Source: a virus | Virus record (IMG/VR): IMGVR_UViG_3300009180_000021 | Coordinates: 87,783 to 151,782 of that record | DNA: 64,000 nt | Strand: one strand, 5' to 3' | The notes under the pieces: model-generated | The model's database searches: none | Seen by the model: the letters and a program-made list of their open reading frames with translations, nothing else | Told to the model about the DNA's origin: nothing | Made by a program: the position numbers and the translations under genes | In this document: positions 1 through 64,000 of the stretch, one piece after another | How the letters are laid out: each line of letters begins with the position of its first letter | How positions within the stretch are numbered: position 1 is the stretch's first letter

Positions 1-490
1 TATTCGGATTAGTATTTAATACTATGCTAAGACTTTCTTGATAGTCAAATTCTTCCAACATATTATGTAGTTTCCAATCTATATTATTCTTTTCAAGATT
101 TTTGAAAGAATTAATTATACTTTCTGTATTATTCTTTTGATAAGTTATTATAGAAACAAATCCTGGCTTTATCGATAAATTGATTATCTTTTGTGCAATA
201 TCTGTGTGGTCGTTCTCCCCGAGAAAAACTATCAAATAATAGGTTGCTCTATTTTTAAAATATAAATGTTTTTTTAGATCTTCAATAGATCCTATTTTAT
301 CTTTATGTTCTTCATATGCTTTCGTACTAAATGCGTATGGACAAAGATAGTTATGTATATAATAAAATTTTTCACTATTTATTATTAATTGTTTACTGTC
401 TTTTATTTGATCAATAATATTCATGACACAAGGATCTTGACTATCTGCATAGTCTGAGAAGATACATTTCTCACAATTTGTATTTTTCAT
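1..490 (-). CDS. Cys-rich, glycosyltransferase-like protein (C-terminus outside window)
   Basis: An open frame starts at the ATG at 490 and runs off the left edge (163 codons seen, no stop). It overlaps the stop of the next gene upstream by an ATGA. The N-terminus is cysteine-rich (NCEKC at the start, then PC and a later CPYAF). It is followed by an alternating hydrophobic segment (YYLIVFLGEN, then KPGFVSIITYQ) like the first strands of a GT-A glycosyltransferase fold. Function is inferred only from this and from its place in a glycosylation block. The cysteines may bind metal. Confidence 0.7.
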   Translation of the reverse strand, partial: MKNTNCEKCIFSDYADSQDPCVMNIIDQIKDSKQLIINSEKFYYIHNYLCPYAFSTKAYEEHKDKIGSIEDLKKHLYFKNRATYYLIVFLGENDHTDIAQKIINLSIKPGFVSIITYQKNNTESIINSFKNLEKNNIDWKLHNMLEEFDYQESLSIVLNTNPN

Positions 491-912
491 ATTCCTACTC
501 TTTGAATGGTAATGTATGTCTTAAAAAAATCTGTAGAGTTTTCTAATTTTGTGACTTTGAATTCTTGGTTTGATTCAAATATAAGTGTGATTTGCTTTAA
601 TGAAAAAATAGACTTAACTCCGTTTATAAAACCAAGCATTTCCTTATCCGATAATGCATTATTAATATATTGTCTAGAAATATGCTTGAAATTATTTATT
701 GTAAGAGTTACTAATCCATTTGGTCTAATTTTTTCTTTTATTTCTTCCAAGATATTATTTGCTACTGATGAATCAAAATATTCTAAGCATCCACAATATA
801 TATGGTCTATTGAATAATTAACAAGATTAGATAGATCATTGATTTCTATGTTGTCGAATCCCTGTATTGTATCTTGTTTCTTGATCGTATATAGATTTAT
901 TAATCTGTTCAT
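487..912 (-). CDS. methyltransferase-like protein, degenerate
   Basis: 141 aa. The central part (DHIYCGCLEYFD, then IRPNGLVTLTINN) looks like motifs II to post-II of a class I SAM-dependent methyltransferase: an acidic strand end, a long helix, then a pre-strand PNG turn. The glycine-rich SAM-binding motif I is absent, so it may be a truncated or non-catalytic member. Start at 912 overlaps the stop of the upstream gene by 4 nt (ATGA). It sits in the minus-strand glycosylation operon, where sugar or glycan methylation would fit, but that is inference. Confidence 0.55.
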   Translation of the reverse strand: MNRLINLYTIKKQDTIQGFDNIEINDLSNLVNYSIDHIYCGCLEYFDSSVANNILEEIKEKIRPNGLVTLTINNFKHISRQYINNALSDKEMLGFINGVKSIFSLKQITLIFESNQEFKVTKLENSTDFFKTYITIQRVGI

Positions 913-1790
913 AGTAAAAGAGGTTCCTTTATTCTGTTAATAATGGTATCATAGATTTCATCTTGAAATTTTACTAGATCATACTTTTTAGCTAAAAAAC
1001 TAATACGATCTTTAATTTTATCCACATTACGTATTTTTAAAGTTGATTCTATTATTAGATGAATTTTATTAAAATCATCTATATTTATGATTCCTTCTTC
1101 TTCTGGTACCGATGAAGACAAAACATCACATCCGCAAGATAAAGCTATTAAAGAATCGAAAGTTTTTTTTATAGATATACAAATATTATATTCTTTTAAA
1201 GTGCTAATAATTTTTTCATAAGAAATATTTTGATCAATATTTATAATGCCAGCATCTGGAAAATATTTCTTTACATAAGAATATAGTATATCCACCGATT
1301 TTGCATTATTGGGATTCAGTAAAACCACAGACTTGCGTGGTTGATCAAAATCAATTTTTACTTTTGGAATCCCATACGGTATATATTTACCATTATCTAT
1401 AGACCATTCAGATTTTAATGACTCATTAGTATATATTTTAAATGAATCGCCCAATCTGTTCTGTAATAAGAATTTATCTTCTTTTTTAAGTGCTGGGTCT
1501 GGTGATTCGTGGAAAAATATCATATCCAGGATGTGTTCGCTTTTATAAAAACTAGCGTTAGACGTATACTGTACCGGATCGTTGTTCCAATATATGTCAT
1601 AACAAAACATTCCACGAGTACGGATATACTCAGATTCATACATAAATGACATATCTAAATGTTTTATTAAAAATTTATCAAAAATACTATTACTATAATC
1701 ATATAATATCTTTATATCTTTTCTTTTAGGATCACCAGATAAGTAGAGTATAGGACTCAAAATATTCTGCATTATTGTAGAATATGACAT
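909..1790 (-). CDS. GT-B-like glycosyltransferase
   Basis: 293 aa. The C-terminal half resembles the donor-binding domain of GT4-type glycosyltransferases: SVVLLNPNNAKSVDIL, then YNICISIKKTFDSLIALSCGCDVLSSSVPEEE, where an acidic residue after a Gly-Cys turn would contact the nucleotide. The N-terminal half is a diverged acceptor domain. It overlaps the gene upstream by 19 nt and the gene downstream by 4 nt, so the block is translationally coupled. Substrate unknown. Confidence 0.6.
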   Translation of the reverse strand: MSYSTIMQNILSPILYLSGDPKRKDIKILYDYSNSIFDKFLIKHLDMSFMYESEYIRTRGMFCYDIYWNNDPVQYTSNASFYKSEHILDMIFFHESPDPALKKEDKFLLQNRLGDSFKIYTNESLKSEWSIDNGKYIPYGIPKVKIDFDQPRKSVVLLNPNNAKSVDILYSYVKKYFPDAGIINIDQNISYEKIISTLKEYNICISIKKTFDSLIALSCGCDVLSSSVPEEEGIINIDDFNKIHLIIESTLKIRNVDKIKDRISFLAKKYDLVKFQDEIYDTIINRIKEPLLL

Positions 1791-2818
1791 ATTGTTTCTC
1801 CTAAATTTTTATTATTATTTTTTTTCATTCTATTATTTTTATTATTTTGTTGATTTTTTATATCTATCATTTTTTTACAGAGGTCCGCTGTCGGTATTGA
1901 GGTCATTAAATCTTCAAGATCATTTGATGTATCTATACTTATTGCCGGTATTTGTATACTAGTAGTATTATGTTTGTTTATAATATTTTTTTCTGATTTA
2001 ACAAAATATTTCTCATAAAGATACTGTGAATAATCATCGTTCAGAGATAGGAAACAATCAAAAGTATTTAATGATGCTATAACTGATTCTGTCTCTAGTC
2101 CATTAAAAATAAATACAATATTATCATAGTCTATAATTTTAAGTTTTTGTTTTGTTTCTTTATAATAATTTTCTAAATCTTTTTTATCTTGCTCTGTACC
2201 TTTACAGCATATTAAAAGATTAACATTAGCATAAGAACGAAATGATATAAGAAAAGAATTAATGATTTTCTGAATAATCGAAATATTCTGTTTATAGGTT
2301 CCTATAAAACCAAAAATAAAATTGTCTCCAATTTTTTCTCCAAGATTATATCTTTTATTAGAATGCTGCGATATTTCTTTATCTGAAAATGATTCATCAA
2401 AAACAACTATAGGAGATGTTATATTTGATCTAATTAATATTGTTTTATCATGATCGTTGTCAACTAATACGTAGTCGAATGAATTAAGCTTCTGATAATT
2501 TTGATTATAGGAGACTTTTGATATTCTATTATCGATAATGGGTATTGCTATATTTTTAACAGATTTTTGTATTGAGAGGTATTCTACTGGTGCATGTTGT
2601 ATTAGTGAATTTAATTGAAATTTTTCTGGAATATTCTCTATAAAATTAAGTATACCAGTATCATCTTGAGTTACAGACAGATCATCTATATATAATGGTC
2701 TACCTATAATAGACATTTTTTTTATGATAAAGGCTCTATGGATAGACTCTAAATAAATTTTTGATAGTTGCCCCATATAATCATATTGTCTATATGGACC
2801 AATGAATATTGTTGTCAT
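1772..2818 (-). CDS. GT-B-like glycosyltransferase
   Basis: 348 aa. Begins TTIFIGPYRQYDYMGQLSK, a typical start for a GT-B acceptor domain with an early loop. The middle segment (NFIFGFIGTYKQNISIIQKII) matches the linker into the donor domain, and the late part contains a weak donor-site stretch (FDCFLSLNDD). The C-terminus is Lys/Asn-rich. It lies 8 nt downstream of the large GT4 gene in the same operon. Family assignment rests on fold pattern, not on a clear E-x7-E motif. Confidence 0.55.
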   Translation of the reverse strand: MTTIFIGPYRQYDYMGQLSKIYLESIHRAFIIKKMSIIGRPLYIDDLSVTQDDTGILNFIENIPEKFQLNSLIQHAPVEYLSIQKSVKNIAIPIIDNRISKVSYNQNYQKLNSFDYVLVDNDHDKTILIRSNITSPIVVFDESFSDKEISQHSNKRYNLGEKIGDNFIFGFIGTYKQNISIIQKIINSFLISFRSYANVNLLICCKGTEQDKKDLENYYKETKQKLKIIDYDNIVFIFNGLETESVIASLNTFDCFLSLNDDYSQYLYEKYFVKSEKNIINKHNTTSIQIPAISIDTSNDLEDLMTSIPTADLCKKMIDIKNQQNNKNNRMKKNNNKNLGETICHILQ

Positions 2819-2826
2819 AATAGTTC

Positions 2827-4491
2827 TTATGTGTTTGCCTTGATTGATGCATATTGTATGAAGTCGTCATTGAATTTAATATTTTCAGATCTAACCTTAT
2901 CTGAATGATTTATATTGTCTATGTATGTATTTATATATGTTACTATATCATCATATTCATGCTTAGTAATATTAGACCCATGCATAGAAAAGCCATAATC
3001 TACATATTGTAACAAAGTTAGTATGCTCATAGATGATATCTTGTCTATATCTTTTAGATGACTAAAGCATAATTTTGCTGTATTATCAAAATGCTGACTG
3101 CTATTTGTGTCTATTTCTTTTTCAATTTTATTCATAAATGTTGCTGAACTGTGCCAGTCTGATCTATAGGTACTGTCTATATGATCCAAATGATTTTCCC
3201 ATTTTTTTGCTATGTCATCCCAATTATAGTATTTTTCTGTAAGCTGTCTAGTCTTTTGGCCTATAGCCGATCTCTCTGAGTCTGACATATTGCATAATTT
3301 AACTATTTCATTTGCTAATTGTTCATTATCTGGATAAACTCTTATTGCTTTTGTTTCAAGTTCTTTAAAGTATGATTTTGGACTAATAGGAACAGCATCT
3401 AGCTTTTTTACAATATCGCACATTGCACTATAATCAACTGTAAATATTGGTAATCCGCAAGCTCCTGCTTCTGTTTGTGGGCATCCAAAACCTTCGCATA
3501 TGGAATATTGTACATAAGCATCGAATAGATTATAGACCTTAGCTAGCTGTTCAGTTGATATTCCATTTGTTACAGAGGAGAATGTCATGCTTTTTTCCAA
3601 ACATCTTGAACATACTTTTTGTGGTCCTACAAAGACACTTGAACTCATATTACCACAACGTCTACATAGATATGTAAATAGTACTCTGTTAGCTAGTCTG
3701 TGTTCTTTTAAAAGTTCTGGCAGATCCCAACCAGCATCAGGATAACTTGTATGAATATACAAATATATTTTTTTACCCAGCGGATTATTTTCTTCTTTCA
3801 AGATATCCATAGCTTTTCTAAAAGAAACCATAAGTTCTGGTATCAATTTTCTTTTTTGATTTCTCATAACTGATCCTATGACTATGCTGTCATTAGGTAT
3901 GTCATACTCTTCTTTTAGAGATTTTTTGTCTTTTACTGGATGAAACGTAAAGAGATCAACCCCAGGGGATGCGGTATCTATATAATTTATCTTGCCTGAG
4001 CTTTGATCTTTTAGAACATTGGCACCCCAATCAGAATAAGTAAAAATACTGTCGGCAGAGAGAAATGTGTCTATCCACTCTTCCTGCTGTGGAGCGGAGT
4101 CAACTGTTGGCATAAGTATCCAATGAAAGAATTTTCTTAAAGGCGATAGTGCTTGGTACGAACTCATCCAATAATCCCTAATATCTATCACAACATCTGG
4201 CTTAAAATCTAATAAGACTTTTTCAAATCTCCATCTACCAAATTGATTATCTCCCCTCGAAGTATACTCTTTGTGTCTTGGATCATCTTCCTTGACTGCA
4301 TTAGCATAGTATCTCCAAGGTATATTCTTATCTCTTGCATCATTTACCATGCCATAAGAAGCAAATTCTGCTATGTCATACTTGTTAGTCTTATACAGTC
4401 GAGATAGGATTTCTCTAGTATAAATTGAAAAGCCAGAGCTAAGAAAGCTGGCTTCAGAAACCATGAGTATTTTAAGTTTTGATTTATTCAT
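2827..4491 (-). CDS. GT4-family glycosyltransferase with inserted zinc ribbon
   Basis: 554 aa. Clear GT-B/GT4 architecture: N-terminal acceptor domain (KILMVSEASFLSSGFSIYTRE), donor domain starting near residue 200 (SIVIGSVMRNQKRKLIPELM) and an E-x7-E motif at about E333 and E341 (CEGFGCPQTEAG). Between them, at about residues 276-297, two Cys-x2-Cys pairs (CRRC and CSRC) form a zinc-ribbon-like insertion that GT4 enzymes normally lack. A further 150 residues follow the GT domain. No clear ribosome-binding site precedes the ATG at 4491. The ssb terminator lies between the two genes, so it may have its own weak promoter or depend on readthrough. Confidence 0.85.
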   Translation of the reverse strand: MNKSKLKILMVSEASFLSSGFSIYTREILSRLYKTNKYDIAEFASYGMVNDARDKNIPWRYYANAVKEDDPRHKEYTSRGDNQFGRWRFEKVLLDFKPDVVIDIRDYWMSSYQALSPLRKFFHWILMPTVDSAPQQEEWIDTFLSADSIFTYSDWGANVLKDQSSGKINYIDTASPGVDLFTFHPVKDKKSLKEEYDIPNDSIVIGSVMRNQKRKLIPELMVSFRKAMDILKEENNPLGKKIYLYIHTSYPDAGWDLPELLKEHRLANRVLFTYLCRRCGNMSSSVFVGPQKVCSRCLEKSMTFSSVTNGISTEQLAKVYNLFDAYVQYSICEGFGCPQTEAGACGLPIFTVDYSAMCDIVKKLDAVPISPKSYFKELETKAIRVYPDNEQLANEIVKLCNMSDSERSAIGQKTRQLTEKYYNWDDIAKKWENHLDHIDSTYRSDWHSSATFMNKIEKEIDTNSSQHFDNTAKLCFSHLKDIDKISSMSILTLLQYVDYGFSMHGSNITKHEYDDIVTYINTYIDNINHSDKVRSENIKFNDDFIQYASIKANT

Positions 4492-4510
4492 AATAATAAA
4501 GAGGGAAGAT

Positions 4511-4535
4511 AAAAATAGGGGCGTTTTACCGCCCC
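4511..4535 (-). terminator. Rho-independent terminator after ssb
   Basis: On the minus strand a 6-bp GC-only stem (GGGGCG / CGCCCC, plus-strand 4518-4523 and 4530-4535) with the loop GTAAAA is followed by TATTTTTAT. It lies 34 nt after the ssb stop and before the GT gene at 4491. Confidence 0.85.
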
Positions 4536-4568
4536 CATCTTTATGAAATTATATTCTAAATATCCTAA

Positions 4569-4949
4569 TCAGAAAGCAACGGACTCAGCAGGTTCCGCTT
4601 GTTCGCCCTTGCCCTGCTTTGACAACTTAGTAATCTTAGAGAAATTATTAACTCTAACCTTTAGACTACTATGCTTAACGCCATCCTTTTCCCACGTATC
4701 ATTGCGTAGAGATCCTTCTACTAGAACCAGATCACCCTTCTTAAATGAAGATCCTATGATCTCAGCACCACTGTCCCATGCTTCGCAATTAATAAATGAA
4801 GTTACCTTATCCTTTTCACCACTAGCCTTAGTATATTCCCTAGAGACAGCTACGGTAAAATTAACAACAGAAGTCTGCTTGCCGCCAGTATTAACGACTC
4901 TTAGCTCAGGATCTCTTGCTAAATTACCTCTCAAAATCGTGATATTCAT
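4569..4949 (-). CDS. ssb: single-stranded DNA-binding protein
   Basis: 126 aa with a complete bacterial-type OB fold (starts NITILRGNLARDPELR, then SFINCEAWDSGAEI and KGDLVLVEGSLRNDTWEKDG). It should coat ssDNA at the replication fork formed by the polymerase, helicase and primase upstream. The C-terminal tail is short and ends AESVAF. It lacks the strongly acidic DDDIPF-type tip of host SSB, although the final Phe is kept. The start at 4949 is supported by AAGGAG 6 nt upstream. It has its own sigma70-like promoter (5001-5028) and terminator, so it is likely a separately controlled, highly expressed early gene. Confidence 0.95.
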   Translation of the reverse strand: MNITILRGNLARDPELRVVNTGGKQTSVVNFTVAVSREYTKASGEKDKVTSFINCEAWDSGAEIIGSSFKKGDLVLVEGSLRNDTWEKDGVKHSSLKVRVNNFSKITKLSKQGKGEQAEPAESVAF

Positions 4950-5000
4950 ATCATCTCCTTAATTAAAAATTTAAACCAAACCAAACGAACACGATAACAT

Positions 5001-5028
5001 ATGATAATCGATGGCATGTGATTGTCAA
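5001..5028 (-). promoter_or_regulatory. sigma70-like early promoter of ssb
   Basis: Minus strand TTGACA (5028-5023), 16-bp spacer, TATCAT (5006-5001). The -35 box overlaps the stop codon of the polymerase C-terminal gene. It leaves a leader of about 45 nt before the ssb start. Same box sequence and spacing as the promoters near 9459, 49358, 49419 and 57111. Confidence 0.75.
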
Positions 5029-6647
5029 GATCTCGGCGTAAAACACTTATCGACAACCAAACCATCCTTTGTTTTTGTTTTGTTGCCAATAAAAATTAGC
5101 ACATTACCTTGGAATAGATGGTGCTTATATGTCTCTAATTGTTCCGGGAAAAAGATAACAGAATCCAATAGACCATAAGCATCTTCAACACTAACAAATG
5201 CCATTTCTTGTCCTGGATTTTTTCCCTTTTTTGTCTTAATAATATTTACATTGCTAACTTCACCGGCTAAGATTATTTTTTCTGATAGTAGCGTAGTTTT
5301 AAATTCTTTACAATTAGTATTGGTCATACTAATATCATAAGAGTCTAATTTAGAGCAAGATATGGCTACACCCAGAAAAGAGTTTTCTGAATCAGATAAC
5401 CATTCTATCTTATCTGTTAATGAATAAGGAGGATGCTCCAGTGATCTTATTAAGTTAGAAATTGGCTCTATTCTCTTTTTTGTTATCTTTTCATTAAGCA
5501 ATGCTTGTAGTACGACCTTTATATCTGATGTAGGCTTATCACTTATAAGGCCCGCAAATAGTTCTAACTCTTTCTTGGTTAGAGATGACAATATTTCGTA
5601 ATGAAAAAGTATTTCAGTTCTATTTTTTCTAAAATAATCCAGAGCGCCACTACCAACAAGAGCTTTTGCAGCTGTTGAGTTAATATTCAGTAATATGTGA
5701 CAGATGCTTTGAATATATCCTAATGAACTAATATCTTTTTGCTCATTAAGTTCTAGCAACTTTTTAAATACAGAATCTCCAACACCTTTGATATCTGTTA
5801 ATCCAAAATATATATTCTTATCTTTAATGAAGAAATTCTTATTAAGATTGCGTAGATCTGGTAATCTAACATCAATACCCATCTCATTAGCATTTCTTGC
5901 CAATTCTTTTATCTCTTGCTGAGGATCTATCTTGTCTTTAGCAAACTTTAAATATGATGCAAAGAATATCCTGGAGAAGTGTGCTTTTGTATAAGCTGAG
6001 AGATATGCGTTCATAGCATAACTTATACTGTGTGACTTATTGAAAGAGTATCTTTGTGATTTTTCAATCCAGCCAAAGATTTCTTCTGCCTGATCCTCTG
6101 TTACGATATTCTTTTCTTTGGATCCTGTTAAGAATTTTTTCTTCAATTTAGCCATTTCTTCTGGCTTCTTTTTTCCAATAGCCTTTCTTAACATATCAGC
6201 TTCCTGCAGATCAAATCCTGCAATATCATGGGCGATCTGCATACTCTCTTCTTGGTATATCATCTCTCCATATGTTGTCTTTAATGCTGGTTCTAATGCC
6301 ATATGAAAATAGTCAATACTTTCCAATCCATTTTTCTTATCTATATAATGATTGGTAATACTCTTGCCATCTCTTACAGACTCTAAGCATCCTGGTCTAA
6401 GAATAGCTATCAACCCAGATAACTGTTCAATATTTTCTGGCTTAAGTTTTTTAGCCATCATTTGCCCGAGCCTAGACTCCAACTGAAAACATCCTTTAGT
6501 ATTACCTTCGGATATCAAGTCCCAAGTTCTGTGACACTCCAAATTAAGATTCTCTATATTAGCAGAGAAATCTATTTTTGGAATATCGCCAGAATTGTCT
6601 ATTACTTTAAACTTACAACCGCAATCAAACGCAAAAAAATCAGACAT
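5025..6647 (-). CDS. dnaE: DNA polymerase III alpha subunit, C-terminal part (split DnaE)
   Basis: About 540 aa. Carries the second half of a C-family replicative polymerase: fingers region from GCFQLESRLGQMMAKKL, the conserved AILRPG stretch, YQEESMQIA and SYAMNAYLSAYTKAHF, then helix-hairpin-helix (GLTDIKGVGDSVFKKL) and a C-terminal OB domain ending DGLVVDKCFTPRS. It must pair with the N-terminal part encoded at 7514-9399, which holds the catalytic aspartates. It begins with an extra Cys-containing segment (FDCGCKFKVI) not found in ordinary DnaE. The ATG at 6647 is preferred over the upstream TTG at 6653 (AAGGGG about 10 nt upstream) and overlaps the exonuclease stop by 8 nt. Confidence 0.93.
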   Translation of the reverse strand: MSDFFAFDCGCKFKVIDNSGDIPKIDFSANIENLNLECHRTWDLISEGNTKGCFQLESRLGQMMAKKLKPENIEQLSGLIAILRPGCLESVRDGKSITNHYIDKKNGLESIDYFHMALEPALKTTYGEMIYQEESMQIAHDIAGFDLQEADMLRKAIGKKKPEEMAKLKKKFLTGSKEKNIVTEDQAEEIFGWIEKSQRYSFNKSHSISYAMNAYLSAYTKAHFSRIFFASYLKFAKDKIDPQQEIKELARNANEMGIDVRLPDLRNLNKNFFIKDKNIYFGLTDIKGVGDSVFKKLLELNEQKDISSLGYIQSICHILLNINSTAAKALVGSGALDYFRKNRTEILFHYEILSSLTKKELELFAGLISDKPTSDIKVVLQALLNEKITKKRIEPISNLIRSLEHPPYSLTDKIEWLSDSENSFLGVAISCSKLDSYDISMTNTNCKEFKTTLLSEKIILAGEVSNVNIIKTKKGKNPGQEMAFVSVEDAYGLLDSVIFFPEQLETYKHHLFQGNVLIFIGNKTKTKDGLVVDKCFTPRS

Positions 6648-7335
6648 TCGCAAATGACCCCTTAAATTTTATCTTGTTAGATAAATTCCTATGCAATTTT
6701 AAAAACCTAATTAATATATCAGCAGTATCTTTTACGTCTTTCAGAGCATCATGAGCACCTTCTTTTGATATACCTAAATAATCTCTAAGATTATCTAGAG
6801 TATAATTTTTAAGCTCATTGTTACCTTCAAACCAATAAAATACCATATTCATCAAGTCTACAACATCTCTAGGATAAAATAGACTAGACTTGCCCTCTTT
6901 ATTGAGATTGTCATATTTTGTACTAAGTCTCTCAATAATTTTCAGATCAAACCTATTTATGTTATATCCCGCAGCAATGGGAGCACTAAAACAAGATTTT
7001 CTTTCGGATCTTGTATGATACATATCCAGGTATGATGTAAACATTTTCCATCCATGATCCTGCTTCTGATAAGACTTCCATTCTTTTAGAATATCCTCTT
7101 TAGAAGAACCTCTCACCTTTGCATGAAAATCCAACACATCACTATCTGCATAGTCATATTCTGGATTATCTATCAATGCTTCTGGCTTAATACTAATATT
7201 AAACTCGGAGTCTGGCACTACTTGTAGTTTAAGAGGATCTATAATTATGGCAGCTATCTGAACAGGACTACATTTCTCTGGATTAATACCGTCAGTCTCC
7301 AGATCGAAAACACAAATTTTTTGAAAATTAGGCAT
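6640..7335 (-). CDS. dnaQ: DnaQ-type 3'-5' exonuclease (proofreading)
   Basis: 231 aa DEDDh exonuclease: Exo I at the N-terminus (FDLETDG, D11 and E13), Exo II (GYNINRFDLKII) and Exo III with His and Asp (HDALKDVKDTADIL). It lies between the two polymerase genes, overlapping the C-terminal part by 8 nt and coupled by TAATG to a 58-aa gene. It most likely supplies proofreading for the split polymerase. The split may keep subunits in a fixed ratio. Confidence 0.93.
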   Translation of the reverse strand: MPNFQKICVFDLETDGINPEKCSPVQIAAIIIDPLKLQVVPDSEFNISIKPEALIDNPEYDYADSDVLDFHAKVRGSSKEDILKEWKSYQKQDHGWKMFTSYLDMYHTRSERKSCFSAPIAAGYNINRFDLKIIERLSTKYDNLNKEGKSSLFYPRDVVDLMNMVFYWFEGNNELKNYTLDNLRDYLGISKEGAHDALKDVKDTADILIRFLKLHRNLSNKIKFKGSFANV

Positions 7336-7511
7336 TAATTGACCACCACCATTAGGTTATCGGTAAAAAATACTCTTGAGTTAGCGTCATCTACCAAATG
7401 AGCATTAATAGACTGACAACAACTAACTTTTACAGCATTTACCTTGGTATACTCAGAACCATTTACGCTAAAATTTTCTCCTACCGCTACTTCACCGAAA
7501 GTCTTTTCCAT
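7335..7511 (-). CDS. small conserved-looking protein (58 aa)
   Basis: 58 aa, ATG at 7511 with an upstream GGAG, stop overlapping the exonuclease ATG (TAATG). It begins MEKTFGEVAVGENFSVNGSE and continues YTKV. This is a short beta-rich pattern (FGEV, xG, xF, NG, xY, K) that I recall in small phage proteins of unknown function. It is exactly fitted between the N-terminal polymerase part (2-nt gap) and the exonuclease, so it is probably translated. It may be a polymerase-associated factor. Confidence 0.75.
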   Translation of the reverse strand: MEKTFGEVAVGENFSVNGSEYTKVNAVKVSCCQSINAHLVDDANSRVFFTDNLMVVVN

Positions 7512-7513
7512 GG

Positions 7514-9399
7514 TTATTCTCCATTTTTTAATAGGTCAGAAATAGTCATAATCTTATCTAGCATAGCTACGCCTAGAATATCAAATTTAATTACACCCAA
7601 AGATTCCAGGTCCTGCATTTCCATGCCCGCAATAAGTTGATCATTTTTTGAATCATAAATCATGGGGCAAACATTACTCAATTCATCTATACTAATTACA
7701 ATACCAGCAGCGTGTTTTGATTGATTAGATTTAGTTCCTTCCAAACGAATAGCCTGTTCAAAACGCTTGGCCAGAGGACCGGCTAATTCTCCTTCCTCAT
7801 TAATATAGCACCACTCCTTGAGTTTGTCAACATTGTTTTCTAATGCCCAACGAATAATGGATGCTTCGCCAGTATCTTCTTTCATTTCTTGCAATTCGTC
7901 TGCAATTTTTGCTTCATCCGGGATGTATTTTGTTATACGATTCATCTCTTCAAATGCCACGTTGCCATATACTCTTAATACTTCCTTTAAGGCTCCACGG
8001 CCTTTCATAGTATTATAAGTTATCATTTGAGATACCTTATTGCTTCCATACTTATTTTTAATATATGAGATGATTTCTTCTCTTTTGTTAATTGGTACAT
8101 CAACATCTATATCTGGCATGGAAATACGGTCAGCAGTATTTCGACCAGAATTATAAAATCTACTGAACAATAGATCATACTTTATAGGATCTATAGCAGT
8201 AATTCCTATTAAGTAGGATACTAAACATCCAGCAGCAGATCCTCTTCCTGGTCCCGGAAGCCAATTATTAGACTTTACATTGTTAAGTATGTCTTGAATG
8301 ATAAGAAAGTAGCTGGACAGCCCAGCGCCCTGCAAAACATCCAATTCTTCCTTAATTCTATCAACATAGATTTGTTGTTTATCCTTTGGAATATTATTGG
8401 CTATCTTATCTCTCCAACCATTTCTGCATAATTCTCTTAGATATTCATCTGGATTAAATCCTTTTGGACATTCAAAATTTGGAAGAGCAGGTTTATTTAG
8501 AATATCATATGACTCTATCATAGAATCTACATGATTAGTATTATCTATTTCTTCTTGAGTGTGTAAATCAGCCATTTCTTCTGGAGACAATATGTAATAA
8601 TTATCTGACTTAAAAAAACATCCCATAGGAACATCTTCATTATTAAGTATCTTTTTATTGATATCAACAAGAGTAGTCTTTAGATTATTACATAAAAGGA
8701 TCCTTTGATCAACAGCATCAGATTTATCGCAATAATGAGCATCTGGTGTGCATATTACTTTTGTTTTAGTTATTGATCCAAGTTTTCTTATCAAATCTGT
8801 TAACTGAATCTGTTCTGGTATATGTTCTCTATCCATGAGTTGAGACTCTAGAAAGAAATTATCTTTACCAAACATATCCTTCATCTTAGCTATCATTTCA
8901 ATAGCTTCTTTTTCGGAATCATCTTTGGATCTTAGTATCTTATTTGCTAATACTGATCCTAAGTGACCACAAAAACCAATTAGATTACCATCTAAGAATT
9001 CTTGTAATCTATTAAAGCTCAATCTTGGCTTATGATAAAAATTATGCTTACTATTAGATTCAGATATTATTCTGATTAAACTAGCCCATCCCTTTTTATT
9101 CTTAGCTAAAACTATAAAATGTCCAAGCTTACTATTTTCTTTAGTCTTTATGTGAGAATCATCTTCGCTGATATATAGTTCACAACCTAAAATGGGTTTG
9201 ATACCATTAGATTTCATTGACTGGTAAAACTGCACAGTTCCAGATATTGTTCCGTGGTCAGTAATTGCACACGAAGTTACTCCAAGAGTATTACATCTTT
9301 TTGCAATTTGTGCAGGCTTAGATAGTCCATCCAAAAGTGAGTAGTGTGACCCACTTAAGAATGGACGTGCAGAGGAATATACCTCTTATTCACGTCCAT
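7514..9399 (-). CDS. dnaE: DNA polymerase III alpha subunit, N-terminal part, with frame break at the start
   Basis: Polymerase half with PHP domain (HVHS at the start, ITDHGT, TPDAHY) and palm. The first two catalytic aspartates are in MPDIDVDVP and the third in IKFDILG, just before the stop. The ATG at 9399 has AAGG 10 nt upstream and encodes 14 codons ending LHVHS, then TAA at 9357-9355. The rest (HYSLLDGLSKP) continues in another frame from 9346, 8 nt after that serine codon plus a second serine codon TCA (9349-9347). An unassisted reading would start only at TTG 9334 and lose the first PHP motif. Possible explanations are ribosome hopping, frameshift, a true mutation or an assembly error. 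It needs the C-terminal gene at 5025-6647 for activity. Confidence 0.9.
9335..9356 (-). promoter_or_regulatory. hairpin spanning the frame junction of dnaE
   Basis: On the mRNA, AAGTGGGT (9356-9349) pairs with ACTCACTT (9342-9335), giving 8 bp with one G-U pair around the 6-nt loop CACACT. The stop codon TAA lies at its base and the in-frame TCA codon at its top. It is placed like a take-off hairpin in translational bypassing. Confidence 0.55.
9361..9399 (-). promoter_or_regulatory. perfect hairpin enclosing the dnaE start codon
   Basis: ATGGACGTG (9399-9391), whose ATG is the start codon, is perfectly complementary to CACGTCCAT (9369-9361), which encodes His-Val-His. Inside it AGAGG (9386-9382) pairs with CCTCT (9375-9371) around a 6-nt loop. 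It ends 3 nt before the stop codon. There is no T-run, so it is not a terminator. It could limit initiation or act in recoding. Confidence 0.7.
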
Positions 9400-9430
9400 C
9401 TTTTATTTTCCTTCTTTTGGTATTTTGGGG

Positions 9431-9438
9431 GTGGGTCA
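9431..9438 (-). promoter_or_regulatory. leader segment complementary to the frame-junction gap
   Basis: The mRNA leader contains TGACCCAC (9438-9431), the exact complement of GTGGGTCA at the frame junction (9354-9347). This pairing would exclude the junction hairpin at 9335-9356, so the region could switch between two structures. Confidence 0.45.
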
Positions 9439-9458
9439 ATGAGAAACTGACTCGATGT

Positions 9459-9486
9459 ATTGTACGATACGAACGGGTGTTGTCAA
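9459..9486 (-). promoter_or_regulatory. sigma70-like early promoter of dnaE operon
   Basis: Minus strand TTGACA (9486-9481), 16-bp spacer, TACAAT (9464-9459). The predicted start near 9452 gives a leader of about 53 nt to the ATG at 9399. It lies between the nuclease gene stop (9499) and dnaE. Confidence 0.75.
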
Positions 9487-9498
9487 GCGACCGAAATA

Positions 9499-10542
9499 TC
9501 ATTCTGTGGTTCCGGGTGCTTTGTACTTTGCAAATGAGTGATTCTTATTCTTATACTCTTTTACAACAGAATCCATACCATTCAGATCAATATCATGTTT
9601 AATTTGTTCACATTTTGTCATTGTTGAACCAAGACTGCAAGTTTGATTTTCTCTATATTCTACTTGCGGTTGTATGTGAGTATTGTCGAATGTTGTTTTA
9701 CCAAAATGGCATAATTTTGTACACATCCAAGTTTTATTAAGTCTTGGCCTTCTTGTATTCTTAACCACCTCAAATTTTTGACGTAACATATCCTCTGTCT
9801 TAGAAAGATCTGATTTATCAAAACATATCGAAAAAGGTCCACCGTCATTGATAAAATAGATAGAAAATATAATGTGGTCTATGTGAGGATACAAATGACT
9901 AATAGCATAATGATATATTCTTAACTGTGGATCAGTCTGTAGTTTTTCTAAGGTCTTTTCCTTACCAGTCGCCCAATCTAATCTTCTACCAGTTTTCCAG
10001 TCAATAATTTCAATAGTATTGTCGTTTACTAAGGTTATAAGGTCTATAGTACCCTTAATACCCAAATTACCTTCTAGCTTACCTTCTGGAGTATCATAAG
10101 AATATGCTGCCCAAGGTTTTTTAATCTCGATATCAAAATGTTGCTCTGGACATAGTATATGTCTATTCCTTGGATCGAACATACCATCATTAAATTCTAT
10201 TGCTTTGTAAACCCATGCGTGACAATCTTTATAGTCTTTCAATGCCCACTTGTGATGAGAATTAGCTTCTGAATAATGCTTATATACTTCCTCTATAATA
10301 ACATTCAAGCTATAGTTTGAGATATTTACTTTTCCTACCACATCATCATCGATAACTTTAACATCATCTTGCTGTGCCTTTTTTATAACTGCTAGTATTT
10401 CTAAGACTTTATGAACTATGGTTCCTTTATCGGCTTTTTGGCCCGATGGACCACGATAGCCAAGAACATATTCGAGAAAATATTGCTGCTCGCACATTGA
10501 GTGTGTGTTATATGAACTACTTCTAAAGTATGTGACTATAAT
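9499..10542 (-). CDS. PD-(D/E)XK nuclease, Cas4/RecB-like, probable Fe-S protein
   Basis: About 348 aa. Nuclease core: GTIDLITL followed by IEIIDWKTGRR (motif D, D, K). A cysteine near the N-terminus (CEQQYFLEY) and three near the C-terminus (CTKLC, then TCSLG) match the four-Cys Fe-S arrangement of Cas4 and AddB-type nucleases. Probably processes DNA ends for RecA-dependent recombination. Start choice: the first ATG (10581) has no ribosome-binding site, whereas ATT at 10542 lies 8 nt after AGGAG and gives the usual short lead into VTYFRSSSYN. ATT is a rare start, so the N-terminus is uncertain. It overlaps the kinase gene. Confidence 0.85.
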   Translation of the reverse strand: MIVTYFRSSSYNTHSMCEQQYFLEYVLGYRGPSGQKADKGTIVHKVLEILAVIKKAQQDDVKVIDDDVVGKVNISNYSLNVIIEEVYKHYSEANSHHKWALKDYKDCHAWVYKAIEFNDGMFDPRNRHILCPEQHFDIEIKKPWAAYSYDTPEGKLEGNLGIKGTIDLITLVNDNTIEIIDWKTGRRLDWATGKEKTLEKLQTDPQLRIYHYAISHLYPHIDHIIFSIYFINDGGPFSICFDKSDLSKTEDMLRQKFEVVKNTRRPRLNKTWMCTKLCHFGKTTFDNTHIQPQVEYRENQTCSLGSTMTKCEQIKHDIDLNGMDSVVKEYKNKNHSFAKYKAPGTTE

Positions 10543-11258
10543 GGTAGAATCTCCTGTAAAAATTTTTGTATATCCATGCATTGATCATATATGTTCATAT
10601 TTTCATTATCGCAAATATAATCAAAATTAGACCAATCATAGTTTTCTTTATCCAATGCTACTTCAGCTTTGGCTGATGAATTAAAAGGATTTCTGGTTAA
10701 TCTAAGTACCTTACCACCCTCTGTCTTAATACTATCAGCTTCGTTTGGGAATCTACAGTCAGCGATAATAGCTATGGAAGGTTTTTCTTCTTTGATCTTT
10801 TTTATGGTTGCTTCTACCCAAACATTATTTTTAAGAGTACGAAAAATATTGGTTCCAATAATTTCCATAGCCTCTCTTCCAGAAAGCTGTTTATCATCCC
10901 ATGTTAAGTCTGTTAAGGTATTTTTTTCTTCATCTGATCCATAACATTGTTCATACGTTAGTCCCAGGATATTCATACAAATATCTTTTTTTAGTGGATC
11001 AGCAAAACTATATACTTTAATGTGTTTCTCTAATTTTTCAACTACCTTATTTAGTATAAAGTCATTTCTATTAATATTAGATAGATCGAATATTCCAGCA
11101 TAGTTTCTATCATTTAAAAGATCCGAAACTACTATTTGTCCATTTGGATTTATTGATACCTTTTGAGCTATTTCTAATTGAGCAATAAATAGGGAGATTA
11201 TAAAATTGCTCGATGTACTCTTGCCCGACTGCTTTTTTCCTGAAAATCCTATGATCAT
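10536..11258 (-). CDS. deoxynucleoside monophosphate kinase
   Basis: 240 aa. P-loop at the N-terminus (GFSGKKQSGKST), SFADPLKK in the middle and IIADCRFPNEAD late, the pattern of phage T4 gene 1-type dNMP kinases. It phosphorylates dNMPs from host DNA or salvage to dNDPs, upstream of the polymerase substrates. Coupled by ATGA to the primase gene upstream. It ends inside the start region of the nuclease gene and carries the AGGAG of that gene in its last codons. Confidence 0.88.
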   Translation of the reverse strand: MIIGFSGKKQSGKSTSSNFIISLFIAQLEIAQKVSINPNGQIVVSDLLNDRNYAGIFDLSNINRNDFILNKVVEKLEKHIKVYSFADPLKKDICMNILGLTYEQCYGSDEEKNTLTDLTWDDKQLSGREAMEIIGTNIFRTLKNNVWVEATIKKIKEEKPSIAIIADCRFPNEADSIKTEGGKVLRLTRNPFNSSAKAEVALDKENYDWSNFDYICDNENMNIYDQCMDIQKFLQEILPL

Positions 11259-12421
11259 ATAAAGTCTTTAATTAGAGGTTTAATTTCGTTATTAATTTCT
11301 TCAATACTCATTGAAGCTATGTCTTCTTTACTAGGAGAGATATTTTTGATATTATATGTTTTTTCGCATTTCTGCTTTATTTGAATAGCCGCCTTTTGAC
11401 CAGCATCGTCATTGTCCATTATAGTAATAATGGTCATGGCACCAGAAGTGTCCAAAATCATTTTCTGACGATCACTCAATGATGAGCCAAATATTGCTAC
11501 AGCATTAAGTATACCCGCTTCAGACAATCTCCAAACATTTCCTGGGCTTTCAACAAGAATAACGCATGATGTTTCTTTGATTCTATGCTGTGCAATCCAA
11601 AAATTATACAAATGTTCTTGGGTTTTAAATCCAGTATTATGTCTCCATTTTGAGTATTTCCATAAAGAATCAGCAGATGGACAGCTTGTTTTTGGGTCGT
11701 GGTATGCTTTGCATTGTGGGCATTTCTCATATATACTTCGTCCGGTACAACCGACCATGTATTTAAAATCAGGGTCGTATATCGGAACCACGGCCCTCCC
11801 ATTCATCTCTTTACCTTGAACCCGACAGTCTCCTACATCATAGTTGTTCAGAGTTAGGGCGGAAAATCCTCTGTTAAGAAAATAATCAGAAGGAATAGAT
11901 AGACTTCTCCTAATTACATCTTTTGATATCTTTGGACTATCGTCTTGATTATTGTTGCTAATGTATTTAACCGTATTAACAAAGGCCGTTTTTTCTTTAG
12001 CTTTTCTCGATATCTTTATGCTAGAAAAATCTTCTCGTATAAAAGCTGTTGCAAAATCTAGCGCTTCTTTGAATGAGCATAGCTTATCTCCAGACTTTAC
12101 CCAACCATAAGTATTGTGAGATAAACATCCTCTAATGAATCCTATAATTGATCCTTTAAATGTTTCTTCACACTGATGAGTTCTACACTTCCAGTTACCT
12201 CTATATGAGTCACCTTGATGATAAATATTAAGTGCAGACTCATTATCTCCACCATGAATTGGACAACTCATAGCAATAAGCTTACCAAGATTCTTATACC
12301 CCTCTATTCCTAGAGTGTCTAGAAGTTCTTCAATATTTTCACATAAAGCATCTGAAACGTATTTCAGTTTTGCTTGATCATACGAATGGGATTTCTTGAT
12401 TTTGTTCATTATTATTGGCAT
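11255..12421 (-). CDS. DnaG-type primase (zinc finger plus TOPRIM)
   Basis: 388 aa. N-terminal zinc-binding module (CPIHGG, then CRTHQCEETF), a middle domain, and a TOPRIM domain (VILVESPGNVWRLSEAG, then IMDNDDAG). A second Cys cluster (CPQCKAYH, then SCP) at about residues 235-250 is an additional zinc-ribbon-like insertion. It makes RNA primers and works with the helicase encoded immediately upstream, whose end it overlaps by about 40 nt. A second in-frame ATG 4 codons in (MNKIKK) is an alternative start. Confidence 0.9.
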   Translation of the reverse strand: MPIIMNKIKKSHSYDQAKLKYVSDALCENIEELLDTLGIEGYKNLGKLIAMSCPIHGGDNESALNIYHQGDSYRGNWKCRTHQCEETFKGSIIGFIRGCLSHNTYGWVKSGDKLCSFKEALDFATAFIREDFSSIKISRKAKEKTAFVNTVKYISNNNQDDSPKISKDVIRRSLSIPSDYFLNRGFSALTLNNYDVGDCRVQGKEMNGRAVVPIYDPDFKYMVGCTGRSIYEKCPQCKAYHDPKTSCPSADSLWKYSKWRHNTGFKTQEHLYNFWIAQHRIKETSCVILVESPGNVWRLSEAGILNAVAIFGSSLSDRQKMILDTSGAMTIITIMDNDDAGQKAAIQIKQKCEKTYNIKNISPSKEDIASMSIEEINNEIKPLIKDFI

Positions 12422-13847
12422 CGATTAAAAATCCGTCTGAGTTTGATTTGTTATTATGCATTATCTCTAGCTTGGTCTGACCTTCGGTAATCTTGGCACA
12501 CCAACCCTTCATATGACAATTAATGTAGTCGTTGTCATCCAATCCTCCACCGTGCCTACTAATTACTGGTACTAGTTTACGATTACCAGATTTTCCTCCA
12601 TCTTCGGCAATCTCTTCGTCAGACTTTCTTTTGAATATGGAAAAGTTACTGCATAGCCAGATAATTCTATCTGAACCACTTGCAGAATCGGTACTCTCTT
12701 TAGATATGCCATCACGATTAAGCTGAATAAAAGAAAGTATTGGAACCTTATATTTAACAGCAAAATTATGTAGCGCAGTCATCATAAAACCTAGAACCTG
12801 ATATTCTTTTAGGTCTTGAGATATTCCACCAGAATCCATTAACTTTAGATAGTCATATATAATAACACAATCCTTAGCTGTTCCATCATCATTTAAACCA
12901 ACGTCCTTAACTAGCCACCTTCTCATAATGGCTAATTGTTCATCGAATGGTTTTCCAGCGATAGACTTATGATAAAGCGGTGCGGCTTTAAGATCCTTAA
13001 CTGCTTGTTCTATTTTCTTAGCATTAATAGGAGACTCTGTAAATTTGCCAGTCTCAATCTTGTTGATCTCAATTTCTGTACTCATAGCTAAAATTCTATG
13101 GATATGATCTTCTTTATTCATTTCAGTATCCATATTTAATACTGGAATATTTTGTTTTGCTATATGGTAACCTATGTTATCAGATAAGAGGGTTTTACCA
13201 ACTTTTGGTCTTGCTCCGATAACATTGATTGTTCCTTTTCTTAGTCCTCCACCTATTGACTGATCATAAACAGGGAACCCTGTGGAAATACCAACCTGAT
13301 CGATCTTATTATTTTGTAGATATTCGATATACTCATCTAACCCAGCAGACATGAATGTTGGAGCATTATCGTTATCGTTATTCAGTGAGGATGAGAAGTT
13401 GAATATTGAATCTTCTGCGATACCAATAATAGATGATATTGATTCTGATCCTGATATATCTAGCAGCTTTTCCTGAGTATTGCCTAGTTCCTTATGTAGT
13501 AGTCTAGCTATCTCAAGCTTTCTGATCTTGGCTGCAAATTTTCTAATATTTTCCTTATTAACCGGAAAATCTTTAATAGCCTTTAGATGTTGGGCTTCTT
13601 CTTTCTGACTAAGAATATGAGACATTCCTAGTTCTTGAGCGGACGAATATATAGAAGCTATGTCTATAGTAGATACTGATTGTCCCTTTTCAAAGATATG
13701 CTTACAGCACTTGAATAGAACCTGATTACTGTCAATAGTAAAAGATTCCTCTTGAACAATATCTCCTATATCAAGAAATACTTCTTCTCCATATTGGAGC
13801 ATACCACTCAATACAGCTCTTTCGGCTGATGGATCACACAAAATCAT
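12378..13847 (-). CDS. dnaB: replicative DNA helicase, DnaB family
   Basis: 489 aa. N-terminal DnaB domain (begins CDPSAERAVLSGML), linker with helices to about residue 160, then the RecA-like motor with Walker A GARPKVGKT (211-219), Walker B region (DCVIIYDYLKLMD) and a late arginine-containing strand (KLVPVISRHGGG). Shorter loops and a diverged C-terminus compared with E. coli DnaB. Upstream partner of the primase gene, 3 nt from the preceding gene. Confidence 0.95.
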   Translation of the reverse strand: MILCDPSAERAVLSGMLQYGEEVFLDIGDIVQEESFTIDSNQVLFKCCKHIFEKGQSVSTIDIASIYSSAQELGMSHILSQKEEAQHLKAIKDFPVNKENIRKFAAKIRKLEIARLLHKELGNTQEKLLDISGSESISSIIGIAEDSIFNFSSSLNNDNDNAPTFMSAGLDEYIEYLQNNKIDQVGISTGFPVYDQSIGGGLRKGTINVIGARPKVGKTLLSDNIGYHIAKQNIPVLNMDTEMNKEDHIHRILAMSTEIEINKIETGKFTESPINAKKIEQAVKDLKAAPLYHKSIAGKPFDEQLAIMRRWLVKDVGLNDDGTAKDCVIIYDYLKLMDSGGISQDLKEYQVLGFMMTALHNFAVKYKVPILSFIQLNRDGISKESTDSASGSDRIIWLCSNFSIFKRKSDEEIAEDGGKSGNRKLVPVISRHGGGLDDNDYINCHMKGWCAKITEGQTKLEIMHNNKSNSDGFLIDANNNEQNQEIPFV

Positions 13848-13850
13848 AAT

Positions 13851-14228
13851 TTATCCTGCTGATGATGAACACTTATTACATTTATATCTTGATGGAGACT
13901 CGACCAATGAAGGACTTAGAGTTTCTTCTTTACCGCAAATTCTACACCTAACTACTATTGGCTCAAACTCTCTAGCTCTTGCAACTGGAGGATGCTTCGA
14001 TAGTCTTTTATCTATCTCAGTATCCTCTTTATGCATATTCATTTCTGGCATATTTAAAAACTTATTAGAGTTTTGTGTTTGGCCTTTTGGCTTTCTCGAA
14101 CTCTTTGTTTTAATGGGACTAGTCTCCTCGCTGCTTTCATCAGAATCGTCTGACGGTAGCATATTCTGTAGTAAGGAGATAAGCTGTTTTAGCTGGTCGG
14201 GATTTTTACTTAGTTCACTGAGGTCCAT
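13851..14228 (-). CDS. protein with C-terminal zinc ribbon, replication operon
   Basis: 125 aa. N-terminus helical (LSELSKNPDQLKQLISLLQNML), middle acidic and Lys/Ser-rich with low complexity, C-terminus a zinc ribbon with two Cys-x2-Cys pairs (CRICGKEE and CNKCSSS). No family recognised. AAGGTG precedes the ATG. Its place between a helical protein and DnaB suggests a helicase loader or ssDNA-associated accessory, but only position supports this. Confidence 0.7.
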   Translation of the reverse strand: MDLSELSKNPDQLKQLISLLQNMLPSDDSDESSEETSPIKTKSSRKPKGQTQNSNKFLNMPEMNMHKEDTEIDKRLSKHPPVARAREFEPIVVRCRICGKEETLSPSLVESPSRYKCNKCSSSAG

Positions 14229-14700
14229 TTTTCACCTTTGCTCTTTGAATAGATAACATAATATCAGATAAGTGTTTAATACTATTTGCTAAATATTGAA
14301 GTCTATCACTTCTTTGTTTAGCATATTTTTTAATCTTATTTAATGCTGATGCTTTCTCATTATTCTTAATGGCCTGAAAAGACTTTTCAATATATCCATA
14401 TCCCTTATAATTATTAATCTCTTCAGCAATTGTTTCTTTAATAGTCTCATCGGCCCAGTTTAATCTAGAAAGCTCTCTATTTATTGATCTCTGCACATGA
14501 AATGCGAACTGACCTAATCTGTATGCTATTTCCCCACAAACCTCTGGGGTTGTTTTTTCTAGTTCATCCCTACTCATTTGAAAATAGTTATTAAGCTCCT
14601 CTTCTGGGAAAGAGTCTGCTCTATAAGATCCAAGACCAATATTCTTTTCATATTCGTCAAGAATCTTATCCCATTCATTAACTTGTTCTTTCGTGTTCAT
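14215..14700 (-). CDS. helical protein of unknown function, replication operon
   Basis: 161 aa, almost entirely helical and charged, with no recognised motif. It has AAGGATC before the ATG and overlaps both neighbours (13 and 22 nt). Size, composition and place beside RecA and DnaB would fit a recombination mediator or helicase loader similar in role to T4 UvsY or gp59, but there is no sequence match I can name. Confidence 0.7.
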   Translation of the reverse strand: MNTKEQVNEWDKILDEYEKNIGLGSYRADSFPEEELNNYFQMSRDELEKTTPEVCGEIAYRLGQFAFHVQRSINRELSRLNWADETIKETIAEEINNYKGYGYIEKSFQAIKNNEKASALNKIKKYAKQRSDRLQYLANSIKHLSDIMLSIQRAKVKNGPQ

Positions 14701-15097
14701 TTTTGATCCTTAATGTCCATTGATCCGTTTGATCAAATGGAAGTTCTATATACTCAATACCATTCAATTCACACCAATCTTTTTTTTCTTGATCTCGTTT
14801 CTTGTGTCTTATAAAACCTAGAGGACTATTATGAAAAAATCTACTAAACTTATAATGCTGTTCTCCATGAACTTCAATACATCTTTTTATAAGAGGTAAG
14901 TAAAAATCTAAATATAGAGTTTCTGATCTTCTAATATTAACCGGTACTTCTTCTAATACCTGCAGAGTTGGAAAGCACTCATGTATTAAATCTCTTGCCT
15001 GTAAATGTAGACTAGATTTATTTTGAATTGATCCATGAGCGATATTGCCAACTAACTGCCAATTATAAGAATTACCATCTAGATCTTTTACTTGCAT
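14678..15097 (-). CDS. PD-(D/E)XK / EDxHD-like endonuclease domain protein
   Basis: About 139 aa. The core LYLDFYLPLIKRCIEVHGE followed by QHY, then a helix (RDQEKKDWCELNG) and IEYIELPF, is the pattern of small Vsr/DUF559-like and EDxHD nucleases (Asp, Glu-x-His). It could be a recombination or repair nuclease or a free-standing homing-type nuclease. The ATG at 15097 gives a 10-nt overlap with recA. A longer start at 15130 is also open. Confidence 0.65.
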   Translation of the reverse strand: MQVKDLDGNSYNWQLVGNIAHGSIQNKSSLHLQARDLIHECFPTLQVLEEVPVNIRRSETLYLDFYLPLIKRCIEVHGEQHYKFSRFFHNSPLGFIRHKKRDQEKKDWCELNGIEYIELPFDQTDQWTLRIKNEHERTS

Positions 15098-16110
15098 TTG
15101 ATGCCCATAGTATCCTTGACTTTTGTCCATAAATCGTCATAAACTTCTGGATGGTCAACTAAGTATTGTCTTGTTTTTTCAAGACCTTGGAACTTAGGCT
15201 TGTCCTCGACAGATGACATAGTATACCATGCCCCACCCTTAGATACAAGCCCTAAATCTACAGCAAGTGTCAGTAATTCCATCTGTTTGTCAATCCCCTG
15301 ACCATATCTAATATAGCTTGTAATCTTACCTCCGGGAGCACCTAGAGCAGAGCATAATACTTGCCAATGTACTTCTTGACCAATTTGAGGACTATCAGTA
15401 CTTAAATTCCATGGACTAAAATAATTAGCCTTGATTTTGATATCTGTTTGATATGCAATAGCCTGACCACTCTTTTCTTTCCATTCACTATGTCCCATAC
15501 CGGGGTTGCCCATTTGGTGAGTAATACCTATGACAATGTTTCTGTTAACAGGAATAACATTAGCCACCTTTCTGCAAAACTTAGCTAATAGCTTGGCACC
15601 ATCTGCTCTTTGCATCTTATTCATATCGCTAGTGATTTCTGCTTCTGTACATAAAGCAGAATATGAGTCAATGATGACCACCGATCCTGGAATTTCATTA
15701 ATAATTCTTTCACCAATTTGCAAATATTCTTCTGCGTGTAAAATCTTACCTTCTTGAGACCCTATAATATTAAACTTTTCTAAATTTAATCCTGGGATAC
15801 CTTCTAGGTCTCGTTTCTTTAATCGTCCTTCTATATTCAGATAGTATACTTCTCTGCCTTCCTTAAATGATCCGTGTGCATATTCTGGTCTTTGAGCAGT
15901 GGCGCAGAAATCTAATGAGGTTGTAGTCTTACCGCATTTTGGTTGACCGGTAAAAATAACAAAACTTCCTTCTGGGATACCACCATTTAGTACGACATCT
16001 AATGCTGGACTAACTGGAATAGTAATCAAAGACTTATCAATAACAGCATTTGCTGTTAACATTACGTTGTCACCAAAATTCTTCTTAACGTCTTCTTTAA
16101 GTGCCATCAT
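15088..16110 (-). CDS. recA: RecA/UvsX-like recombinase
   Basis: 340 aa. Walker A GQPKCGKT (55-62), Walker B region (GSVVIIDSYSALC) and a RecA-like strand (IVIGITHQMGNPG). Shorter than E. coli RecA and diverged in the C-terminus, as is usual in phage recombinases. It should drive strand exchange for recombination-dependent replication, together with the nuclease (9499) and SSB. AAGGA lies upstream of the double ATG at 16110/16107. The last 13 codons of the preceding gene overlap its start. Confidence 0.93.
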   Translation of the reverse strand: MMALKEDVKKNFGDNVMLTANAVIDKSLITIPVSPALDVVLNGGIPEGSFVIFTGQPKCGKTTTSLDFCATAQRPEYAHGSFKEGREVYYLNIEGRLKKRDLEGIPGLNLEKFNIIGSQEGKILHAEEYLQIGERIINEIPGSVVIIDSYSALCTEAEITSDMNKMQRADGAKLLAKFCRKVANVIPVNRNIVIGITHQMGNPGMGHSEWKEKSGQAIAYQTDIKIKANYFSPWNLSTDSPQIGQEVHWQVLCSALGAPGGKITSYIRYGQGIDKQMELLTLAVDLGLVSKGGAWYTMSSVEDKPKFQGLEKTRQYLVDHPEVYDDLWTKVKDTMGIKCK

Positions 16111-16525
16111 CTATTTCCTTAAGTTTGGATAGAACATTTTTCTTTACCAGATCTTTTCTATATGACTTATCGTTCTTTCGATCAATATCAATAGTAAGGT
16201 CTGTGTTTTGAGACTCTAGGAGTTCAGAATGTTTTTGTATAATAGCGGGCAAATGTGGTGCTCGCAAAGAGTAAATTTTTTCTGCTTCCTTGTCCCTGAT
16301 AGCATTAATAATAGCTTTAGCGCCATATGTTTTTAAAAGCTTATGGGCAGAAGCTATTTGGTTCCTGTAGTAAGCTTCCCATTTCTTACTAACCCAAAAC
16401 CTATAATGTAAATCAAGCTTATCTTTTCTTGCTTTATTTTCACATATTAATTCAGTGATATACTGTGCTGCTGAAACTGTCTTGCCATTAGAATACTTGG
16501 ACAGATACTGGTTATTATTTTCCAT
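16097..16525 (-). CDS. protein of unknown function, replication operon
   Basis: About 142 aa from the ATG at 16525 (an earlier in-frame ATG at 16552 is possible). Contains QYITELICE near the N-terminus, then a helical Lys-rich region with tryptophans and tyrosines (FWVSKKWEAYYRNQI, then ASAHKLLKTYGAKAII). I recall similar proteins beside helicase genes in other phages, without a known role. A DNA-binding accessory is possible. Confidence 0.65.
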   Translation of the reverse strand: MENNNQYLSKYSNGKTVSAAQYITELICENKARKDKLDLHYRFWVSKKWEAYYRNQIASAHKLLKTYGAKAIINAIRDKEAEKIYSLRAPHLPAIIQKHSELLESQNTDLTIDIDRKNDKSYRKDLVKKNVLSKLKEIDDGT

Positions 16526-16862
16526 TTTTTGGTTTAAAGATGAAACTATCATTTCTTGTTCTTGGGATATTTGCCATATTATCTTTTAGAGAATCATTAA
16601 GTGCTGATGCCGCACCTGTCATTATTGCTACATTATTAGTCTTCTTACCAGCAGTCTCAGTTATCATTAAATTTTTAGACTTACTTACCGAAGATTTAGC
16701 TGTCTTTAAATTGTTATCAGATGTACTTGTACTGATCTTTTCTAATACTGTCAATACTTGCTTTTCTGTTATTTTTAATTCGTCAGCAATTTCTATTGGT
16801 GACTTATTCTGACTGTTTAACCAGCTAATAGCATACCCTAATGTTTTATTAATTCTAGCCAT
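16515..16862 (-). CDS. small protein with N-terminal helix-turn-helix
   Basis: 115 aa. The first 45 residues (KTLGYAISWLNSQNKSPIEI, ADELKITEKQVLTVLEKI) read as a helix-turn-helix in which SPIEIADELKITEKQV is the HTH core. The rest is Ser/Lys/Asn-rich and probably disordered. It may be a DNA-binding regulator. It lies 3 nt from its upstream neighbour and overlaps the next gene. Confidence 0.65.
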   Translation of the reverse strand: MARINKTLGYAISWLNSQNKSPIEIADELKITEKQVLTVLEKISTSTSDNNLKTAKSSVSKSKNLMITETAGKKTNNVAIMTGAASALNDSLKDNMANIPRTRNDSFIFKPKNGK

Positions 16863-16865
16863 AAT

Positions 16866-17252
16866 TCATATCTCTCTTTCTGCGTTATTTAACCATGCAA
16901 GATTCTTAGTTTTCAAAAAGCTTAAATACATATTAAAAGCTTTTAGGTTTACTTCTTTGTATTTATTTTGAGCTCTACAAACTCTATCTAAAAACGAACT
17001 AATTTTTGTCTCTCCATATATAGACATTGGATTAAAAATTTTACCGTTGTTATCTAGTTTTATAGTATACTTAACAGCCCCATCGTCCCTTACAATTTTT
17101 TTAGCAAGTACATTGTTGTTGTCCTCACTATTGCATCTAGGATTATTATTTGAGTCAAGAAAATCTTCTTTTCCTCTAAAACAATAAAACTCATCTCCGC
17201 TTTGAATATTGTCTGAGGATGTATTTTTTGCTGAATGTATAAAATTATTCAT
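16866..17252 (-). CDS. unknown protein, paralogue of the 17878-18285 product
   Basis: 128 aa with no recognised family. It shares an ordered set of residues with the protein at 17878-18285: FY near the start, GxExF, PR plus Ser/Glu, a central I/V-x-NP, SF, a single Cys, EV, FNxY, FLKTxN, and WLNxAxRE at the end. The shared C-terminal helix pair is the best-conserved part. The two copies flank two small genes, which suggests local duplication and divergence. Confidence 0.65.
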   Translation of the reverse strand: MNNFIHSAKNTSSDNIQSGDEFYCFRGKEDFLDSNNNPRCNSEDNNNVLAKKIVRDDGAVKYTIKLDNNGKIFNPMSIYGETKISSFLDRVCRAQNKYKEVNLKAFNMYLSFLKTKNLAWLNNAEREI

Positions 17253-17523
17253 TTTTTGTTCCTGTATCTTTTTCGTATGTCTTTTGTGCTGAACTAGCCA
17301 AGCATCCTTCTAAAAAACCAAAGAATGAATTCATAAACTCTTTATAGTCAGCATCTTCTTTTACTGGGATATGGTAATGCTTAGTGCAAATTTCTTCATA
17401 TCCAGCATCTTCTCCCTTTTCATTTTCACTTATTACACTAGCAGTAATATTGAAAATAATTTCATGCTTACAACTAATCTTCTTGTTCTGTCCTTCAAAT
17501 AGAGAACTATATTGATTTTCCAT
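17245..17523 (-). CDS. small unknown protein
   Basis: About 92 aa from the ATG at 17523 (17535 also possible, which would overlap the upstream stop). Contains a beta-strand-rich first half (CKHEIIFNITASVISE) and a helix near the C-terminus (YKEFMNSFFGFLEGCLASSAQ). The gene ends within the start of the next gene. No function can be given. Confidence 0.6.
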   Translation of the reverse strand: MENQYSSLFEGQNKKISCKHEIIFNITASVISENEKGEDAGYEEICTKHYHIPVKEDADYKEFMNSFFGFLEGCLASSAQKTYEKDTGTKNE

Positions 17524-17525
17524 TT

Positions 17526-17873
17526 TTATACCCATTTAGTCTTTGGAGTTTTCTTCATTCTGGTCATTCCCTTTGGTAATTCCGATGGTGCTGGACCTTC
17601 CTTATAGTCGTTGTGCTTTTGATATAGATTTAATTTTTGATCATCCGTTAATTTATCTCTATTTCTATTAGCTAGATCGCCGATAGTTTTAAGTTCGGAA
17701 TCAGATTTCTTAACCGATGAGTTTATAGTTAGTAGATCTTCAGTATATGCTCTAATAACATTCCTAGAATTAGAACACTTTTCGCATCTTTGTTTATCTG
17801 AATAATCTTTTATGCTACATATAATTTCAAATTTATATTTGCATTTTTCACAATAGAAGGTATATGCTGGCAT
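17526..17873 (-). CDS. FmdB-type zinc-ribbon protein
   Basis: 115 aa. N-terminal zinc ribbon (YCEKCKYKFEIICSI, then CEKCSN), with the YxCxxCxxxFE spacing of the FmdB/regulatory zinc-ribbon family. The rest is helical and Lys-rich. Such proteins are common in phages, where the role is not known. Nucleic-acid binding is the likely activity. Confidence 0.7.
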   Translation of the reverse strand: MPAYTFYCEKCKYKFEIICSIKDYSDKQRCEKCSNSRNVIRAYTEDLLTINSSVKKSDSELKTIGDLANRNRDKLTDDQKLNLYQKHNDYKEGPAPSELPKGMTRMKKTPKTKWV

Positions 17874-17877
17874 ACTA

Positions 17878-18285
17878 TTACTTCAGTTCTCTCTGTGCAC
17901 TATTTAACCATTTAGTATTATTTGTCTTTAGAAAGTTAATATACTGATTAAAGACACTTTCTGTTACTTCAGAAAATACGGCTTCTATCTTACAGGTTTT
18001 GTTTATGAATGAAGACTTTTCTTTAGTTTTTATTGAATGCGTCTCTACTGGATTAATAATATTCTTATTAGGATCAGTCTTGATATAAAATCTATATGAT
18101 AGATTATTTGATCCAAAAGCTTTTGCCACCTTACTCTTTACAGCTTTAGCAAACGTATGATCACTTTCAGTTTCTGATCTTGGAAATCCTTCATCATCGC
18201 AAAATGATTCATGTCCTAGTAGGGTATAGAACTTATTCTGCTCCTGGCTTTGTTTAATCCTAAAATCTTCAGTATCAACTCGCAT
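17878..18285 (-). CDS. unknown protein, paralogue of the 16866-17252 product
   Basis: 135 aa. See the copy at 16866-17252 for the shared pattern. This copy starts RVDTEDFRIKQSQEQNKFY and ends KTNNTKWLNSAQRELK. It lies 4 nt downstream of the HNH gene and 4 nt upstream of the zinc-ribbon gene. Function unknown. It may be a small DNA- or protein-binding module. Confidence 0.65.
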   Translation of the reverse strand: MRVDTEDFRIKQSQEQNKFYTLLGHESFCDDEGFPRSETESDHTFAKAVKSKVAKAFGSNNLSYRFYIKTDPNKNIINPVETHSIKTKEKSSFINKTCKIEAVFSEVTESVFNQYINFLKTNNTKWLNSAQRELK

Positions 18286-18289
18286 TTAA

Positions 18290-18874
18290 TTATCCTATAT
18301 ATGATTCTGGCAAATATAGATGCCATTCTTGAGGAATATCTGTTCTTATAGTAGATAGGTGGTGTGATATGGGCAAGTAGCGGATATTTTTTTGTGGTAT
18401 GATTGGCAAGTTTAGTAATGGCATATTAGCTTGTTTTGGAGTTTTATTTCCTTTTCTCCTATTACATTCTACACAAGCCGTCACTATGTTTGTCCATGTA
18501 GTTGGGCTTGCCTCTTTATACTTCCAAGCTGATTTTGGAATAACATGATCGTAAGTAAGCTTATTAAGCTCTTTTATATTTCCACAATATTGACATGTAT
18601 AACTATCTCTAATAAATAAGTTTTTACGAGAAAAAGTTACTTTTTGATTATTGATACGAAAATATCTATTAGTTTTTACTACTGCTGGAATAGGATGCTT
18701 TTTATTGTTAACTCCAATAATAAAATCGTCTTTATAAAAATCTAGTATTTCTATACCATGATTACTTTTATTTTCATATTTTACACACCAAGTTATAGCT
18801 TTTTTCCAATCTATAATACCTAATGGGGAATAGTCTCCATTTAGTACTAAGCATTTACTATTTTCTGTTTTCAT
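18290..18874 (-). CDS. HNH endonuclease
   Basis: 194 aa. It opens with the CLVLNGDYSPLGIIDWKKA motif typical of one HNH subfamily. The catalytic region has YTCQYCG, LTYDHVIPKSAW and, after NIVTACVECN, RRKGNKTP, i.e. two zinc CxxC pairs framing the DH...N...N residues. It may be a repair, packaging or homing nuclease. It overlaps phoH by 17 nt. Confidence 0.88.
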   Translation of the reverse strand: MKTENSKCLVLNGDYSPLGIIDWKKAITWCVKYENKSNHGIEILDFYKDDFIIGVNNKKHPIPAVVKTNRYFRINNQKVTFSRKNLFIRDSYTCQYCGNIKELNKLTYDHVIPKSAWKYKEASPTTWTNIVTACVECNRRKGNKTPKQANMPLLNLPIIPQKNIRYLPISHHLSTIRTDIPQEWHLYLPESYIG

Positions 18875-19583
18875 TTTCGTATGAGTCTAAACGACCTATA
18901 ATTTTTCCTATGATAGGATTTCTAACTATGTCTGCAAATTCAAGCTTAGAAATACCTATACCTTCAACATCAGCAAGTGCTGACAACATATCATAAAAGC
19001 CTCCCTGCATATGTCTATGTAGGTCAGACTGACTAACGTCTCCTGTTAATACCATTTTACTGTTATTACCTATTCTGGTTAATAACATTTTTAGTTGATC
19101 ATATGAAGCATTCTGACATTCATCAGCAACTATAAAAGCATTATGGAAATTACGTCCTCTCATCAAACCCAACGGTACAATCTCAATCTTATTGTTTGTT
19201 TTTAAGCTATTGTATTGTGCCGATGGGATGAAATGGTTAACTTCGTCTAATAGAGGGAGAAGATATGGATGCAATTTTTCTTCTGCTGTGCCGGGTAGAT
19301 ATCCTATCTTTTCTCCAGATTCTACAACTGGTCTTGTGATGATAATCTTTTTAACTTTTTCATCAAGTAAGTATTCTAAAGCCATGCCTATGGCGATATG
19401 AGTCTTACCACTACCAGCAACACCTTGACAAAAAGTTATAGTATTTTCTGCTACTGTTCTAATATATTCTTTTTGATTTTCTGTTCTTGGTTTAAGCCTA
19501 TTTCTATAAGCGGATGGGATTTGGATCTCATTTGTAGCATCGATAACCCTGGGTCTTTTCTTAGAGCTATTTTTTTTTCTCAA
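18858..19583 (-). CDS. phoH: PhoH-like P-loop ATPase
   Basis: 241 aa. Walker A GVAGSGKT (54-61), ITRPVVESGEKIGYLPG, AFIVADECQNA (Walker B) and MVLTGDVSQSD are the signature segments of PhoH. Common in phages, where it is thought to be an RNA-related ATPase or helicase; the role is unsettled. The start is TTG at 19583, with AAAGGG 7 nt upstream. The late-type motif at 19629-19639 lies 46-56 nt before it. Confidence 0.9.
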   Translation of the reverse strand: MRKKNSSKKRPRVIDATNEIQIPSAYRNRLKPRTENQKEYIRTVAENTITFCQGVAGSGKTHIAIGMALEYLLDEKVKKIIITRPVVESGEKIGYLPGTAEEKLHPYLLPLLDEVNHFIPSAQYNSLKTNNKIEIVPLGLMRGRNFHNAFIVADECQNASYDQLKMLLTRIGNNSKMVLTGDVSQSDLHRHMQGGFYDMLSALADVEGIGISKLEFADIVRNPIIGKIIGRLDSYENENRK

Positions 19584-19628
19584 ATTATGCCCTTTTAACT
19601 ACAGAGGATAGGACCTTCCAATCATAAG

Positions 19629-19639
19629 TATAATACACC
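19629..19639 (-). promoter_or_regulatory. late-type promoter motif (phoH)
   Basis: Minus strand GGTGTATTATA (19639-19629), identical to the copies at 26472-26482 and 26873-26883. It lies between the dUTPase stop and phoH. Confidence 0.6.
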
Positions 19640-19655
19640 GTTAATAAGAGTTGTC

Positions 19656-20084
19656 TTATTTTATCCCACTAGAACCAAACCCATTATTTGACCTACTAGT
19701 ATCTGAAAGATCCGACACTTCTTCCATCTTAAAGTTCCAATGTTCTTCAAATATAATCTGTGCAATCCTATCTCCAACATTGACAATAAACTCTTTGTCT
19801 CTATCCGTATTATATAGAACAACACCTAGAGGACCACGATAAGAGCTATCTACAACACCAGCCAATACATCAATACCATATTTAACAGCGAGTCCTGATC
19901 TGGGTGCTATTCTTCCGTAGAACCCATAAGGAATCTCTAAAGCCAATCCAGTATTAATAAGAGCACGAGACAATGGAGGAATAGTAATATTTTCTATTGA
20001 TCTCAAATCAGCCCCAGCATCCGATAAATTATTTCTAGATGGTAGGCTAGCTTTGGGATCTAGTTTTTTAAAGTATACTGGCAT
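19656..20084 (-). CDS. dut: dUTPase
   Basis: 142 aa trimeric-type dUTPase with all five motifs: SDAGADL, APRSGLA, GVVDSSYRG, GDRIAQ and the C-terminal NNGFGSSG. Hydrolyses dUTP to dUMP, which keeps uracil out of DNA and feeds dTMP synthesis. The ATG at 20084 shares an A with the RNR stop (TAATG). A longer reading from 20111 would overlap RNR needlessly. Confidence 0.95.
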   Translation of the reverse strand: MPVYFKKLDPKASLPSRNNLSDAGADLRSIENITIPPLSRALINTGLALEIPYGFYGRIAPRSGLAVKYGIDVLAGVVDSSYRGPLGVVLYNTDRDKEFIVNVGDRIAQIIFEEHWNFKMEEVSDLSDTSRSNNGFGSSGIK

Positions 20085-22276
20085 TATATTAGGCAAGCTC
20101 CTCCAGCACAACTGATTTCCTCAATACCAGCAGTGTTATCTTCTGTTTCTAATAGTTGAGTATAGTCTACCTTACCAAAACTATTATATAGATCACAGTA
20201 TATTTTCCAGTTATAAACATCTTTCATACAATATGTTAATCTTCTTATATCTCCATCAAAGTACTTACTGGCAAAATTTTTCATCTTAGTAGTAAACATA
20301 AGTTTATTCTCATCATCACTATCTTTACCTTGATTTAAACCAACATAGTCACAAGCGGCCCACAGGTTATTATTAAAAGAGTTGAGAGCAAGCTCTATTA
20401 GTCCAGAGCACCACAAAGCAGCATCTCCGTATTCTTTAACAATTTCCCTACTTGTATATACTGTAGTAAATGGAGCTTGAGGATAATCCTTATCTCCGCT
20501 TTGTGGAATTAAAGATATCCCTGCAAAATACTTCCTATTGTCATAAATGTATTTGGTTACAGATTCCCATTCGTCTGGTTTAACTGTGACAGTATTACTA
20601 ACATTATGACTCAAATATTCCTGTGTACATAATGATCTATTCTTGCCAGAGTGAACCCAGTTCTTTTGGGTATCTTTTACAACAGATAGCATTTCTACTG
20701 CTGGTAGTTGATTTCTTAACTTAGCACCATCTGGTACCTCTATTGGAAACTTAACTACTTCATCAGTATTGTTTGCAGACCACGATGATTTTTCGCAGGC
20801 TTGCGGGTTTACTTTCTTGAAGTGTTGGTATGGTGCTTCTAAAATATTAGCCTGTACATGGCGTATGTATCGTTTAGCATGGTGAGGGTGGATGCCGGAA
20901 CTAGTACCCAACATGCTTGACGATGTTCCCTCTGGCTTCAAGCAAGTTACTCTTGCCGCTTGGTTTATATTGATCTTTTTAGCAATTTGCTTATTGGTTT
21001 CAACAGCAATTTTAGCACCCTTAGTTAATGTCTTTTCTGTAAGAACAAGATCATGTTTTTCCATGGTTCCAGTTAATGAGACTCCAAGCAAAGCTTCTCT
21101 TTCAAAGATCTTTTCGCTAGTTGGTCCAAGATACTCTAACTTGGTAAAGCCAGCTTGTAGTGTTCCTATGATAGCTGCTGCCTTGCATCTTTCATAGAAA
21201 TCTTCTTCATCGTCAACACTAGAGCAATTAATTGTGGAAAGATTACAGCCCTGCCATCCGCTTTTACCGCTGCTCTCATCAATAGGCCACATTCCAATTT
21301 CAACACAAGGATTAAAAATCATCTCTGTTGATTCGCTCCAAATGAAGCCCGGCTCACCAAACTCCTTAACTGATTGCATCAAGCCAGAAAATTCTTCAAA
21401 GGTAGTTTCGCTTTTTAGTAGTAGAGCAGAGTTATTACTTCGTGCTCTTTGTGGATTTTCCACATACCAGTTGCCTGTCTTGGCTTTAGCCATCTCATCG
21501 TCATCATGACTAAATAGTGCTAGAGATGCGCTTCTTCTAACTCCACCAGATAAAACGGCGTCACTACTATGCATAACAATATCATAAGCATCAATTGGTC
21601 TTAGCTTCTTTTGTCCATTACTAATACATCTATCTAGTAGTGCTCTGATTTTTTCAAGACCATTGGCCAATGGCTCATATCCGGGAGCCTTACCAACACC
21701 AGATGCCAGTGATGATCCTTTTGGTCTAATATTGGAATAGTCAAATACAATGTGAGTATTTTTATATTGCTTGAATTCTTCAACTGGTTTACTAAAATAA
21801 GAACTTAGTAAAACACCTAGAGCATTTGCCCAGCCCTCGATACTATCATCGATGACATATTTGGTAGCTTGATCACTTTCTATTTCATGTTCTAATGAGG
21901 GTAGTTTTGCGACATGGTGCTTCTGAACACTGAATCCAGTGCCAGACCCACACAATAATAACCAAAAGCATTCCTGAAAGAATCTTAGACGATCACAGTA
22001 GCTTGCTGTACAATTATAGATTTTAGCATGACGCTTTAAGATAGGATCTCCACCGAACTGTAATGCTCTTTGACTACCAAGAACTTTCTTCTTATACATA
22101 ATGTCATATGCCCAGTCGATATCTTCTGCTATTCCGAAAGAATCATATTGAGTATGCATCATTTCACGTACTCTATCAACAGCCTCTTTCCAGGTTTCTC
22201 TACGATTCTTGTCCTCTAACCAACGAGCATATTTGCTGACGAATGTATAGTTTTGTAGTTCTTGAAGTGCGGACAT
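20084..22276 (-). CDS. nrdJ: class II (adenosylcobalamin-dependent) ribonucleotide reductase
   Basis: 730 aa, the size of monomeric RTPR-type enzymes. Catalytic loop FNPCVEIGMWP (N322, C324, E326), redox-active cysteines C89 and C344, and a C-terminal shuttle pair (C722, C728 in SCAGGACLI). Reduces NTPs to dNTPs without oxygen and needs host vitamin B12, so the host must make or import cobalamin. The AGGAGATA ribosome-binding site lies in the end of the 45-aa gene upstream. Part of a dNTP supply set with dUTPase, dCMP deaminase and dNMP kinase. Confidence 0.95.
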   Translation of the reverse strand: MSALQELQNYTFVSKYARWLEDKNRRETWKEAVDRVREMMHTQYDSFGIAEDIDWAYDIMYKKKVLGSQRALQFGGDPILKRHAKIYNCTASYCDRLRFFQECFWLLLCGSGTGFSVQKHHVAKLPSLEHEIESDQATKYVIDDSIEGWANALGVLLSSYFSKPVEEFKQYKNTHIVFDYSNIRPKGSSLASGVGKAPGYEPLANGLEKIRALLDRCISNGQKKLRPIDAYDIVMHSSDAVLSGGVRRSASLALFSHDDDEMAKAKTGNWYVENPQRARSNNSALLLKSETTFEEFSGLMQSVKEFGEPGFIWSESTEMIFNPCVEIGMWPIDESSGKSGWQGCNLSTINCSSVDDEEDFYERCKAAAIIGTLQAGFTKLEYLGPTSEKIFEREALLGVSLTGTMEKHDLVLTEKTLTKGAKIAVETNKQIAKKININQAARVTCLKPEGTSSSMLGTSSGIHPHHAKRYIRHVQANILEAPYQHFKKVNPQACEKSSWSANNTDEVVKFPIEVPDGAKLRNQLPAVEMLSVVKDTQKNWVHSGKNRSLCTQEYLSHNVSNTVTVKPDEWESVTKYIYDNRKYFAGISLIPQSGDKDYPQAPFTTVYTSREIVKEYGDAALWCSGLIELALNSFNNNLWAACDYVGLNQGKDSDDENKLMFTTKMKNFASKYFDGDIRRLTYCMKDVYNWKIYCDLYNSFGKVDYTQLLETEDNTAGIEEISCAGGACLI

Positions 22277-22277
22277 A

Positions 22278-22415
22278 TTATCTCCTATTTAGTAATGCAA
22301 TGAGGCCGAGAATAACGGTGATATGGAACTGTTTATTAACATTAGGATCACCGACGTATTCCAGATATGATAAATAAAATACTGATAGATAAAAAAATAA
22401 ACTTTGTACATTCAT
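22278..22415 (-). CDS. small membrane protein (45 aa)
   Basis: ATG at 22415 overlaps the deaminase stop (ATGA), and the stop at 22278 is 1 nt before the RNR ATG, so the frame fits exactly. The product has a hydrophobic N-terminal stretch (LFFYLSVFYLSYLEY) and a second one (FHITVILGLIALL), so up to two short membrane segments. Unknown function. Confidence 0.6.
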   Translation of the reverse strand: MNVQSLFFYLSVFYLSYLEYVGDPNVNKQFHITVILGLIALLNRR

Positions 22416-22879
22416 ATTACACCGCACAGACTCTTTAGCCAAGACAAGTCTGGTGTTACTTTCATAATTTTTATTCCACTCATCTCTACAAAAGTATCGA
22501 ATATTTTTTTAGCATTATCATCAAATAAATGTGTTCCATGATCATCTGTCATATAAACTGTTTGAACACCTTCCTGCCATAAAGCCATAATACAATCATT
22601 ACAGCATTGACCAGTAACATATGCTATACCATTATCTGGTCTAACAACACAATTAGATAGTGCGTTTCTTTCAGAGTGAACCATCCAAGGATATTTATCT
22701 GGACGATCCTTTGGTAACTTACTATCATCTAAGCCCCTTGGATATCCATTATATCCTACTCCTAATATCCTATTATTTTGATCCGTGATAACACAACCAT
22801 GCTGAGTGTGTACATCATGACTCCTTTGGGAAATAACTTTAGCCAATCCCAAGAAGTAATCGGTCCAGACAGGTCTCAT
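22412..22879 (-). CDS. dCMP deaminase
   Basis: 155 aa zinc deaminase: HSERNA (H68, E70) and a CxxC pair (C93, C96) in QCCNDC. Converts dCMP to dUMP for dTMP synthesis. No thymidylate synthase lies in the window. The C-terminal region is typical of the phage/ComEB family. Confidence 0.92.
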   Translation of the reverse strand: MRPVWTDYFLGLAKVISQRSHDVHTQHGCVITDQNNRILGVGYNGYPRGLDDSKLPKDRPDKYPWMVHSERNALSNCVVRPDNGIAYVTGQCCNDCIMALWQEGVQTVYMTDDHGTHLFDDNAKKIFDTFVEMSGIKIMKVTPDLSWLKSLCGVI

Positions 22880-22889
22880 TTTTGGTGAA

Positions 22890-23135
22890 TTATTTTTCTA
22901 ATAGCTTTTTGTAAAAAATCAAGGAAGAAATAGCTCCTGCAACTCCCATGACTACCCCTGCGGGTTGTAGCGGTGTCATACCCAGTAGATAGGTTATTAT
23001 ACCGCCACAGTAGGATCCTGCAACCCCTAAAGCTATAGTTTTCCAGAAGCCAAAATTCTCCTCTCCTGGCACTATACTCTTTGCAATTGAACCAACAAAA
23101 AGACCATAAACACACCAGATCATTATATTAAACAT
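22890..23135 (-). CDS. GlsB/YeaQ/YmgE-like small membrane protein
   Basis: 81 aa with three hydrophobic segments (MIWCVYGLFVGSIAKSIVPG, IALGVAGSYCGGIITYLLG, GVVMGVAGAISSLIFY), matching the transglycosylase-associated/stress membrane family. First gene of the membrane cassette. It might act as a holin-like or envelope protein here. It overlaps its upstream neighbour by 8 nt. Confidence 0.8.
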   Translation of the reverse strand: MFNIMIWCVYGLFVGSIAKSIVPGEENFGFWKTIALGVAGSYCGGIITYLLGMTPLQPAGVVMGVAGAISSLIFYKKLLEK

Positions 23136-23526
23136 TTGCTGCCTCCACTAAGGTTACCACTTCCTCCTCCGTAAGAACTTCTCCTGTTTCTAATAAAGCA
23201 TTCAATATTGCCAAAGAATACTTTTCATAATCTTCTTTTTTCATTTCTCTTCTTAAGATTTTCTTAATTCTCATTTTAGTAAACCAGCCTCTACGCTCAC
23301 TAAAAGTATGTAGTTGTTCACTGTACATCGCATATTTATCTTCTGCTGTAGATTGAGCAGTTAATTTATTTTTATTGCACTCTTGTAGTATTCTTACACA
23401 AGTTAAGACTATGCTAATGATCATTAAAATAGTAACAATAGCAAATCCATATATCTGATCTTTTGGTACATTAGATTTTTCTAGAATTTTAATAGCTATA
23501 GCCTTGAGTTTTTCATTATCAGCCAT
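23128..23526 (-). CDS. single-pass membrane protein
   Basis: 132 aa. One membrane segment at about residues 27-46 (GFAIVTILMIISIVLTCVRIL), short N-terminal part, and a charged helical C-terminal domain, KMRIKKILRREMKKEDYEK, ending EEEVVTLVEAANV. No family recognised. Part of the membrane cassette, possibly an antiholin or scaffold. Confidence 0.7.
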   Translation of the reverse strand: MADNEKLKAIAIKILEKSNVPKDQIYGFAIVTILMIISIVLTCVRILQECNKNKLTAQSTAEDKYAMYSEQLHTFSERRGWFTKMRIKKILRREMKKEDYEKYSLAILNALLETGEVLTEEEVVTLVEAANV

Positions 23527-23531
23527 AGTAT

Positions 23532-23882
23532 TTATCTCCTTGGTGTTTTAACTGGGCATTGGCCATCTGGACAATTTATCGGAGCAGAATAATTCTTAGG
23601 TGCTGTTGGATTAATTGATTTAATTGGGCCTACTGAAATTGATCCCTTATCTGCTTCGCAGTATGTACAATCAATTTTTAAGATACCATCACCACTCATA
23701 TACCAACCTTTACCCTTGCAAACTGGGCAGTCTTTTCTTTTATACTTTTGTGTTGTTTCCTGCATATGCTTGGCTTTAATAATACCGCCAGCAAGGGTGA
23801 CTGGTGCTATTGTTGAGCCATAGTAACTAGACTGAGTAAACAATAGACTAATGCAAAATAAGCCAACAAATAATTTATTCAT
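23532..23882 (-). CDS. secreted protein with DnaJ-like CxxCxGxG zinc motif
   Basis: 116 aa. Signal peptide-like N-terminus (NKLFVGLFCISLLFTQSS). The middle contains CPVCKGKGWYMSGDGIL and then DCTYCEADKG, a single DnaJ-type CxxCxGxG unit plus a second CxxC, and a C-terminal CPDGQCPV. Exported zinc-binding or disulfide-bonded protein in the lysis-like cassette. Its role is unknown. Confidence 0.72.
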   Translation of the reverse strand: MNKLFVGLFCISLLFTQSSYYGSTIAPVTLAGGIIKAKHMQETTQKYKRKDCPVCKGKGWYMSGDGILKIDCTYCEADKGSISVGPIKSINPTAPKNYSAPINCPDGQCPVKTPRR

Positions 23883-24103
23883 TTTTTATCTCTCCATGGA
23901 AGAGGAATGATATTGTCAATAGTATCTACCACAGTTTTAAGTGGTCGTGGTCTATTGGGTTTAACTGGAGAGTCTGGAGTATCTACTTTGGGTTTTGGTC
24001 CAAACTTTTCTTGAGCCTTAGTAAATAGTCTAGCTAAGGTTTCAATAACATTAATTATCATATTGATAACTGCTCTTAACTCTAATCTTTCTCTTAAATT
24101 CAT
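23879..24103 (-). CDS. small amphipathic/proline-rich protein
   Basis: 74 aa. N-terminal helix (LRAVINMIINVIETLARLFTKAQ) may associate with membrane, and the second half is Pro/Lys/Arg-rich (KPNRPRPLKTVVD). Coupled by ATGA to the next gene, with its own late-type motif 37-46 nt upstream. Function unknown. Confidence 0.6.
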   Translation of the reverse strand: MNLRERLELRAVINMIINVIETLARLFTKAQEKFGPKPKVDTPDSPVKPNRPRPLKTVVDTIDNIIPLPWRDKK

Positions 24104-24139
24104 AAAATTATTCCCCAGAAGGAATCTAGATATATTATT

Positions 24140-24148
24140 ATATACACC
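24140..24148 (-). promoter_or_regulatory. late-type promoter motif
   Basis: Minus strand GGTGTATAT (24148-24140), continuing AATAATATATC, between the peptidase gene stop and the 74-aa gene. Confidence 0.55.
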
Positions 24149-24184
24149 TAATAAGAGATGATCAGTTAACCAGCAATTTACGAT

Positions 24185-25111
24185 TTATAGATAGTCTTCA
24201 AATCCGTAGCTTGGTAACTTTTGAAGAGGAAAACCATCAAAACCACTAAATGCATATGATCCATTCATTGCCAACATTCCAGCGGCCACATCAGCATGAA
24301 TTAAAAATGAACCATCTGGAATTGGACCCCATTCTGGATGTCCACCATCATTCCATTTACCCCAGCTATTTTGAACTAAAAAGGCTGGCTCACTACCAGT
24401 ATCATCACATGCTATCCAAGCCATGCAATGTCCCCAACTACCAGATGTTCTGGCAAATCCCTTTTTATCTCTACTATTACTAAATCCATAATTAGAACAT
24501 ACTGCTAATCCATAACCATTAGCAAGAGCATCTCTAGCTTCTTCTACTGTTCGTATTAATGAAGCAGTTTTTATTTGATGGTCGTTTGCTGTGTCTATTA
24601 CTTTATCAGGTAATCCGCGACCGCCCCAGCTAGCCCCTAGACTACCATTATATTTACTAAAGTCAGCAACACCTGGATAGTTTTTTCTTACTACTATTCC
24701 ACCGATCTTACTAACAAACTCTGCGGCTCTAGAGCAACTCATACCTTCACCGGAAAATCCTCTTGCTCCATAGATAGCCTCTGTTGCTCCTTTTGCTATC
24801 CAATCCTCTCTCTCATTACCAATATCTATTTCTACTGCTCGCGTAACATCACAAGCGTTTCGTGTTCCATGGCTCACACAATCTCCAGTAGTTTGTCTTT
24901 CATTATAAGGATTTTTATCAAACTTTAATACACTCTTATATGGTGTTGAGAGTTTACCCTTACCACTACCGCTAATTTTTTTACTAGCATCACCAAATAA
25001 TGGATACTTTGAAGTTTCCATCAAATGATCATAGACATGCTGCTCCCATATGCATCCGCTGAATCCCTTGCGATAATTATCGTATAGTTCTTTTGGAGAT
25101 AGTCTAGGCAT
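24185..25111 (-). CDS. papain-family (C1-like) cysteine peptidase
   Basis: 308 aa. Full catalytic set: oxyanion Q73, nucleophile C78 (TTGDCVSHGT), H228 (GSWGHCMAW) and N248 (VQNSWGKW). There is no signal peptide or long prodomain, so it is made in active form in the cytoplasm and would need a holin-like partner for release. It lies among membrane proteins. Likely roles are cleaving peptide or protein in the envelope during lysis or protein processing. Coupled by TAATG to the gene upstream. Confidence 0.88.
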   Translation of the reverse strand: MPRLSPKELYDNYRKGFSGCIWEQHVYDHLMETSKYPLFGDASKKISGSGKGKLSTPYKSVLKFDKNPYNERQTTGDCVSHGTRNACDVTRAVEIDIGNEREDWIAKGATEAIYGARGFSGEGMSCSRAAEFVSKIGGIVVRKNYPGVADFSKYNGSLGASWGGRGLPDKVIDTANDHQIKTASLIRTVEEARDALANGYGLAVCSNYGFSNSRDKKGFARTSGSWGHCMAWIACDDTGSEPAFLVQNSWGKWNDGGHPEWGPIPDGSFLIHADVAAGMLAMNGSYAFSGFDGFPLQKLPSYGFEDYL

Positions 25112-25605
25112 TATTTTGAACCTTCGTTACAAGACCAAGCTAAAGCATTAAGACCTTCTACAGCTTTAACTCTTAGCTCTTTGGATAATAGAATTTGATC
25201 ATCACCAATTGAAGCAACAACCACTTCTTTTGCTTCTTTTGCTAAATTGGGATACTTACCTTTAATATCTAGTCTAAGCATGATACCGGCTAGACTATTA
25301 GCTTGACGAATTTCTTCGGTACTTTTAATTACCTGATCTTCACCATCAAGTTCAACTAGCTTTGCTAAATCAAGATATAGATCTCTGAGTCTTTTAGCTT
25401 CTGATTTAACTCCTGCTTCTTTCAAAACAGCAATAACATCTTCGGCTTCTTTTTTAACTGTCTCATCAGTTGGTGCGGATAATTCCAGAACATCAACAGA
25501 TACTGGTCTATTTGGTAAAAAATTAAATCCTGAAAGATCAAACTTAGCCAGACCAACTAGAATCAATAAACCAGCAACTATAAGTAATAGATTATTGTTT
25601 TTCAT
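25111..25605 (-). CDS. membrane-anchored helical protein
   Basis: About 164 aa. One N-terminal membrane anchor (LLLIVAGLLILVGLAKF) followed by a periplasmic-type helical domain with many Lys/Glu heptads. No cysteine lipobox. ATG at 25605 is preferred to GTG at 25611. Could play an inner-membrane spanin-like part, but no outer partner is evident. Confidence 0.65.
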   Translation of the reverse strand: MKNNNLLLIVAGLLILVGLAKFDLSGFNFLPNRPVSVDVLELSAPTDETVKKEAEDVIAVLKEAGVKSEAKRLRDLYLDLAKLVELDGEDQVIKSTEEIRQANSLAGIMLRLDIKGKYPNLAKEAKEVVVASIGDDQILLSKELRVKAVEGLNALAWSCNEGSK

Positions 25606-25607
25606 AA

Positions 25608-26003
25608 TCACTTTTCCTCTTTCTTAGCACAAACATTAGGACTTAAAAATGGAAACATTTGATCAGCAACCTTAACTGCTTCAGCACAACCACTCTTATC
25701 TGCTAAGTCTCGTGTTTGTTTCCACGATACTACTAGCTTAAAGAACGTATCTTCTTTGCTATCAGCTATTACTTTTGGCAACACAACAGGATCAACCTTT
25801 GGAACATCTACTGTTGGAAGTTTAACACCACCATTAGAGAATAATCCCTTTACCCTATCGGCTAATGAACCCAATAGTTGCTGTACTGGACTTAACTTAT
25901 CCTTAAACAATACCCATAGAACTAAACCTACACCGGCGTAAAGAGCCAAATCCGTTGTGCTCAATTTGCTACTAAACTCTTGGAAGCTCTCTGTAAAATT
26001 CAT
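25608..26003 (-). CDS. membrane protein of the lysis-like cassette
   Basis: 131 aa. One membrane segment (LALYAGVGLVLWVLF), a Pro/Val-rich linker (VPKVDPVVLPKV) and a C-terminal helical domain with two cysteines (GCAEAVK and NVCAKK). Pairs with the two neighbouring membrane genes. Function unknown. Confidence 0.65.
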   Translation of the reverse strand: MNFTESFQEFSSKLSTTDLALYAGVGLVLWVLFKDKLSPVQQLLGSLADRVKGLFSNGGVKLPTVDVPKVDPVVLPKVIADSKEDTFFKLVVSWKQTRDLADKSGCAEAVKVADQMFPFLSPNVCAKKEEK

Positions 26004-26018
26004 TTTATATTCCTCGTT

Positions 26019-26450
26019 TTATTTATCTGAAATTTTTGGTACATTATCTACACTTGGATCAACAGTATTGGGATCCAAAAACACACCGGTTTGTCTGAAA
26101 ATTTCAACCATAGAATCTATAGTTGAACTTACCAATAACATCAAAAGAGCTTTGATGTACTTTTGTATAATAGGCTGTAAAGCAGATGGAACATATGGGA
26201 TGTTCACTACTAAGAAAACTTTATCATAAAAATTGCTTATCATATTCAAAGCAATCTCTTTTTTATTTGACCCTTTAAGAGAAGGATTGTTATCTTCTAT
26301 AACTTGTACCGTATCTGCTACTGCAAGTTGTAAGATTCCCCATGCTTGATTTACAGCTACTGACTTATTACTACTTAATGACTTTTTGACTTTATTAATG
26401 AGATCTTCTAATTTAGAAAAAAGCTCAATACTCAAGATTGTACTATCCAT
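26019..26450 (-). CDS. membrane-associated helical protein
   Basis: 143 aa. The C-terminal half has a hydrophobic region (PIIQKYIKALLMLLVSSTID) preceded by NIPYVPSALQ, a pattern I recall in phage proteins next to holins. Preceded by AAGGAG and a late-type motif (26472-26482). Confidence 0.62.
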   Translation of the reverse strand: MDSTILSIELFSKLEDLINKVKKSLSSNKSVAVNQAWGILQLAVADTVQVIEDNNPSLKGSNKKEIALNMISNFYDKVFLVVNIPYVPSALQPIIQKYIKALLMLLVSSTIDSMVEIFRQTGVFLDPNTVDPSVDNVPKISDK

Positions 26451-26471
26451 AAAAACTCCTTATTGTTAATA

Positions 26472-26482
26472 TATAATACACC
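26472..26482 (-). promoter_or_regulatory. late-type promoter motif
   Basis: Minus strand GGTGTATTATA (26482-26472), 22-32 nt before the ATG at 26450, followed by AAGGAG. Confidence 0.6.
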
Positions 26483-26493
26483 AAAGAAAGAAA

Positions 26494-26832
26494 TTAGGTC
26501 AATCCCTGATCTGTAATTTCAGTAGTTGGTTTCTTTTTAGTTGTTTTTTTCTTTTTACTTTTAGAGTTGCGACTATTAGCTATTTTTCTTTCTTCTGGAG
26601 TTGCTGTGCTCCACCAAGTTTTCTTAAGGTCTGTTCGTCCCTTAACATACTTAAATAATACTGTTAATTGTCCTATAATAAGTATAGTAGCTTCTAGACC
26701 TCTGCTTGTTTCTTGAATAAGGTCTTCCTTTTGAGAATTTTCTCCAATAAGACCCATTAGATACAAACCACTAAAAATAAAACTTACCATAGTGAACCAG
26801 AATTCACTAGTTTTATAGCCAGGTTTTACCAT
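26494..26832 (-). CDS. phage holin-like protein
   Basis: 112 aa. Two hydrophobic segments (FWFTMVSFIFSGLYLMGLIG and ATILIIGQLTVLFKYV) with a short charged loop between and a long Lys-rich C-terminal tail (KSKKKKTTKKKP), typical of phage holins. The N-terminal charged part (MVKPGYKTSEF) is common in this class. It has a late-type motif 41-51 nt upstream. Confidence 0.75.
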   Translation of the reverse strand: MVKPGYKTSEFWFTMVSFIFSGLYLMGLIGENSQKEDLIQETSRGLEATILIIGQLTVLFKYVKGRTDLKKTWWSTATPEERKIANSRNSKSKKKKTTKKKPTTEITDQGLT

Positions 26833-26872
26833 TTTAATACTCCAATTAAAGATAAATATATCAGTATCAGAA

Positions 26873-26883
26873 TATAATACACC
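26873..26883 (-). promoter_or_regulatory. late-type promoter motif (holin)
   Basis: Minus strand GGTGTATTATA (26883-26873), directly after the stop of the large tail gene and 41-51 nt before the holin ATG. Confidence 0.6.
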
Positions 26884-26891
26884 GGTTATTA

Positions 26892-29800
26892 TTATGTATT
26901 TTGATCAACAAATCCGAAGCAAACTGTGCAATAGTATTCACTAACAGTATAGTTGAAAGTAACAGTAGTTACTGTACCATCTATTCTGATTATATTATAT
27001 CCTTCTTCTCCAGTAAATTGAGAATATTGAGTACCATTTACCGCATTTTGATATGTAGTATCAATGCTCCAAACTGGAGTAAAAGGAGTAGACACTTGTA
27101 CTGGTACTGATAATCCTGGTTGACCAACACTAGCAAATGCAACTAAGGCATCTGTAACTGGTTGACTAAAAACTGCTGTAAATGTACCATATTGACTATT
27201 TAAAATTTGAGTTCCTGTAAGTGGAACACCATAAGTTTCAGGAAAAGTTGATCCACCAACCATTCCGGGATGAGTTGCCATTCCACCATTACTTTGTGTA
27301 ATCGATATGGTAATATTATTTTGTCCTATTCCTGATGCTGTACTTGAGGTAACAGAATTAATATTCATCCATTGGAATCCTGAACTGCCAAAGCCCGCAG
27401 GCGTTGGGGTGGGAGTTGGGGTTGGAGTTGGGGTTGGAGTTGGAGAAACACAGATTTTTTCAGCAGCATACGGGGTAGGCCAATCTACTAGCCAAGGCCA
27501 GTTTGCGTAACTATATGCTCTAGCAAGTTCTCCGTTTGTCGTATTTGTATACAGCCATAAACCAGTTTCATAACGAACGGTTTCATTTCCGTAAGTATAA
27601 GTTTCGCGTCCCCAAGGAGCATATCCAATAGGGGCAAGAATTCTATCACCAGAAACCCACCCTGTCATTTTAACACTAGAAGTTGAATTGAGACAGATGT
27701 CAGGGCCACCTCCGAATACTAAAACATCTCCTAAAAATATTTTAGAAACGTCATCATTTCCTAGCTTAATAGAAGTTATATTAGAATTACTTAAATATAT
27801 TTGACTAAAAAATGTTTCATTAATAGGAGCATGTGAACTTTTTAATACAGTAAATCCTGATGGGGGATTAGATATTACATTATTAATAGAAATTTGACCA
27901 AAGATATTATCGTAAGCATATGGGCCAGCACCAGGATAAACATCTCCAGAAATACCAGAGATATCTATTCCTCCCGATGTTGTCTCTGGGTCTTGTGTTT
28001 CATCACCATTCCAATATCCTCCATCTACCCTAATCCATATCAGATTATTAAGTCTATCTACAGCAACGTCTACAATATTATTGTTTCCTTTAAATTCTAA
28101 ATCTAAACTTATTATATCATTATCATCATACCAAACATCTCCATTGTCATAAAATCCTATAGAATTAGTATCAACTCCCATATAGTCATTTACGTCAAAA
28201 TCATGATTTGATATTCCAACTCCGGTATAACCATCATAATTTCCATAAGTTGTTATCATGCTGAAAATTACTTTTTGCCCATCACTTATTCTATAGTTTG
28301 TTAAAACGGATGTTTCGTTTTCACTATCATCAGATGTAAATGAGGCTGTACAGTTATAATTACTTAATAAGATAAAATCTCCCAAGTAATTTGAATCAAA
28401 TATTAGATCGTTTGGATTGACTGGTGTTGGTGTGGGTGTTGGCGTGGTTGTTTCTGTCGGAGTAGGAGTAGGACTAGGCAATGGTGGAGAAACAACACAA
28501 ACATCTGTAACTCCCGCTCCACCCGTTAAAAGAGGAAAAAATACATGGAGTGGTTGATTTACTGGGTTTGATGAAGTATAAATTAAAGTATTATTTTGGT
28601 AATATTTAACATTTGTTCCATCATAATCAACTTTCCAGATATCATTTACTGATCTAGTAATAGATCCTGGAACATTAACTTGACCACCATATTCATATAT
28701 CTCTAAAAATCCTGGCTGTATATAGAGACCATAAGTTGTATTAATGTAGGTTTCTGAATTTGAAGTTGGAGTATAAGCGAATCCACCCATTAAATAATTG
28801 TCGCTTGCCGATGTCTTAAATGTTACTGAAACTGGACCAGTATAAGTTTCTGTAGAATATGCTGATGCTGTCCATCCTCCTCCGTGGGTACTAATTGCAG
28901 AATTTGAAGTCGTATTAGCATTAAGACCAACCAAAGCAACTGAGTCACAAGTATTACAAGCTGCTATATTTGAAATAGTATTTCCCGAAACCCACATAAA
29001 TGATTTATTTTCATTTGAATAATAATAATATTGGTTTGCAACCACATTAACAATTTGTGATCCTGAAGAATCCAAATAAAAACTCATACTATTAGTAAAT
29101 ATTGAACTTGGAGAATATATTGTTATTTCTCCCCAGCCCTCTGATTCTAAAGTACAAGCTGTTTCATTATCAACCCAACCATACTTATTATTTGAGCCAT
29201 CAGCTTCTCTATATTTTATTGTATATGGATATGGAGCAAAATTACTTGGAGTTGAGGTTGGAGTTACAGTAGGAGTTGAGGTTGGTTCAGATACGCAATC
29301 TACATTAACTCTTTGACCATTGAATGTTCCATTAAAGCCAGGTTGATTACCACAATAAAATCCTTGAGCACAATTAGTTAAAATATTATTCCATACTGAT
29401 TCACTGGAATTCCACTCATAAGTACAATATCCTCTTATTGGACTACTTATAGTAGGAGTTAGTGTTATTGTTTTAGTAATTGTTGGAGTTATACTCGTAG
29501 TTACTGCTGGAGTATGCGTTGGTGTTGGTGTTACTGCTGGAGTGCCAGAATAAACACATGACACATTTACTCTTTGTCCATTAAATGTTCCATTAAATCC
29601 TGGGACACCACCGCACTCATATCCTACATCACAGTTAGTTAAAATATTATTCCATACCGATTCACTTGAGTTCCATTCATAGGTACAATATCCATGAGAT
29701 GGTTGGCTATTAGTAGGAGTTATTGTAGGTGTTACTGTTGGACTTTTTGTTATTGTTGGAGTTATTGTAGCTGTTGGAGTAGGAGATGGATCCACTCCCG

Positions 29801-30443
29801 CAACATCAAAAGCAAAATCTCCATCATTTGATACTGTTATTTTATAATCAGCTGGACTCGATGTAAAATCAGCACTTCCAGGATTTCCAGCGCCAGCTGG
29901 GTTATCGGAAGAAAATACTGAACCGCTATTAATTATAGTTTTAGAGATTGGATTAGAGCTTATATCTTCCAAATATCTTGTATCATTATCATAAAAATCC
30001 ATTAGTAAAACAGAACTGCCTAGTATTGGGGTTGGAACTGCTCTTGATGGAGTATAGCTATTTCCAGTATATAGAGCTTGTCCTTTTACTATATGAAAAT
30101 TAGAAATATATCCTCTAATATTTTTTGATGAAGACGATGAATTTGCATTTCCAATAGTCAATAATCCAGAAGTATCTATTATATTATCTGATGTAAATAC
30201 ATATGTTCTTTTGGCAACTCCAGCAACATATAACTTGACAGTATTGTTATATCTTGTGATAGCAATATGTGTCCAAGTATTGATCGGTATACTAGCGCTT
30301 ACTCCCGACTTGGTACTTCCAGCTAGTTTCAATGTTAATATTGAAGAAGTGTAGGTTAATGATGTATCATTTCCTATAGCAAAAAAACTAGTTTGAGCCG
30401 ATCCAGAGATTTTAGTCCAGAACTCTATTGTAAAATCTACCAT
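26892..30443 (-). CDS. large tail/adhesin protein: LamG-like lectin, Cys-rich repeats, Pro-Thr linkers
   Basis: 1183 aa. N-terminal concanavalin-like (LamG) domain from FTIEFWTKISG to NIRGYISNFHIVKGQALY. Then alternating domains joined by Pro-Thr-Ser linkers (TPTITPT, and a run of PT repeats near residue 1010). Two near-identical ~50-residue Cys-containing repeats begin GYCTYEWNSSESVWNNILTN. Then further beta-sandwich-like domains (YCTVCFGFVDQ at the end). Probably a distal tail fibre or adhesin that binds host surface sugars. The first residue may not be the true start, because LamG domains normally have a few more residues. It lies 13 nt from the gene upstream. Confidence 0.75.
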   Translation of the reverse strand: MVDFTIEFWTKISGSAQTSFFAIGNDTSLTYTSSILTLKLAGSTKSGVSASIPINTWTHIAITRYNNTVKLYVAGVAKRTYVFTSDNIIDTSGLLTIGNANSSSSSKNIRGYISNFHIVKGQALYTGNSYTPSRAVPTPILGSSVLLMDFYDNDTRYLEDISSNPISKTIINSGSVFSSDNPAGAGNPGSADFTSSPADYKITVSNDGDFAFDVAGVDPSPTPTATITPTITKSPTVTPTITPTNSQPSHGYCTYEWNSSESVWNNILTNCDVGYECGGVPGFNGTFNGQRVNVSCVYSGTPAVTPTPTHTPAVTTSITPTITKTITLTPTISSPIRGYCTYEWNSSESVWNNILTNCAQGFYCGNQPGFNGTFNGQRVNVDCVSEPTSTPTVTPTSTPSNFAPYPYTIKYREADGSNNKYGWVDNETACTLESEGWGEITIYSPSSIFTNSMSFYLDSSGSQIVNVVANQYYYYSNENKSFMWVSGNTISNIAACNTCDSVALVGLNANTTSNSAISTHGGGWTASAYSTETYTGPVSVTFKTSASDNYLMGGFAYTPTSNSETYINTTYGLYIQPGFLEIYEYGGQVNVPGSITRSVNDIWKVDYDGTNVKYYQNNTLIYTSSNPVNQPLHVFFPLLTGGAGVTDVCVVSPPLPSPTPTPTETTTPTPTPTPVNPNDLIFDSNYLGDFILLSNYNCTASFTSDDSENETSVLTNYRISDGQKVIFSMITTYGNYDGYTGVGISNHDFDVNDYMGVDTNSIGFYDNGDVWYDDNDIISLDLEFKGNNNIVDVAVDRLNNLIWIRVDGGYWNGDETQDPETTSGGIDISGISGDVYPGAGPYAYDNIFGQISINNVISNPPSGFTVLKSSHAPINETFFSQIYLSNSNITSIKLGNDDVSKIFLGDVLVFGGGPDICLNSTSSVKMTGWVSGDRILAPIGYAPWGRETYTYGNETVRYETGLWLYTNTTNGELARAYSYANWPWLVDWPTPYAAEKICVSPTPTPTPTPTPTPTPAGFGSSGFQWMNINSVTSSTASGIGQNNITISITQSNGGMATHPGMVGGSTFPETYGVPLTGTQILNSQYGTFTAVFSQPVTDALVAFASVGQPGLSVPVQVSTPFTPVWSIDTTYQNAVNGTQYSQFTGEEGYNIIRIDGTVTTVTFNYTVSEYYCTVCFGFVDQNT
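27396..27448 (+). repeat. GT-rich minisatellite encoding Pro-Thr linker
   Basis: Plus strand repeats of GTTGGG and GTTGGA encode the Pro-Thr run on the minus strand. The units differ by single bases. Four runs of three or more Gs lie close together (27406-27442), so the plus strand could form a G-quadruplex. Such tracts are prone to length change. Confidence 0.6.
29290..29440 (-). repeat. Cys-rich domain repeat, copy 2
   Basis: About 150 bp encoding GYCTYEWNSSESVWNNILTN, then CAQGFYCGNQPGFNG and FNGQRVNVDCV. Nearly identical to the copy at 29550-29700 except around the third and fourth cysteines. Duplicated adhesin domain within the tail gene. Confidence 0.7.
29550..29700 (-). repeat. Cys-rich domain repeat, copy 1
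   Basis: Encodes GYCTYEWNSSESVWNNILTN, then CDVGYECGGVPGFNG and FNGQRVNVSCV. The two copies are separated by a Pro-Thr linker. They differ in the middle loop, which suggests recent duplication followed by change. Confidence 0.7.
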
Positions 30444-30456
30444 GAGAGATCCTTAA

Positions 30457-31584
30457 TTATTGGATGACATATAATGTACTAGGATCTTTTGTTCCTAAAG
30501 AGTCATAATCACTTTGAGAAATACTAACCATATTAACTATACGTGTAGAGTTTGGCACTAAATTAGTATCACTAACTACACCAGCAGTTTTTTGAGATGT
30601 TCCATCAGAGAAAGTTATACCTTCTCCTTTATAATACTTATTTAGTTTTTGACGGATATAAGTAACGGCTCCACCATTGCTATCTGCTTGCCAGTTAGTA
30701 AAATAAATCTTGTAATACTCATCATTGATGGTATCATGCATCACATATTCTTTATCTAATACATGATTACCAAGATGGCCGTTTGATGCGGCATAAAAGG
30801 TCTGATATTCCCTTCCTTCTAAGTCGGCTAAGTCTCCCCAACCCTCACTATTCCATTCTGTACCTGATGGGCTGATCGATGGATTGAAAACTGTTTCGCT
30901 AAAGATATTATAGATGCCTTTATTATTTGATCTTGTTATAACTAATCCAGTATCAATTTCATCAACTTCTGAGCCATGACTAGTGTGCTCGAATGTAATT
31001 TCTGGCTGATCAACCCATAGTGGTGTTCTGATATATTTAAAACCGCCACCTAAACTATTCTCTTGATTTCCAGGTTGCCAGAAACTAAAATCGAATTTGT
31101 GATACTTATCATTTTGAATATCATGCATAACTAATTTGGCATTAGTAATTTCTTCACCAATTTGCCAATTATTCAAAACATCATTTAATGTCGTATATGA
31201 TCTTTCAGTAATATCACTAAAATCATCCCATCCATCAACATTCCATTCTGCTCCAGACGGAGATGTGTACGGATTAACTTCTGTTTCAGAAAAAGTGTTG
31301 TATAAAGGTCCCCAAAGACCTCTGGTTAAAATTAGATTATCCTCAATATGGTCAACAACATCTCCATAATTGGGTTTATAAACAGTTACCGATGGACCAG
31401 CATAATATCTATTGCCTAAAAAGTCATTAGCAACATAAGGAAGATTATTCCAAGTATCTGTTCCATTTCCTATCTTTAACTTATTTGTATCAGTTTCAAA
31501 TCCTGGTTCGCCCAATAAGAGTATAGGATTAATAGTAGTCCAGTTTGTTGACGAGTCTCTTCTTAGACGAATAGTAACACTCAT
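30457..31584 (-). CDS. tail protein with tropism-determinant-like N-terminus and internal duplication
   Basis: 375 aa. Begins SVTIRLRRDSSTNWTTINPI, then LLLGEPGFETDTNKLKIGNG, the N-terminal fold of phage major tropism determinant/hyaluronidase-type tail proteins. Two related ~115-residue units follow (the first with ILTRGLWGPLYNTFSETEVNP, the second with VITRSNNKGIYNIFSETVFNP). The end (TLYVIQ) is a common C-terminal motif of tail fibres. Coupled by TAATG to the gene upstream and 13 nt before the LamG gene. Host recognition is the likely role. Confidence 0.8.
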   Translation of the reverse strand: MSVTIRLRRDSSTNWTTINPILLLGEPGFETDTNKLKIGNGTDTWNNLPYVANDFLGNRYYAGPSVTVYKPNYGDVVDHIEDNLILTRGLWGPLYNTFSETEVNPYTSPSGAEWNVDGWDDFSDITERSYTTLNDVLNNWQIGEEITNAKLVMHDIQNDKYHKFDFSFWQPGNQENSLGGGFKYIRTPLWVDQPEITFEHTSHGSEVDEIDTGLVITRSNNKGIYNIFSETVFNPSISPSGTEWNSEGWGDLADLEGREYQTFYAASNGHLGNHVLDKEYVMHDTINDEYYKIYFTNWQADSNGGAVTYIRQKLNKYYKGEGITFSDGTSQKTAGVVSDTNLVPNSTRIVNMVSISQSDYDSLGTKDPSTLYVIQ

Positions 31585-31805
31585 TATGCATTACCTCCAT
31601 TAATTCCATCAATCACACTAACAAAAATACCATTATAAAATCTATTACCATATTTGTTTTGAATATCAGAAATAATGGGAGTATTTTTAACATACGTATC
31701 ATTAAGGCCATATTGACCTCTAAATGTTGAAGATACTATCATGCTACCGTTTTTGATTGGATTTTCATCAATTGCTGTAGTAATATCTGTGAATGGTCTT
31801 GACAT
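31584..31805 (-). CDS. small structural-type protein
   Basis: 73 aa from the ATG at 31805 (GGAG 6 nt upstream; an earlier ATG at 31817 contains that ribosome-binding site). Contains GSMIVSSTFRGQYGLNDTYVK and FYNGIFVSVIDGIN, beta-rich. Probably a small virion component next to the tail gene. No family recognised. Confidence 0.65.
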   Translation of the reverse strand: MSRPFTDITTAIDENPIKNGSMIVSSTFRGQYGLNDTYVKNTPIISDIQNKYGNRFYNGIFVSVIDGINGGNA

Positions 31806-31840
31806 TTTAATCTCCAATTTGAATTGGTGGTTGGACTAGT

Positions 31841-31852
31841 TATAGATACACC
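31841..31852 (-). promoter_or_regulatory. late-type promoter motif (tail operon)
   Basis: Minus strand GGTGTATCTATA (31852-31841), 36-47 nt before the ATG at 31805. It would start transcription of the small structural gene and the two tail genes. Confidence 0.6.
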
Positions 31853-31853
31853 T

Positions 31854-32174
31854 TTAGGGTCTTTCGATTCTATCTTCTAAAGCTTCCAAGGTTTTACTTA
31901 ACATAGCAATCTGAATTTTTAATTCGTTCATTACTTCGGTATTTCTCTGTAAAGCATTAGCGAAAGCAGCTTGAGTCTCTTTATTAGTATTTAATCTTTC
32001 CATAATAAATTGACGATCATGATTATATGGAGATTGAGTTTCAATCATGACTAATACTTCTGCTTTTGTGGTCATATTTCTTCCTATAGCCACCCAAAAA
32101 CCAACCATCGTAACAATTATACCAATACTTGTTGTTGCTATGTTTTCCCAGAAGTGGATAATGGTTTCTGACAT
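31854..32174 (-). CDS. membrane protein with coiled coil
   Basis: 106 aa from ATG 32174 (TTG at 32201 would overlap the structured region upstream). One membrane segment near the N-terminus (TSIGIIVTMVGFWVAIGRN), then a long helical C-terminal part (MNELKIQIAMLSKTLEALED) typical of coiled coils. Looks like a small phage membrane or holin-type protein in a structural setting. Confidence 0.6.
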   Translation of the reverse strand: MSETIIHFWENIATTSIGIIVTMVGFWVAIGRNMTTKAEVLVMIETQSPYNHDRQFIMERLNTNKETQAAFANALQRNTEVMNELKIQIAMLSKTLEALEDRIERP

Positions 32175-32199
32175 ATGTTTATCTTTCTTTAAAGTAAAC

Positions 32200-32241
32200 A
32201 AGCCAACGACACTTACGCATCATTGGCTTATTTATGTCGTT
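32200..32241 (-). promoter_or_regulatory. overlapping inverted repeats between structural genes (hairpin or pseudoknot)
   Basis: Two 7-bp inverted repeats interlock: AAGCCAA (32200-32206) with TTGGCTT (32223-32229), and AACGACA (32205-32211) with TGTCGTT (32235-32241). In RNA order (minus) they alternate, the layout of a pseudoknot or of two competing hairpins. After the TTGGCTT/AAGCCAA stem the minus strand is T-rich (GTTTACTTT), so it may act as a terminator or transcript 3' end for the gene ending at 32259. Confidence 0.5.
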
Positions 32242-32258
32242 TATACTACGTTAAATTA

Positions 32259-32804
32259 TTAGGCAGAAGTCTTGGCGTGGTAGGAATCTACTGTTGCTAC
32301 ATTACTACCGGTCTGATATGTCAACTTACCTGGAACAGCGGATGTTGGATTAGCAGCTACGTCATTACCTAAACTATCTGTAGCTGTTGTAATAGCCCCA
32401 CTGAATGCTCCAGTATACATATTGAAACCAGCTCTAAAAGCAGTTGCTGTTCTATTGGTGGTAAACGATTCAATCTTATGAATACTTCTTGTTACCTTAT
32501 CAGCTCCTTTTAGAATAGCAGTATTGCCTACACCAGCTAGCTCAGTTGTGATTTTAGCACTAATTGGCTTAACATGATTATGAGCAAATGTACCACCAGT
32601 GACAGATTTTGTATTTCCAACTAAATCGCTTTTAACAACGACTGAAGCAAATACTCCAACATCACTACCCTTTGGATTTTGTTTAACAAGATTTCTAACT
32701 GGGTTTGATCCACCAGCTATGATTGAGCCACTATTATTGTTAGTTGATGTACCCTGATAGTAGTTTCCAGTACTAGGATCGCCGTTTTGTTGAATTTGAG
32801 ACAT
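32259..32804 (-). CDS. structural-type protein, Ala/Gly/Thr-rich
   Basis: 181 aa from ATG 32804 (GGAGATTAAA upstream; the earlier ATG at 32816 contains this ribosome-binding site). Rich in Gly, Thr, Ser and Asn, beta-type, with few aromatic residues, as in capsid decoration or tail proteins. Strong ribosome-binding site and late-type motif indicate high late expression. No family recognised. Confidence 0.65.
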   Translation of the reverse strand: MSQIQQNGDPSTGNYYQGTSTNNNSGSIIAGGSNPVRNLVKQNPKGSDVGVFASVVVKSDLVGNTKSVTGGTFAHNHVKPISAKITTELAGVGNTAILKGADKVTRSIHKIESFTTNRTATAFRAGFNMYTGAFSGAITTATDSLGNDVAANPTSAVPGKLTYQTGSNVATVDSYHAKTSA

Positions 32805-32842
32805 TTTAATCTCCATTATTGAAAGTGGTTAGGGTTCTAAAA

Positions 32843-32852
32843 GATATACCCC
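32843..32852 (-). promoter_or_regulatory. late-type promoter motif, diverged
   Basis: Minus strand GGGGTATATC (32852-32843), matching the copy at 37533 in GTATATCTT but with GG replacing GT at the front. It lies 39-48 nt before the structural gene start. Confidence 0.45.
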
Positions 32853-32861
32853 AAAACATAG

Positions 32862-33515
32862 TCAAAGACTATTATTTTTCAAAAAAAGAGCAATAGAAGG
32901 TATGTGGTGTAGTCTCACACCATAAATATTTGATCCTCTTAAGGATTCAGACTGTTTTTCTGTCCAAATATTACCATTACAAATAGTTTGTATTTGAGAT
33001 TTAGCCGATAAATACTTGCAAGCTATGATATTATCGCTAATATCATCTAACATATGCCCAGTTGATGGCATAACATATTCAATACCAAGGCTTTTGAAGA
33101 TTTGACAAGTTTTGGCCAATGTCTCATGATTAAATACTCTATATTCTAATATGTATCTAAGATCAGTACCACTCTCTTGACATAAAGCTAAATTATTTTT
33201 GATATCATCTCTTAGTTTGTCATATTTCCTATTTGTAATAAACTTAGCTGGGACAACCATATCAATTGTTTTTGCTCCTGCCTTGATGGCAGAAGTGATA
33301 GCGAATAGCCTATTTTTTGAATCTAATAAACCATAGGGATAATCTATTGGAGAAGATATTTGTAGATTATTCTCTTCTATCAAGTTTTTGATTAAGTTAA
33401 TATTAACATAATGTAAACCAATATTTTTTACTCCTAGCTTGATTGCTAGTGCTACGTTAGTTTTTATTTCTTCATCAGATAATGAATAGTCATAGCAGGC
33501 ATATTCGATATACAT
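32862..33515 (-). CDS. DeoC-like TIM-barrel protein lacking the catalytic lysine
   Basis: 217 aa from ATG 33515 (TAATG with the protease stop). Aldolase-type barrel: SSPIDYPYGLLDS, AGAKTIDMVVPAKF (acidic residue of the active site), ILEYRVF, and YVMPSTGHML where deoxyribose-phosphate aldolase has the Schiff-base motif with Lys (IKTSTG). Here that position is Met. So it is probably not an aldolase, or uses another mechanism. Its place among structural genes hints at a non-metabolic role. Confidence 0.7.
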   Translation of the reverse strand: MYIEYACYDYSLSDEEIKTNVALAIKLGVKNIGLHYVNINLIKNLIEENNLQISSPIDYPYGLLDSKNRLFAITSAIKAGAKTIDMVVPAKFITNRKYDKLRDDIKNNLALCQESGTDLRYILEYRVFNHETLAKTCQIFKSLGIEYVMPSTGHMLDDISDNIIACKYLSAKSQIQTICNGNIWTEKQSESLRGSNIYGVRLHHIPSIALFLKNNSL

Positions 33516-34186
33516 TAATTTTTTCTTTTGATGCAAGTTTTTAGATAGTCTATGTTGGGATATTTCTTGCTACCAAGTACTCCATCAGCAAAACCATAAT
33601 ACAAAGCTTCTTCTGATGTTAAAATCCAATCACATTTATTAGCCAATTGAGAGATGATGTGTTTTTTAGCCATCATCTTTTTCCAATTTTTTTCTTTACA
33701 TATACTACTATTCATACACCTATCAGTGAATACATCAATCATCTTATCGCACTCTCTTTCGTTCCATTGTATGCCTGCTGCCGCAGCTTTACTGTGTTCA
33801 GCATCAACACTAAATGACCCATAATGGATTAGAACATTTGTGTTTGGCATTAATATTCTTAGATCAGCAGCTTGCAATAAAACACTACTAGAGGACTCTG
33901 CTTTTGCATAAGCCAGAATAATTACTTTTGCCTTCGATGATTTTATAGCATCATACATTCCTAAACAATCTTGCCAATCTCCTCCTGGCAAATGCATATG
34001 AACTAAGATTGGTTCTAGTGATAAGAGATTTAAATAGCGAAGATTTTTTTCAAAGGTAACAGCAGATCTATAGTCAACACCACCCTCTTCTTCTGAATCA
34101 GATAAATAAGAATGCAGATATATTTCTCTATTTTGTATATCTATGCCATGACTATGAATTAATAAAATATCTGGTTCTTTATTCAT
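33515..34186 (-). CDS. ClpP-like serine protease (S14), possible prohead protease
   Basis: 223 aa. The order of segments matches the ClpP fold: HLPGGDWQDCLGMYDAI (oxyanion/PGG), AKAESSSSVLLQAAD (Ser98 nucleophile), LIHYGS (His121) and a late Asp. Phages use such proteases to mature proheads, which fits the surrounding structural genes. The N-terminal and C-terminal extensions are not typical of host ClpP. Portal and major capsid are not recognisable here. Confidence 0.75.
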   Translation of the reverse strand: MNKEPDILLIHSHGIDIQNREIYLHSYLSDSEEEGGVDYRSAVTFEKNLRYLNLLSLEPILVHMHLPGGDWQDCLGMYDAIKSSKAKVIILAYAKAESSSSVLLQAADLRILMPNTNVLIHYGSFSVDAEHSKAAAAGIQWNERECDKMIDVFTDRCMNSSICKEKNWKKMMAKKHIISQLANKCDWILTSEEALYYGFADGVLGSKKYPNIDYLKTCIKRKN

Positions 34187-34194
34187 TTGATTAT

Positions 34195-34647
34195 TTACTC
34201 TAGGTAGGAATAGACATTTTCATTTATGCATCTCATAACAATCGAATCGTCAAATGCTTTTCCAACAGATATTCTAAATCGATATCTAGTAAAAATATCT
34301 AATGTTTCAACCCCATCAGTTTCTTCTATAAGATTTACTATTCTTCTAGTGATATTAAAGTTGGTGTGACCAGTCCAAAAATTAAAGATTCTACCACTAG
34401 CAGTATTCTCTGTTACTGGAATAATCCCCATAGGAGTTGCCATAACTTTAATGTTTTTTCGACTTTTGATGATCTCTCTTTTTTCTCCTGGTTCTTCCTC
34501 TGTATCTTGATGTTCTATATCAGTAAAGTTAGAATATTCATCAGGAACATCTGAATCAAGACCATCTACTAATTGATCTAGAGGATCATCATCACCAAAT
34601 GGATCAGCCCATTTTTGCCATATAATGAGATTTTCTTTTCCGTTCAT
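34195..34647 (-). CDS. structural-region protein of unknown function
   Basis: 150 aa. N-terminal acidic, Trp-containing region (WADPFGDDDPLDQL) and a C-terminal domain with KVMATPMGIIP, IFNFWTGHTNFNIT and FTRYRFRISVGKAF. I recall this pattern in myoviruses of environmental origin, function unknown. Late-type motif 41-50 nt upstream and an inverted repeat at 34697-34722. Confidence 0.65.
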   Translation of the reverse strand: MNGKENLIIWQKWADPFGDDDPLDQLVDGLDSDVPDEYSNFTDIEHQDTEEEPGEKREIIKSRKNIKVMATPMGIIPVTENTASGRIFNFWTGHTNFNITRRIVNLIEETDGVETLDIFTRYRFRISVGKAFDDSIVMRCINENVYSYLE

Positions 34648-34687
34648 TTTGATACCATAATCCCTTGAAAAAGGCTGAGATCCATAA

Positions 34688-34697
34688 GAAATACACC
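34688..34697 (-). promoter_or_regulatory. late-type promoter motif
   Basis: Minus strand GGTGTATTTC (34697-34688), preceded by TGTAGG that pairs with CCTACA (inverted repeat arms 34697-34702 and 34717-34722). The arm adjoins the promoter, as an operator would. Confidence 0.55.
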
Positions 34698-34734
34698 CTA
34701 CACTATAGTAATGAGTTGTAGGATAGTTTCAATT

Positions 34735-35178
34735 TCAGGTAGGGTTAAAGACGGAAATCGGTCTAATTACAGGTTGGTCTTTTTTCTCTTTATTCCTTTT
34801 CTTTTTTTCATATTCAACATGAGTTAATGCCCAATGAAATAGCATATTTTCTAAGAATAAAGTATCTTTAGGTTCAGTGCTCTTATCAACATTATTCTGT
34901 ATAATATTGATTATATCATCTTTCAAATGTCCTTCATTAATGGCCAATAGAAAATCAGCATACTTTTCGGCCAATACAGATATTTCGTCTATAGTAGCAT
35001 TTTTAATATCTGGTAAAGCACACATAACATCAATATCTAAATCGGATGTTACCTTAAAAGATATTGCTCCAATGTATGTTTCATTATTTTCTACTTTAGT
35101 TGCTGGTTGTTTTTCAACGATTGGTAATTCCTCCTTCTTTACGAAGGAAGAAATCCAATCCATTATAGATTTAAACAT
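34735..35178 (-). CDS. unknown protein next to sigma factor
   Basis: 147 aa. N-terminus Pro/Lys/Glu-rich with a Trp near the start (DWISSFVKKEELP), central acidic helical region, C-terminus basic (EKKKRNKEKKDQPVIRP). No family recognised. 3 nt downstream of the sigma gene, so probably co-transcribed. A regulator or structural accessory is possible. Confidence 0.6.
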   Translation of the reverse strand: MFKSIMDWISSFVKKEELPIVEKQPATKVENNETYIGAISFKVTSDLDIDVMCALPDIKNATIDEISVLAEKYADFLLAINEGHLKDDIINIIQNNVDKSTEPKDTLFLENMLFHWALTHVEYEKKKRNKEKKDQPVIRPISVFNPT

Positions 35179-35181
35179 TTA

Positions 35182-35772
35182 TTAAACTCTGCAAATGTCA
35201 AAATTCTTGATGATATCTAATCCACGCTTGATGTTCTGTCTAACAGCTTCTCTTGAAACACCAAACTCTTTTCCTATTTCAGATAATGTCTTATCTTGAA
35301 AGTAGTACATTTCTATCTGCTCTTTCTGCTTTGATGAAAGAGTGCTACTATTGAATAGTTGTTCAATATCACTAGATAGATTAGTATGATATTCTTGTTC
35401 GATTATACAATCAATCGGGGATTGCTGCTTTGAGTCTGGAATCATACTATCTAACTTCTGATCATTATCATTATCGTGATCAAGACTAAGATGCTTCCTA
35501 CTCTTATACTTATTAGTCACATAAGTTTTGATTGCCCAAATAGCACATTGATTTCTATAAGAATAGAGTGTCTTTTTTTGTCCAGACTTTCCCGGCCTAT
35601 CAGAGTCAAATCTCCAATCGGCATACATTAAAGCAGTAGCCACATCAGAAATAGCTTCTTCATTCTTTAACATCTCTGTTGAAAGACCATTATAAAATTT
35701 TGGTCCAAATTTAGAGATGGTTTTTTTAGCTAGCGATATATACGTAGACAATGAATCAAAACTTTTTTCCAT
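35182..35772 (-). CDS. RNA polymerase sigma factor (sigma-70 family, phage)
   Basis: 196 aa. A region 2-like part (RNQCAIWAIKTYVTNKYK) and a clear region 4 helix-turn-helix (LSSKQKEQIEMYYFQDKTLS, then EIGKEFGVSREAVRQNIKRG). Region 1.1 is absent and the rest is short. It probably redirects host RNA polymerase to phage late promoters. The GGTGTAT-type motif is a candidate target. It lies within the late structural region. Confidence 0.88.
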   Translation of the reverse strand: MEKSFDSLSTYISLAKKTISKFGPKFYNGLSTEMLKNEEAISDVATALMYADWRFDSDRPGKSGQKKTLYSYRNQCAIWAIKTYVTNKYKSRKHLSLDHDNDNDQKLDSMIPDSKQQSPIDCIIEQEYHTNLSSDIEQLFNSSTLSSKQKEQIEMYYFQDKTLSEIGKEFGVSREAVRQNIKRGLDIIKNFDICRV

Positions 35773-35814
35773 TTTAGTTCCTTAGAGTTTCCTTAAAAAT
35801 TATTAGATAACAAA

Positions 35815-36357
35815 TTACTTCTTAGTATCCTTAGTCAACTTATTCCACGTATCAGGATCTGGTCTATCTTTATCCCCACGTTTTGCGGGCTTATACTTTT
35901 TCCCTTCTCTTTCTTTCTTTTTGCGAATATTATCCCAAAGTCCTGGCCTAGAACCAGCATTGATACTATCGTCAGCCTCACCAGAAAAAATGAGAAAATC
36001 ATGAATGTGTCGAACGTAATCGGCAACAATGGCGATTTTACCCTGTAACCACGATTCTGTCAAATTTTCTTTTACATCTGACTTATCTTCGTCAATAGCA
36101 TCAAGAATGCCAGCTACATGAGCCTTGATAGCTTTCAGCGAAGCTAGAGACATCTGGTATAGTTCTTGTTTAAGTTCTTCGTTTTCTACAATAGAAGAGT
36201 CTTCTTTATCCTCTTCTGATAGTGGAGGCATTACCAAATCAAAAATATTGTCAGAATTACTTTTCTCATTTAGTTCTGAATTTTTTTTATCTATTTTTTC
36301 TTTAGATATTGATATATAATTCTCAATATTATTTAATATGTTATAAATTTTATCCAC
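35815..36357 (-). CDS. structural-type protein with basic C-terminal tail
   Basis: 180 aa. Helical and acidic N-terminal half, then ESWLQGKIAIVADYVRHIHD, and a C-terminal peptide with GLWDNIRKKKEREGKK. A tail of this form (GLWxNI followed by K/R runs) is common at the ends of phage virion proteins. Probably a virion or assembly protein. Confidence 0.65.
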   Translation of the reverse strand: MDKIYNILNNIENYISISKEKIDKKNSELNEKSNSDNIFDLVMPPLSEEDKEDSSIVENEELKQELYQMSLASLKAIKAHVAGILDAIDEDKSDVKENLTESWLQGKIAIVADYVRHIHDFLIFSGEADDSINAGSRPGLWDNIRKKKEREGKKYKPAKRGDKDRPDPDTWNKLTKDTKK

Positions 36358-36368
36358 TATATTCTCCC

Positions 36369-36965
36369 TTATACTTGTAAAGTTAAGAAATTATCAATAC
36401 CCATTTGTTCGATAAGCTTTAAAAAACCTTCATATAGCTCAATACCATCTTCACTACCTTGTAATAATTCAATAAACATTTGTACTGTAATTTGATCTCC
36501 AATCTCCATAGCAGCAACAATGGTTGCTCTTTCGGCAGCTGAAGCTTCTCTTACTGAATCAAGATTATAATTGATCATTGCAACCATATCATGACGTTTC
36601 CAAATTGGAGGATTTAGTATTAATGGTTGATAATCAACATCAAAAAATTCTAGTCTTTTGATATTAATTGCAGCATGTGTTTGTTCTTGAATTGCATCTT
36701 CTTTAATAATTGCTGCTAATTTCTTATAACCCCACCTTTGAAGATGTTCTGCTTGGGCTGTTAAAACAGTAGTTTGTTGCCAGTGAATATTTAAAGATTT
36801 TTTAATTAGTTCAATAACAGTATTTGATGAGTATCCTTCAACTTGTTGTGCTTCGACTTTTTGCTCTTCAATATGTTTAGTTTCAGCTATTTCTTTTTGT
36901 TCTGTTATTGGTTTTGATTCTTGTGACGAGAGTAGTTCTGAAATAGTACGGTGATCTTGAGACAT
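36369..36965 (-). CDS. bacterioferritin-like protein with altered iron site
   Basis: 198 aa. After a 45-residue low-complexity head rich in Glu/Gln comes a four-helix ferritin-like domain: LNIHWQQTTVLTAQAEHLQR, EDAIQEQTHAAINIKRL, a long helix (ERATIVAAMEIGDQITVQMF) and FLKLIEQMGIDNFLTLQV, which matches the last helix of bacterioferritin. Only the ExxH pair (EQTH) is kept. The glutamate expected in LNIHW and the histidine of the last site are replaced, so it may not oxidise iron. It could be a scaffold or a Dps-like DNA protector. Confidence 0.7.
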   Translation of the reverse strand: MSQDHRTISELLSSQESKPITEQKEIAETKHIEEQKVEAQQVEGYSSNTVIELIKKSLNIHWQQTTVLTAQAEHLQRWGYKKLAAIIKEDAIQEQTHAAINIKRLEFFDVDYQPLILNPPIWKRHDMVAMINYNLDSVREASAAERATIVAAMEIGDQITVQMFIELLQGSEDGIELYEGFLKLIEQMGIDNFLTLQV

Positions 36966-36975
36966 AATAAATTCC

Positions 36976-37515
36976 TTATGTTAAATCTGATACGTTAGTT
37001 TTTGACCACATTTTACAAGACCAATATTCTGCTTTCCATTTTGGGCCAGGATTATCACAGTTATGTCTGGCTCTATAGGACTTCCTGCGCTCTGGGTCAT
37101 CTCTTTTTATTTCCATATTTGGATCACCAAAATTGACCTTTACAACATTTCCCTTATCATTTTTTACATATACTGAGAATTTTTTTGGGCCACTTGGAGT
37201 TCTAAAAGGTTTATTTAGAGTTACTTTCTTACCTTTTTCTTCTGCTATAACTTGGCCATATTCATCAAGTATATCTGTTGGATCATAGATAAATGTCCAT
37301 TCATCCCAATCATCATCGTAATCAGCTTGTGCCATCAGAATATTATCGTGTACTTCTTCTATTAAAGAAGACTTGTGATGATGCTGAGATTCTCCTAGAC
37401 ATATAGCAACTCTTTGTTTTCCATCTGGATAATCTTTTTTCATTACAGAATCACCCATACATCTAGAAACAAACTTCTGCTTGTCTTCATTTTTTTCTGG
37501 TTTTGGTATTGGCAT
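36976..37515 (-). CDS. structural-region protein with two short domains
   Basis: 179 aa from ATG 37515 (SD AAGGAG; the track-style start at 37542 lies inside the upstream gene). N-terminal segment (IPKPEKNEDKQKFVSRCMGD) and C-terminal segment (VNFGDPNMEIKRDDPERRKS, then YRARHNCDNPG and YWSCKMW). Both are segments I recall in T4-like phage virion-associated proteins. The C-terminal Cys/His set may bind metal. A fusion of two small phage domains is likely. Confidence 0.65.
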   Translation of the reverse strand: MPIPKPEKNEDKQKFVSRCMGDSVMKKDYPDGKQRVAICLGESQHHHKSSLIEEVHDNILMAQADYDDDWDEWTFIYDPTDILDEYGQVIAEEKGKKVTLNKPFRTPSGPKKFSVYVKNDKGNVVKVNFGDPNMEIKRDDPERRKSYRARHNCDNPGPKWKAEYWSCKMWSKTNVSDLT

Positions 37516-37529
37516 AGTAATCTCCTTAA

Positions 37530-38585
37530 TTAAGATATACACCTAGAAATTATGTTGGCCGAGTTATCCCATGATAGTTTTTTAGCCGTAATAGCGCCTT
37601 CTGGATTACTTTTTATATTATTGCTATAGACATACTTCATATACTCTATAGTCTGATTTTTTTGTTTTTGTCCTATTTTTGCCCAATTACCTTGACCAGT
37701 AAAAGCTTTACCATCAAAAGCTTTCTCTGTTTCATCTATATCAACAAGATAAGAATTATCTTTGTTACAAAATTCAGTATGAGCAGAATAGTTTGTGGCT
37801 ATCACTGGCTTATTCATACTCATAGTTTCCAATAGTTCTAAATTCCAACCCTCAGCTTTGCTTACATATAGTCCACAATCGCTATGAGCTATTACATTGG
37901 CAACATCCTTTTGGTCTTTTACACCCGGTATGACTTTTATATTATCTGCCTCATATAATTTTTTCCATTCTGAAATTTGTTCTGCTGATGAATATGAGTT
38001 TGTATGTTCTGCCGCCAGTATCCAAAGCTCTACGTCTTTTGAGTCACCGAAAGCCTTTTTAAATAGTTCTGGAAGAATATCGTGACTTTTCCTTACTTCC
38101 CATTTACCAATAGTTAAAAATACGTATTTACCATCATTTCTTAGATTCGGGATATTTTCATGAAAAACTTCCCTATTAACGCCAAGAGGAACAACAGATA
38201 CTGGACTCTTGATTCCATTATTAATAACTATATCTTTGGCCCACTCACTAGATACAAAAATTTCATCTGGTACTGAAAGATGCTTTTTTTCTCTTGAGTT
38301 AAAGGTATCTAGTTCAAAAAAAGGATAAGCATAATATTTTCCTCTACCAATTCTATCTGCTAAATCAAACTGATGCCAAATTTTTACAAAAGGTGCACTG
38401 ATATCAAAATCATTTTGTCTTGATAGTAACTGATTAACAAGATCATATTCTTCTTGATTATCTACAGAAGGTGTTCCTTTAGGGAAATATGTTATATTAT
38501 GCTTTTTAGCTAATTCTTTTAGAATAGAAAAAGAAGATATACCATATCCAGTATGATTAATAGGTGAAGAAAAATTTAAATTCAT
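37530..38585 (-). CDS. GT4-family glycosyltransferase
   Basis: 351 aa. GT-B pattern: N-terminal HTGYGISSFSILKELAK, donor domain with FLTIGKWEVRKSHDILPELF, then VSKAEGWNLELLETMSMNKPVIATNYSAH holding the acidic motif. It starts the second minus-strand glycosylation segment. It overlaps the GMP reductase start (ATGA) and its last codons contain the late-type motif at 37533-37543. Confidence 0.85.
   Translation of the reverse strand: MNLNFSSPINHTGYGISSFSILKELAKKHNITYFPKGTPSVDNQEEYDLVNQLLSRQNDFDISAPFVKIWHQFDLADRIGRGKYYAYPFFELDTFNSREKKHLSVPDEIFVSSEWAKDIVINNGIKSPVSVVPLGVNREVFHENIPNLRNDGKYVFLTIGKWEVRKSHDILPELFKKAFGDSKDVELWILAAEHTNSYSSAEQISEWKKLYEADNIKVIPGVKDQKDVANVIAHSDCGLYVSKAEGWNLELLETMSMNKPVIATNYSAHTEFCNKDNSYLVDIDETEKAFDGKAFTGQGNWAKIGQKQKNQTIEYMKYVYSNNIKSNPEGAITAKKLSWDNSANIISRCIS
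37533..37543 (-). promoter_or_regulatory. late-type promoter motif
   Basis: Minus strand GGTGTATATCT (37543-37533) lies in the final codons of the GT4 gene, 18-28 nt before the next ATG and followed by AAGGAG. Confidence 0.5.
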
Positions 38586-39712
38586 TTGTCATATGTCTTT
38601 GTATGAGTATTATTGACCATTATGAATGTGGTCTTTTTGCCAAAATCCTTCATTCTTGACGCTCCAATATATGTACAAGCACTTCGTAATCCTCCAAATA
38701 TATCTAATAAAACATCTTGTACTGGGCCTTTGTATGGGACGGTTACACATCTTCCTTCACTAGTCCTGTAGTTAGCAACACCATTACTATGTTTTTCCAT
38801 CGCTTCTTTGCTGCTCATTCCATAAAACTTAAGTTTAGTTTTTCTTTTTGGTCCTCCATTACCAGGATCGAATGGTTGCCAGAAAGGTTGAGTATTTGCT
38901 ATACCAAATCCTGCCTGATATTCATACTCCCATTCTCCTTCACATTCTTCACATCCAGCAAAGAAATTTCCACACATTACAAAATCAGCATTACTACCAA
39001 ATACTTTACATATGTCTCCAACGTGCTTGCAACCGCCATCACCACAGATATGTCCACCAAGACCATGAGCAGCATCAGAACATTCTAAGCAAGCCGACAC
39101 CTGTGCATATCCTACGCCAGTTTTTAATCTTGTAGTACAAACAGACCCTGGACCTATACCAACCTTTACAATATCAACTTTTCCATGAAGAATAAGCTCC
39201 TCTACCATTTCTGGAGTAACCACATTACCAGCCATTATCACTATTTCTTCATAAAGTTTTCGTATATGTGCTACAGTTTTTACAAATTTTTCGCTATATC
39301 CATTAGCAACGTCAACACAAATATTTGGTAATGAGCAACCTCTATTTTTTAAAGCACTGAAAACATATGTAAGTTTTTCGATATCTGAAGATGATGTTCC
39401 AGTAGAATAGAATGTTAGTTCTTTGTGGTCATTTGTATTATTACAATAGTACTCTATTAGATGATCTGGTTTATAGTGTTTATGAAGTGCTACCATAGCT
39501 TGATTCTGGCAAACAATGTTGGCCATATCAAATGTTCCAGTAGTATCCATATTCGCTACTATAATTGGTATAGTAGAAAACTTTCTTGGTGAGTTTTTAA
39601 AATGGAAATCTCTAACTAAGCAAACCTCGGATCTGCTAGATAGGGTTGATCTTTTTGGTCTAATCAGAACATCATCAAAATCCAATTTGATTTCATTAAT
39701 AATTTTTTGCAC
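38582..39712 (-). CDS. guaC: GMP reductase (GuaC-like)
   Basis: 376 aa. Strong match to GuaC: catalytic loop GIGPGSVCTTRLKTGVGY (Cys192), KFYGMSSKEAMEKHSNG, and GGLRSACTYIGASR. There is no CBS domain, so GuaC rather than IMP dehydrogenase. A ~25-residue insertion after FFAGCEECEGEWEY makes it longer than the typical 347-aa enzyme. Converts GMP to IMP with NADPH. A phage would use this to shift purine pools. Start is GTG (AAGGA upstream), sharing one G with the stop TAG. Confidence 0.9.
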   Translation of the reverse strand: MQKIINEIKLDFDDVLIRPKRSTLSSRSEVCLVRDFHFKNSPRKFSTIPIIVANMDTTGTFDMANIVCQNQAMVALHKHYKPDHLIEYYCNNTNDHKELTFYSTGTSSSDIEKLTYVFSALKNRGCSLPNICVDVANGYSEKFVKTVAHIRKLYEEIVIMAGNVVTPEMVEELILHGKVDIVKVGIGPGSVCTTRLKTGVGYAQVSACLECSDAAHGLGGHICGDGGCKHVGDICKVFGSNADFVMCGNFFAGCEECEGEWEYEYQAGFGIANTQPFWQPFDPGNGGPKRKTKLKFYGMSSKEAMEKHSNGVANYRTSEGRCVTVPYKGPVQDVLLDIFGGLRSACTYIGASRMKDFGKKTTFIMVNNTHTKTYDK

Positions 39713-39915
39713 TATGTTTTCCTTATATATTCATCTGTATCATAACAGGTCCACTGATGGAAATCATCAAATCCATTCTCAGAAATACAAACCTTAAGTC
39801 CTGTCATTACTCCTCTACCCTTATAATGTTTGAGAGCAGCAAGAATAGCCGAAATATGATCAGGAGAATCTATTATAAATTTTATCTGACCAGATTTAAC
39901 ATAATATTTAGGCAT
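39712..39915 (-). CDS. small unknown protein
   Basis: 67 aa. Begins PKYYVKSGQIKFIIDSPD, a beta-strand-rich opening frequent in small phage proteins. Contains YDTDEYIRKT at the end. Function unknown. Coupled to both neighbours (TAGTG and an 8-nt overlap). Confidence 0.65.
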   Translation of the reverse strand: MPKYYVKSGQIKFIIDSPDHISAILAALKHYKGRGVMTGLKVCISENGFDDFHQWTCYDTDEYIRKT

Positions 39916-40648
39916 TATTGGTAGCTGTATTTAAGATATCAAATTCTTTTTTTACTCCACAACCTATTCCCAAATATTTAGAACGAACACTGGCATATTG
40001 ATCAATAAATTCATAAAAATTAAATCTATTTTTATATGATCTCTTGAATTCTTCCCAGTATAATACTGTTCCAGGACAAGCAGAATTTACTATGTCATGA
40101 AACACAATAATATCTCCGCTATCAATACATGCTTCAGAGTCTTTTTTAACACCATCATATGAATGATCGCCATCTACTAATATCAATGAAAAATGTCTAT
40201 TGTTAATGAAGTTTTTAAATTCATAAGACTGTGAGCTAGTATTCAAATACGAAGAGTTAATGTTTAATTCATTATATTGAGATATATTTGTTGGTATAGG
40301 AATTATATCGCAGGCTGTGCTTTTAAGCGGTTCATTTTTAATGGATTTTAGATATTCATTAGTAAAAATAAATGTTCCTCCATAACGAGATCCGATTTCC
40401 AGATAAGAATCTATCTTATGTCTATATTTGGAGAGAAATAATAGATATGGTATAAATTGGTTTGGATATTGCCAAATCTTTAATTTATATCCAGAACCAA
40501 AATATTGGTTCAATTCTGGCGGCTGCTCGTGAGTAGCTTCGTCATTAAGTCCAGCTTTTAGTAAGCAGTCTTGTAAGGTACTAAAATCAGTAAGATTAGC
40601 AGGATGAATGCTGGAAATGAAGTTAACGAATTCAGCTATATTGTCCAT
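39908..40648 (-). CDS. SAM-dependent methyltransferase (CmcI/O-methyltransferase-like)
   Basis: 246 aa. Glycine-rich motif YLEIGSRYGGTF, later LILVDGDHSYDGVKKDSEAC and IIVFHDIVNS. These match the class of O-methyltransferases close to cephalosporin hydroxylase. Probably methylates a sugar or other small group of the phage-made glycan. Next to a deoxyribosyltransferase-like gene. Confidence 0.8.
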   Translation of the reverse strand: MDNIAEFVNFISSIHPANLTDFSTLQDCLLKAGLNDEATHEQPPELNQYFGSGYKLKIWQYPNQFIPYLLFLSKYRHKIDSYLEIGSRYGGTFIFTNEYLKSIKNEPLKSTACDIIPIPTNISQYNELNINSSYLNTSSQSYEFKNFINNRHFSLILVDGDHSYDGVKKDSEACIDSGDIIVFHDIVNSACPGTVLYWEEFKRSYKNRFNFYEFIDQYASVRSKYLGIGCGVKKEFDILNTATNNA

Positions 40649-40657
40649 AAATACCTC

Positions 40658-41188
40658 TTATAATGAAAAAAAGTACCATCTTTTATACGTATCTATATTT
40701 TCTGAAAAATTAATATGGTAGAGATATTCTTTTATATCATCCCATGAGGAAAAAATTGTTTGGTGAGGTATCGTTCCAAATAACCAGTCTGGAGCATTTA
40801 TCTTACCTTGTTCCATATGAACAATAATTGGTTTTTTTTGCCTATTAGCCCAAAAAATTTCCTCATATGTTCCACAAGGATGAATATCTAGATTAAGATT
40901 GACTACTAGAAAATCGCTAATATCTACTAATCTTAAATCTACTCTACGAATAACTTTCATCATTTCAGATAGTTCGTCATAATTTTCTTTTTGTCTTAAC
41001 TTTCTTTTGATAGCATGAGCATCTTTATCTTCCAATCCAGTTGAAGATGGCTTTGATATTGGGTTAAAAACTATGCTACCCATTTCTTCTAAAAATGGAG
41101 TTATATTATCTCTCCATGTAGTTCCTCTATCTGGAACTCTGTCCATAGCTCCTGCAAGATACACTCTTTGATCTTTAAGCCTATTCAC
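40658..41188 (-). CDS. nucleoside 2-deoxyribosyltransferase-like protein
   Basis: 176 aa. RVYLAGAMDRVPD at the start and the SDFLVVNLNLDIHPCGTYEEIFWA block are the pattern of nucleoside 2-deoxyribosyltransferase-family folds, with the catalytic Glu in GTYEEI. It may swap or cleave bases in deoxynucleosides or nucleotides. Start is GTG at 41188. Two residues downstream of the small membrane gene, so part of one operon. Confidence 0.75.
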   Translation of the reverse strand: MNRLKDQRVYLAGAMDRVPDRGTTWRDNITPFLEEMGSIVFNPISKPSSTGLEDKDAHAIKRKLRQKENYDELSEMMKVIRRVDLRLVDISDFLVVNLNLDIHPCGTYEEIFWANRQKKPIIVHMEQGKINAPDWLFGTIPHQTIFSSWDDIKEYLYHINFSENIDTYKRWYFFSL

Positions 41189-41190
41189 TT

Positions 41191-41319
41191 TTATTCATCT
41201 CCAAAGATAAATGATATTAGATTTTTAGAAGGTTCGACGAGATAATCACTTCCATAAAGTCCATGTATAGCACCAAAAATTATAGATAAAATAAAAATAA
41301 GATATACAGACTCATTCAT
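41191..41319 (-). CDS. small membrane protein (42 aa)
   Basis: 42 aa from ATG 41319 with AAAGG upstream. One hydrophobic segment near the N-terminus (VYLIFILSIIFGAIHGLYG). The stop is 2 nt before the next start. It is the first gene after the promoter at 41379-41407. Function unknown. Confidence 0.6.
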   Translation of the reverse strand: MNESVYLIFILSIIFGAIHGLYGSDYLVEPSKNLISFIFGDE

Positions 41320-41368
41320 TTAATTGCCTTTTATGTAAGATATAATCCAAAAGCTGTCAAAACACCAA

Positions 41369-41390
41369 CGACAGATATATTATACTGTCG
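41369..41390. promoter_or_regulatory. palindromic operator overlapping promoter
   Basis: CGACAG (41369-41374) and CTGTCG (41385-41390) form an inverted repeat with a 10-bp AT-rich spacer. The -10 element TATAAT of the minus-strand promoter lies inside it. One more outer base on each side also matches. Typical geometry of a repressor site. Confidence 0.55.
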
Positions 41391-41407
41391 TACTTGAACC
41401 TTGACAA
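41379..41407 (-). promoter_or_regulatory. sigma70-like promoter (purine/nucleotide operon)
   Basis: Minus strand TTGTCA (41407-41402), 17-bp spacer, TATAAT (41384-41379). It would drive 41319 downwards. A further TTGACA at 41360-41355 has no good -10 at 16 bp. Confidence 0.55.
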
Positions 41408-41468
41408 CTGTGTGGCTATACTTTTTTTAAACTAGCTTCTTGTGTAGATGGGCGTATCTTGTCTTTTA

Positions 41469-42167
41469 TCAAAAATTATTACGTTCAAAGAACGGAAGAT
41501 ACTCTTGATGTTTTATATCTTTATACTTGTAAATAATCTCATCAAGATTATAATAGAAAAATTTAATAAATTCATATAAATCATTAACTGATGCCATATA
41601 CGTGTTGTCTATGCCCATCATGGGTCGTTGTTCTATGAATTTAATTCTATCTTCTGTTTCTGTAGGATTATGAAGAAATTTCATAATAGTCTTTGGATCG
41701 GCCAAATATCTTGCTTCTGGAACAGAGTGACTAAAAGGATTAGTCAGAATATCGAATCTAGTTTGAACAACAGTTTCAGTTATAGCTGTATTAAAAAATA
41801 AGTATTCTGATATACGATATATGCCGTAGATCATATTTTTATAACCCTTAATCGGACATGGCGTACTTCCTATAAGCCCTTCAGTATTTCCATGTAATGG
41901 TATTATTTTTTCATCTTCTATCATGCAATATTTTACATTATACCAAATATCTTCAAAATAGTTTTTCAAAAATTCTTCGTCAACTTTTGTATTATTACAA
42001 TCCATGTGTCTCCAGCTTAAATTATTTTGTACTATATTCCAAGTATGTATATAAATATTTGTATCAAAATCTTTTGTAATTTTTTTCATCAAATAGTACA
42101 AATTTTTATTCTCAAAAGAATTTCTAATATGACCGCGTAAAATTACATTTATTTTTTTATTACTCAT
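41469..42167 (-). CDS. glycosyltransferase-like protein
   Basis: About 232 aa from ATG 42167 (ATGA overlap with Glf). Starts NKKINVILRGHIRNSFENK, with later TNIYIHTW and VVQTRFDILTNPFSH, an arrangement I associate with small GT families acting on exopolysaccharide. The DxD-type donor site is not obvious. A galactofuranosyltransferase role would fit its place right after Glf, but that is only inference. Confidence 0.6.
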   Translation of the reverse strand: MSNKKINVILRGHIRNSFENKNLYYLMKKITKDFDTNIYIHTWNIVQNNLSWRHMDCNNTKVDEEFLKNYFEDIWYNVKYCMIEDEKIIPLHGNTEGLIGSTPCPIKGYKNMIYGIYRISEYLFFNTAITETVVQTRFDILTNPFSHSVPEARYLADPKTIMKFLHNPTETEDRIKFIEQRPMMGIDNTYMASVNDLYEFIKFFYYNLDEIIYKYKDIKHQEYLPFFERNNF

Positions 42168-43177
42168 ATATCGAACTCTAGTTTTTGAAAAGTTTGTTTT
42201 ATAGCCATCCACATATCGAGATATTTGTAAGTAGCTAGTCTTCCAATAAATATCGTTTTATTCTGTTGATGCATGAGCTTGTTGTACAAGCTGAAAGTGG
42301 TGGTATTGGTCCCAAAATTTTTAGGATATATTGGATCATTAGTATCATTATGATCTTCTGGATAATCTTTGGTATAAACTGTATTTTCAACATTTTCATT
42401 TAAAAAGATTGAATTATCTACAGTTCTATTATAAGGAAGTTTATTACATTCATTAATAACAGAACCAGAGTCCCAAGAAAATAAATTACTTTTAGCACCT
42501 ACAGTATGCTCAAATCTAAGAGATCTATACTCTAATTTTCCATAACAGTAATCAAAATAATCGTCGGGTTTGCCAGTATAAATTATTAAATCATAATTAT
42601 TATCTGATATTATTTTTTTATAGAAATTTTTTGGTACATTTAATTGTACTTTAATTCCATCTAGCATATTTAAAAACATAGAAGTATAACCAAAAGAAGG
42701 AATACCCTGATATTTATCCGTAAAATATCTATCATCATAGGTATCTCTTTTGTTTGGCAATCTGCCAGATATTGATTTAGGTAAATCTTTCCATGATATC
42801 CCCCAATGTCTTTCTGAATAATCTACAAAAATTAACTTTTGTATTTCTTCTGGAGATAAATCTTTACCTATTTGTTTTTGTGTGAATAAATTATATGGGA
42901 TAGAAATAAGTCCACACTCTGTATTAGCTCTAACCTTATGCTGATAAGAATTAAAAGACGTATATCTATTTAAAAAATTCCACACGCCATCATCGTTAGT
43001 ATGGAATATGTGAGCGCCATATTCATGTACTGTTACTCCTTCTTTTTTGTGGTCATAGCAATTCCCCGCTATATGATTTCTACTATCAAAAATCTCTACA
43101 TCATAGCCACGATCTCTAAGAATAATAGCTGATACAACCCCACTAAGTCCACAACCTATAATCTTTGCTTTTTTCAT
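42164..43177 (-). CDS. glf: UDP-galactopyranose mutase
   Basis: 337 aa FAD enzyme. Rossmann motif IIGCGLSGVVSAIILRDRGY, then HEYGAHIFHTNDDGVWNF, NLFTQKQIG and GRLATYKYLDMWMAI near the C-terminus, all typical of Glf. Converts UDP-galactopyranose to UDP-galactofuranose, so the glycosylation operon likely puts galactofuranose on a phage or host surface structure. It uses host UDP-Gal. Confidence 0.93.
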   Translation of the reverse strand: MKKAKIIGCGLSGVVSAIILRDRGYDVEIFDSRNHIAGNCYDHKKEGVTVHEYGAHIFHTNDDGVWNFLNRYTSFNSYQHKVRANTECGLISIPYNLFTQKQIGKDLSPEEIQKLIFVDYSERHWGISWKDLPKSISGRLPNKRDTYDDRYFTDKYQGIPSFGYTSMFLNMLDGIKVQLNVPKNFYKKIISDNNYDLIIYTGKPDDYFDYCYGKLEYRSLRFEHTVGAKSNLFSWDSGSVINECNKLPYNRTVDNSIFLNENVENTVYTKDYPEDHNDTNDPIYPKNFGTNTTTFSLYNKLMHQQNKTIFIGRLATYKYLDMWMAIKQTFQKLEFDI

Positions 43178-43180
43178 ATT

Positions 43181-44038
43181 TTAAATTTTAGACTCATCAT
43201 ATAGCGAGTCATACAGCCTTTCATAATCTTCATATATCTCGTTGAAATTTACATTTTGTTTGATAGCCATATTTTCTTGTTGATAAAAAGATAAATGAGA
43301 TACTACAAAAGGTAGAAATATTGCATTTTGCCTATTGAGAGATAATGTTTTTTCTACAGTAAGGCAGTGCTCATCATCTTTAGCACAATCAATTATAGTA
43401 TTAAAATCTTGTGCTAGTATGGCGAAGTAATTTATACTTATTCTTTCTCCTTTAGGCTGATAGAATATACCATTTATTTTAAAAAGATCTAAATTATTTA
43501 GGAAAAAATAGTGTAAATTATGTGCTAGGGATGCATTTTCCCATAATTCGCCTTTTAGACACTCATACTTAAATCCTTCTGGTGGATTTAAAGCATATGG
43601 TAGAGGTATTGCCTTTTGTTGAATTCCAGCACAAACTCCATTATTTATTATATTAGCAGATAATAGAAATGGCTCTGGATTATCTATACGGAACAATATA
43701 AAATTTTTAAACTCTTTTAAATCTATGTATACAATATCGTCATCTTGTTTTATTAAAACGATATTTGAAGAATAATTATTTCCATAAAATGAATAAAATT
43801 TTTCATAATCTTCATTTAGTCTAAAAATACGGGAAGATTTATTTAGGACTTGAATTTTTGGATGATTCTCTAAGCTATAGATATAGTCTTTATCGTGCGA
43901 GGTTCTTGCAAAATCCCATATGTGCCATTCATCTACTAAATTTTCTTCTAGCAAAGTATTCATGTATTTTGCTTGCAAAGACATTCTGTTTTTCCTGCCC
44001 GCGAATGTTGCACAAATAACTGTGTGATTGTTTATCAT
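43181..44038 (-). CDS. glycosyltransferase-like protein
   Basis: 285 aa. ICATFAGRKNRMSLQAKYMN at the start, then DEWHIWDFARTSHDKDY and IVLIKQDDDIVYIDL holding a DDD metal motif. GT-A-type glycosyltransferase. Overlaps neighbour by 1 nt. Confidence 0.7.
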   Translation of the reverse strand: MINNHTVICATFAGRKNRMSLQAKYMNTLLEENLVDEWHIWDFARTSHDKDYIYSLENHPKIQVLNKSSRIFRLNEDYEKFYSFYGNNYSSNIVLIKQDDDIVYIDLKEFKNFILFRIDNPEPFLLSANIINNGVCAGIQQKAIPLPYALNPPEGFKYECLKGELWENASLAHNLHYFFLNNLDLFKINGIFYQPKGERISINYFAILAQDFNTIIDCAKDDEHCLTVEKTLSLNRQNAIFLPFVVSHLSFYQQENMAIKQNVNFNEIYEDYERLYDSLYDESKI

Positions 44039-44769
44039 TATAGTTTAATTGGGTGATAAAGTTTATTTTCTATATATAATTCAGTATTATTTAGTATATC
44101 TTGTTCTATTAAGGAAATAGTTTTTGTCTTAAATGTATTAAAGATACCAAGATCTTCTGGCTTGAATGTTCTTATCTCATAGTTTTTATATATGCAAAGA
44201 TTTGGTAATAGAGACTCAAAAAAACCACAAAATGTTTTATTCATAATAGCATATACCAATAGATTGGCAAGTCTACTAGATATACGAGCTATAGGAGCAG
44301 AAACTCCTATCTGATCATTTACGGGTAATCCTTGTATTGTTTTTGGCCAAATCCAAGAGGATGTTGATCTTAGTCCAAACTCTGGTACTAATAGATCGCA
44401 ATCATAATTATCATCATAATTTTTTAATAAGTCAATCAAATTGCCATGAAAATATACATCATTTTCAATAATCCAAAAATAATCATAAGCATTTAATATA
44501 TTAGAATTTAGATACAAATATTCCAATACAAAATTATGACCACCACCTAAACAGTCGTATATATTAATAGAAGATACTATATTTTTAGCTTTATATACAG
44601 AAATATTTGGTATTGAATTAATAATATCAAGATTTTTATTTGAATTTGCATCAAATAATACTATTGTTGTATCTTTTCTGTAACTATCAAGGAAAAAACT
44701 ATTTAAAGTTTTATAGAAATTAGGTTTACAATCATGTGTTAAAAAGAGTACAAAAGAATTTTTTTTCAT
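44038..44769 (-). CDS. glycosyltransferase-like protein
   Basis: 243 aa. Starts SFVLFLTHDCKPNFYKTLNS and has YFWIIENDVYFHGNLIDLL (acidic donor-site candidate) and LLVPEFGLRST. GT-A-like fold pattern. Adjacent and coupled to its neighbours. Confidence 0.65.
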   Translation of the reverse strand: MKKNSFVLFLTHDCKPNFYKTLNSFFLDSYRKDTTIVLFDANSNKNLDIINSIPNISVYKAKNIVSSINIYDCLGGGHNFVLEYLYLNSNILNAYDYFWIIENDVYFHGNLIDLLKNYDDNYDCDLLVPEFGLRSTSSWIWPKTIQGLPVNDQIGVSAPIARISSRLANLLVYAIMNKTFCGFFESLLPNLCIYKNYEIRTFKPEDLGIFNTFKTKTISLIEQDILNNTELYIENKLYHPIKL

Positions 44770-45449
44770 GTTATTTTAAAATTATGTATCAAAGTTTTAG
44801 TATAATCTGTTAAACATATTTTATTATTAACAAAATGGATTGGAATATTTGATACTTCTTCCCAATGACCAAAAGTTAATCCAGCTTTTCTTCCGACCAA
44901 AGTAAGTATTAAATCCATAAAATAATTAGCAGAAAATTTATCAAATAATTCTTGATATAGATTAAAATAATCTCTACAATTTATAATTGTATCAAAATAT
45001 TTATATGTAAAAATAGTTCCTCCACATCCAGTATGAAGATGATTGTCTATTATTCCAAGATAATCATATAATATATGTTCATTTTCTCCACATGGGTTTG
45101 TGGGGCCAGAAATATCATATATGGGTTCTTTAATTATTTGTCTATTTGTTAATACGTCTGTTTCAAGTAGTAATGTATGTGTAAATTTTGGATTATAACC
45201 ATATTCAAAAAAATATTCTACAAATTCTGGTCCAAATGATCCTTTCCCACAGCTTGTTTTTTTATGCCATAAATTTGGAGCATTAATAAACTCAGTATTT
45301 GGTATATGAATTAAATATGGCTTTGGATCTTCTCCTCCTGAGTTAATAATACGAATCGGAATTATTGGATTATGTTTACTAAAATTTTCTAGTGTAAATT
45401 TAGCCCTAGAAAAATCATTAGACATAAATAATATTGCTTGAATTTTCAT
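44766..45449 (-). CDS. glycosyltransferase-like protein
   Basis: 227 aa. KIQAILFMSNDFSRAKFTLE at the start and TLLLETDVLTNRQ with an acidic motif (ETDV), then CGGTIFTYKYF. Probably a GT-A fold transferase. Coupled (ATGA) to the GT4 gene upstream. Confidence 0.62.
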   Translation of the reverse strand: MKIQAILFMSNDFSRAKFTLENFSKHNPIIPIRIINSGGEDPKPYLIHIPNTEFINAPNLWHKKTSCGKGSFGPEFVEYFFEYGYNPKFTHTLLLETDVLTNRQIIKEPIYDISGPTNPCGENEHILYDYLGIIDNHLHTGCGGTIFTYKYFDTIINCRDYFNLYQELFDKFSANYFMDLILTLVGRKAGLTFGHWEEVSNIPIHFVNNKICLTDYTKTLIHNFKIT

Positions 45450-46366
45450 AATAATTCGATATATTTTTTAATAATATTAGACCAACTAAATTTTTTAGCA
45501 TAATCTCTGATTATTTTTCTATTAATATTTTTACAAATTTTTCTATTATTAACTATGTTTTTAGAAACTATATCAATATTTTGAATATCTTCTTGATTTA
45601 CTACAGTAATAAAATCTAAAGATGTATCAAGATTTTGACTAGCAGCTTCGGATATTACAAGTCCGAGTCCAGCAGACAGTGCCTCTAAACATACTAAAGG
45701 ATGTAGCTCTGATTGTGAGAGTAAAATAAGATTATTATAATCAGTTAGATTTTTACATACTCTTTCTCTATCCCAAGGTCCGAGATAATTAGCATTAAGG
45801 GGTTGAAATTCTGCAATTGTATTTTGTCCAACAAAATCTATATCTAAATTGAGATCTTGTAAAAATTTTTGATTTTTTCTATAATCTATTTTGCCTAGAC
45901 AGATACTTTTATCTTCAAATTTAGGCAATATCTCAAAATTAATTTTTTCTATATCAACACCATTAGGCATTATATGTATCTTACTTGGAGCTATACCTAC
46001 ATTATATAGAAAATTATATTCCCAAGATGTTAAGATAAAAAATTCACAATCATATAAAAATAGTCGTAATATTTCATCATGAAATTTTTTAGAAAAAAGG
46101 AAACTTCCATCGTGGTTTGTAACTATTTTTTTACAAGAAAATTCTGGCATTAATTCAAAATATCTACCATAATGTAGATGAATAACATCTGGATTTAATT
46201 TTTTAATACCATCATACGATTGTTGTAGTGTTGGCTCATTAACAATATGAACATCATAGCCTAATTTTAGTAATTCATTATATTGATTCCAAATAACAGT
46301 CTCTACAGCACCCCACCCTTTTGGCGGTATGCTAATTTCACCAGGCCCTACAAAACATATTTTCAT
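45446..46366 (-). CDS. GT4-family glycosyltransferase
   Basis: 306 aa. MKICFVGPGEISIPPKGWGAVE start, linker HIMPNGVDIEKINF, and donor motif SQSELHPLVCLEALSAGLGLV with an E-x7-E-like pair. Compact GT4 enzyme. Start and end overlap neighbours by 4 nt. Confidence 0.85.
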   Translation of the reverse strand: MKICFVGPGEISIPPKGWGAVETVIWNQYNELLKLGYDVHIVNEPTLQQSYDGIKKLNPDVIHLHYGRYFELMPEFSCKKIVTNHDGSFLFSKKFHDEILRLFLYDCEFFILTSWEYNFLYNVGIAPSKIHIMPNGVDIEKINFEILPKFEDKSICLGKIDYRKNQKFLQDLNLDIDFVGQNTIAEFQPLNANYLGPWDRERVCKNLTDYNNLILLSQSELHPLVCLEALSAGLGLVISEAASQNLDTSLDFITVVNQEDIQNIDIVSKNIVNNRKICKNINRKIIRDYAKKFSWSNIIKKYIELL

Positions 46367-47343
46367 GATGAGTAAATTTCTTGATATTTAAGTAATAAGT
46401 TTTTTGTATATTCTATATGTAGATTAGGATCTAATAATTTTTTTGCAATATTTTTTTGTTTTTCGTTTATACTTATAATGTCTTGTTTTAGTAATTTATC
46501 AAAATCTTCTAGAAAACTATTTTCTGATAGTCTAGGTATAAAATTATTATCTACTAAAAATTTATAAAACCAGATGATATCTTCTTCTTCTTTTTTAGGA
46601 TCAATTTCTAATAATAATGAATTAGAAAACAGAGTCCATAATAATCTTTCTGGCGAAACAGAGTTACCGTGCATATAAAGAAGATATTTATTTTTTAACT
46701 GTTCTGAAGATGACATTGCATTAGATGATATATTTTTTATATCAATACCACACTCACTAAGCAAGTCAGTATTATGTCCTGCAAAAAAAGTAATTTTACT
46801 ATCTATTAAAGATGATGTTTTATAATTATTAGAAAAAGATATTCTTTGATTAAGAAAATTATTTCTGAGTTTTCCAGTATCAGCACCTCTAAATACTACT
46901 ATATCTTTTTTTAGATCAAAATCAATATCATGTTCAAGAATATTCGTAATTTTATTAGATAGCAATAGAGACCAAGATGCTGGGTCTGTAATGCTTATAT
47001 GATTACTATCTATATGTCTACCAAATGTTGATATTCTTGTGAATTTTTCTTCTACAGGGCATCCGTCGTTGAGATTTAATATAAATCTACAATTAAGTTG
47101 TAATGAAAATTTTTTGATAGTAGATAAAATTAAATTTATGACACTATTAAATCTCCATTCATCTTTTTGAGGGACTGTGTGTTTTATAACGTGTAAACCA
47201 TCTTTATCTAACTCAATCATAGCTTCGATATCATGTATGTGAGCTTTTTGTCCAAGATGTCTAAAGTATCTAATACTATTATTTTTAAACTCTTCTTCTA
47301 TACAGTATTCTATTATAGAACTATTTGTGAATAAAGTAGACAT
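46363..47343 (-). CDS. GT90/CAP10-like glycosyltransferase
   Basis: 326 aa. The latter half (KDIVVFRGADTGKLRNNFLN, LKNKYLLYMHGNSVSPERL, LLEIDPKKEEEDIIWFYKF) is the donor-domain pattern of GT90-type transferases (Rumi/CAP10 family). These add glucose or xylose to proteins or polysaccharide in eukaryotes and bacteria. Exact substrate unknown. Confidence 0.75.
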   Translation of the reverse strand: MSTLFTNSSIIEYCIEEEFKNNSIRYFRHLGQKAHIHDIEAMIELDKDGLHVIKHTVPQKDEWRFNSVINLILSTIKKFSLQLNCRFILNLNDGCPVEEKFTRISTFGRHIDSNHISITDPASWSLLLSNKITNILEHDIDFDLKKDIVVFRGADTGKLRNNFLNQRISFSNNYKTSSLIDSKITFFAGHNTDLLSECGIDIKNISSNAMSSSEQLKNKYLLYMHGNSVSPERLLWTLFSNSLLLEIDPKKEEEDIIWFYKFLVDNNFIPRLSENSFLEDFDKLLKQDIISINEKQKNIAKKLLDPNLHIEYTKNLLLKYQEIYSS

Positions 47344-48067
47344 CTTTTCGGTCGTCCTCGTATGATTTAAAATTACTTGTAAATGGTTCTCCTATCATAA
47401 TTTTTTTATCTGATAGTATTTGTCTGAATACATACTGACCAACCCACATATCAGAATTAAAGTCTGGAGTTCCAAGTCTTATTCTTGTAGTACAGAATGC
47501 TTGTAGGAATTCTTTTATGTTTTTATATGATCCTCCTATAACACCCATATTTATTAAAGGAAGATTATTTTGGTTTTTTATAAACCATTCTAAATTTGAC
47601 CACCCGACTTGTTCATGCAGTTGACAGTAGGGAAAATTATTTAACATTATACTATCTTTACAGACAAATAAATCGATATCTGGATATTCCGAAATAATTA
47701 AGGATGGATTTTTAACAACTTTAACATCAGAACCGTCTGTTAAAAAGATATTATCAAAAGAATGGTCCTCTAAATAGTTCCTATAACAAAAAAATCTCCA
47801 ATCATTATTAGAATAATCTGATGGACTTACTTTTATAAATTGTATTTTTTCTGTTGAGTATTTTTTAATAAAATCGTCTGCCAAATTATCATAAAAAATC
47901 CTACCAGATATACCAGTATTAACAATGGAATTGTACCACTGAGATATATAATTGAAACTATTTTGTAAAACCCTACCATCAAAATCTCTTCCTATAACGG
48001 CTGTATCATTAGGATTGTTTGGATGTTTTTTTACAGAAAAATAGCTGGTAAAAATTACTGTTTTCAT
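47321..48067 (-). CDS. GT-A-type glycosyltransferase-like protein
   Basis: 248 aa. KTVIFTSYFSVKKHPNNPND at the start and FLTDGSDVKVVKNPS with a DxD-like motif (DGSD), then LINMGVIGGSYKNIKEF. Overlaps the GT90 gene by 23 nt. Hexosyltransferase-like; substrate unknown. Confidence 0.7.
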   Translation of the reverse strand: MKTVIFTSYFSVKKHPNNPNDTAVIGRDFDGRVLQNSFNYISQWYNSIVNTGISGRIFYDNLADDFIKKYSTEKIQFIKVSPSDYSNNDWRFFCYRNYLEDHSFDNIFLTDGSDVKVVKNPSLIISEYPDIDLFVCKDSIMLNNFPYCQLHEQVGWSNLEWFIKNQNNLPLINMGVIGGSYKNIKEFLQAFCTTRIRLGTPDFNSDMWVGQYVFRQILSDKKIMIGEPFTSNFKSYEDDRKDVYFIHK

Positions 48068-48069
48068 TG

Positions 48070-48621
48070 TTATTTCTTATAGTTGTAGACGAATACGGTA
48101 TATTTTCCCCATATATCGTCAATTAAATCACTGATAAAATTCCAGTCACCTCCAGCTAATCCACTACCAAATTTTGGAGCATGTATTTCAACATTTTCTG
48201 TTTTGTTAGAGAATCCAGTATTACCAATAATATATTGAGATACTTGAATCATACTCTTAACTAAAGCAGCATAATTTATTGGTCTAGGATTATTGGGTCC
48301 CCTTATTCCATTCTGAGCAATCATATTTACAAAATATAGTCCATGTTTATATTTTTTATCTTCTCTGACCTTAACTATTTGAGAATACCCAAAGTTTGTT
48401 CTTAGGAAGCTTTTACCAAGAATATGATAATTAGCTTTTACTTCTGGAAATCTTGATGCTACTTGTGCCGCAAAGCCGCCGCCAAATAGATCTATATTAT
48501 TACAAACATGAGGAATAAATATTGTTGAGCCGATATGTGCGGCAGATATTCTCTTTTGCACAGATTCGAATAGATCATCATTTGTTAAGATATATTTGGG
48601 ATGATGAGTTTTTGTTGTCAT
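48070..48621 (-). CDS. macrodomain protein, Poa1p-like
   Basis: 183 aa from ATG 48621 (AAGGAGAAACA upstream). Macro fold motifs: NNIDLFGGGFAAQVASRFPE, and a late APKFGSGLAGGDWNFI loop like the IPRIGCGLGG loop of Poa1/YmdB proteins. Binds ADP-ribose or its derivatives, so it might reverse ADP-ribosylation or clear ADP-ribose-1''-phosphate. Both fit host-defence evasion or RNA repair. Confidence 0.8.
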   Translation of the reverse strand: MTTKTHHPKYILTNDDLFESVQKRISAAHIGSTIFIPHVCNNIDLFGGGFAAQVASRFPEVKANYHILGKSFLRTNFGYSQIVKVREDKKYKHGLYFVNMIAQNGIRGPNNPRPINYAALVKSMIQVSQYIIGNTGFSNKTENVEIHAPKFGSGLAGGDWNFISDLIDDIWGKYTVFVYNYKK

Positions 48622-48884
48622 TGTTTCTCCTTCGTTCTTATGATTTTTCCCCATTTTCCTACAGGACATTCTTGATCAGCCCATGCCAACTTATTTAAGA
48701 AAATACTTTTATCGCTTATAGAACATCCACAAATACCACATTCTTGCTTTATTATCTTAAAGTGTTCGCAAGATGTGCAAAAAGATAGTCTACTTAGAAT
48801 TTCATCTTTTGTGGTTTTTGGAGAACCAGCGTAAATATGAAATATAAGAGACTTAAGGAATGTTTTGAGTTTGATTAGCCACAT
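48618..48884 (-). CDS. Cys-rich small protein
   Basis: 88 aa. CTSCEHF, CGICGCSI and ADQECPVGKW give five to six zinc ligands. An N-terminal amphipathic stretch (IKLKTFLKSLIFHIYA) may associate with membrane. Proteins of this kind are common next to phage glycosylation genes, with no known role. Overlaps both neighbours. Confidence 0.65.
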   Translation of the reverse strand: MWLIKLKTFLKSLIFHIYAGSPKTTKDEILSRLSFCTSCEHFKIIKQECGICGCSISDKSIFLNKLAWADQECPVGKWGKIIRTKEKQ

Positions 48885-49113
48885 TTTCTTTTTTGCTTTC
48901 TTTGATTGCGATAATATTATTATCTCTATCCATAGTATATAAATTTGTACCTTCTACTATTTCATTCGGTTTAAACCACCTTAAACCACCATCAATCAAA
49001 GACAAACAAAGTCTATCATTATTCTTTTTATAATCAGTAGTCAAAATATAACAAAGATCATTACAGATAAAAGCATCACCATAATTAAGTTCTTCAATAA
49101 ATTTACTAGCCAT
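48853..49113 (-). CDS. small unknown protein
   Basis: 86 aa. Beta-rich opening with GDAFICNDLCYILTTDYKKN, then SLIDGGLRWFKPNEIVEG. It ends with Asn/Gln-rich residues. Resembles small SH3-like proteins, but this is weak. Overlaps the next gene by 32 nt. Confidence 0.6.
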   Translation of the reverse strand: MASKFIEELNYGDAFICNDLCYILTTDYKKNNDRLCLSLIDGGLRWFKPNEIVEGTNLYTMDRDNNIIAIKESKKENVANQTQNIP

Positions 49114-49303
49114 TATTTTCCCAGTCCTCCCAAAGTTCCTCTTCTCTCATTTGCTCAATCCTTTTTTTGTTTTCTTTCTTGATTCTAGGAGAATTGTAAT
49201 TCTCTTCAATTTTTTCTCTTTTATCAAGAAATTTATTCTTAAGATGCTTTCTTCTAAAATCCTTCCTATCCCCGAAATCATCTTTATTTCTATCTATAGC
49301 CAT
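49106..49303 (-). CDS. small basic protein
   Basis: 65 aa, Lys/Arg/Glu-rich (FRRKHLKNKFLDKREKIEE), helical. The start ATG at 49303 has AGGAG 14 nt upstream, a long spacing. It is the first gene after the minus-strand promoter at 49358-49385. May bind nucleic acid. Confidence 0.55.
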   Translation of the reverse strand: MAIDRNKDDFGDRKDFRRKHLKNKFLDKREKIEENYNSPRIKKENKKRIEQMREEELWEDWENNG

Positions 49304-49357
49304 GGCCGATCTGAAAACTCCTGATCATTTAGTGTATTGCTACCAACCTACTCATAA

Positions 49358-49385
49358 CTTATATCAAAAATACAGAATTTGTCAA
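49358..49385 (-). promoter_or_regulatory. sigma70-like early promoter of minus glycosylation operon
   Basis: Minus strand TTGACA (49385-49380), 16-bp spacer, TATAAG (49363-49358), upstream of the 49303 ATG. It would transcribe towards 41469. Confidence 0.75.
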
Positions 49386-49418
49386 GACGGTAGTTAACTA
49401 TTTCTAAAAAATCTTGTC

Positions 49419-49446
49419 TTGACTATCATCAAAAATGCTCTAATAT
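49419..49446 (+). promoter_or_regulatory. sigma70-like early promoter of plus glycosylation operon
   Basis: Plus strand TTGACT (49419-49424), 16-bp spacer, TAATAT (49441-49446; TATTAT two bases on is an alternative). Back to back with the minus promoter, 34 bp apart. The leader to 49500 has no evident ribosome-binding site. Confidence 0.7.
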
Positions 49447-49499
49447 TATGCAGGTCCGGTGATTATAACCTATTACTAATACTTAAATAACTCATTCTT

Positions 49500-51146
49500 A
49501 TGAATTCTACACTAGTCACTGGCATATGGGATCTTGGCAGGGACTCTGCATCTGAGGGTTGGAATAGAGGGTTTGATCATTATATTTCAAACTTTACTAA
49601 ACTGCTAAAGGACTTAAAAGATCATAATCTAGCAATTTTTATAGATCCAAAACATGAAGATTTGGTTTGGTCAATAAGAGATAGGTCTAATACTGTTGTT
49701 TACCATCACACAAAAGAACAATTTGGTGGTGGATTTTTTCCATTTTTTGATAAGATCCAAGAAATAAGATCAAAAACTGAGTGGCAAAATCAAGTTGGAT
49801 GGCTAAAGGATAGTACTCAAGGATCACTAGAATGGTACAACCCTATGGTCATGAGCAAGATGTTTCTCTTGCACAATGCCAAGATATTTAATCCATTTAA
49901 CAGTAGTCATTATTTTTGGATAGATGGTGGAATAACAAATACTGTTCACCCAGGATACTTTAGCCACGACAATATACTTGAAAAAATAGAAGACATAGCT
50001 AAAAAGTTTTTGTTTGTTTGTTTTCCATACGAAAGTCAAACAGAAATCCATGGGTTTAATATCAATGGAATGAAAAAATTTGCTAAATCAGAAACCGTGA
50101 ATAGAGTTGCTCGTGGAGGATTTTTTGGCGGTCATGTTGACTGCATATCTCCTGCTAATGAATTTTACTACTCTCTATTAAGAGATTCATTAAATGAAGG
50201 ATATATGGGTACAGAAGAAAGTATCTTTACTTTAATGACTTATCTTCAACCAGAAACATATGAATGCGAATATATAAATGAAGACGGATTACTGGCAACA
50301 TTCTTTGAAAATGTAAAAAATAATAATACTAAAAAACAAACTATAGCTAAAACAAAACTACACAGAAATAATGATATTCTACTATACATTAATGCTTTTA
50401 ATTCTCCAGAACAATTACAGATGGTGCTTGATTCTTTTGAAAAATATGACAATAATTTCCTTTCCAAGACTAGAAAAATCTTAATAAACAATTCAACCAA
50501 AGAATCATTATTTGAAAAATATAATGAAATTTCAAAGAAATATTCTTTTGAAGAAGTTAGAAAAGGAAACCTTGGTGTTTGTAGAGCAAGACAGTTTGCT
50601 GCTGAACATTTTGCAGAATCTAAATCTAAATATATGATGTTTTTTGAAGATGATATGTTAATAGATTTATCTGATTCTTGCTGTCCTTTTGGGTTCAAGA
50701 GAAAAGTAAATAATCTATTTGATACTGTTGTTAGAATAATGGATTTAGAAGAATATGACTTTTTAAAATTTAGTTTCAGTGAGTTCTATGGACATAATGG
50801 TGAGCAATGGAGCTGGCACAATGTACCACAAGATAAAAGAATAGAATACTTTGGACATTTGAATAAAAAACCCCCAACTAATTTCACAAATATTAAAAGT
50901 TTAAATGGTACTCCTTATGTTGAAGGAGAAATTTACTATTGTAACTGGCCTCATATTATAGGTCAGAGAGGTAATAAGTCGATGTTTTTAGATACTACTT
51001 GGTCTTATCCATACGAACAGACCTGGATGAGTCATATTTATACATTGAAAAAAGAAGATAAAATTAAACCAGCACTATTATTAGCGAGTCCTATTTTTCA
51101 CAACAGGGTACATTTTTATGAAGCGCACGAAAGAAAAGAAAACTGA
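49500..51146 (+). CDS. two-domain glycosyltransferase (HtrL/YibB-like plus GT2)
   Basis: 548 aa. N-terminal HtrL/YibB-like domain (TLVTGIWDLGRDSASEGWNR, then HYFWIDGGITNTV with the D of the donor site). C-terminal GT2-like domain starting near residue 300 (LLYINAFNSPEQLQMVLDSF, then YMMFFEDDMLIDLSD with an EDD metal motif). Fusion of two transferases, so it may add two sugars. No ribosome-binding site is visible before the ATG; the leader is Asn/Ile-codon rich. Confidence 0.8.
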   Translation: MNSTLVTGIWDLGRDSASEGWNRGFDHYISNFTKLLKDLKDHNLAIFIDPKHEDLVWSIRDRSNTVVYHHTKEQFGGGFFPFFDKIQEIRSKTEWQNQVGWLKDSTQGSLEWYNPMVMSKMFLLHNAKIFNPFNSSHYFWIDGGITNTVHPGYFSHDNILEKIEDIAKKFLFVCFPYESQTEIHGFNINGMKKFAKSETVNRVARGGFFGGHVDCISPANEFYYSLLRDSLNEGYMGTEESIFTLMTYLQPETYECEYINEDGLLATFFENVKNNNTKKQTIAKTKLHRNNDILLYINAFNSPEQLQMVLDSFEKYDNNFLSKTRKILINNSTKESLFEKYNEISKKYSFEEVRKGNLGVCRARQFAAEHFAESKSKYMMFFEDDMLIDLSDSCCPFGFKRKVNNLFDTVVRIMDLEEYDFLKFSFSEFYGHNGEQWSWHNVPQDKRIEYFGHLNKKPPTNFTNIKSLNGTPYVEGEIYYCNWPHIIGQRGNKSMFLDTTWSYPYEQTWMSHIYTLKKEDKIKPALLLASPIFHNRVHFYEAHERKEN

Positions 51147-52398
51147 TAACACAATATTCATTCAGATAGCCTCATATAGAGATCCTCAACTATTACCAAC
51201 TATCGAGGACATGCTAGATAAAGCAAAAAATCCTGAAAATTTAAGAATAGGAATATGCTGGCAGCATAATAGTAGTGATACTTGGCAAGATGTTGATAAA
51301 TATAAAGATGATCCTAGATTCAGGATATTAGATATTCCATATAAGGAATCAAAAGGTGTTTGCTGGGCAAGAAATGCTGTACAAGCATTATATCAGGGTG
51401 AAAAATATACATTACAATTAGATAGTCATCATAGATTCAATCAAGATTGGGATAAGACACTAATAGATATGTTAGTTGATTTACAAAAAGATGGTCATAA
51501 AAAACCTCTTATAACTTCATATATTCCAAGTTTCGATCCAGATAATGATCCAACAGCTAGAGTACAAGAACCATGGAAAATGAATTTTGATAGGTTCATT
51601 CCAGAGGGCGCTGTATTTTTCTTGCCTGCATCATTTGATACTTGGGACGATAAGACAAAACCACTTCCGGGTAGGTTCTATAGTGCTCATTTTGCTTTCT
51701 CTGTTGGAGCATTTTGCACAGAAGTTCCTCATGATCCAGAATATTATTTTCATGGTGAAGAAATAAGCATAGCCGTCAGAGCTTACACTCATGGATATGA
51801 TATATTTCATCCTCACAAAGTGGTTTGCTGGCATGAATATACTAGAAAAGGACGAACAAAACAATGGGATGACGATCCAATGTGGGGTCAAAGAAATACT
51901 CATTGTCATTTAAGAAATAGAAAACTATTTGAAATGGATGGAGAAAAAAGAGATATTGATTTTGGTAAATATGGATTTGGAGATGTTCGTTCACTAAGAG
52001 ATTATGAGAAGTATTCTGGACTATCTTTTTCTAGAAGAGCTATACAAAAAAGAGTTCAAGATCATTATGCTCCACCAGATCCAGAAACTACTAATTTATC
52101 AGATGAGGAATTTGATAGCAGACTAATGAGCATTTTTAAACACTGTATAGATATAGGATATGCTCAAGTTCCAGAAGACGATTACGATTTCTGGGCTGTA
52201 GCATTTAAAGATAAAGAAGGAAATGATCTATATAGAAAAGATGCAGATAAAGATGAAATAAAAAATATGAAAAATGATCCTGATGGTTATTGTAAAGTTT
52301 GGAGAGAATTTCAAACAGACCAAAAACCATCAAGTTGGTTAGTGTGGCCTCACAGTATTAGTAAGGGTTGGGCAGATCCAATAACTGGAAACCTATAA
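51118..52398 (+). CDS. GlcNAc-transferase-like GT (PF11397-type)
   Basis: 426 aa. TIFIQIASYRDPQLLPTIED and GVCWARNAVQALYQGE, then TLQLDSHHRFNQDWDKTLID with the DSH motif that replaces DxD in this GlcNAc-transferase family, and GAFCTEVPHDPEYYFHGEEIS. Overlaps the upstream gene by 29 nt. Common in phages and NCLDVs, usually adding GlcNAc to a Ser/Thr or another sugar. Confidence 0.85.
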   Translation: MKRTKEKKTDNTIFIQIASYRDPQLLPTIEDMLDKAKNPENLRIGICWQHNSSDTWQDVDKYKDDPRFRILDIPYKESKGVCWARNAVQALYQGEKYTLQLDSHHRFNQDWDKTLIDMLVDLQKDGHKKPLITSYIPSFDPDNDPTARVQEPWKMNFDRFIPEGAVFFLPASFDTWDDKTKPLPGRFYSAHFAFSVGAFCTEVPHDPEYYFHGEEISIAVRAYTHGYDIFHPHKVVCWHEYTRKGRTKQWDDDPMWGQRNTHCHLRNRKLFEMDGEKRDIDFGKYGFGDVRSLRDYEKYSGLSFSRRAIQKRVQDHYAPPDPETTNLSDEEFDSRLMSIFKHCIDIGYAQVPEDDYDFWAVAFKDKEGNDLYRKDADKDEIKNMKNDPDGYCKVWREFQTDQKPSSWLVWPHSISKGWADPITGNL

Positions 52399-53264
52399 TG
52401 AAAAAAGTAATTCTTTCATACTGTCATCAACAAGGTTGGGGAGATTCGATGATTAGTATCTTTGATATACTTAATCTTACTGATTTTTTAAGAAAAAAAT
52501 ATAATGATATACATATTACATTAATAATAAATGATATTGAAAATTTTGATATTGAAAATATTTTAGATAAAGTTTTTGATTTGGATTTCTTCAAAAGTTT
52601 TTTTGATGAATTTGTAATACAAAAAATATCTTTCTTAAATTTCTATAATCTTGGTTTTTGTACTTTTAATGGTGTTCAATATAATAGAATATATTCAGGA
52701 AGAAATGAGGATGTTAAAAATAATACGCCGGGCATATTTGATATGTATGCTGAAAAAAGCGTTTCTCATATTTTTGAATCAAATTCTAAGGACTATAGTT
52801 ATTTTGTATTTAATGAGATAGAAGATAAACATATCAAAAAATTTCCAATCTTTAATAAAAAAATCATAGATTATGTTAACAATTTTATTTCTAATAATTT
52901 TCCAGATGGATTTGAATCGATATGTTATAGATCTAACAATGTTTTTGATGAAAATAAAATTAATCAATTATTAAATAAACTCAATAAAAATAAATCTTAT
53001 TTTTTAAGTTCTAATTCTTCTATTATAAAAGAAAAAATATCAAAAGAGATACCAAAAACAAAAATGATTAGGGGATTTGATCAATCTTATAATCTTTCTG
53101 GATTTTCAAATAATCCATTATCTAAAGAATATGATGCATTCTATTCTATATGCGAACTTTATACTTTAGGACAGAGTAAAAAAATATATTACGAAGGAGA
53201 ACTTCCTTGGATAAGTTTATTCCTTTGGTATGCTAGAAATATTTGTAAAGTAGAAATAAAATAA
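52398..53264 (+). CDS. unknown protein of glycosylation operon
   Basis: 288 aa from ATG 52398 (TAATG). KKVILSYCHQQGWGDSMISI at the start, a phosphate-binding-like turn (GWGDSM) near the N-terminus, then a helical and Asn/Lys/Ile-rich middle. The C-terminal half has FYSICELYTLGQSKKIYYEG. GT-B-like acceptor domain or a related nucleotide-binding fold, but no donor motif can be pointed to. Very AT-rich coding. Confidence 0.55.
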   Translation: MKKVILSYCHQQGWGDSMISIFDILNLTDFLRKKYNDIHITLIINDIENFDIENILDKVFDLDFFKSFFDEFVIQKISFLNFYNLGFCTFNGVQYNRIYSGRNEDVKNNTPGIFDMYAEKSVSHIFESNSKDYSYFVFNEIEDKHIKKFPIFNKKIIDYVNNFISNNFPDGFESICYRSNNVFDENKINQLLNKLNKNKSYFLSSNSSIIKEKISKEIPKTKMIRGFDQSYNLSGFSNNPLSKEYDAFYSICELYTLGQSKKIYYEGELPWISLFLWYARNICKVEIK

Positions 53265-53266
53265 AT

Positions 53267-53944
53267 ATGCTTAAAATACTATATACAATACTTAGTTGTA
53301 ATAGATATATAGAAGAAAGATGCATTAGCAGTGAAAACACATGGCTAAAACAAATAAATAAAAATTCCGACTATGTTATATTAACCGCAAACTCAGATAA
53401 ACCAAAAATATATTCAACAAATACTCCAGATAACTATACTTCCAATGCTTACAAATGGTTATTTTTTTTACAAAACTACGATTTCAAAGACTATCAATGG
53501 ATTTTTTCTATTGACGATGATAATTTTGTATTTCCAGATAGGCTAGAAAGATATATACATGAAAAAAACTTTGATAATAATAAAAAATTGGCTATTGGAC
53601 CAAGACACTGTGAATTTACTCCATTAAACGATATTATATTTTGTGGTGGAGGAGGTATACTAATATCTTCAAATGGAATTAGGTCTTTAAAACATTCTTT
53701 AATAAATATAGATTCACAGAATCATGATATATACGGTGGTCATGACCAGTTTTTATTCGATATGTTCAAAAAATTAGATTTTGAAATTATAGATGCAAAT
53801 GAAAATATAATAGATACTAAACCTTTTTTGCCCGATAAATTTAATTGCCCATCAATTAGTGATATTATGAGAGATAAGTGTATTAGTTTACACTATTGTA
53901 ATTCTGATGATAAAAAACTTCTATATGAAAAATACTATAAATGA
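53267..53944 (+). CDS. Fringe-like GT31 glycosyltransferase
   Basis: 225 aa. LKILYTILSCNRYIEERCIS, then QWIFSIDDDNFVFPDRLERY (DDD motif, binds Mn and UDP-sugar), and IIFCGGGGILISSNG (the Gly-rich segment typical of Fringe). Adds a hexose or GlcNAc to a sugar acceptor. The fold is mostly known from eukaryotes. Confidence 0.8.
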   Translation: MLKILYTILSCNRYIEERCISSENTWLKQINKNSDYVILTANSDKPKIYSTNTPDNYTSNAYKWLFFLQNYDFKDYQWIFSIDDDNFVFPDRLERYIHEKNFDNNKKLAIGPRHCEFTPLNDIIFCGGGGILISSNGIRSLKHSLINIDSQNHDIYGGHDQFLFDMFKKLDFEIIDANENIIDTKPFLPDKFNCPSISDIMRDKCISLHYCNSDDKKLLYEKYYK

Positions 53945-54756
53945 AAAAAATATACTTTACAACATTAAGTTTGGGCGAAAATTATACTCGTGATTATGCA
54001 TGCAACCTTATTGCAGATGTTCTAGACAAAACAAATCACTATTTTGCAGTAACCACTGATTGTCCAGAGACTATAAAGAATAGATTCGGAAATAATAAAA
54101 AAATTTTAATAGATACAATAGATAGAAATAATTTTAAAGTAAGAATTCCTATTGGTCAACAAAAATATGCTAGTGATTTTAATTTTAATATGAGATACAC
54201 ATGTTTAACTCAATTATTAGATCTAGAAGACTCTATAGTTATATGGACAGATTGTGATAATTCTTTAGAGTGGTGGGATGAAACTGAGGTTCGTAATTTT
54301 TTTGACTTAATGATCTCAGAAGGAAAAACATTTTTAGGTCCTAGAACAGATTATACATGGAAGGCTTTTCTAGATGACTATCTAAGTAGAACTACTAGCG
54401 GTATAGAGTATGGAAATTTTTGGCATAAAATATACAATTATGATCTACAAGACAATCCTTATAACGGATGGGAAAAAGCATCTTTGCCAGCTGAATATCT
54501 TTTAGTCTTTATGGAGACAGGAGATAAAATGAAAAAGTTTTATAATCAGTTAAAATGGTTTCATGATCATTTAGCAAATAAAGATTGGTCCCATGGAACA
54601 TGGGCAGAAGGATTTGAGCTGGGAGTTTCAGCACTTGTGGCAGGGTACACTCCATATGATATTGGATGGCATCATCCTATTTTAGCCAGAGCTATTAAAG
54701 CTAATGGACATAAAGCCCCAGAAGGTAAACCAAAGCATGGCACAGAGTTTCAATGA
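53941..54756 (+). CDS. GT-A-type glycosyltransferase-like protein
   Basis: 271 aa. KKIYFTTLSLGENYTRDYAC, then SIVIWTDCDNSLEWWDETEV with a DCD motif, and GPRTDYTWKAFLDDYLSR. Coupled by ATGA to the Fringe-like gene. Function by fold only. Confidence 0.72.
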   Translation: MKKIYFTTLSLGENYTRDYACNLIADVLDKTNHYFAVTTDCPETIKNRFGNNKKILIDTIDRNNFKVRIPIGQQKYASDFNFNMRYTCLTQLLDLEDSIVIWTDCDNSLEWWDETEVRNFFDLMISEGKTFLGPRTDYTWKAFLDDYLSRTTSGIEYGNFWHKIYNYDLQDNPYNGWEKASLPAEYLLVFMETGDKMKKFYNQLKWFHDHLANKDWSHGTWAEGFELGVSALVAGYTPYDIGWHHPILARAIKANGHKAPEGKPKHGTEFQ

Positions 54757-54765
54757 GAGTTTATA

Positions 54766-55623
54766 ATGGAAAACAAGCTAACATTTTACTTTCAGCCATC
54801 ATTTAGCGGTTGGATGCCAACAAGTATTTTCCAAGGATTATATGATTATTATGAATCAATATATGGAAATAGAGTACAGTCCGATAATAATTCTATACAA
54901 TATAATCATAACGCAGGATGCAAGACCGGCCCTCATCATTTAATTATAGAGAATCCAAATACAAAAAAATATATAGTAGTATCATATTGGGATATGGTAT
55001 ATGAACTTCTTAATGATCATAATGGATGGGATAATAAAAATTGTCTTGGCATATATTCTTCAGTAAATTCTAAAATTTTTGATCAAATTACACCATCGTC
55101 TTATTGCTGCTATAATATAGCAATTGAGAGAGAAATAGACCTTACAGATAAACAAATACTGAATAAACCTAATAATGAATTGTTATTTAGAGGCTATTTA
55201 CATGGCCACAGATTTTTCTTAAAAAACTTATCTTTTATGACAGATAAAAGGATACCATTTAATGAATATGTACAAGAAATATACTCTCATAAAATTGGTT
55301 TGAGTTTAAATGGTGCTGCTGAGATATGTAACAGAGATATGGAGATACTTGGTGTTGGTTCAGTATTATTAAGGCCAAAATTAGAACAAACAGAATTTCA
55401 TAACGACCTGATACCAGATACTCATTATGTTTCTTTTGATTTGGTAGAAGATAGCAAACTACAAGAAGAAATAATATTAGAAAAATATAATCAGATATTA
55501 AAAGATAAGGAATACATGCTATACATTGCCAAAAATGGACTAGATTGGTATAATAAAAATGGTTCGAGAGCTGCAAATATTGAAATACTAACAAAGATTA
55601 TTAAGATAAAAGAATTATTATGA
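54766..55623 (+). CDS. glycosyltransferase-like protein (GT-B C-terminal motif)
   Basis: 285 aa. C-terminal donor segment IGLSLNGAAEICNRDMEILG with an acidic and Arg/Asp motif, like the donor domain of GT90/GT1-like transferases; the N-terminal half (LTFYFQPSFSGWMPTSIFQG) is a small acceptor-type domain. Transcribed with its neighbours. Confidence 0.65.
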   Translation: MENKLTFYFQPSFSGWMPTSIFQGLYDYYESIYGNRVQSDNNSIQYNHNAGCKTGPHHLIIENPNTKKYIVVSYWDMVYELLNDHNGWDNKNCLGIYSSVNSKIFDQITPSSYCCYNIAIEREIDLTDKQILNKPNNELLFRGYLHGHRFFLKNLSFMTDKRIPFNEYVQEIYSHKIGLSLNGAAEICNRDMEILGVGSVLLRPKLEQTEFHNDLIPDTHYVSFDLVEDSKLQEEIILEKYNQILKDKEYMLYIAKNGLDWYNKNGSRAANIEILTKIIKIKELL

Positions 55624-56315
55624 CTACTACGCAAAATAAAATAAATAAAGCACTACTAGACTTTAAGGTAGATAAAAAATATTGGAAATATGATAATCTA
55701 ACAGGTCAAGACTATGATGACTTTAGATCCAAACCCGCTCCATTCATAAAAAAAACTATAGAGATAGCTAATATTTTAGGACTTAAAACCGTAATAGAAA
55801 TAGGATCTACTAGAATTTCTTCTAGTCAAAAATGTATTGATTATTTTGATTCTATTAATATAGATGCATATAAATCTCCTCCATGTTGTTGCGATGGTCA
55901 TGCAACTTTTTTTTGGGCAAGAGCTGGTTTTGATGTTTATACTGTCGATATTGATACAAATTGTATAAATGGAGTAAATTGGTGTTATTCAAACATATCT
56001 CAAAATCTTCCAGATAATTTACATATTAATATACCAAAAGATGGAATAGAGTTCTTACAGTCTTTTGATGGTAGAATAGATATCTTGTATCTTGATGGAT
56101 GGGATAAAGGAACCCCTAATTTTGCAGAAAATCATCTTAGCGCATTCCTATCGGCAAAAAATAAACTATCAGATATCCATTTAATTCTTATTGACGATAC
56201 TGATTTTGATACAGATACTGGTGGTAAAGATAAATTATTATCTCCACATCTAATATCAGAAGGATATTCTTTATTGTTTAATGGTAGACAAACTTTATTC
56301 ATTAATAGGCTATAA
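55620..56315 (+). CDS. class I SAM-dependent methyltransferase-like protein
   Basis: 231 aa. TVIEIGSTRISSSQKCIDYF resembles a motif I strand without the canonical Gly-x-Gly; DVYTVDIDTN is the acidic motif II, and IDILYLDGWDKGTPNF, LILIDDTDFDTDTGGKD follow. Overlaps neighbours by 4 nt. Probably modifies a sugar of the glycan. Loss of the Gly-rich loop makes activity uncertain. Confidence 0.65.
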   Translation: MTTTQNKINKALLDFKVDKKYWKYDNLTGQDYDDFRSKPAPFIKKTIEIANILGLKTVIEIGSTRISSSQKCIDYFDSINIDAYKSPPCCCDGHATFFWARAGFDVYTVDIDTNCINGVNWCYSNISQNLPDNLHINIPKDGIEFLQSFDGRIDILYLDGWDKGTPNFAENHLSAFLSAKNKLSDIHLILIDDTDFDTDTGGKDKLLSPHLISEGYSLLFNGRQTLFINRL

Positions 56316-56316
56316 T

Positions 56317-57096
56317 ATGAATCAAATAATCGTAACATTAACTACTGTTCCTAATAGACTTTTAGAAAAGCAAGATCATATGGGGGCAAGACATGGTATA
56401 AAAACATTACTTGAACAGTCATGGCAATCGTACTCTGTTCACTTAAATGTCCCTAATACATATAATGTAACTGGCGAGTCTATATCAATACCAGACTGGT
56501 TATTAGAATACCAAAATAAATATCCTCATTTAGAAATTTATCGTACTGATGATTATGGTCCTATAACTAAAATTCTACCAACTCTTGAAAGAGTAACAGA
56601 TCCAAATGCAATAATTATTACTGCAGATGATGACCTATACTATATGGACGGAATGATTTCAGCTCATGTACAGCATAGAAATAGGTACCCAAATTATGCC
56701 ATAGGATTTGCTGGACTATCAGCGATAGACGGAACATGCCATTTTTGCACAACTATAAAACAAGACACTAGAGTTAAAATATTAGAAGGATATAAAAGTG
56801 TTTCTTATATGAGACACTTTTTTGATTTAGATGAATTAAAGTTAAATTTTGTTGGTAAGAGCTGGAATGACGACCTAGTTTTATCTGCATATATGGGATT
56901 TAAAAATATTCCTAAAATAGTAATAGCTCATAGTCACGATGATGACTTTAGTCCAAGAGTAGAATCATTTCCTGTTATTGGACACACTCCAATAGAGCGT
57001 GGTGGATGTCATGAATTTAGAAATTCTGAAGAACATCAAAAAATATCAGAACCTAACGTAAATGAATTCTATAAATCTGGATATTTAGAAAGATAA
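56317..57096 (+). CDS. GT-A-type glycosyltransferase-like protein
   Basis: 259 aa from ATG 56317 (1 nt after the methyltransferase stop). NQIIVTLTTVPNRLLEKQDH, then AIIITADDDLYYMDGMISAH with a DDD motif and SWNDDLVLSAYMGF. Typical of poorly characterised GT-A families in phage glycosylation clusters. Last gene of the plus operon. Confidence 0.72.
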   Translation: MNQIIVTLTTVPNRLLEKQDHMGARHGIKTLLEQSWQSYSVHLNVPNTYNVTGESISIPDWLLEYQNKYPHLEIYRTDDYGPITKILPTLERVTDPNAIIITADDDLYYMDGMISAHVQHRNRYPNYAIGFAGLSAIDGTCHFCTTIKQDTRVKILEGYKSVSYMRHFFDLDELKLNFVGKSWNDDLVLSAYMGFKNIPKIVIAHSHDDDFSPRVESFPVIGHTPIERGGCHEFRNSEEHQKISEPNVNEFYKSGYLER

Positions 57097-57110
57097 TTTA
57101 AAAATACTAG

Positions 57111-57138
57111 TTGACTTCAAATGAAATCACACTATGAT
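57111..57138 (+). promoter_or_regulatory. sigma70-like promoter of secreted-protein gene
   Basis: Plus strand TTGACT (57111-57116), 16-bp spacer, TATGAT (57133-57138). The start site would be near 57145, giving a leader of about 30 nt to the ATG at 57175. Confidence 0.75.
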
Positions 57139-57174
57139 GAATAAGTGGCTAATCTTACAACTATGGTGAATATT

Positions 57175-57606
57175 ATGCGTTTGGGATTTATTTTAACGTT
57201 TGCTTTTATTCTTTTTTATACTAGTGATACCAAAGCTCAGTTTCCTTCTCAACAGCCTATGAGTAATATGAGCGGTTTAAACATGGCTTTTGGCTGTGGT
57301 TTTATGAATAATTTTGGTGGTGGAACTCCAAATGGAAATATGATGCTAGGTAGTGCCGCTGCCACTATGGCCCAAGGATCTTACGTACTAGATCAGTCCC
57401 AAGCTAATATAAATAATCAGACTGTTGAATCAATGTATTATGATAATAGGCTAAAAAAAACAAGAACATTTTTTGAAAATAGACAAATCAATAGTTATTA
57501 TAGGGATATTGAAGAGTGGCAAAAAAATACTCGTAAAGAGTTTAGGAATGCTGGTATGTATGATAGAGAAGCTATTGAATATATCTATAGTATATCTAAA
57601 CCCTAG
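57175..57606 (+). CDS. secreted Met/Asn/Gly-rich protein
   Basis: About 143 aa. RLGFILTFAFILFYTSDTKA followed by QFPSQ is a signal peptide with an AKA-type cleavage site. The mature part is rich in Met, Asn and Gly. It contains a helical segment (SAAATMAQGSYVLDQSQ) and NRLKKTRTFFENRQINSYYR, a pattern that I recall from secreted Planctomycetota proteins. An in-frame ATG at 57163 and GTG at 57145 are alternative starts. It has its own promoter and ends convergently, overlapping the subtilisin stop by 4 nt. Confidence 0.7.
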   Translation: MRLGFILTFAFILFYTSDTKAQFPSQQPMSNMSGLNMAFGCGFMNNFGGGTPNGNMMLGSAAATMAQGSYVLDQSQANINNQTVESMYYDNRLKKTRTFFENRQINSYYRDIEEWQKNTRKEFRNAGMYDREAIEYIYSISKP

Positions 57607-58541
57607 AGAACAGGATATAATATTCCATATCCTTGATATTTTTTAATTCCAGCATATCTAGGATCAGCTAAATTTTTTGCTTTCTTTTTGAATACACTCA
57701 CATAATCTTCTGATCTTTTTAACATAGTTCCTATTGCTGAGTATTCTATTTGTCTAGCATGACTTAGTAGTAATGCTGCACATCCTACAGCAAATGGTGT
57801 GCTCATACTAGTTCCACTCATTAGAGCATACTTATTTCCTGGCACACAACTTAATATTTCATGTCCTGGTGCTAGAAAATCAAGAGTCTCCCCACTGCAT
57901 GTAAAATTAGTACGACAAAGATTTTTATCTATAGCGCCTATTGCTATAGTATGATCATATTTAGCTGGATACATTATATCCACTTGTTCTCCAGAATTCC
58001 CAGCTGCACAAAAAATTATAGACCCTTTATTAGAAGCATATTTTATAGCTCTCTCAAGGGGCTCCGAAGCTTGTGGACTACCTAAACTCATAGAGATAAA
58101 ATCAGCGTCATTATCTGCTGCCCAAACTATTGCTTCTACTATTAATTCCAATCTACCTTGACCATCATCATTAAGAGCTTTAATAGGAATTATTTTTGCT
58201 TTTGGTGCTACTCCAACCATACCAACTTGGTTATCTTCTGCTGCTATTGTTCCCGCTGTATGTGTTCCATGACCATTTCTATCTTGAGGATCTTTTCCAG
58301 GCTCAACGAAGTTCCTACCCTGCAATAAATTATTTTTAATGTCTGGATGATTTAAATCACAGCCAGTATCTATTACTGCAACTTTAACTCCTTCTCCTTT
58401 AGATAATTTCCATTGATTCTCAATATTAAATTTTTTAATTTCCCATCCAGAAAATTGTGCAATATCTGGCCCAAGACCATGAATATCTTCTCTTATGTAT
58501 GGTAATAATCCACAGTCATTTTTCTTTTTTCTTAACATCAT
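57603..58541 (-). CDS. intracellular-type subtilisin (S8) protease
   Basis: 312 aa from ATG 58541 (second ATG at 58538). Catalytic D58 (AVIDTGCDLNHPD), H91 (NGHGTHTAGTIA), N182 (AAGNSGE) and S245 (SGTSMSTP). There is no signal peptide. Near the N-terminus GLLPYIRE matches the LIPY motif by which intracellular subtilisins block their own active site before activation. It likely acts inside the infected cell or is released with lysis. A longer reading from 58634 overlaps the trypsin gene out of frame and is rejected. Confidence 0.9.
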   Translation of the reverse strand: MMLRKKKNDCGLLPYIREDIHGLGPDIAQFSGWEIKKFNIENQWKLSKGEGVKVAVIDTGCDLNHPDIKNNLLQGRNFVEPGKDPQDRNGHGTHTAGTIAAEDNQVGMVGVAPKAKIIPIKALNDDGQGRLELIVEAIVWAADNDADFISMSLGSPQASEPLERAIKYASNKGSIIFCAAGNSGEQVDIMYPAKYDHTIAIGAIDKNLCRTNFTCSGETLDFLAPGHEILSCVPGNKYALMSGTSMSTPFAVGCAALLLSHARQIEYSAIGTMLKRSEDYVSVFKKKAKNLADPRYAGIKKYQGYGILYPVL

Positions 58542-59280
58542 TTTCTCCCATAGTATTATTAATCCAGTCAATATATAAACTAATTCTAGTATGGCAACTT
58601 TCATCTCCATAAGTAGAGTCTGGTTTTCCATCATATCCTAAAACTGAAGAATTTATTCCTGCTAATTTTCCATCTATAAATAATCCGCCACCACTATCTC
58701 CACTACATATTAAATATTCTAGTTCTGTAACTTTTTCATTTTTTCTAGAAGGAGAACATATTAATACTTTTTTATCTGTTCTATCTATGAAATTTGATCC
58801 ACCTCTTATTTTTCCGTCTGATATTTTAACTCCAGTATTAAAATTACCTGTTAATCCCCATCCTGCTATTGAACAAATTTTTCCAACCTCATCTTGTTTT
58901 TCATACAATGGAGGGTAGAATCCTATTTCTATTGGGTCTGGAGCATATCCTATAGCTATGTCTGATTCTCCAAAAACATTAGTATCATATTTTGGATTTA
59001 TAAAAACTTTGGATATCTTGTATTTTTTATCTTTTATATTTACCGTCCAACTGTGGCAGTTTTCTACCACATGAGCAGCGGTTATAATCCAATGAGGATT
59101 AATAACAACAGCTGATCCACAAGATATTCCTCTGCCATCAAGACAACATAATTTAACTACATGATTAAATTTTTCCCCATACTCCACGTATTTAGAATCA
59201 AGAGTATCTGGATCAATTGTTCCAGCAAAAGACACAGTAGAATATAGAAGAATGCCCATGATTAAAGTGAGTATTTTCAT
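58516..59280 (-). CDS. secreted trypsin-like serine protease (S1)
   Basis: 254 aa. Signal peptide (KILTLIMGILLYSTVSFAG). Catalytic H70 (IITAAHVV), D107 (GESDIAIGY) and S196 (GDSGGGL), with several Cys typical of S1 folds. Exported protease, followed at once by a subtilisin whose start lies in its last codons (26-nt overlap). ATG at 59280 with AAGGAG 6 nt upstream. A late-type motif lies 59-69 nt upstream, inside the HNH gene end. Confidence 0.9.
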   Translation of the reverse strand: MKILTLIMGILLYSTVSFAGTIDPDTLDSKYVEYGEKFNHVVKLCCLDGRGISCGSAVVINPHWIITAAHVVENCHSWTVNIKDKKYKISKVFINPKYDTNVFGESDIAIGYAPDPIEIGFYPPLYEKQDEVGKICSIAGWGLTGNFNTGVKISDGKIRGGSNFIDRTDKKVLICSPSRKNEKVTELEYLICSGDSGGGLFIDGKLAGINSSVLGYDGKPDSTYGDESCHTRISLYIDWINNTMGENDVKKKEK

Positions 59281-59315
59281 TAATAACTCCTTCGGGCAAA
59301 GATAAGGAATAAATA

Positions 59316-59621
59316 TTAGGGTCTATTTTTAACCTTATTTAAATACACCGCACTATCTTCTATGACCATTTTATTATAACTTTTGAAATTCATTAAATGA
59401 CCAAATAAAAGATGACATGGACTAGAACATAATGTAACAAGATTGGATGGATCTAGTTCCAATTCGGGATTTATATGCACTGGAATTTTATGATGAACTT
59501 CCAGCTTAGTGTCCCTCCCGCAAGCTATACAATATGGATTGTTCTTTATATGGTTTTTTCTTACAGTTTGCCATCTTGGCGATCTAACAGCATATCTGAG
59601 TTTATTCAGAAAGTTAAACAC
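59316..59621 (-). CDS. HNH endonuclease
   Basis: 101 aa. CIACGRDTKLEVHHKIPVHI, then DPSNLVTLCSSPCHLLFGH: two Cys pairs framing the His-His...Asn...His catalytic residues. Small HNH nuclease of the type near phage packaging or homing genes. Start is GTG at 59621, directly after the actin-like stop. Confidence 0.82.
   Translation of the reverse strand: MFNFLNKLRYAVRSPRWQTVRKNHIKNNPYCIACGRDTKLEVHHKIPVHINPELELDPSNLVTLCSSPCHLLFGHLMNFKSYNKMVIEDSAVYLNKVKNRP
59339..59349 (-). promoter_or_regulatory. late-type promoter motif (protease pair)
   Basis: Minus strand GGTGTATTTAA (59349-59339) in the last codons of the HNH gene, 59-69 nt before the trypsin start. Confidence 0.5.
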
Positions 59622-60626
59622 TCATAATACCTTTGCTGCAATTAAGCATCCTTTTGCTACCGCATGTAAGGGGTCTGCGGCGTGCTTGACACTCTTAATA
59701 ATTAGAGGAAAACCATTTTCTTCAAGTTTTTTAGCGAATAGTTCTATGTATCCTTTTGCCTGAGAAGTACCACCGGCCACAACCACAGTTAATGGGTCTT
59801 TAAACTTTGGTAGTGACTTATGATCTGTGAGAGCAGCACTCAATTGTTTGGTAGTATAATCTATTAGCCTCTCATAGTAAGCCGAAACTGCACCTAGAAT
59901 AGGATTATCGTTTGGTTCACCGATAGTAAAACCACCATTTTCTTTCTCTGCTTGAACAACACTATCTGCTTCTCCAGTAGCAACAGCACTCATCCTATCA
60001 ATCCAGTCACCACTTTTTGTTGTACTAAATACTACAGTAGGTTCGCCATTTAGCATTACGCAAACATTAGTCATCCCGGCACCACAACTGACAGCAATGC
60101 CAGTATAATCAGTATTCTCTAATTCAGCATAACATAAAGCTTCAGCTTCATTAATTGCTCTAGCGGCATACCCACATTCACCCAAAATAGTCTTGACTAC
60201 ATCTTCATGATATCCAACATCAAAATCCTCATCTTCTTGATCAACTGGTTGTGCAGGAACGCAGAATACTAGCTTCTCATTAGGCTCTGAGGCTTGCCCT
60301 GCGACCTCTTTTAAAATAAAAGCAAGTACACGCTTGGCATCTTTTTCTTTAGCCGAAACGACTCCCTTGTACATGGGTCTTTTTGCAGTATCATTTCTTT
60401 CGATAGCTTTTTCTATTGCGTCTTTTCCTAATAGTATGAATGATCCATCAGTGTCTTTAATGAAAACTTTTCCCGCTAATCCTTTTTCAATCATCTTTGT
60501 AGCTACTGGAGTTGTTGGTTTGATAATATAAAATGCGTCCCTAAATTCCTTATATAGCACACTACCTTTAGCAGCATCTCTTGATAAAACGATATAACTT
60601 GTTCCAACGTCAAGACCACAACTCAT
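59622..60626 (-). CDS. actin-like ATPase (ParM/MreB/Hsp70 superfamily)
   Basis: 334 aa. Phosphate 1 motif SCGLDVGTSYIV at the start, phosphate 2 candidate GIAVSCGAGMTN, and adenosine motif VVVAGGTSQAKG. In phosphate 2 the usual Asp is Ser, so ATP hydrolysis may be slow. A filament-forming protein could position or partition phage DNA within the cell. Coupled to neighbours on both sides. Confidence 0.8.
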   Translation of the reverse strand: MSCGLDVGTSYIVLSRDAAKGSVLYKEFRDAFYIIKPTTPVATKMIEKGLAGKVFIKDTDGSFILLGKDAIEKAIERNDTAKRPMYKGVVSAKEKDAKRVLAFILKEVAGQASEPNEKLVFCVPAQPVDQEDEDFDVGYHEDVVKTILGECGYAARAINEAEALCYAELENTDYTGIAVSCGAGMTNVCVMLNGEPTVVFSTTKSGDWIDRMSAVATGEADSVVQAEKENGGFTIGEPNDNPILGAVSAYYERLIDYTTKQLSAALTDHKSLPKFKDPLTVVVAGGTSQAKGYIELFAKKLEENGFPLIIKSVKHAADPLHAVAKGCLIAAKVL

Positions 60627-60629
60627 GAT

Positions 60630-60965
60630 TCACCTCTTCATATTTTTAAGCTTATTTATAGAATTACTTATATCCTCAGTTGATTCTTTGACATCCCCTA
60701 GATTATCGTATTTTTTTTCTAGATTATCCGTTCTTATTTCTGTTACAAATTTTGCATCATCTATTACTATCTTCTTTTTAATTTCTTCTTTATTATTGTC
60801 AAAAAAACTACTAGGCTTATTCAGACTGACAGTATTAGATACACCATAGGAGCTTTGCTTGCCAAGAAAATAGCCTATTAAAAATAAACACACCCCTATT
60901 GCTAGGAGTGTGATTGAGAAGAGAATTATTGTTGGAGTATTTATTGTTAGTGATATTTCATTCAT
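60630..60965 (-). CDS. single-pass membrane protein
   Basis: 111 aa. One membrane segment near the N-terminus (IILFSITLLAIGVCLFLIGYF), then a charged helical cytoplasmic tail with Lys/Glu repeats (EEIKKKIVIDDAKFVTE). It sits 3 nt before the actin-like gene and could anchor the filament to the membrane. This is inference from position and topology. Confidence 0.68.
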   Translation of the reverse strand: MNEISLTINTPTIILFSITLLAIGVCLFLIGYFLGKQSSYGVSNTVSLNKPSSFFDNNKEEIKKKIVIDDAKFVTEIRTDNLEKKYDNLGDVKESTEDISNSINKLKNMKR

Positions 60966-61875
60966 TTTTATATGAGCCTATAACCCTTCCCTTTTGAGTT
61001 CTTACAACAAAACCTTTTCTAACAAGATAAGGCTCAATGCTATTCTCAATTGTTTCTATAGCGATACCTGTCAATGATGAAATACTTTTAAGACCCAAAG
61101 CAGAACCCTTATTCTTTAATAGCACTGTCAAATACATCTTATCATACACGTCCAGACCATCCTTATCAATTCCTTGGTTAACAAAAATATCATTAACACT
61201 AAGAATTCTATCAGTATAATAAGCAACACAATTTTTGTACCATTGTAGTCTACCATTCAAAATTCTTGGTGTTCCTTTGCTTCTTTTAGCTATTTCCAAA
61301 AGGTCATCATCACTAATCATTAGTCCGAGCTTTTCAGCGTTTAACCTTGCTAGTTTAGCTAGTTCAGTCTCACTATAAAACGATAAATGCTCTTTAATTT
61401 GGAATCTATCATAGAATGGTTGACTTAGAGAACCACCACTAGTTGTTGCCCCTACGATTGTAAACATAGGAAGTTCAATAGTTTCTGGCTTTTCCTTATC
61501 TTGTTCGTCCTTCACTGTGATATTCAAAACAAAATCTTCCATCACAGGATACAAAAACTCTTCAACTATTTTTGGAAGTCTATGAATTTCATCAATAAAC
61601 AAAACTGATCTTGGTTCCATTCCCATGATATATGGTAGAATATTTTTAATACTACGGATTGCTGCTCCGTTGACGGTATAGAGGTTCACACCCATCTCTG
61701 TTGCTATAGCACTAGCTATGGTGGTCTTTCCTAGCCCCGGTGGGCCGTCTATTAAAACATGAGGCATCACACCAGCAGAGTTTTTACAGCCCGCTACGAT
61801 GATGCCTAGTCTGGTCACAACTTCTGACTGACCAGTAATTTCACTAAAACGAGTAGGTCGAATTGCATTAGCCAT
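60958..61875 (-). CDS. ruvB: RuvB-like Holliday junction helicase
   Basis: 305 aa from ATG 61875 (GGAGG 5 nt upstream). Walker A GPPGLGKTT (44-52), Walker B LFIDEIHRLP, sensor I (GATTSGGSL), arginine finger region (YDRFQIKEHL) and the C-terminal winged helix (LKSISSLTGI, then EPYLVRKGFVVRTQKGR). Branch-migration motor. RuvA is not recognisable, and RuvC is absent from the window. Overlaps the gene upstream by 8 nt. Confidence 0.92.
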   Translation of the reverse strand: MANAIRPTRFSEITGQSEVVTRLGIIVAGCKNSAGVMPHVLIDGPPGLGKTTIASAIATEMGVNLYTVNGAAIRSIKNILPYIMGMEPRSVLFIDEIHRLPKIVEEFLYPVMEDFVLNITVKDEQDKEKPETIELPMFTIVGATTSGGSLSQPFYDRFQIKEHLSFYSETELAKLARLNAEKLGLMISDDDLLEIAKRSKGTPRILNGRLQWYKNCVAYYTDRILSVNDIFVNQGIDKDGLDVYDKMYLTVLLKNKGSALGLKSISSLTGIAIETIENSIEPYLVRKGFVVRTQKGRVIGSYKNE

Positions 61876-62266
61876 TTTTTCCTCCAAAGTCAAATATTAC
61901 CATTTTAACCAATTTTATACAATCTGCATTTTTATCAATAGAATAAGCTTTTCTAATTAACTGTTCAGCTTCTTCTTTATCAAATCCATAAGGAATTAAA
62001 GTTTCACAACAGCGATTCAAAATTTCAGGACTTATTTCGTTATTATCTTTTGATATCGTCTTTTCTTTTTTCTTCTTGTATACTATCTTAATAGATTCTA
62101 CTGGTTTTGGTTTTAAAACGCTTTCACAATCACACACTATGACAAAGTGTTCGCATCTTGTTTGTTTTAAAGTTACCCAATAATCACTAGAACAATTCGG
62201 ACAAGTATACTTAAAACTTCCATCAATCTCAGTCGGTCTCAGGTTTTTTATTTTGCTTACTATCAT
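61868..62266 (-). CDS. zinc-ribbon protein with RuvA domain III-like C-terminus
   Basis: 132 aa. N-terminal zinc ribbon (CPNCSSDYW, then RCEHFVIVCDCES), Lys-rich linker, and a C-terminal helical bundle (LIPYGFDKEEAEQLIRKAYS, then NADCIKLVKMVI). This bundle resembles the RuvA domain III that binds RuvB, which is the next gene. Proposed adaptor for RuvB. The link is inference. Confidence 0.6.
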   Translation of the reverse strand: MIVSKIKNLRPTEIDGSFKYTCPNCSSDYWVTLKQTRCEHFVIVCDCESVLKPKPVESIKIVYKKKKEKTISKDNNEISPEILNRCCETLIPYGFDKEEAEQLIRKAYSIDKNADCIKLVKMVIFDFGGKNG

Positions 62267-62672
62267 CTTCGTCTTTCACCCAAAAGATAAAATCATTTTG
62301 ATCAGTATCGAACGCACTATCCAACACGCCTTTGTTCACCAATGTATTGAGAATATTGCTAACCATTCTACTATTAAGATCTTCTATAATTGATTGAAGT
62401 ATCTCATCATTTAGACAGTATCTAGTTTGTTTAGTCTTTCTGTTTATCTGTTTCTTAGCATGATTCCTTATGATTATTACTGATTCGTCATGAGTTAATG
62501 TTTCATCCATCTCTGATAATTCTTCTTTTGTTAGCGTTGCCAACGAAGAAGATAGTGGATCATCAGCCATCTCATTAGCTACCCCAAAAAACTTAAAGAC
62601 CAAAGACCTAGCATGATCAACAAAATCATCGAAGTCATTTATAAAAAACCACTGCTCATTATTGTGATTCAT
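62229..62672 (-). CDS. unknown helical protein
   Basis: 147 aa, helical and acidic, ending EDDSKQNKKPETD. Contains NDFDDFVDHARSLVFKFFGV and a winged-helix-like segment (LDSAFDTDQNDFIFWV). No family recognised. Overlaps the next gene by 38 nt. Confidence 0.6.
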   Translation of the reverse strand: MNHNNEQWFFINDFDDFVDHARSLVFKFFGVANEMADDPLSSSLATLTKEELSEMDETLTHDESVIIIRNHAKKQINRKTKQTRYCLNDEILQSIIEDLNSRMVSNILNTLVNKGVLDSAFDTDQNDFIFWVKDEDDSKQNKKPETD

Positions 62673-62908
62673 GACACTAGGGTTTCTCCTTCATATTTTG
62701 GAATTTCTGTCCACCTGAGTTTAACAGAAAAGTCTGGTTTGTAAACGGTCACTGTCCTACCGCTTTTATTGTCTATTTCGATTATCTTTTCTGCTATAAC
62801 CCTATCTTCATTTAGAGTTTTTTCTATGTATGAAATAGCTTCAAACATATCATCACATCTCATGTTAAATTCTGATCTATTGAATTTTATATCAAAGTAT
62901 GTAGTCAT
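62669..62908 (-). CDS. small unknown protein
   Basis: 79 aa, mixed alpha/beta: TTYFDIKFNRSEFNMRCDDM, MFEAISYIEKTLN. Coupled (ATGA) at both ends. No family recognised. Confidence 0.6.
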   Translation of the reverse strand: MTTYFDIKFNRSEFNMRCDDMFEAISYIEKTLNEDRVIAEKIIEIDNKSGRTVTVYKPDFSVKLRWTEIPKYEGETLVS

Positions 62909-63159
62909 TTTTTCTTATTAAGCTCTGTTTGACAGTTGTTGTGTTTGTCTACAAAAGTTCTCTCAAAACCAAGTTCTGCTAATATTGGCATCTTATAAAA
63001 TGTAATTGTGAATCTTACATTATTTTCATCATCTGTCATTTTTGTCCACTCTACTCTGCGTGCTTTGCTCATATGAGTAGCTAAATCGTAAGCAATGTAT
63101 GGTGTTTCAGTAAATGAACTAAAAAACATTGCTAAATATAAAAATGCTGCTGGTAACAT
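62905..63159 (-). CDS. small protein with hydrophobic N-terminus
   Basis: 84 aa. The first 13 residues are hydrophobic (MLPAAFLYLAMFF), so it might be exported or membrane-bound. The rest is charged and beta-rich (VRFTITFYKMPI). No family recognised. Confidence 0.55.
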   Translation of the reverse strand: MLPAAFLYLAMFFSSFTETPYIAYDLATHMSKARRVEWTKMTDDENNVRFTITFYKMPILAELGFERTFVDKHNNCQTELNKKK

Positions 63160-63168
63160 CCTTGTCCC

Positions 63169-63588
63169 CTAATTTAGAATATCGAACAGTCCCTCATAGT
63201 AATTTGGCTGTTGTAAAAAGTGAACAGCATTTGACACTAAGTGATTTCTATACTCAGTATCCAGCTTATTATGAACAAAATATTTTGTTTTATAGACTGG
63301 TTCTTTATAATGATTGTTCCCCAAATACAGAGAGTTTTTGAAGTTCCCTGATTTGGAGAAGTAATCATTCACAGGTAACGAACCTTTATCAAATCCAGGC
63401 CCAACATACCATACATTAGAAGGATATTCAACTATATCATTTAGAGCTTCATACAGCATTTTACCCCAAGCATCCCAAGCATCGGGATCAAACTTGAAAT
63501 AGTTTTTATGCTGACTCTCTAAATTGTCCTGACTATTATCTTCATAGTCATCATCGTCATAATTGTAGTTTTCATCTTCTTGGGGCAT
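63169..63588 (-). CDS. acidic unknown protein
   Basis: 139 aa. Asp/Glu/Asn-rich head (EDENYNYDDDDYEDNSQDN), then an aromatic-rich body (FDPDAWDAWGKMLYEALND, NVWYVGPGFDKGSL). No family recognised. May interact with a basic partner; the gene before it encodes one. Confidence 0.6.
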   Translation of the reverse strand: MPQEDENYNYDDDDYEDNSQDNLESQHKNYFKFDPDAWDAWGKMLYEALNDIVEYPSNVWYVGPGFDKGSLPVNDYFSKSGNFKNSLYLGNNHYKEPVYKTKYFVHNKLDTEYRNHLVSNAVHFLQQPNYYEGLFDILN

Positions 63589-63592
63589 GGAA

Positions 63593-63859
63593 TTACCTAT
63601 AGCTATATCTATTTTGAGAAGTTACATTCTTACGATTGCGTCCTCTACGACCCTTAAATCCTAATCTTCTTATGACATTACAAATTGTTTGCCAACTAAG
63701 ATAGTACTTATTTCCATAAAACGTATTCTTTTGAAAATAATAGTAAAGATCTCTTGCTGATCCTAGCTCACTCATCAATTCAATAAACTTCTTCTTGGCT
63801 TCTTCATCATCTAACAAAAACTGCAAAAGCTTATTAGTAGGTCTACCCTGTCTACCCAT
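63593..63859 (-). CDS. small DNA-binding protein (helix-turn-helix, basic tail)
   Basis: 88 aa. The N-terminal part is basic; a helical middle with a helix-turn-helix-like YYLSWQTICNVIRRLGFKGR is followed by a very basic tail (RRGRNRKNVTSQNRY). Suggests a DNA-binding regulator. AGGAG precedes the start, after the hairpin at 63881-63917. Confidence 0.65.
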   Translation of the reverse strand: MGRQGRPTNKLLQFLLDDEEAKKKFIELMSELGSARDLYYYFQKNTFYGNKYYLSWQTICNVIRRLGFKGRRGRNRKNVTSQNRYSYR

Positions 63860-63880
63860 TTGTTTTCTCCTTATGTTGTT

Positions 63881-63917
63881 GTGTCAAAGGGTATGGAGTC
63901 TCCAATACCCCTGACAC
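63881..63917 (-). promoter_or_regulatory. long hairpin before the ribosome-binding site
   Basis: GTGTCA (63881-63886) pairs with TGACAC (63912-63917), GGGTA (63889-63893) with TACCC (63906-63910) and TGG (63894-63896) with CCA (63902-63904), with one bulge and a 5-nt loop. It lies between the end of a partial upstream gene and the AAGGAG of 63859. No T-run follows, so it is probably an RNA-processing or translation-control element, or a protein-binding site. Confidence 0.6.
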
Positions 63918-63924
63918 TAAACCC

Positions 63925-64000
63925 TCACCCTATACAAAACTTGTCACTAATTTGAGAAGCAAGGTCTTTAGCAGAGTTAGATAGGAATCTATTGTTGCTA
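63925..64000 (-). CDS. C-terminal end of an upstream gene (partial)
   Basis: 25 codons in an open frame end at TGA 63927-63925 (NRFLSNSAKDLASQISDKFC at the end, then IG). The frame fits the codon use of neighbours better than the other open frame (ending TAG near 63933). Too short to name. Confidence 0.4.
   Translation of the reverse strand, partial: SNNRFLSNSAKDLASQISDKFCIG

Follow-up and report, generated by a model that had tools for sequence, protein, structure and literature searches.

Adjacent genes for an S1 protease with a predicted signal peptide and an intracellular-type subtilisin are conserved in a group of large uncultivated tailed phages

Two overlapping genes on the minus strand of the 64-kb window analyzed here, which is the final part of a virus record of 151,782 bases, encode serine proteases of known kinds in a pairing that is strongly conserved and apparently undescribed. 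Given the domains, catalytic triads, signal peptide, inhibitory motif, and adjacency, all taken from sequence and models, we consider it reasonably probable that the genes form a module, conserved across a large group of big tailed phages that are uncultivated, in which an autoinhibited cytoplasmic zymogen is combined with an exported S1 protease. The features on which this interpretation draws are, in window coordinates:

58516..59280, minus strand: S1 (trypsin-family) serine protease gene, 254 aa, assigned by Pfam, AF2, Foldseek, and the triad
57603..58541, minus strand: S8 subtilisin gene of the intracellular subtilisin (ISP) type, 312 aa, without a signal peptide, assigned by Pfam, AF2, and Foldseek
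58516..58541, minus strand: overlap of the S1 and subtilisin reading frames, 26 nt
59287..59292, minus strand: Shine-Dalgarno sequence AAGGAG of the S1 gene, from the sequence
58545-58549, minus strand: Shine-Dalgarno sequence GGGAG of the subtilisin gene, within the S1 gene
59224..59280, minus strand: predicted Sec signal peptide of the S1 protease, MKILTLIMGILLYSTVSFA, cut before GTIDP
59071..59073, minus strand: S1 catalytic His70, invariant in 100/100 sequences
58960..58962, minus strand: S1 catalytic Asp107, invariant in 100/100
58693..58695, minus strand: S1 catalytic Ser196 (GDSGGG), invariant in 100/100
58497..58508, minus strand: LLPY motif at subtilisin residues 12-15, corresponding to the inhibitory LIPY/F motif of ISPs
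58368..58370, minus strand: subtilisin catalytic Asp58, invariant in 81/81 sequences
58260..58262, minus strand: subtilisin catalytic His94, invariant in 81/81
57807..57809, minus strand: subtilisin catalytic Ser245 (GTSM), invariant in 81/81

Each gene has a good ribosome-binding site of its own, and both products matched their Pfam families well above the curated cut-offs (PF00082 at 193.6 bits for the subtilisin and PF00089 at 67.9 bits for the S1 protein); PF13365 also matched the S1 protein, at 31 bits. The subtilisin start was assigned to the ATG at 58541. A longer in-frame start at 58634, which adds a hydrophobic stretch, was rejected; it falls within the coding sequence of the S1 gene, and the extension is missing from more diverged relatives such as L004, L005, and L007, indicating that the short start is right and that the subtilisin lacks a signal peptide. 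A sequence-only reading of this DNA had described two overlapping serine proteases, the first with a signal peptide and the second without; its coordinates, the 26-nt overlap, and the two families were right, and the difference in predicted leaders was borne out at the level of sequence. On the plus strand, a convergent gene at 57145-57606 shares 4 nt with the end of the subtilisin gene; it encodes a small protein that probably has a signal peptide, and relatives are found in the same place in 21/78 loci.

The S1 protein has a double-barrel chymotrypsin/trypsin-type fold with a His-Asp-Ser triad, as assigned by Pfam, AF2, Foldseek, and alignment; the pLDDT of the AF2 model is 88.5, and the best Foldseek matches are kallikrein 7, chymotrypsin, and chymase. 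Its earlier designation as a trypsin is apt for the family and fold (PF00089, S1) but not for specificity. Chymotrypsin position 189, which we assigned by counting back six residues from the catalytic Ser, is Leu in the window protein and Leu, Ile, Met, Cys, or Phe across the family, never Asp (100/100); with a hydrophobic residue at this position, trypsin-type (Arg/Lys) specificity is not expected and was rejected. A signal peptide starts nearly all S1 relatives, and at the junction the +1 residue is Gly in all 100 sequences, mostly followed by TIDP, while the -1 residue is A, G, S, or C in 99 of them. The conserved hallmark of these proteins is this putative mature N-terminus, GTIDP, right after the predicted signal-peptide cut. 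Since the Asp beside the catalytic Ser also is invariant, we suggest that an N-terminus freed by signal peptidase could take the Ile16-like activating role known for chymotrypsin.

No relatives of the S1 protein were found among 50,697 phage records. Secreted bacterial S1 proteases with a mature GTIRxD N-terminus (from Okeania, Roseofilum, Planctomycetes, and Bowmanella) share the signal peptide and the S1 catalytic core, with ~28-36% identity. These bacterial homologs have the same A/G[TV]IR.D junction, the slash marking the cut, and have A/G[TV]I..D..D..Y in common with the phage proteins; no subtilisin gene lies beside them in the loci examined. In two genomes (L176:10259-10906 and L161:10299-10937), we also noted a second S1 paralog downstream of the pair; it has ~215 aa and no evident signal peptide.

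Self-inhibited ISPs have been described from bacteria, where their role is protein recycling; they are homodimers, and their activation and propeptide removal are calcium-dependent. The phage subtilisin begins MMLRKKKNDCG, has neither a signal peptide nor the classical prodomain of ~80 residues, and enters its mature domain at about residue 40. The oxyanion Asn is invariant in the 81 aligned sequences, as is Pro14 of the N-terminal GLLPY (residues 11-15); Leu12 is found in 80 sequences, the other having a gap, and residue 15 is Tyr in 56, His in 20, and Phe in five. A motif of the form L-[LFM]-P-[YHF] is present in essentially all relatives, followed by a conserved propeptide segment, RED..GL...Q..GWEI. 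The ISP propeptide pattern derived from 152 sequences, [LVI]-[IFLV]-P-[YFH] (PMC6220982), was found by search in 79/80 of the phage subtilisins, and the His that is rare at its fourth position also occurs among them. In ISPs, the propeptide spans the active site, with the Pro shifting the scissile bond beyond its reach, and most mutants in which the propeptide Leu or Ile was changed had increased activity (PMC6220982). Cleavage directly after LLPY, as proposed in the sequence-only reading, is disfavored, since the ISP Pro holds the scissile bond off the active site and the cut lies further downstream, at ~residue 18 for maturation of the B. clausii ISP (PMC6220982). Judged by its conservation, the N-terminal motif is under strong selection, a putative ISP-type safety catch in a large phage group.

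The predicted structure is consistent with this assignment. The AlphaFold model, built from 17 sequences, has a mean pLDDT of 91.7, and its propeptide strands at residues 9-12 and 15-20 have block pLDDT values of 93 and 87. In Foldseek comparisons, the model aligned with the B. clausii ISP precursors 2x8j and 2wwt over 310-314 columns (query TM up to 0.85), whereas mature subtilisins aligned over only 284-291 columns (TM ~0.80-0.81); such a full-length match to the precursors is what a propeptide bound in the ISP position would give. The earlier identification of GLLPY as a LIPY-type self-inhibition motif is upheld by conservation, the published pattern, AlphaFold, and Foldseek alike. Compared with the ISPs (B. 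clausii 2wv7, 2wwt, and 2x8j, and the Planococcus ISP), the phage protein has the S8 domain, the lack of a leader, and the short motif-bearing propeptide in common, and it superimposes over its full length on the precursor structures, with ~33% identity over the aligned structures. Unlike bacterial ISPs, it is phage-encoded, has the extra conserved RED..GL...Q..GWEI segment, and adjoins a gene for a predicted exported S1 protease. By plain sequence, its best PDB match is AK.1 protease rather than an ISP, with ISPs close behind. The large Bacillus phages Goe3, Goe8, SP-15, and FADO also encode S8 proteases (40-46% identity), with N-termini that include RLIPA in Goe8 and YVIPH in Goe3. These related motifs indicate that phage subtilisins resembling ISPs also occur outside the present group, though the Bacillus phage enzymes, unlike the window subtilisin, lack an S1 partner, the 50,697 phage records containing no relative of the S1 protein.

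The association between the two genes was assessed in relatives collected from viral contigs, comprising 80 non-identical complete subtilisins (81 subtilisins and 100 S1 sequences in the alignments). Of the 80 subtilisin loci, 66 have an S1 gene as a direct neighbor, on the upstream side (no more than 60 nt away) in 62 and immediately downstream in four, though the virus records are related and these counts are not independent events. Among the other loci, an S1 gene lies within 2.5 kb in five and further away in two; the remaining seven have none in the fetched locus, with an S1 relative elsewhere on the contig in three and absent from the other four, all of which are fragments. In most relatives the genes overlap or are separated by at most 25 nt, and the S1 gene is the most conserved neighbor (74/78 loci, versus 56 for RuvB, 56 for HNH, and 52 for volactin). 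Because adjacency recurs in 66/80 relatives, we conclude that the pairing is not due to chance, which supports the functional link between the two genes drawn in the sequence-only reading. Adjacency is kept in the four loci where the order is reversed, and alleles have been exchanged independently; subtilisins that are 73% identical occur with S1 partners that are 42% identical, and S1 proteins that are 82% identical with subtilisins that are 54% identical. The reversed orders and discordant allele histories together indicate that the pair has been retained while its members were exchanged. The association is weaker in the other direction; 19 of the 99 S1 genes with at least 2.5 kb of flank on both sides have no nearby subtilisin, suggesting that the S1 enzyme also works alone; several of these 19 contigs, which are fragments, carry no such subtilisin anywhere. 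In the library searched, we found no relevant paper on ISPs encoded by phages or on the pairing of S1 and S8 proteases in a phage.

The genomic setting was examined in a 244-kb relative, where the genes for RIIA-like, RIIB, primase-like, RuvB, volactin, HNH, S1, and subtilisin proteins lie in this order on one strand (RIIB assigned by PHROG at 3e-72, the RIIA-like and primase-like proteins by eye) and the terminase and portal genes are ~80 kb from the protease pair. The module thus sits in the replication/rII region and not in the head module. In the window, the actin-like protein adjoining RuvB (59622-60626, minus strand) matches the Pfam Volactin family at 207 bits, in a phage, and is ~75-85% identical to its relatives. 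In 15 loci (e.g., L161:5844-6347), a gene ~2.8 kb upstream of the subtilisin gene encodes a thioredoxin-like protein (WCPHC/WCPSC) with an N-terminal hydrophobic segment. The 151,782-base record encodes DNA polymerase, primase, DnaB, a UvsX-like recombinase, and ribonucleotide reductase; no head genes were found in it, and it probably is a fragment. A single 5,132-codon ORF (G000:C1:13918-29316), probably the tape measure, and other giant tail ORFs of up to 3,753 aa also were observed.

We considered a bacterial origin of the pair, as close genome hits were obtained in bacterial assemblies (L190, L191, and L192, labeled Chitinophagia, Flavobacteriales, and Alphaproteobacteria). These contigs share RuvB, volactin, and other neighbors with the phage group, and the bacterial origin was rejected, the hits being phage contigs binned into bacterial assemblies; the host consequently is not fixed by them. 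The 244-kb relative also encodes a second subtilase of an unrelated type (535 aa, L274:16611-18218, minus strand), which begins MGKKAISLTVESLENRKLLS. Its leader ('VESLENRKLLS') resembles the LEPR-type leader that is common among Planctomycetes, which may hint at the host but is a single instance.

For the two-compartment module, we infer the compartments, activation, timing, and substrates of both proteases as follows, with localization predicted from sequence. Within the host cytoplasm, the subtilisin would be synthesized in self-inhibited form, as an ISP-type zymogen, its first ~20 residues, with Leu-Leu-Pro-Tyr, folding back over the active site and the Pro protecting the chain against cleavage. 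The S1 protease would be co-translated with the subtilisin and then exported through Sec, and removal of the signal peptide, baring the N-terminus GTIDP, may be the activating event. Late in infection, cleavage of the propeptide, either autocatalytic or in trans, could switch the subtilisin on, with calcium entry upon membrane failure as a possible extra trigger. The two enzymes together would digest proteins on either side of the inner membrane, which could serve recycling or make release easier.

The same genes could instead act early against the host or its defenses, the subtilisin removing cytoplasmic host proteins and the S1 protease altering the envelope, for example for superinfection exclusion. 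The neighbors indeed are replication and RIIB-like genes rather than late structural ones, and host-targeting phage peptidases have been discussed (PMC7824862); neither trypsin nor subtilisin is mentioned in that survey. The jumbo-phage ClpP and similar bulk-targeting peptidases it covers likewise are patchy, phage-encoded, and proposed to target host proteins, but ClpP differs from the S1/S8 pair in fold and mechanism (PMC7824862). An autoinhibited general protease is better suited to bulk proteolysis after a delay than to specific cleavage early on, and we regard early host-directed action as unlikely.

We assign a similarly low probability to an activation cascade, in which the exported S1 protease would meet the subtilisin zymogen at lysis or membrane failure and cut its propeptide, confining degradative activity to lysis. 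The tight co-translation and very strong adjacency of the genes, the zymogen-like N-terminus of the subtilisin, and the conservation of the propeptide beyond LLPY (RED..GL...Q..GWEI) all are in line with a cascade. However, the two genes exchange alleles independently of each other, arguing against tight enzyme-substrate matching; the propeptide is the same in L006, which has no adjacent S1 gene; ISPs shed their propeptides without a dedicated partner (PMC6220982); and the predicted compartments differ until lysis, so that the enzymes would meet only at membrane failure. Given this late meeting, the interchangeable partner alleles, and the same propeptide without an adjacent partner, the cascade is possible but not favored over the two-compartment reading. 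A lysis-timed fuse, with the zymogen and an exported activator held across the inner membrane, the S1 protease activated via signal peptidase and GTIDP, and mixing at membrane failure starting bulk digestion of the host, appears quite improbable.

Virion maturation, with one or both proteases processing capsid or giant tail proteins, is very unlikely: very large tail proteins are encoded (5,132 and 3,753 aa ORFs) and searches of 11 large relatives yielded no S77/S78 prohead protease (the S77 positive control gave no signal), but a diverged head protease may have escaped the S77/S78 models, a signal peptide is unsuited to cytoplasmic virion assembly, and the pair lies beside RIIB, primase, RuvB, and volactin genes ~80 kb from the terminase, portal, and head genes of the 244-kb relative, a distance that disfavors a head-maturation role. 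Neither protease matched PF03420 or PF04586 (S77/S78), nor did any protein of the window phage (again with no signal from the S77 control).

If the two-compartment reading is correct, the pair would represent a testable way for phages to control proteolysis in two compartments, through two enzymes with built-in control.
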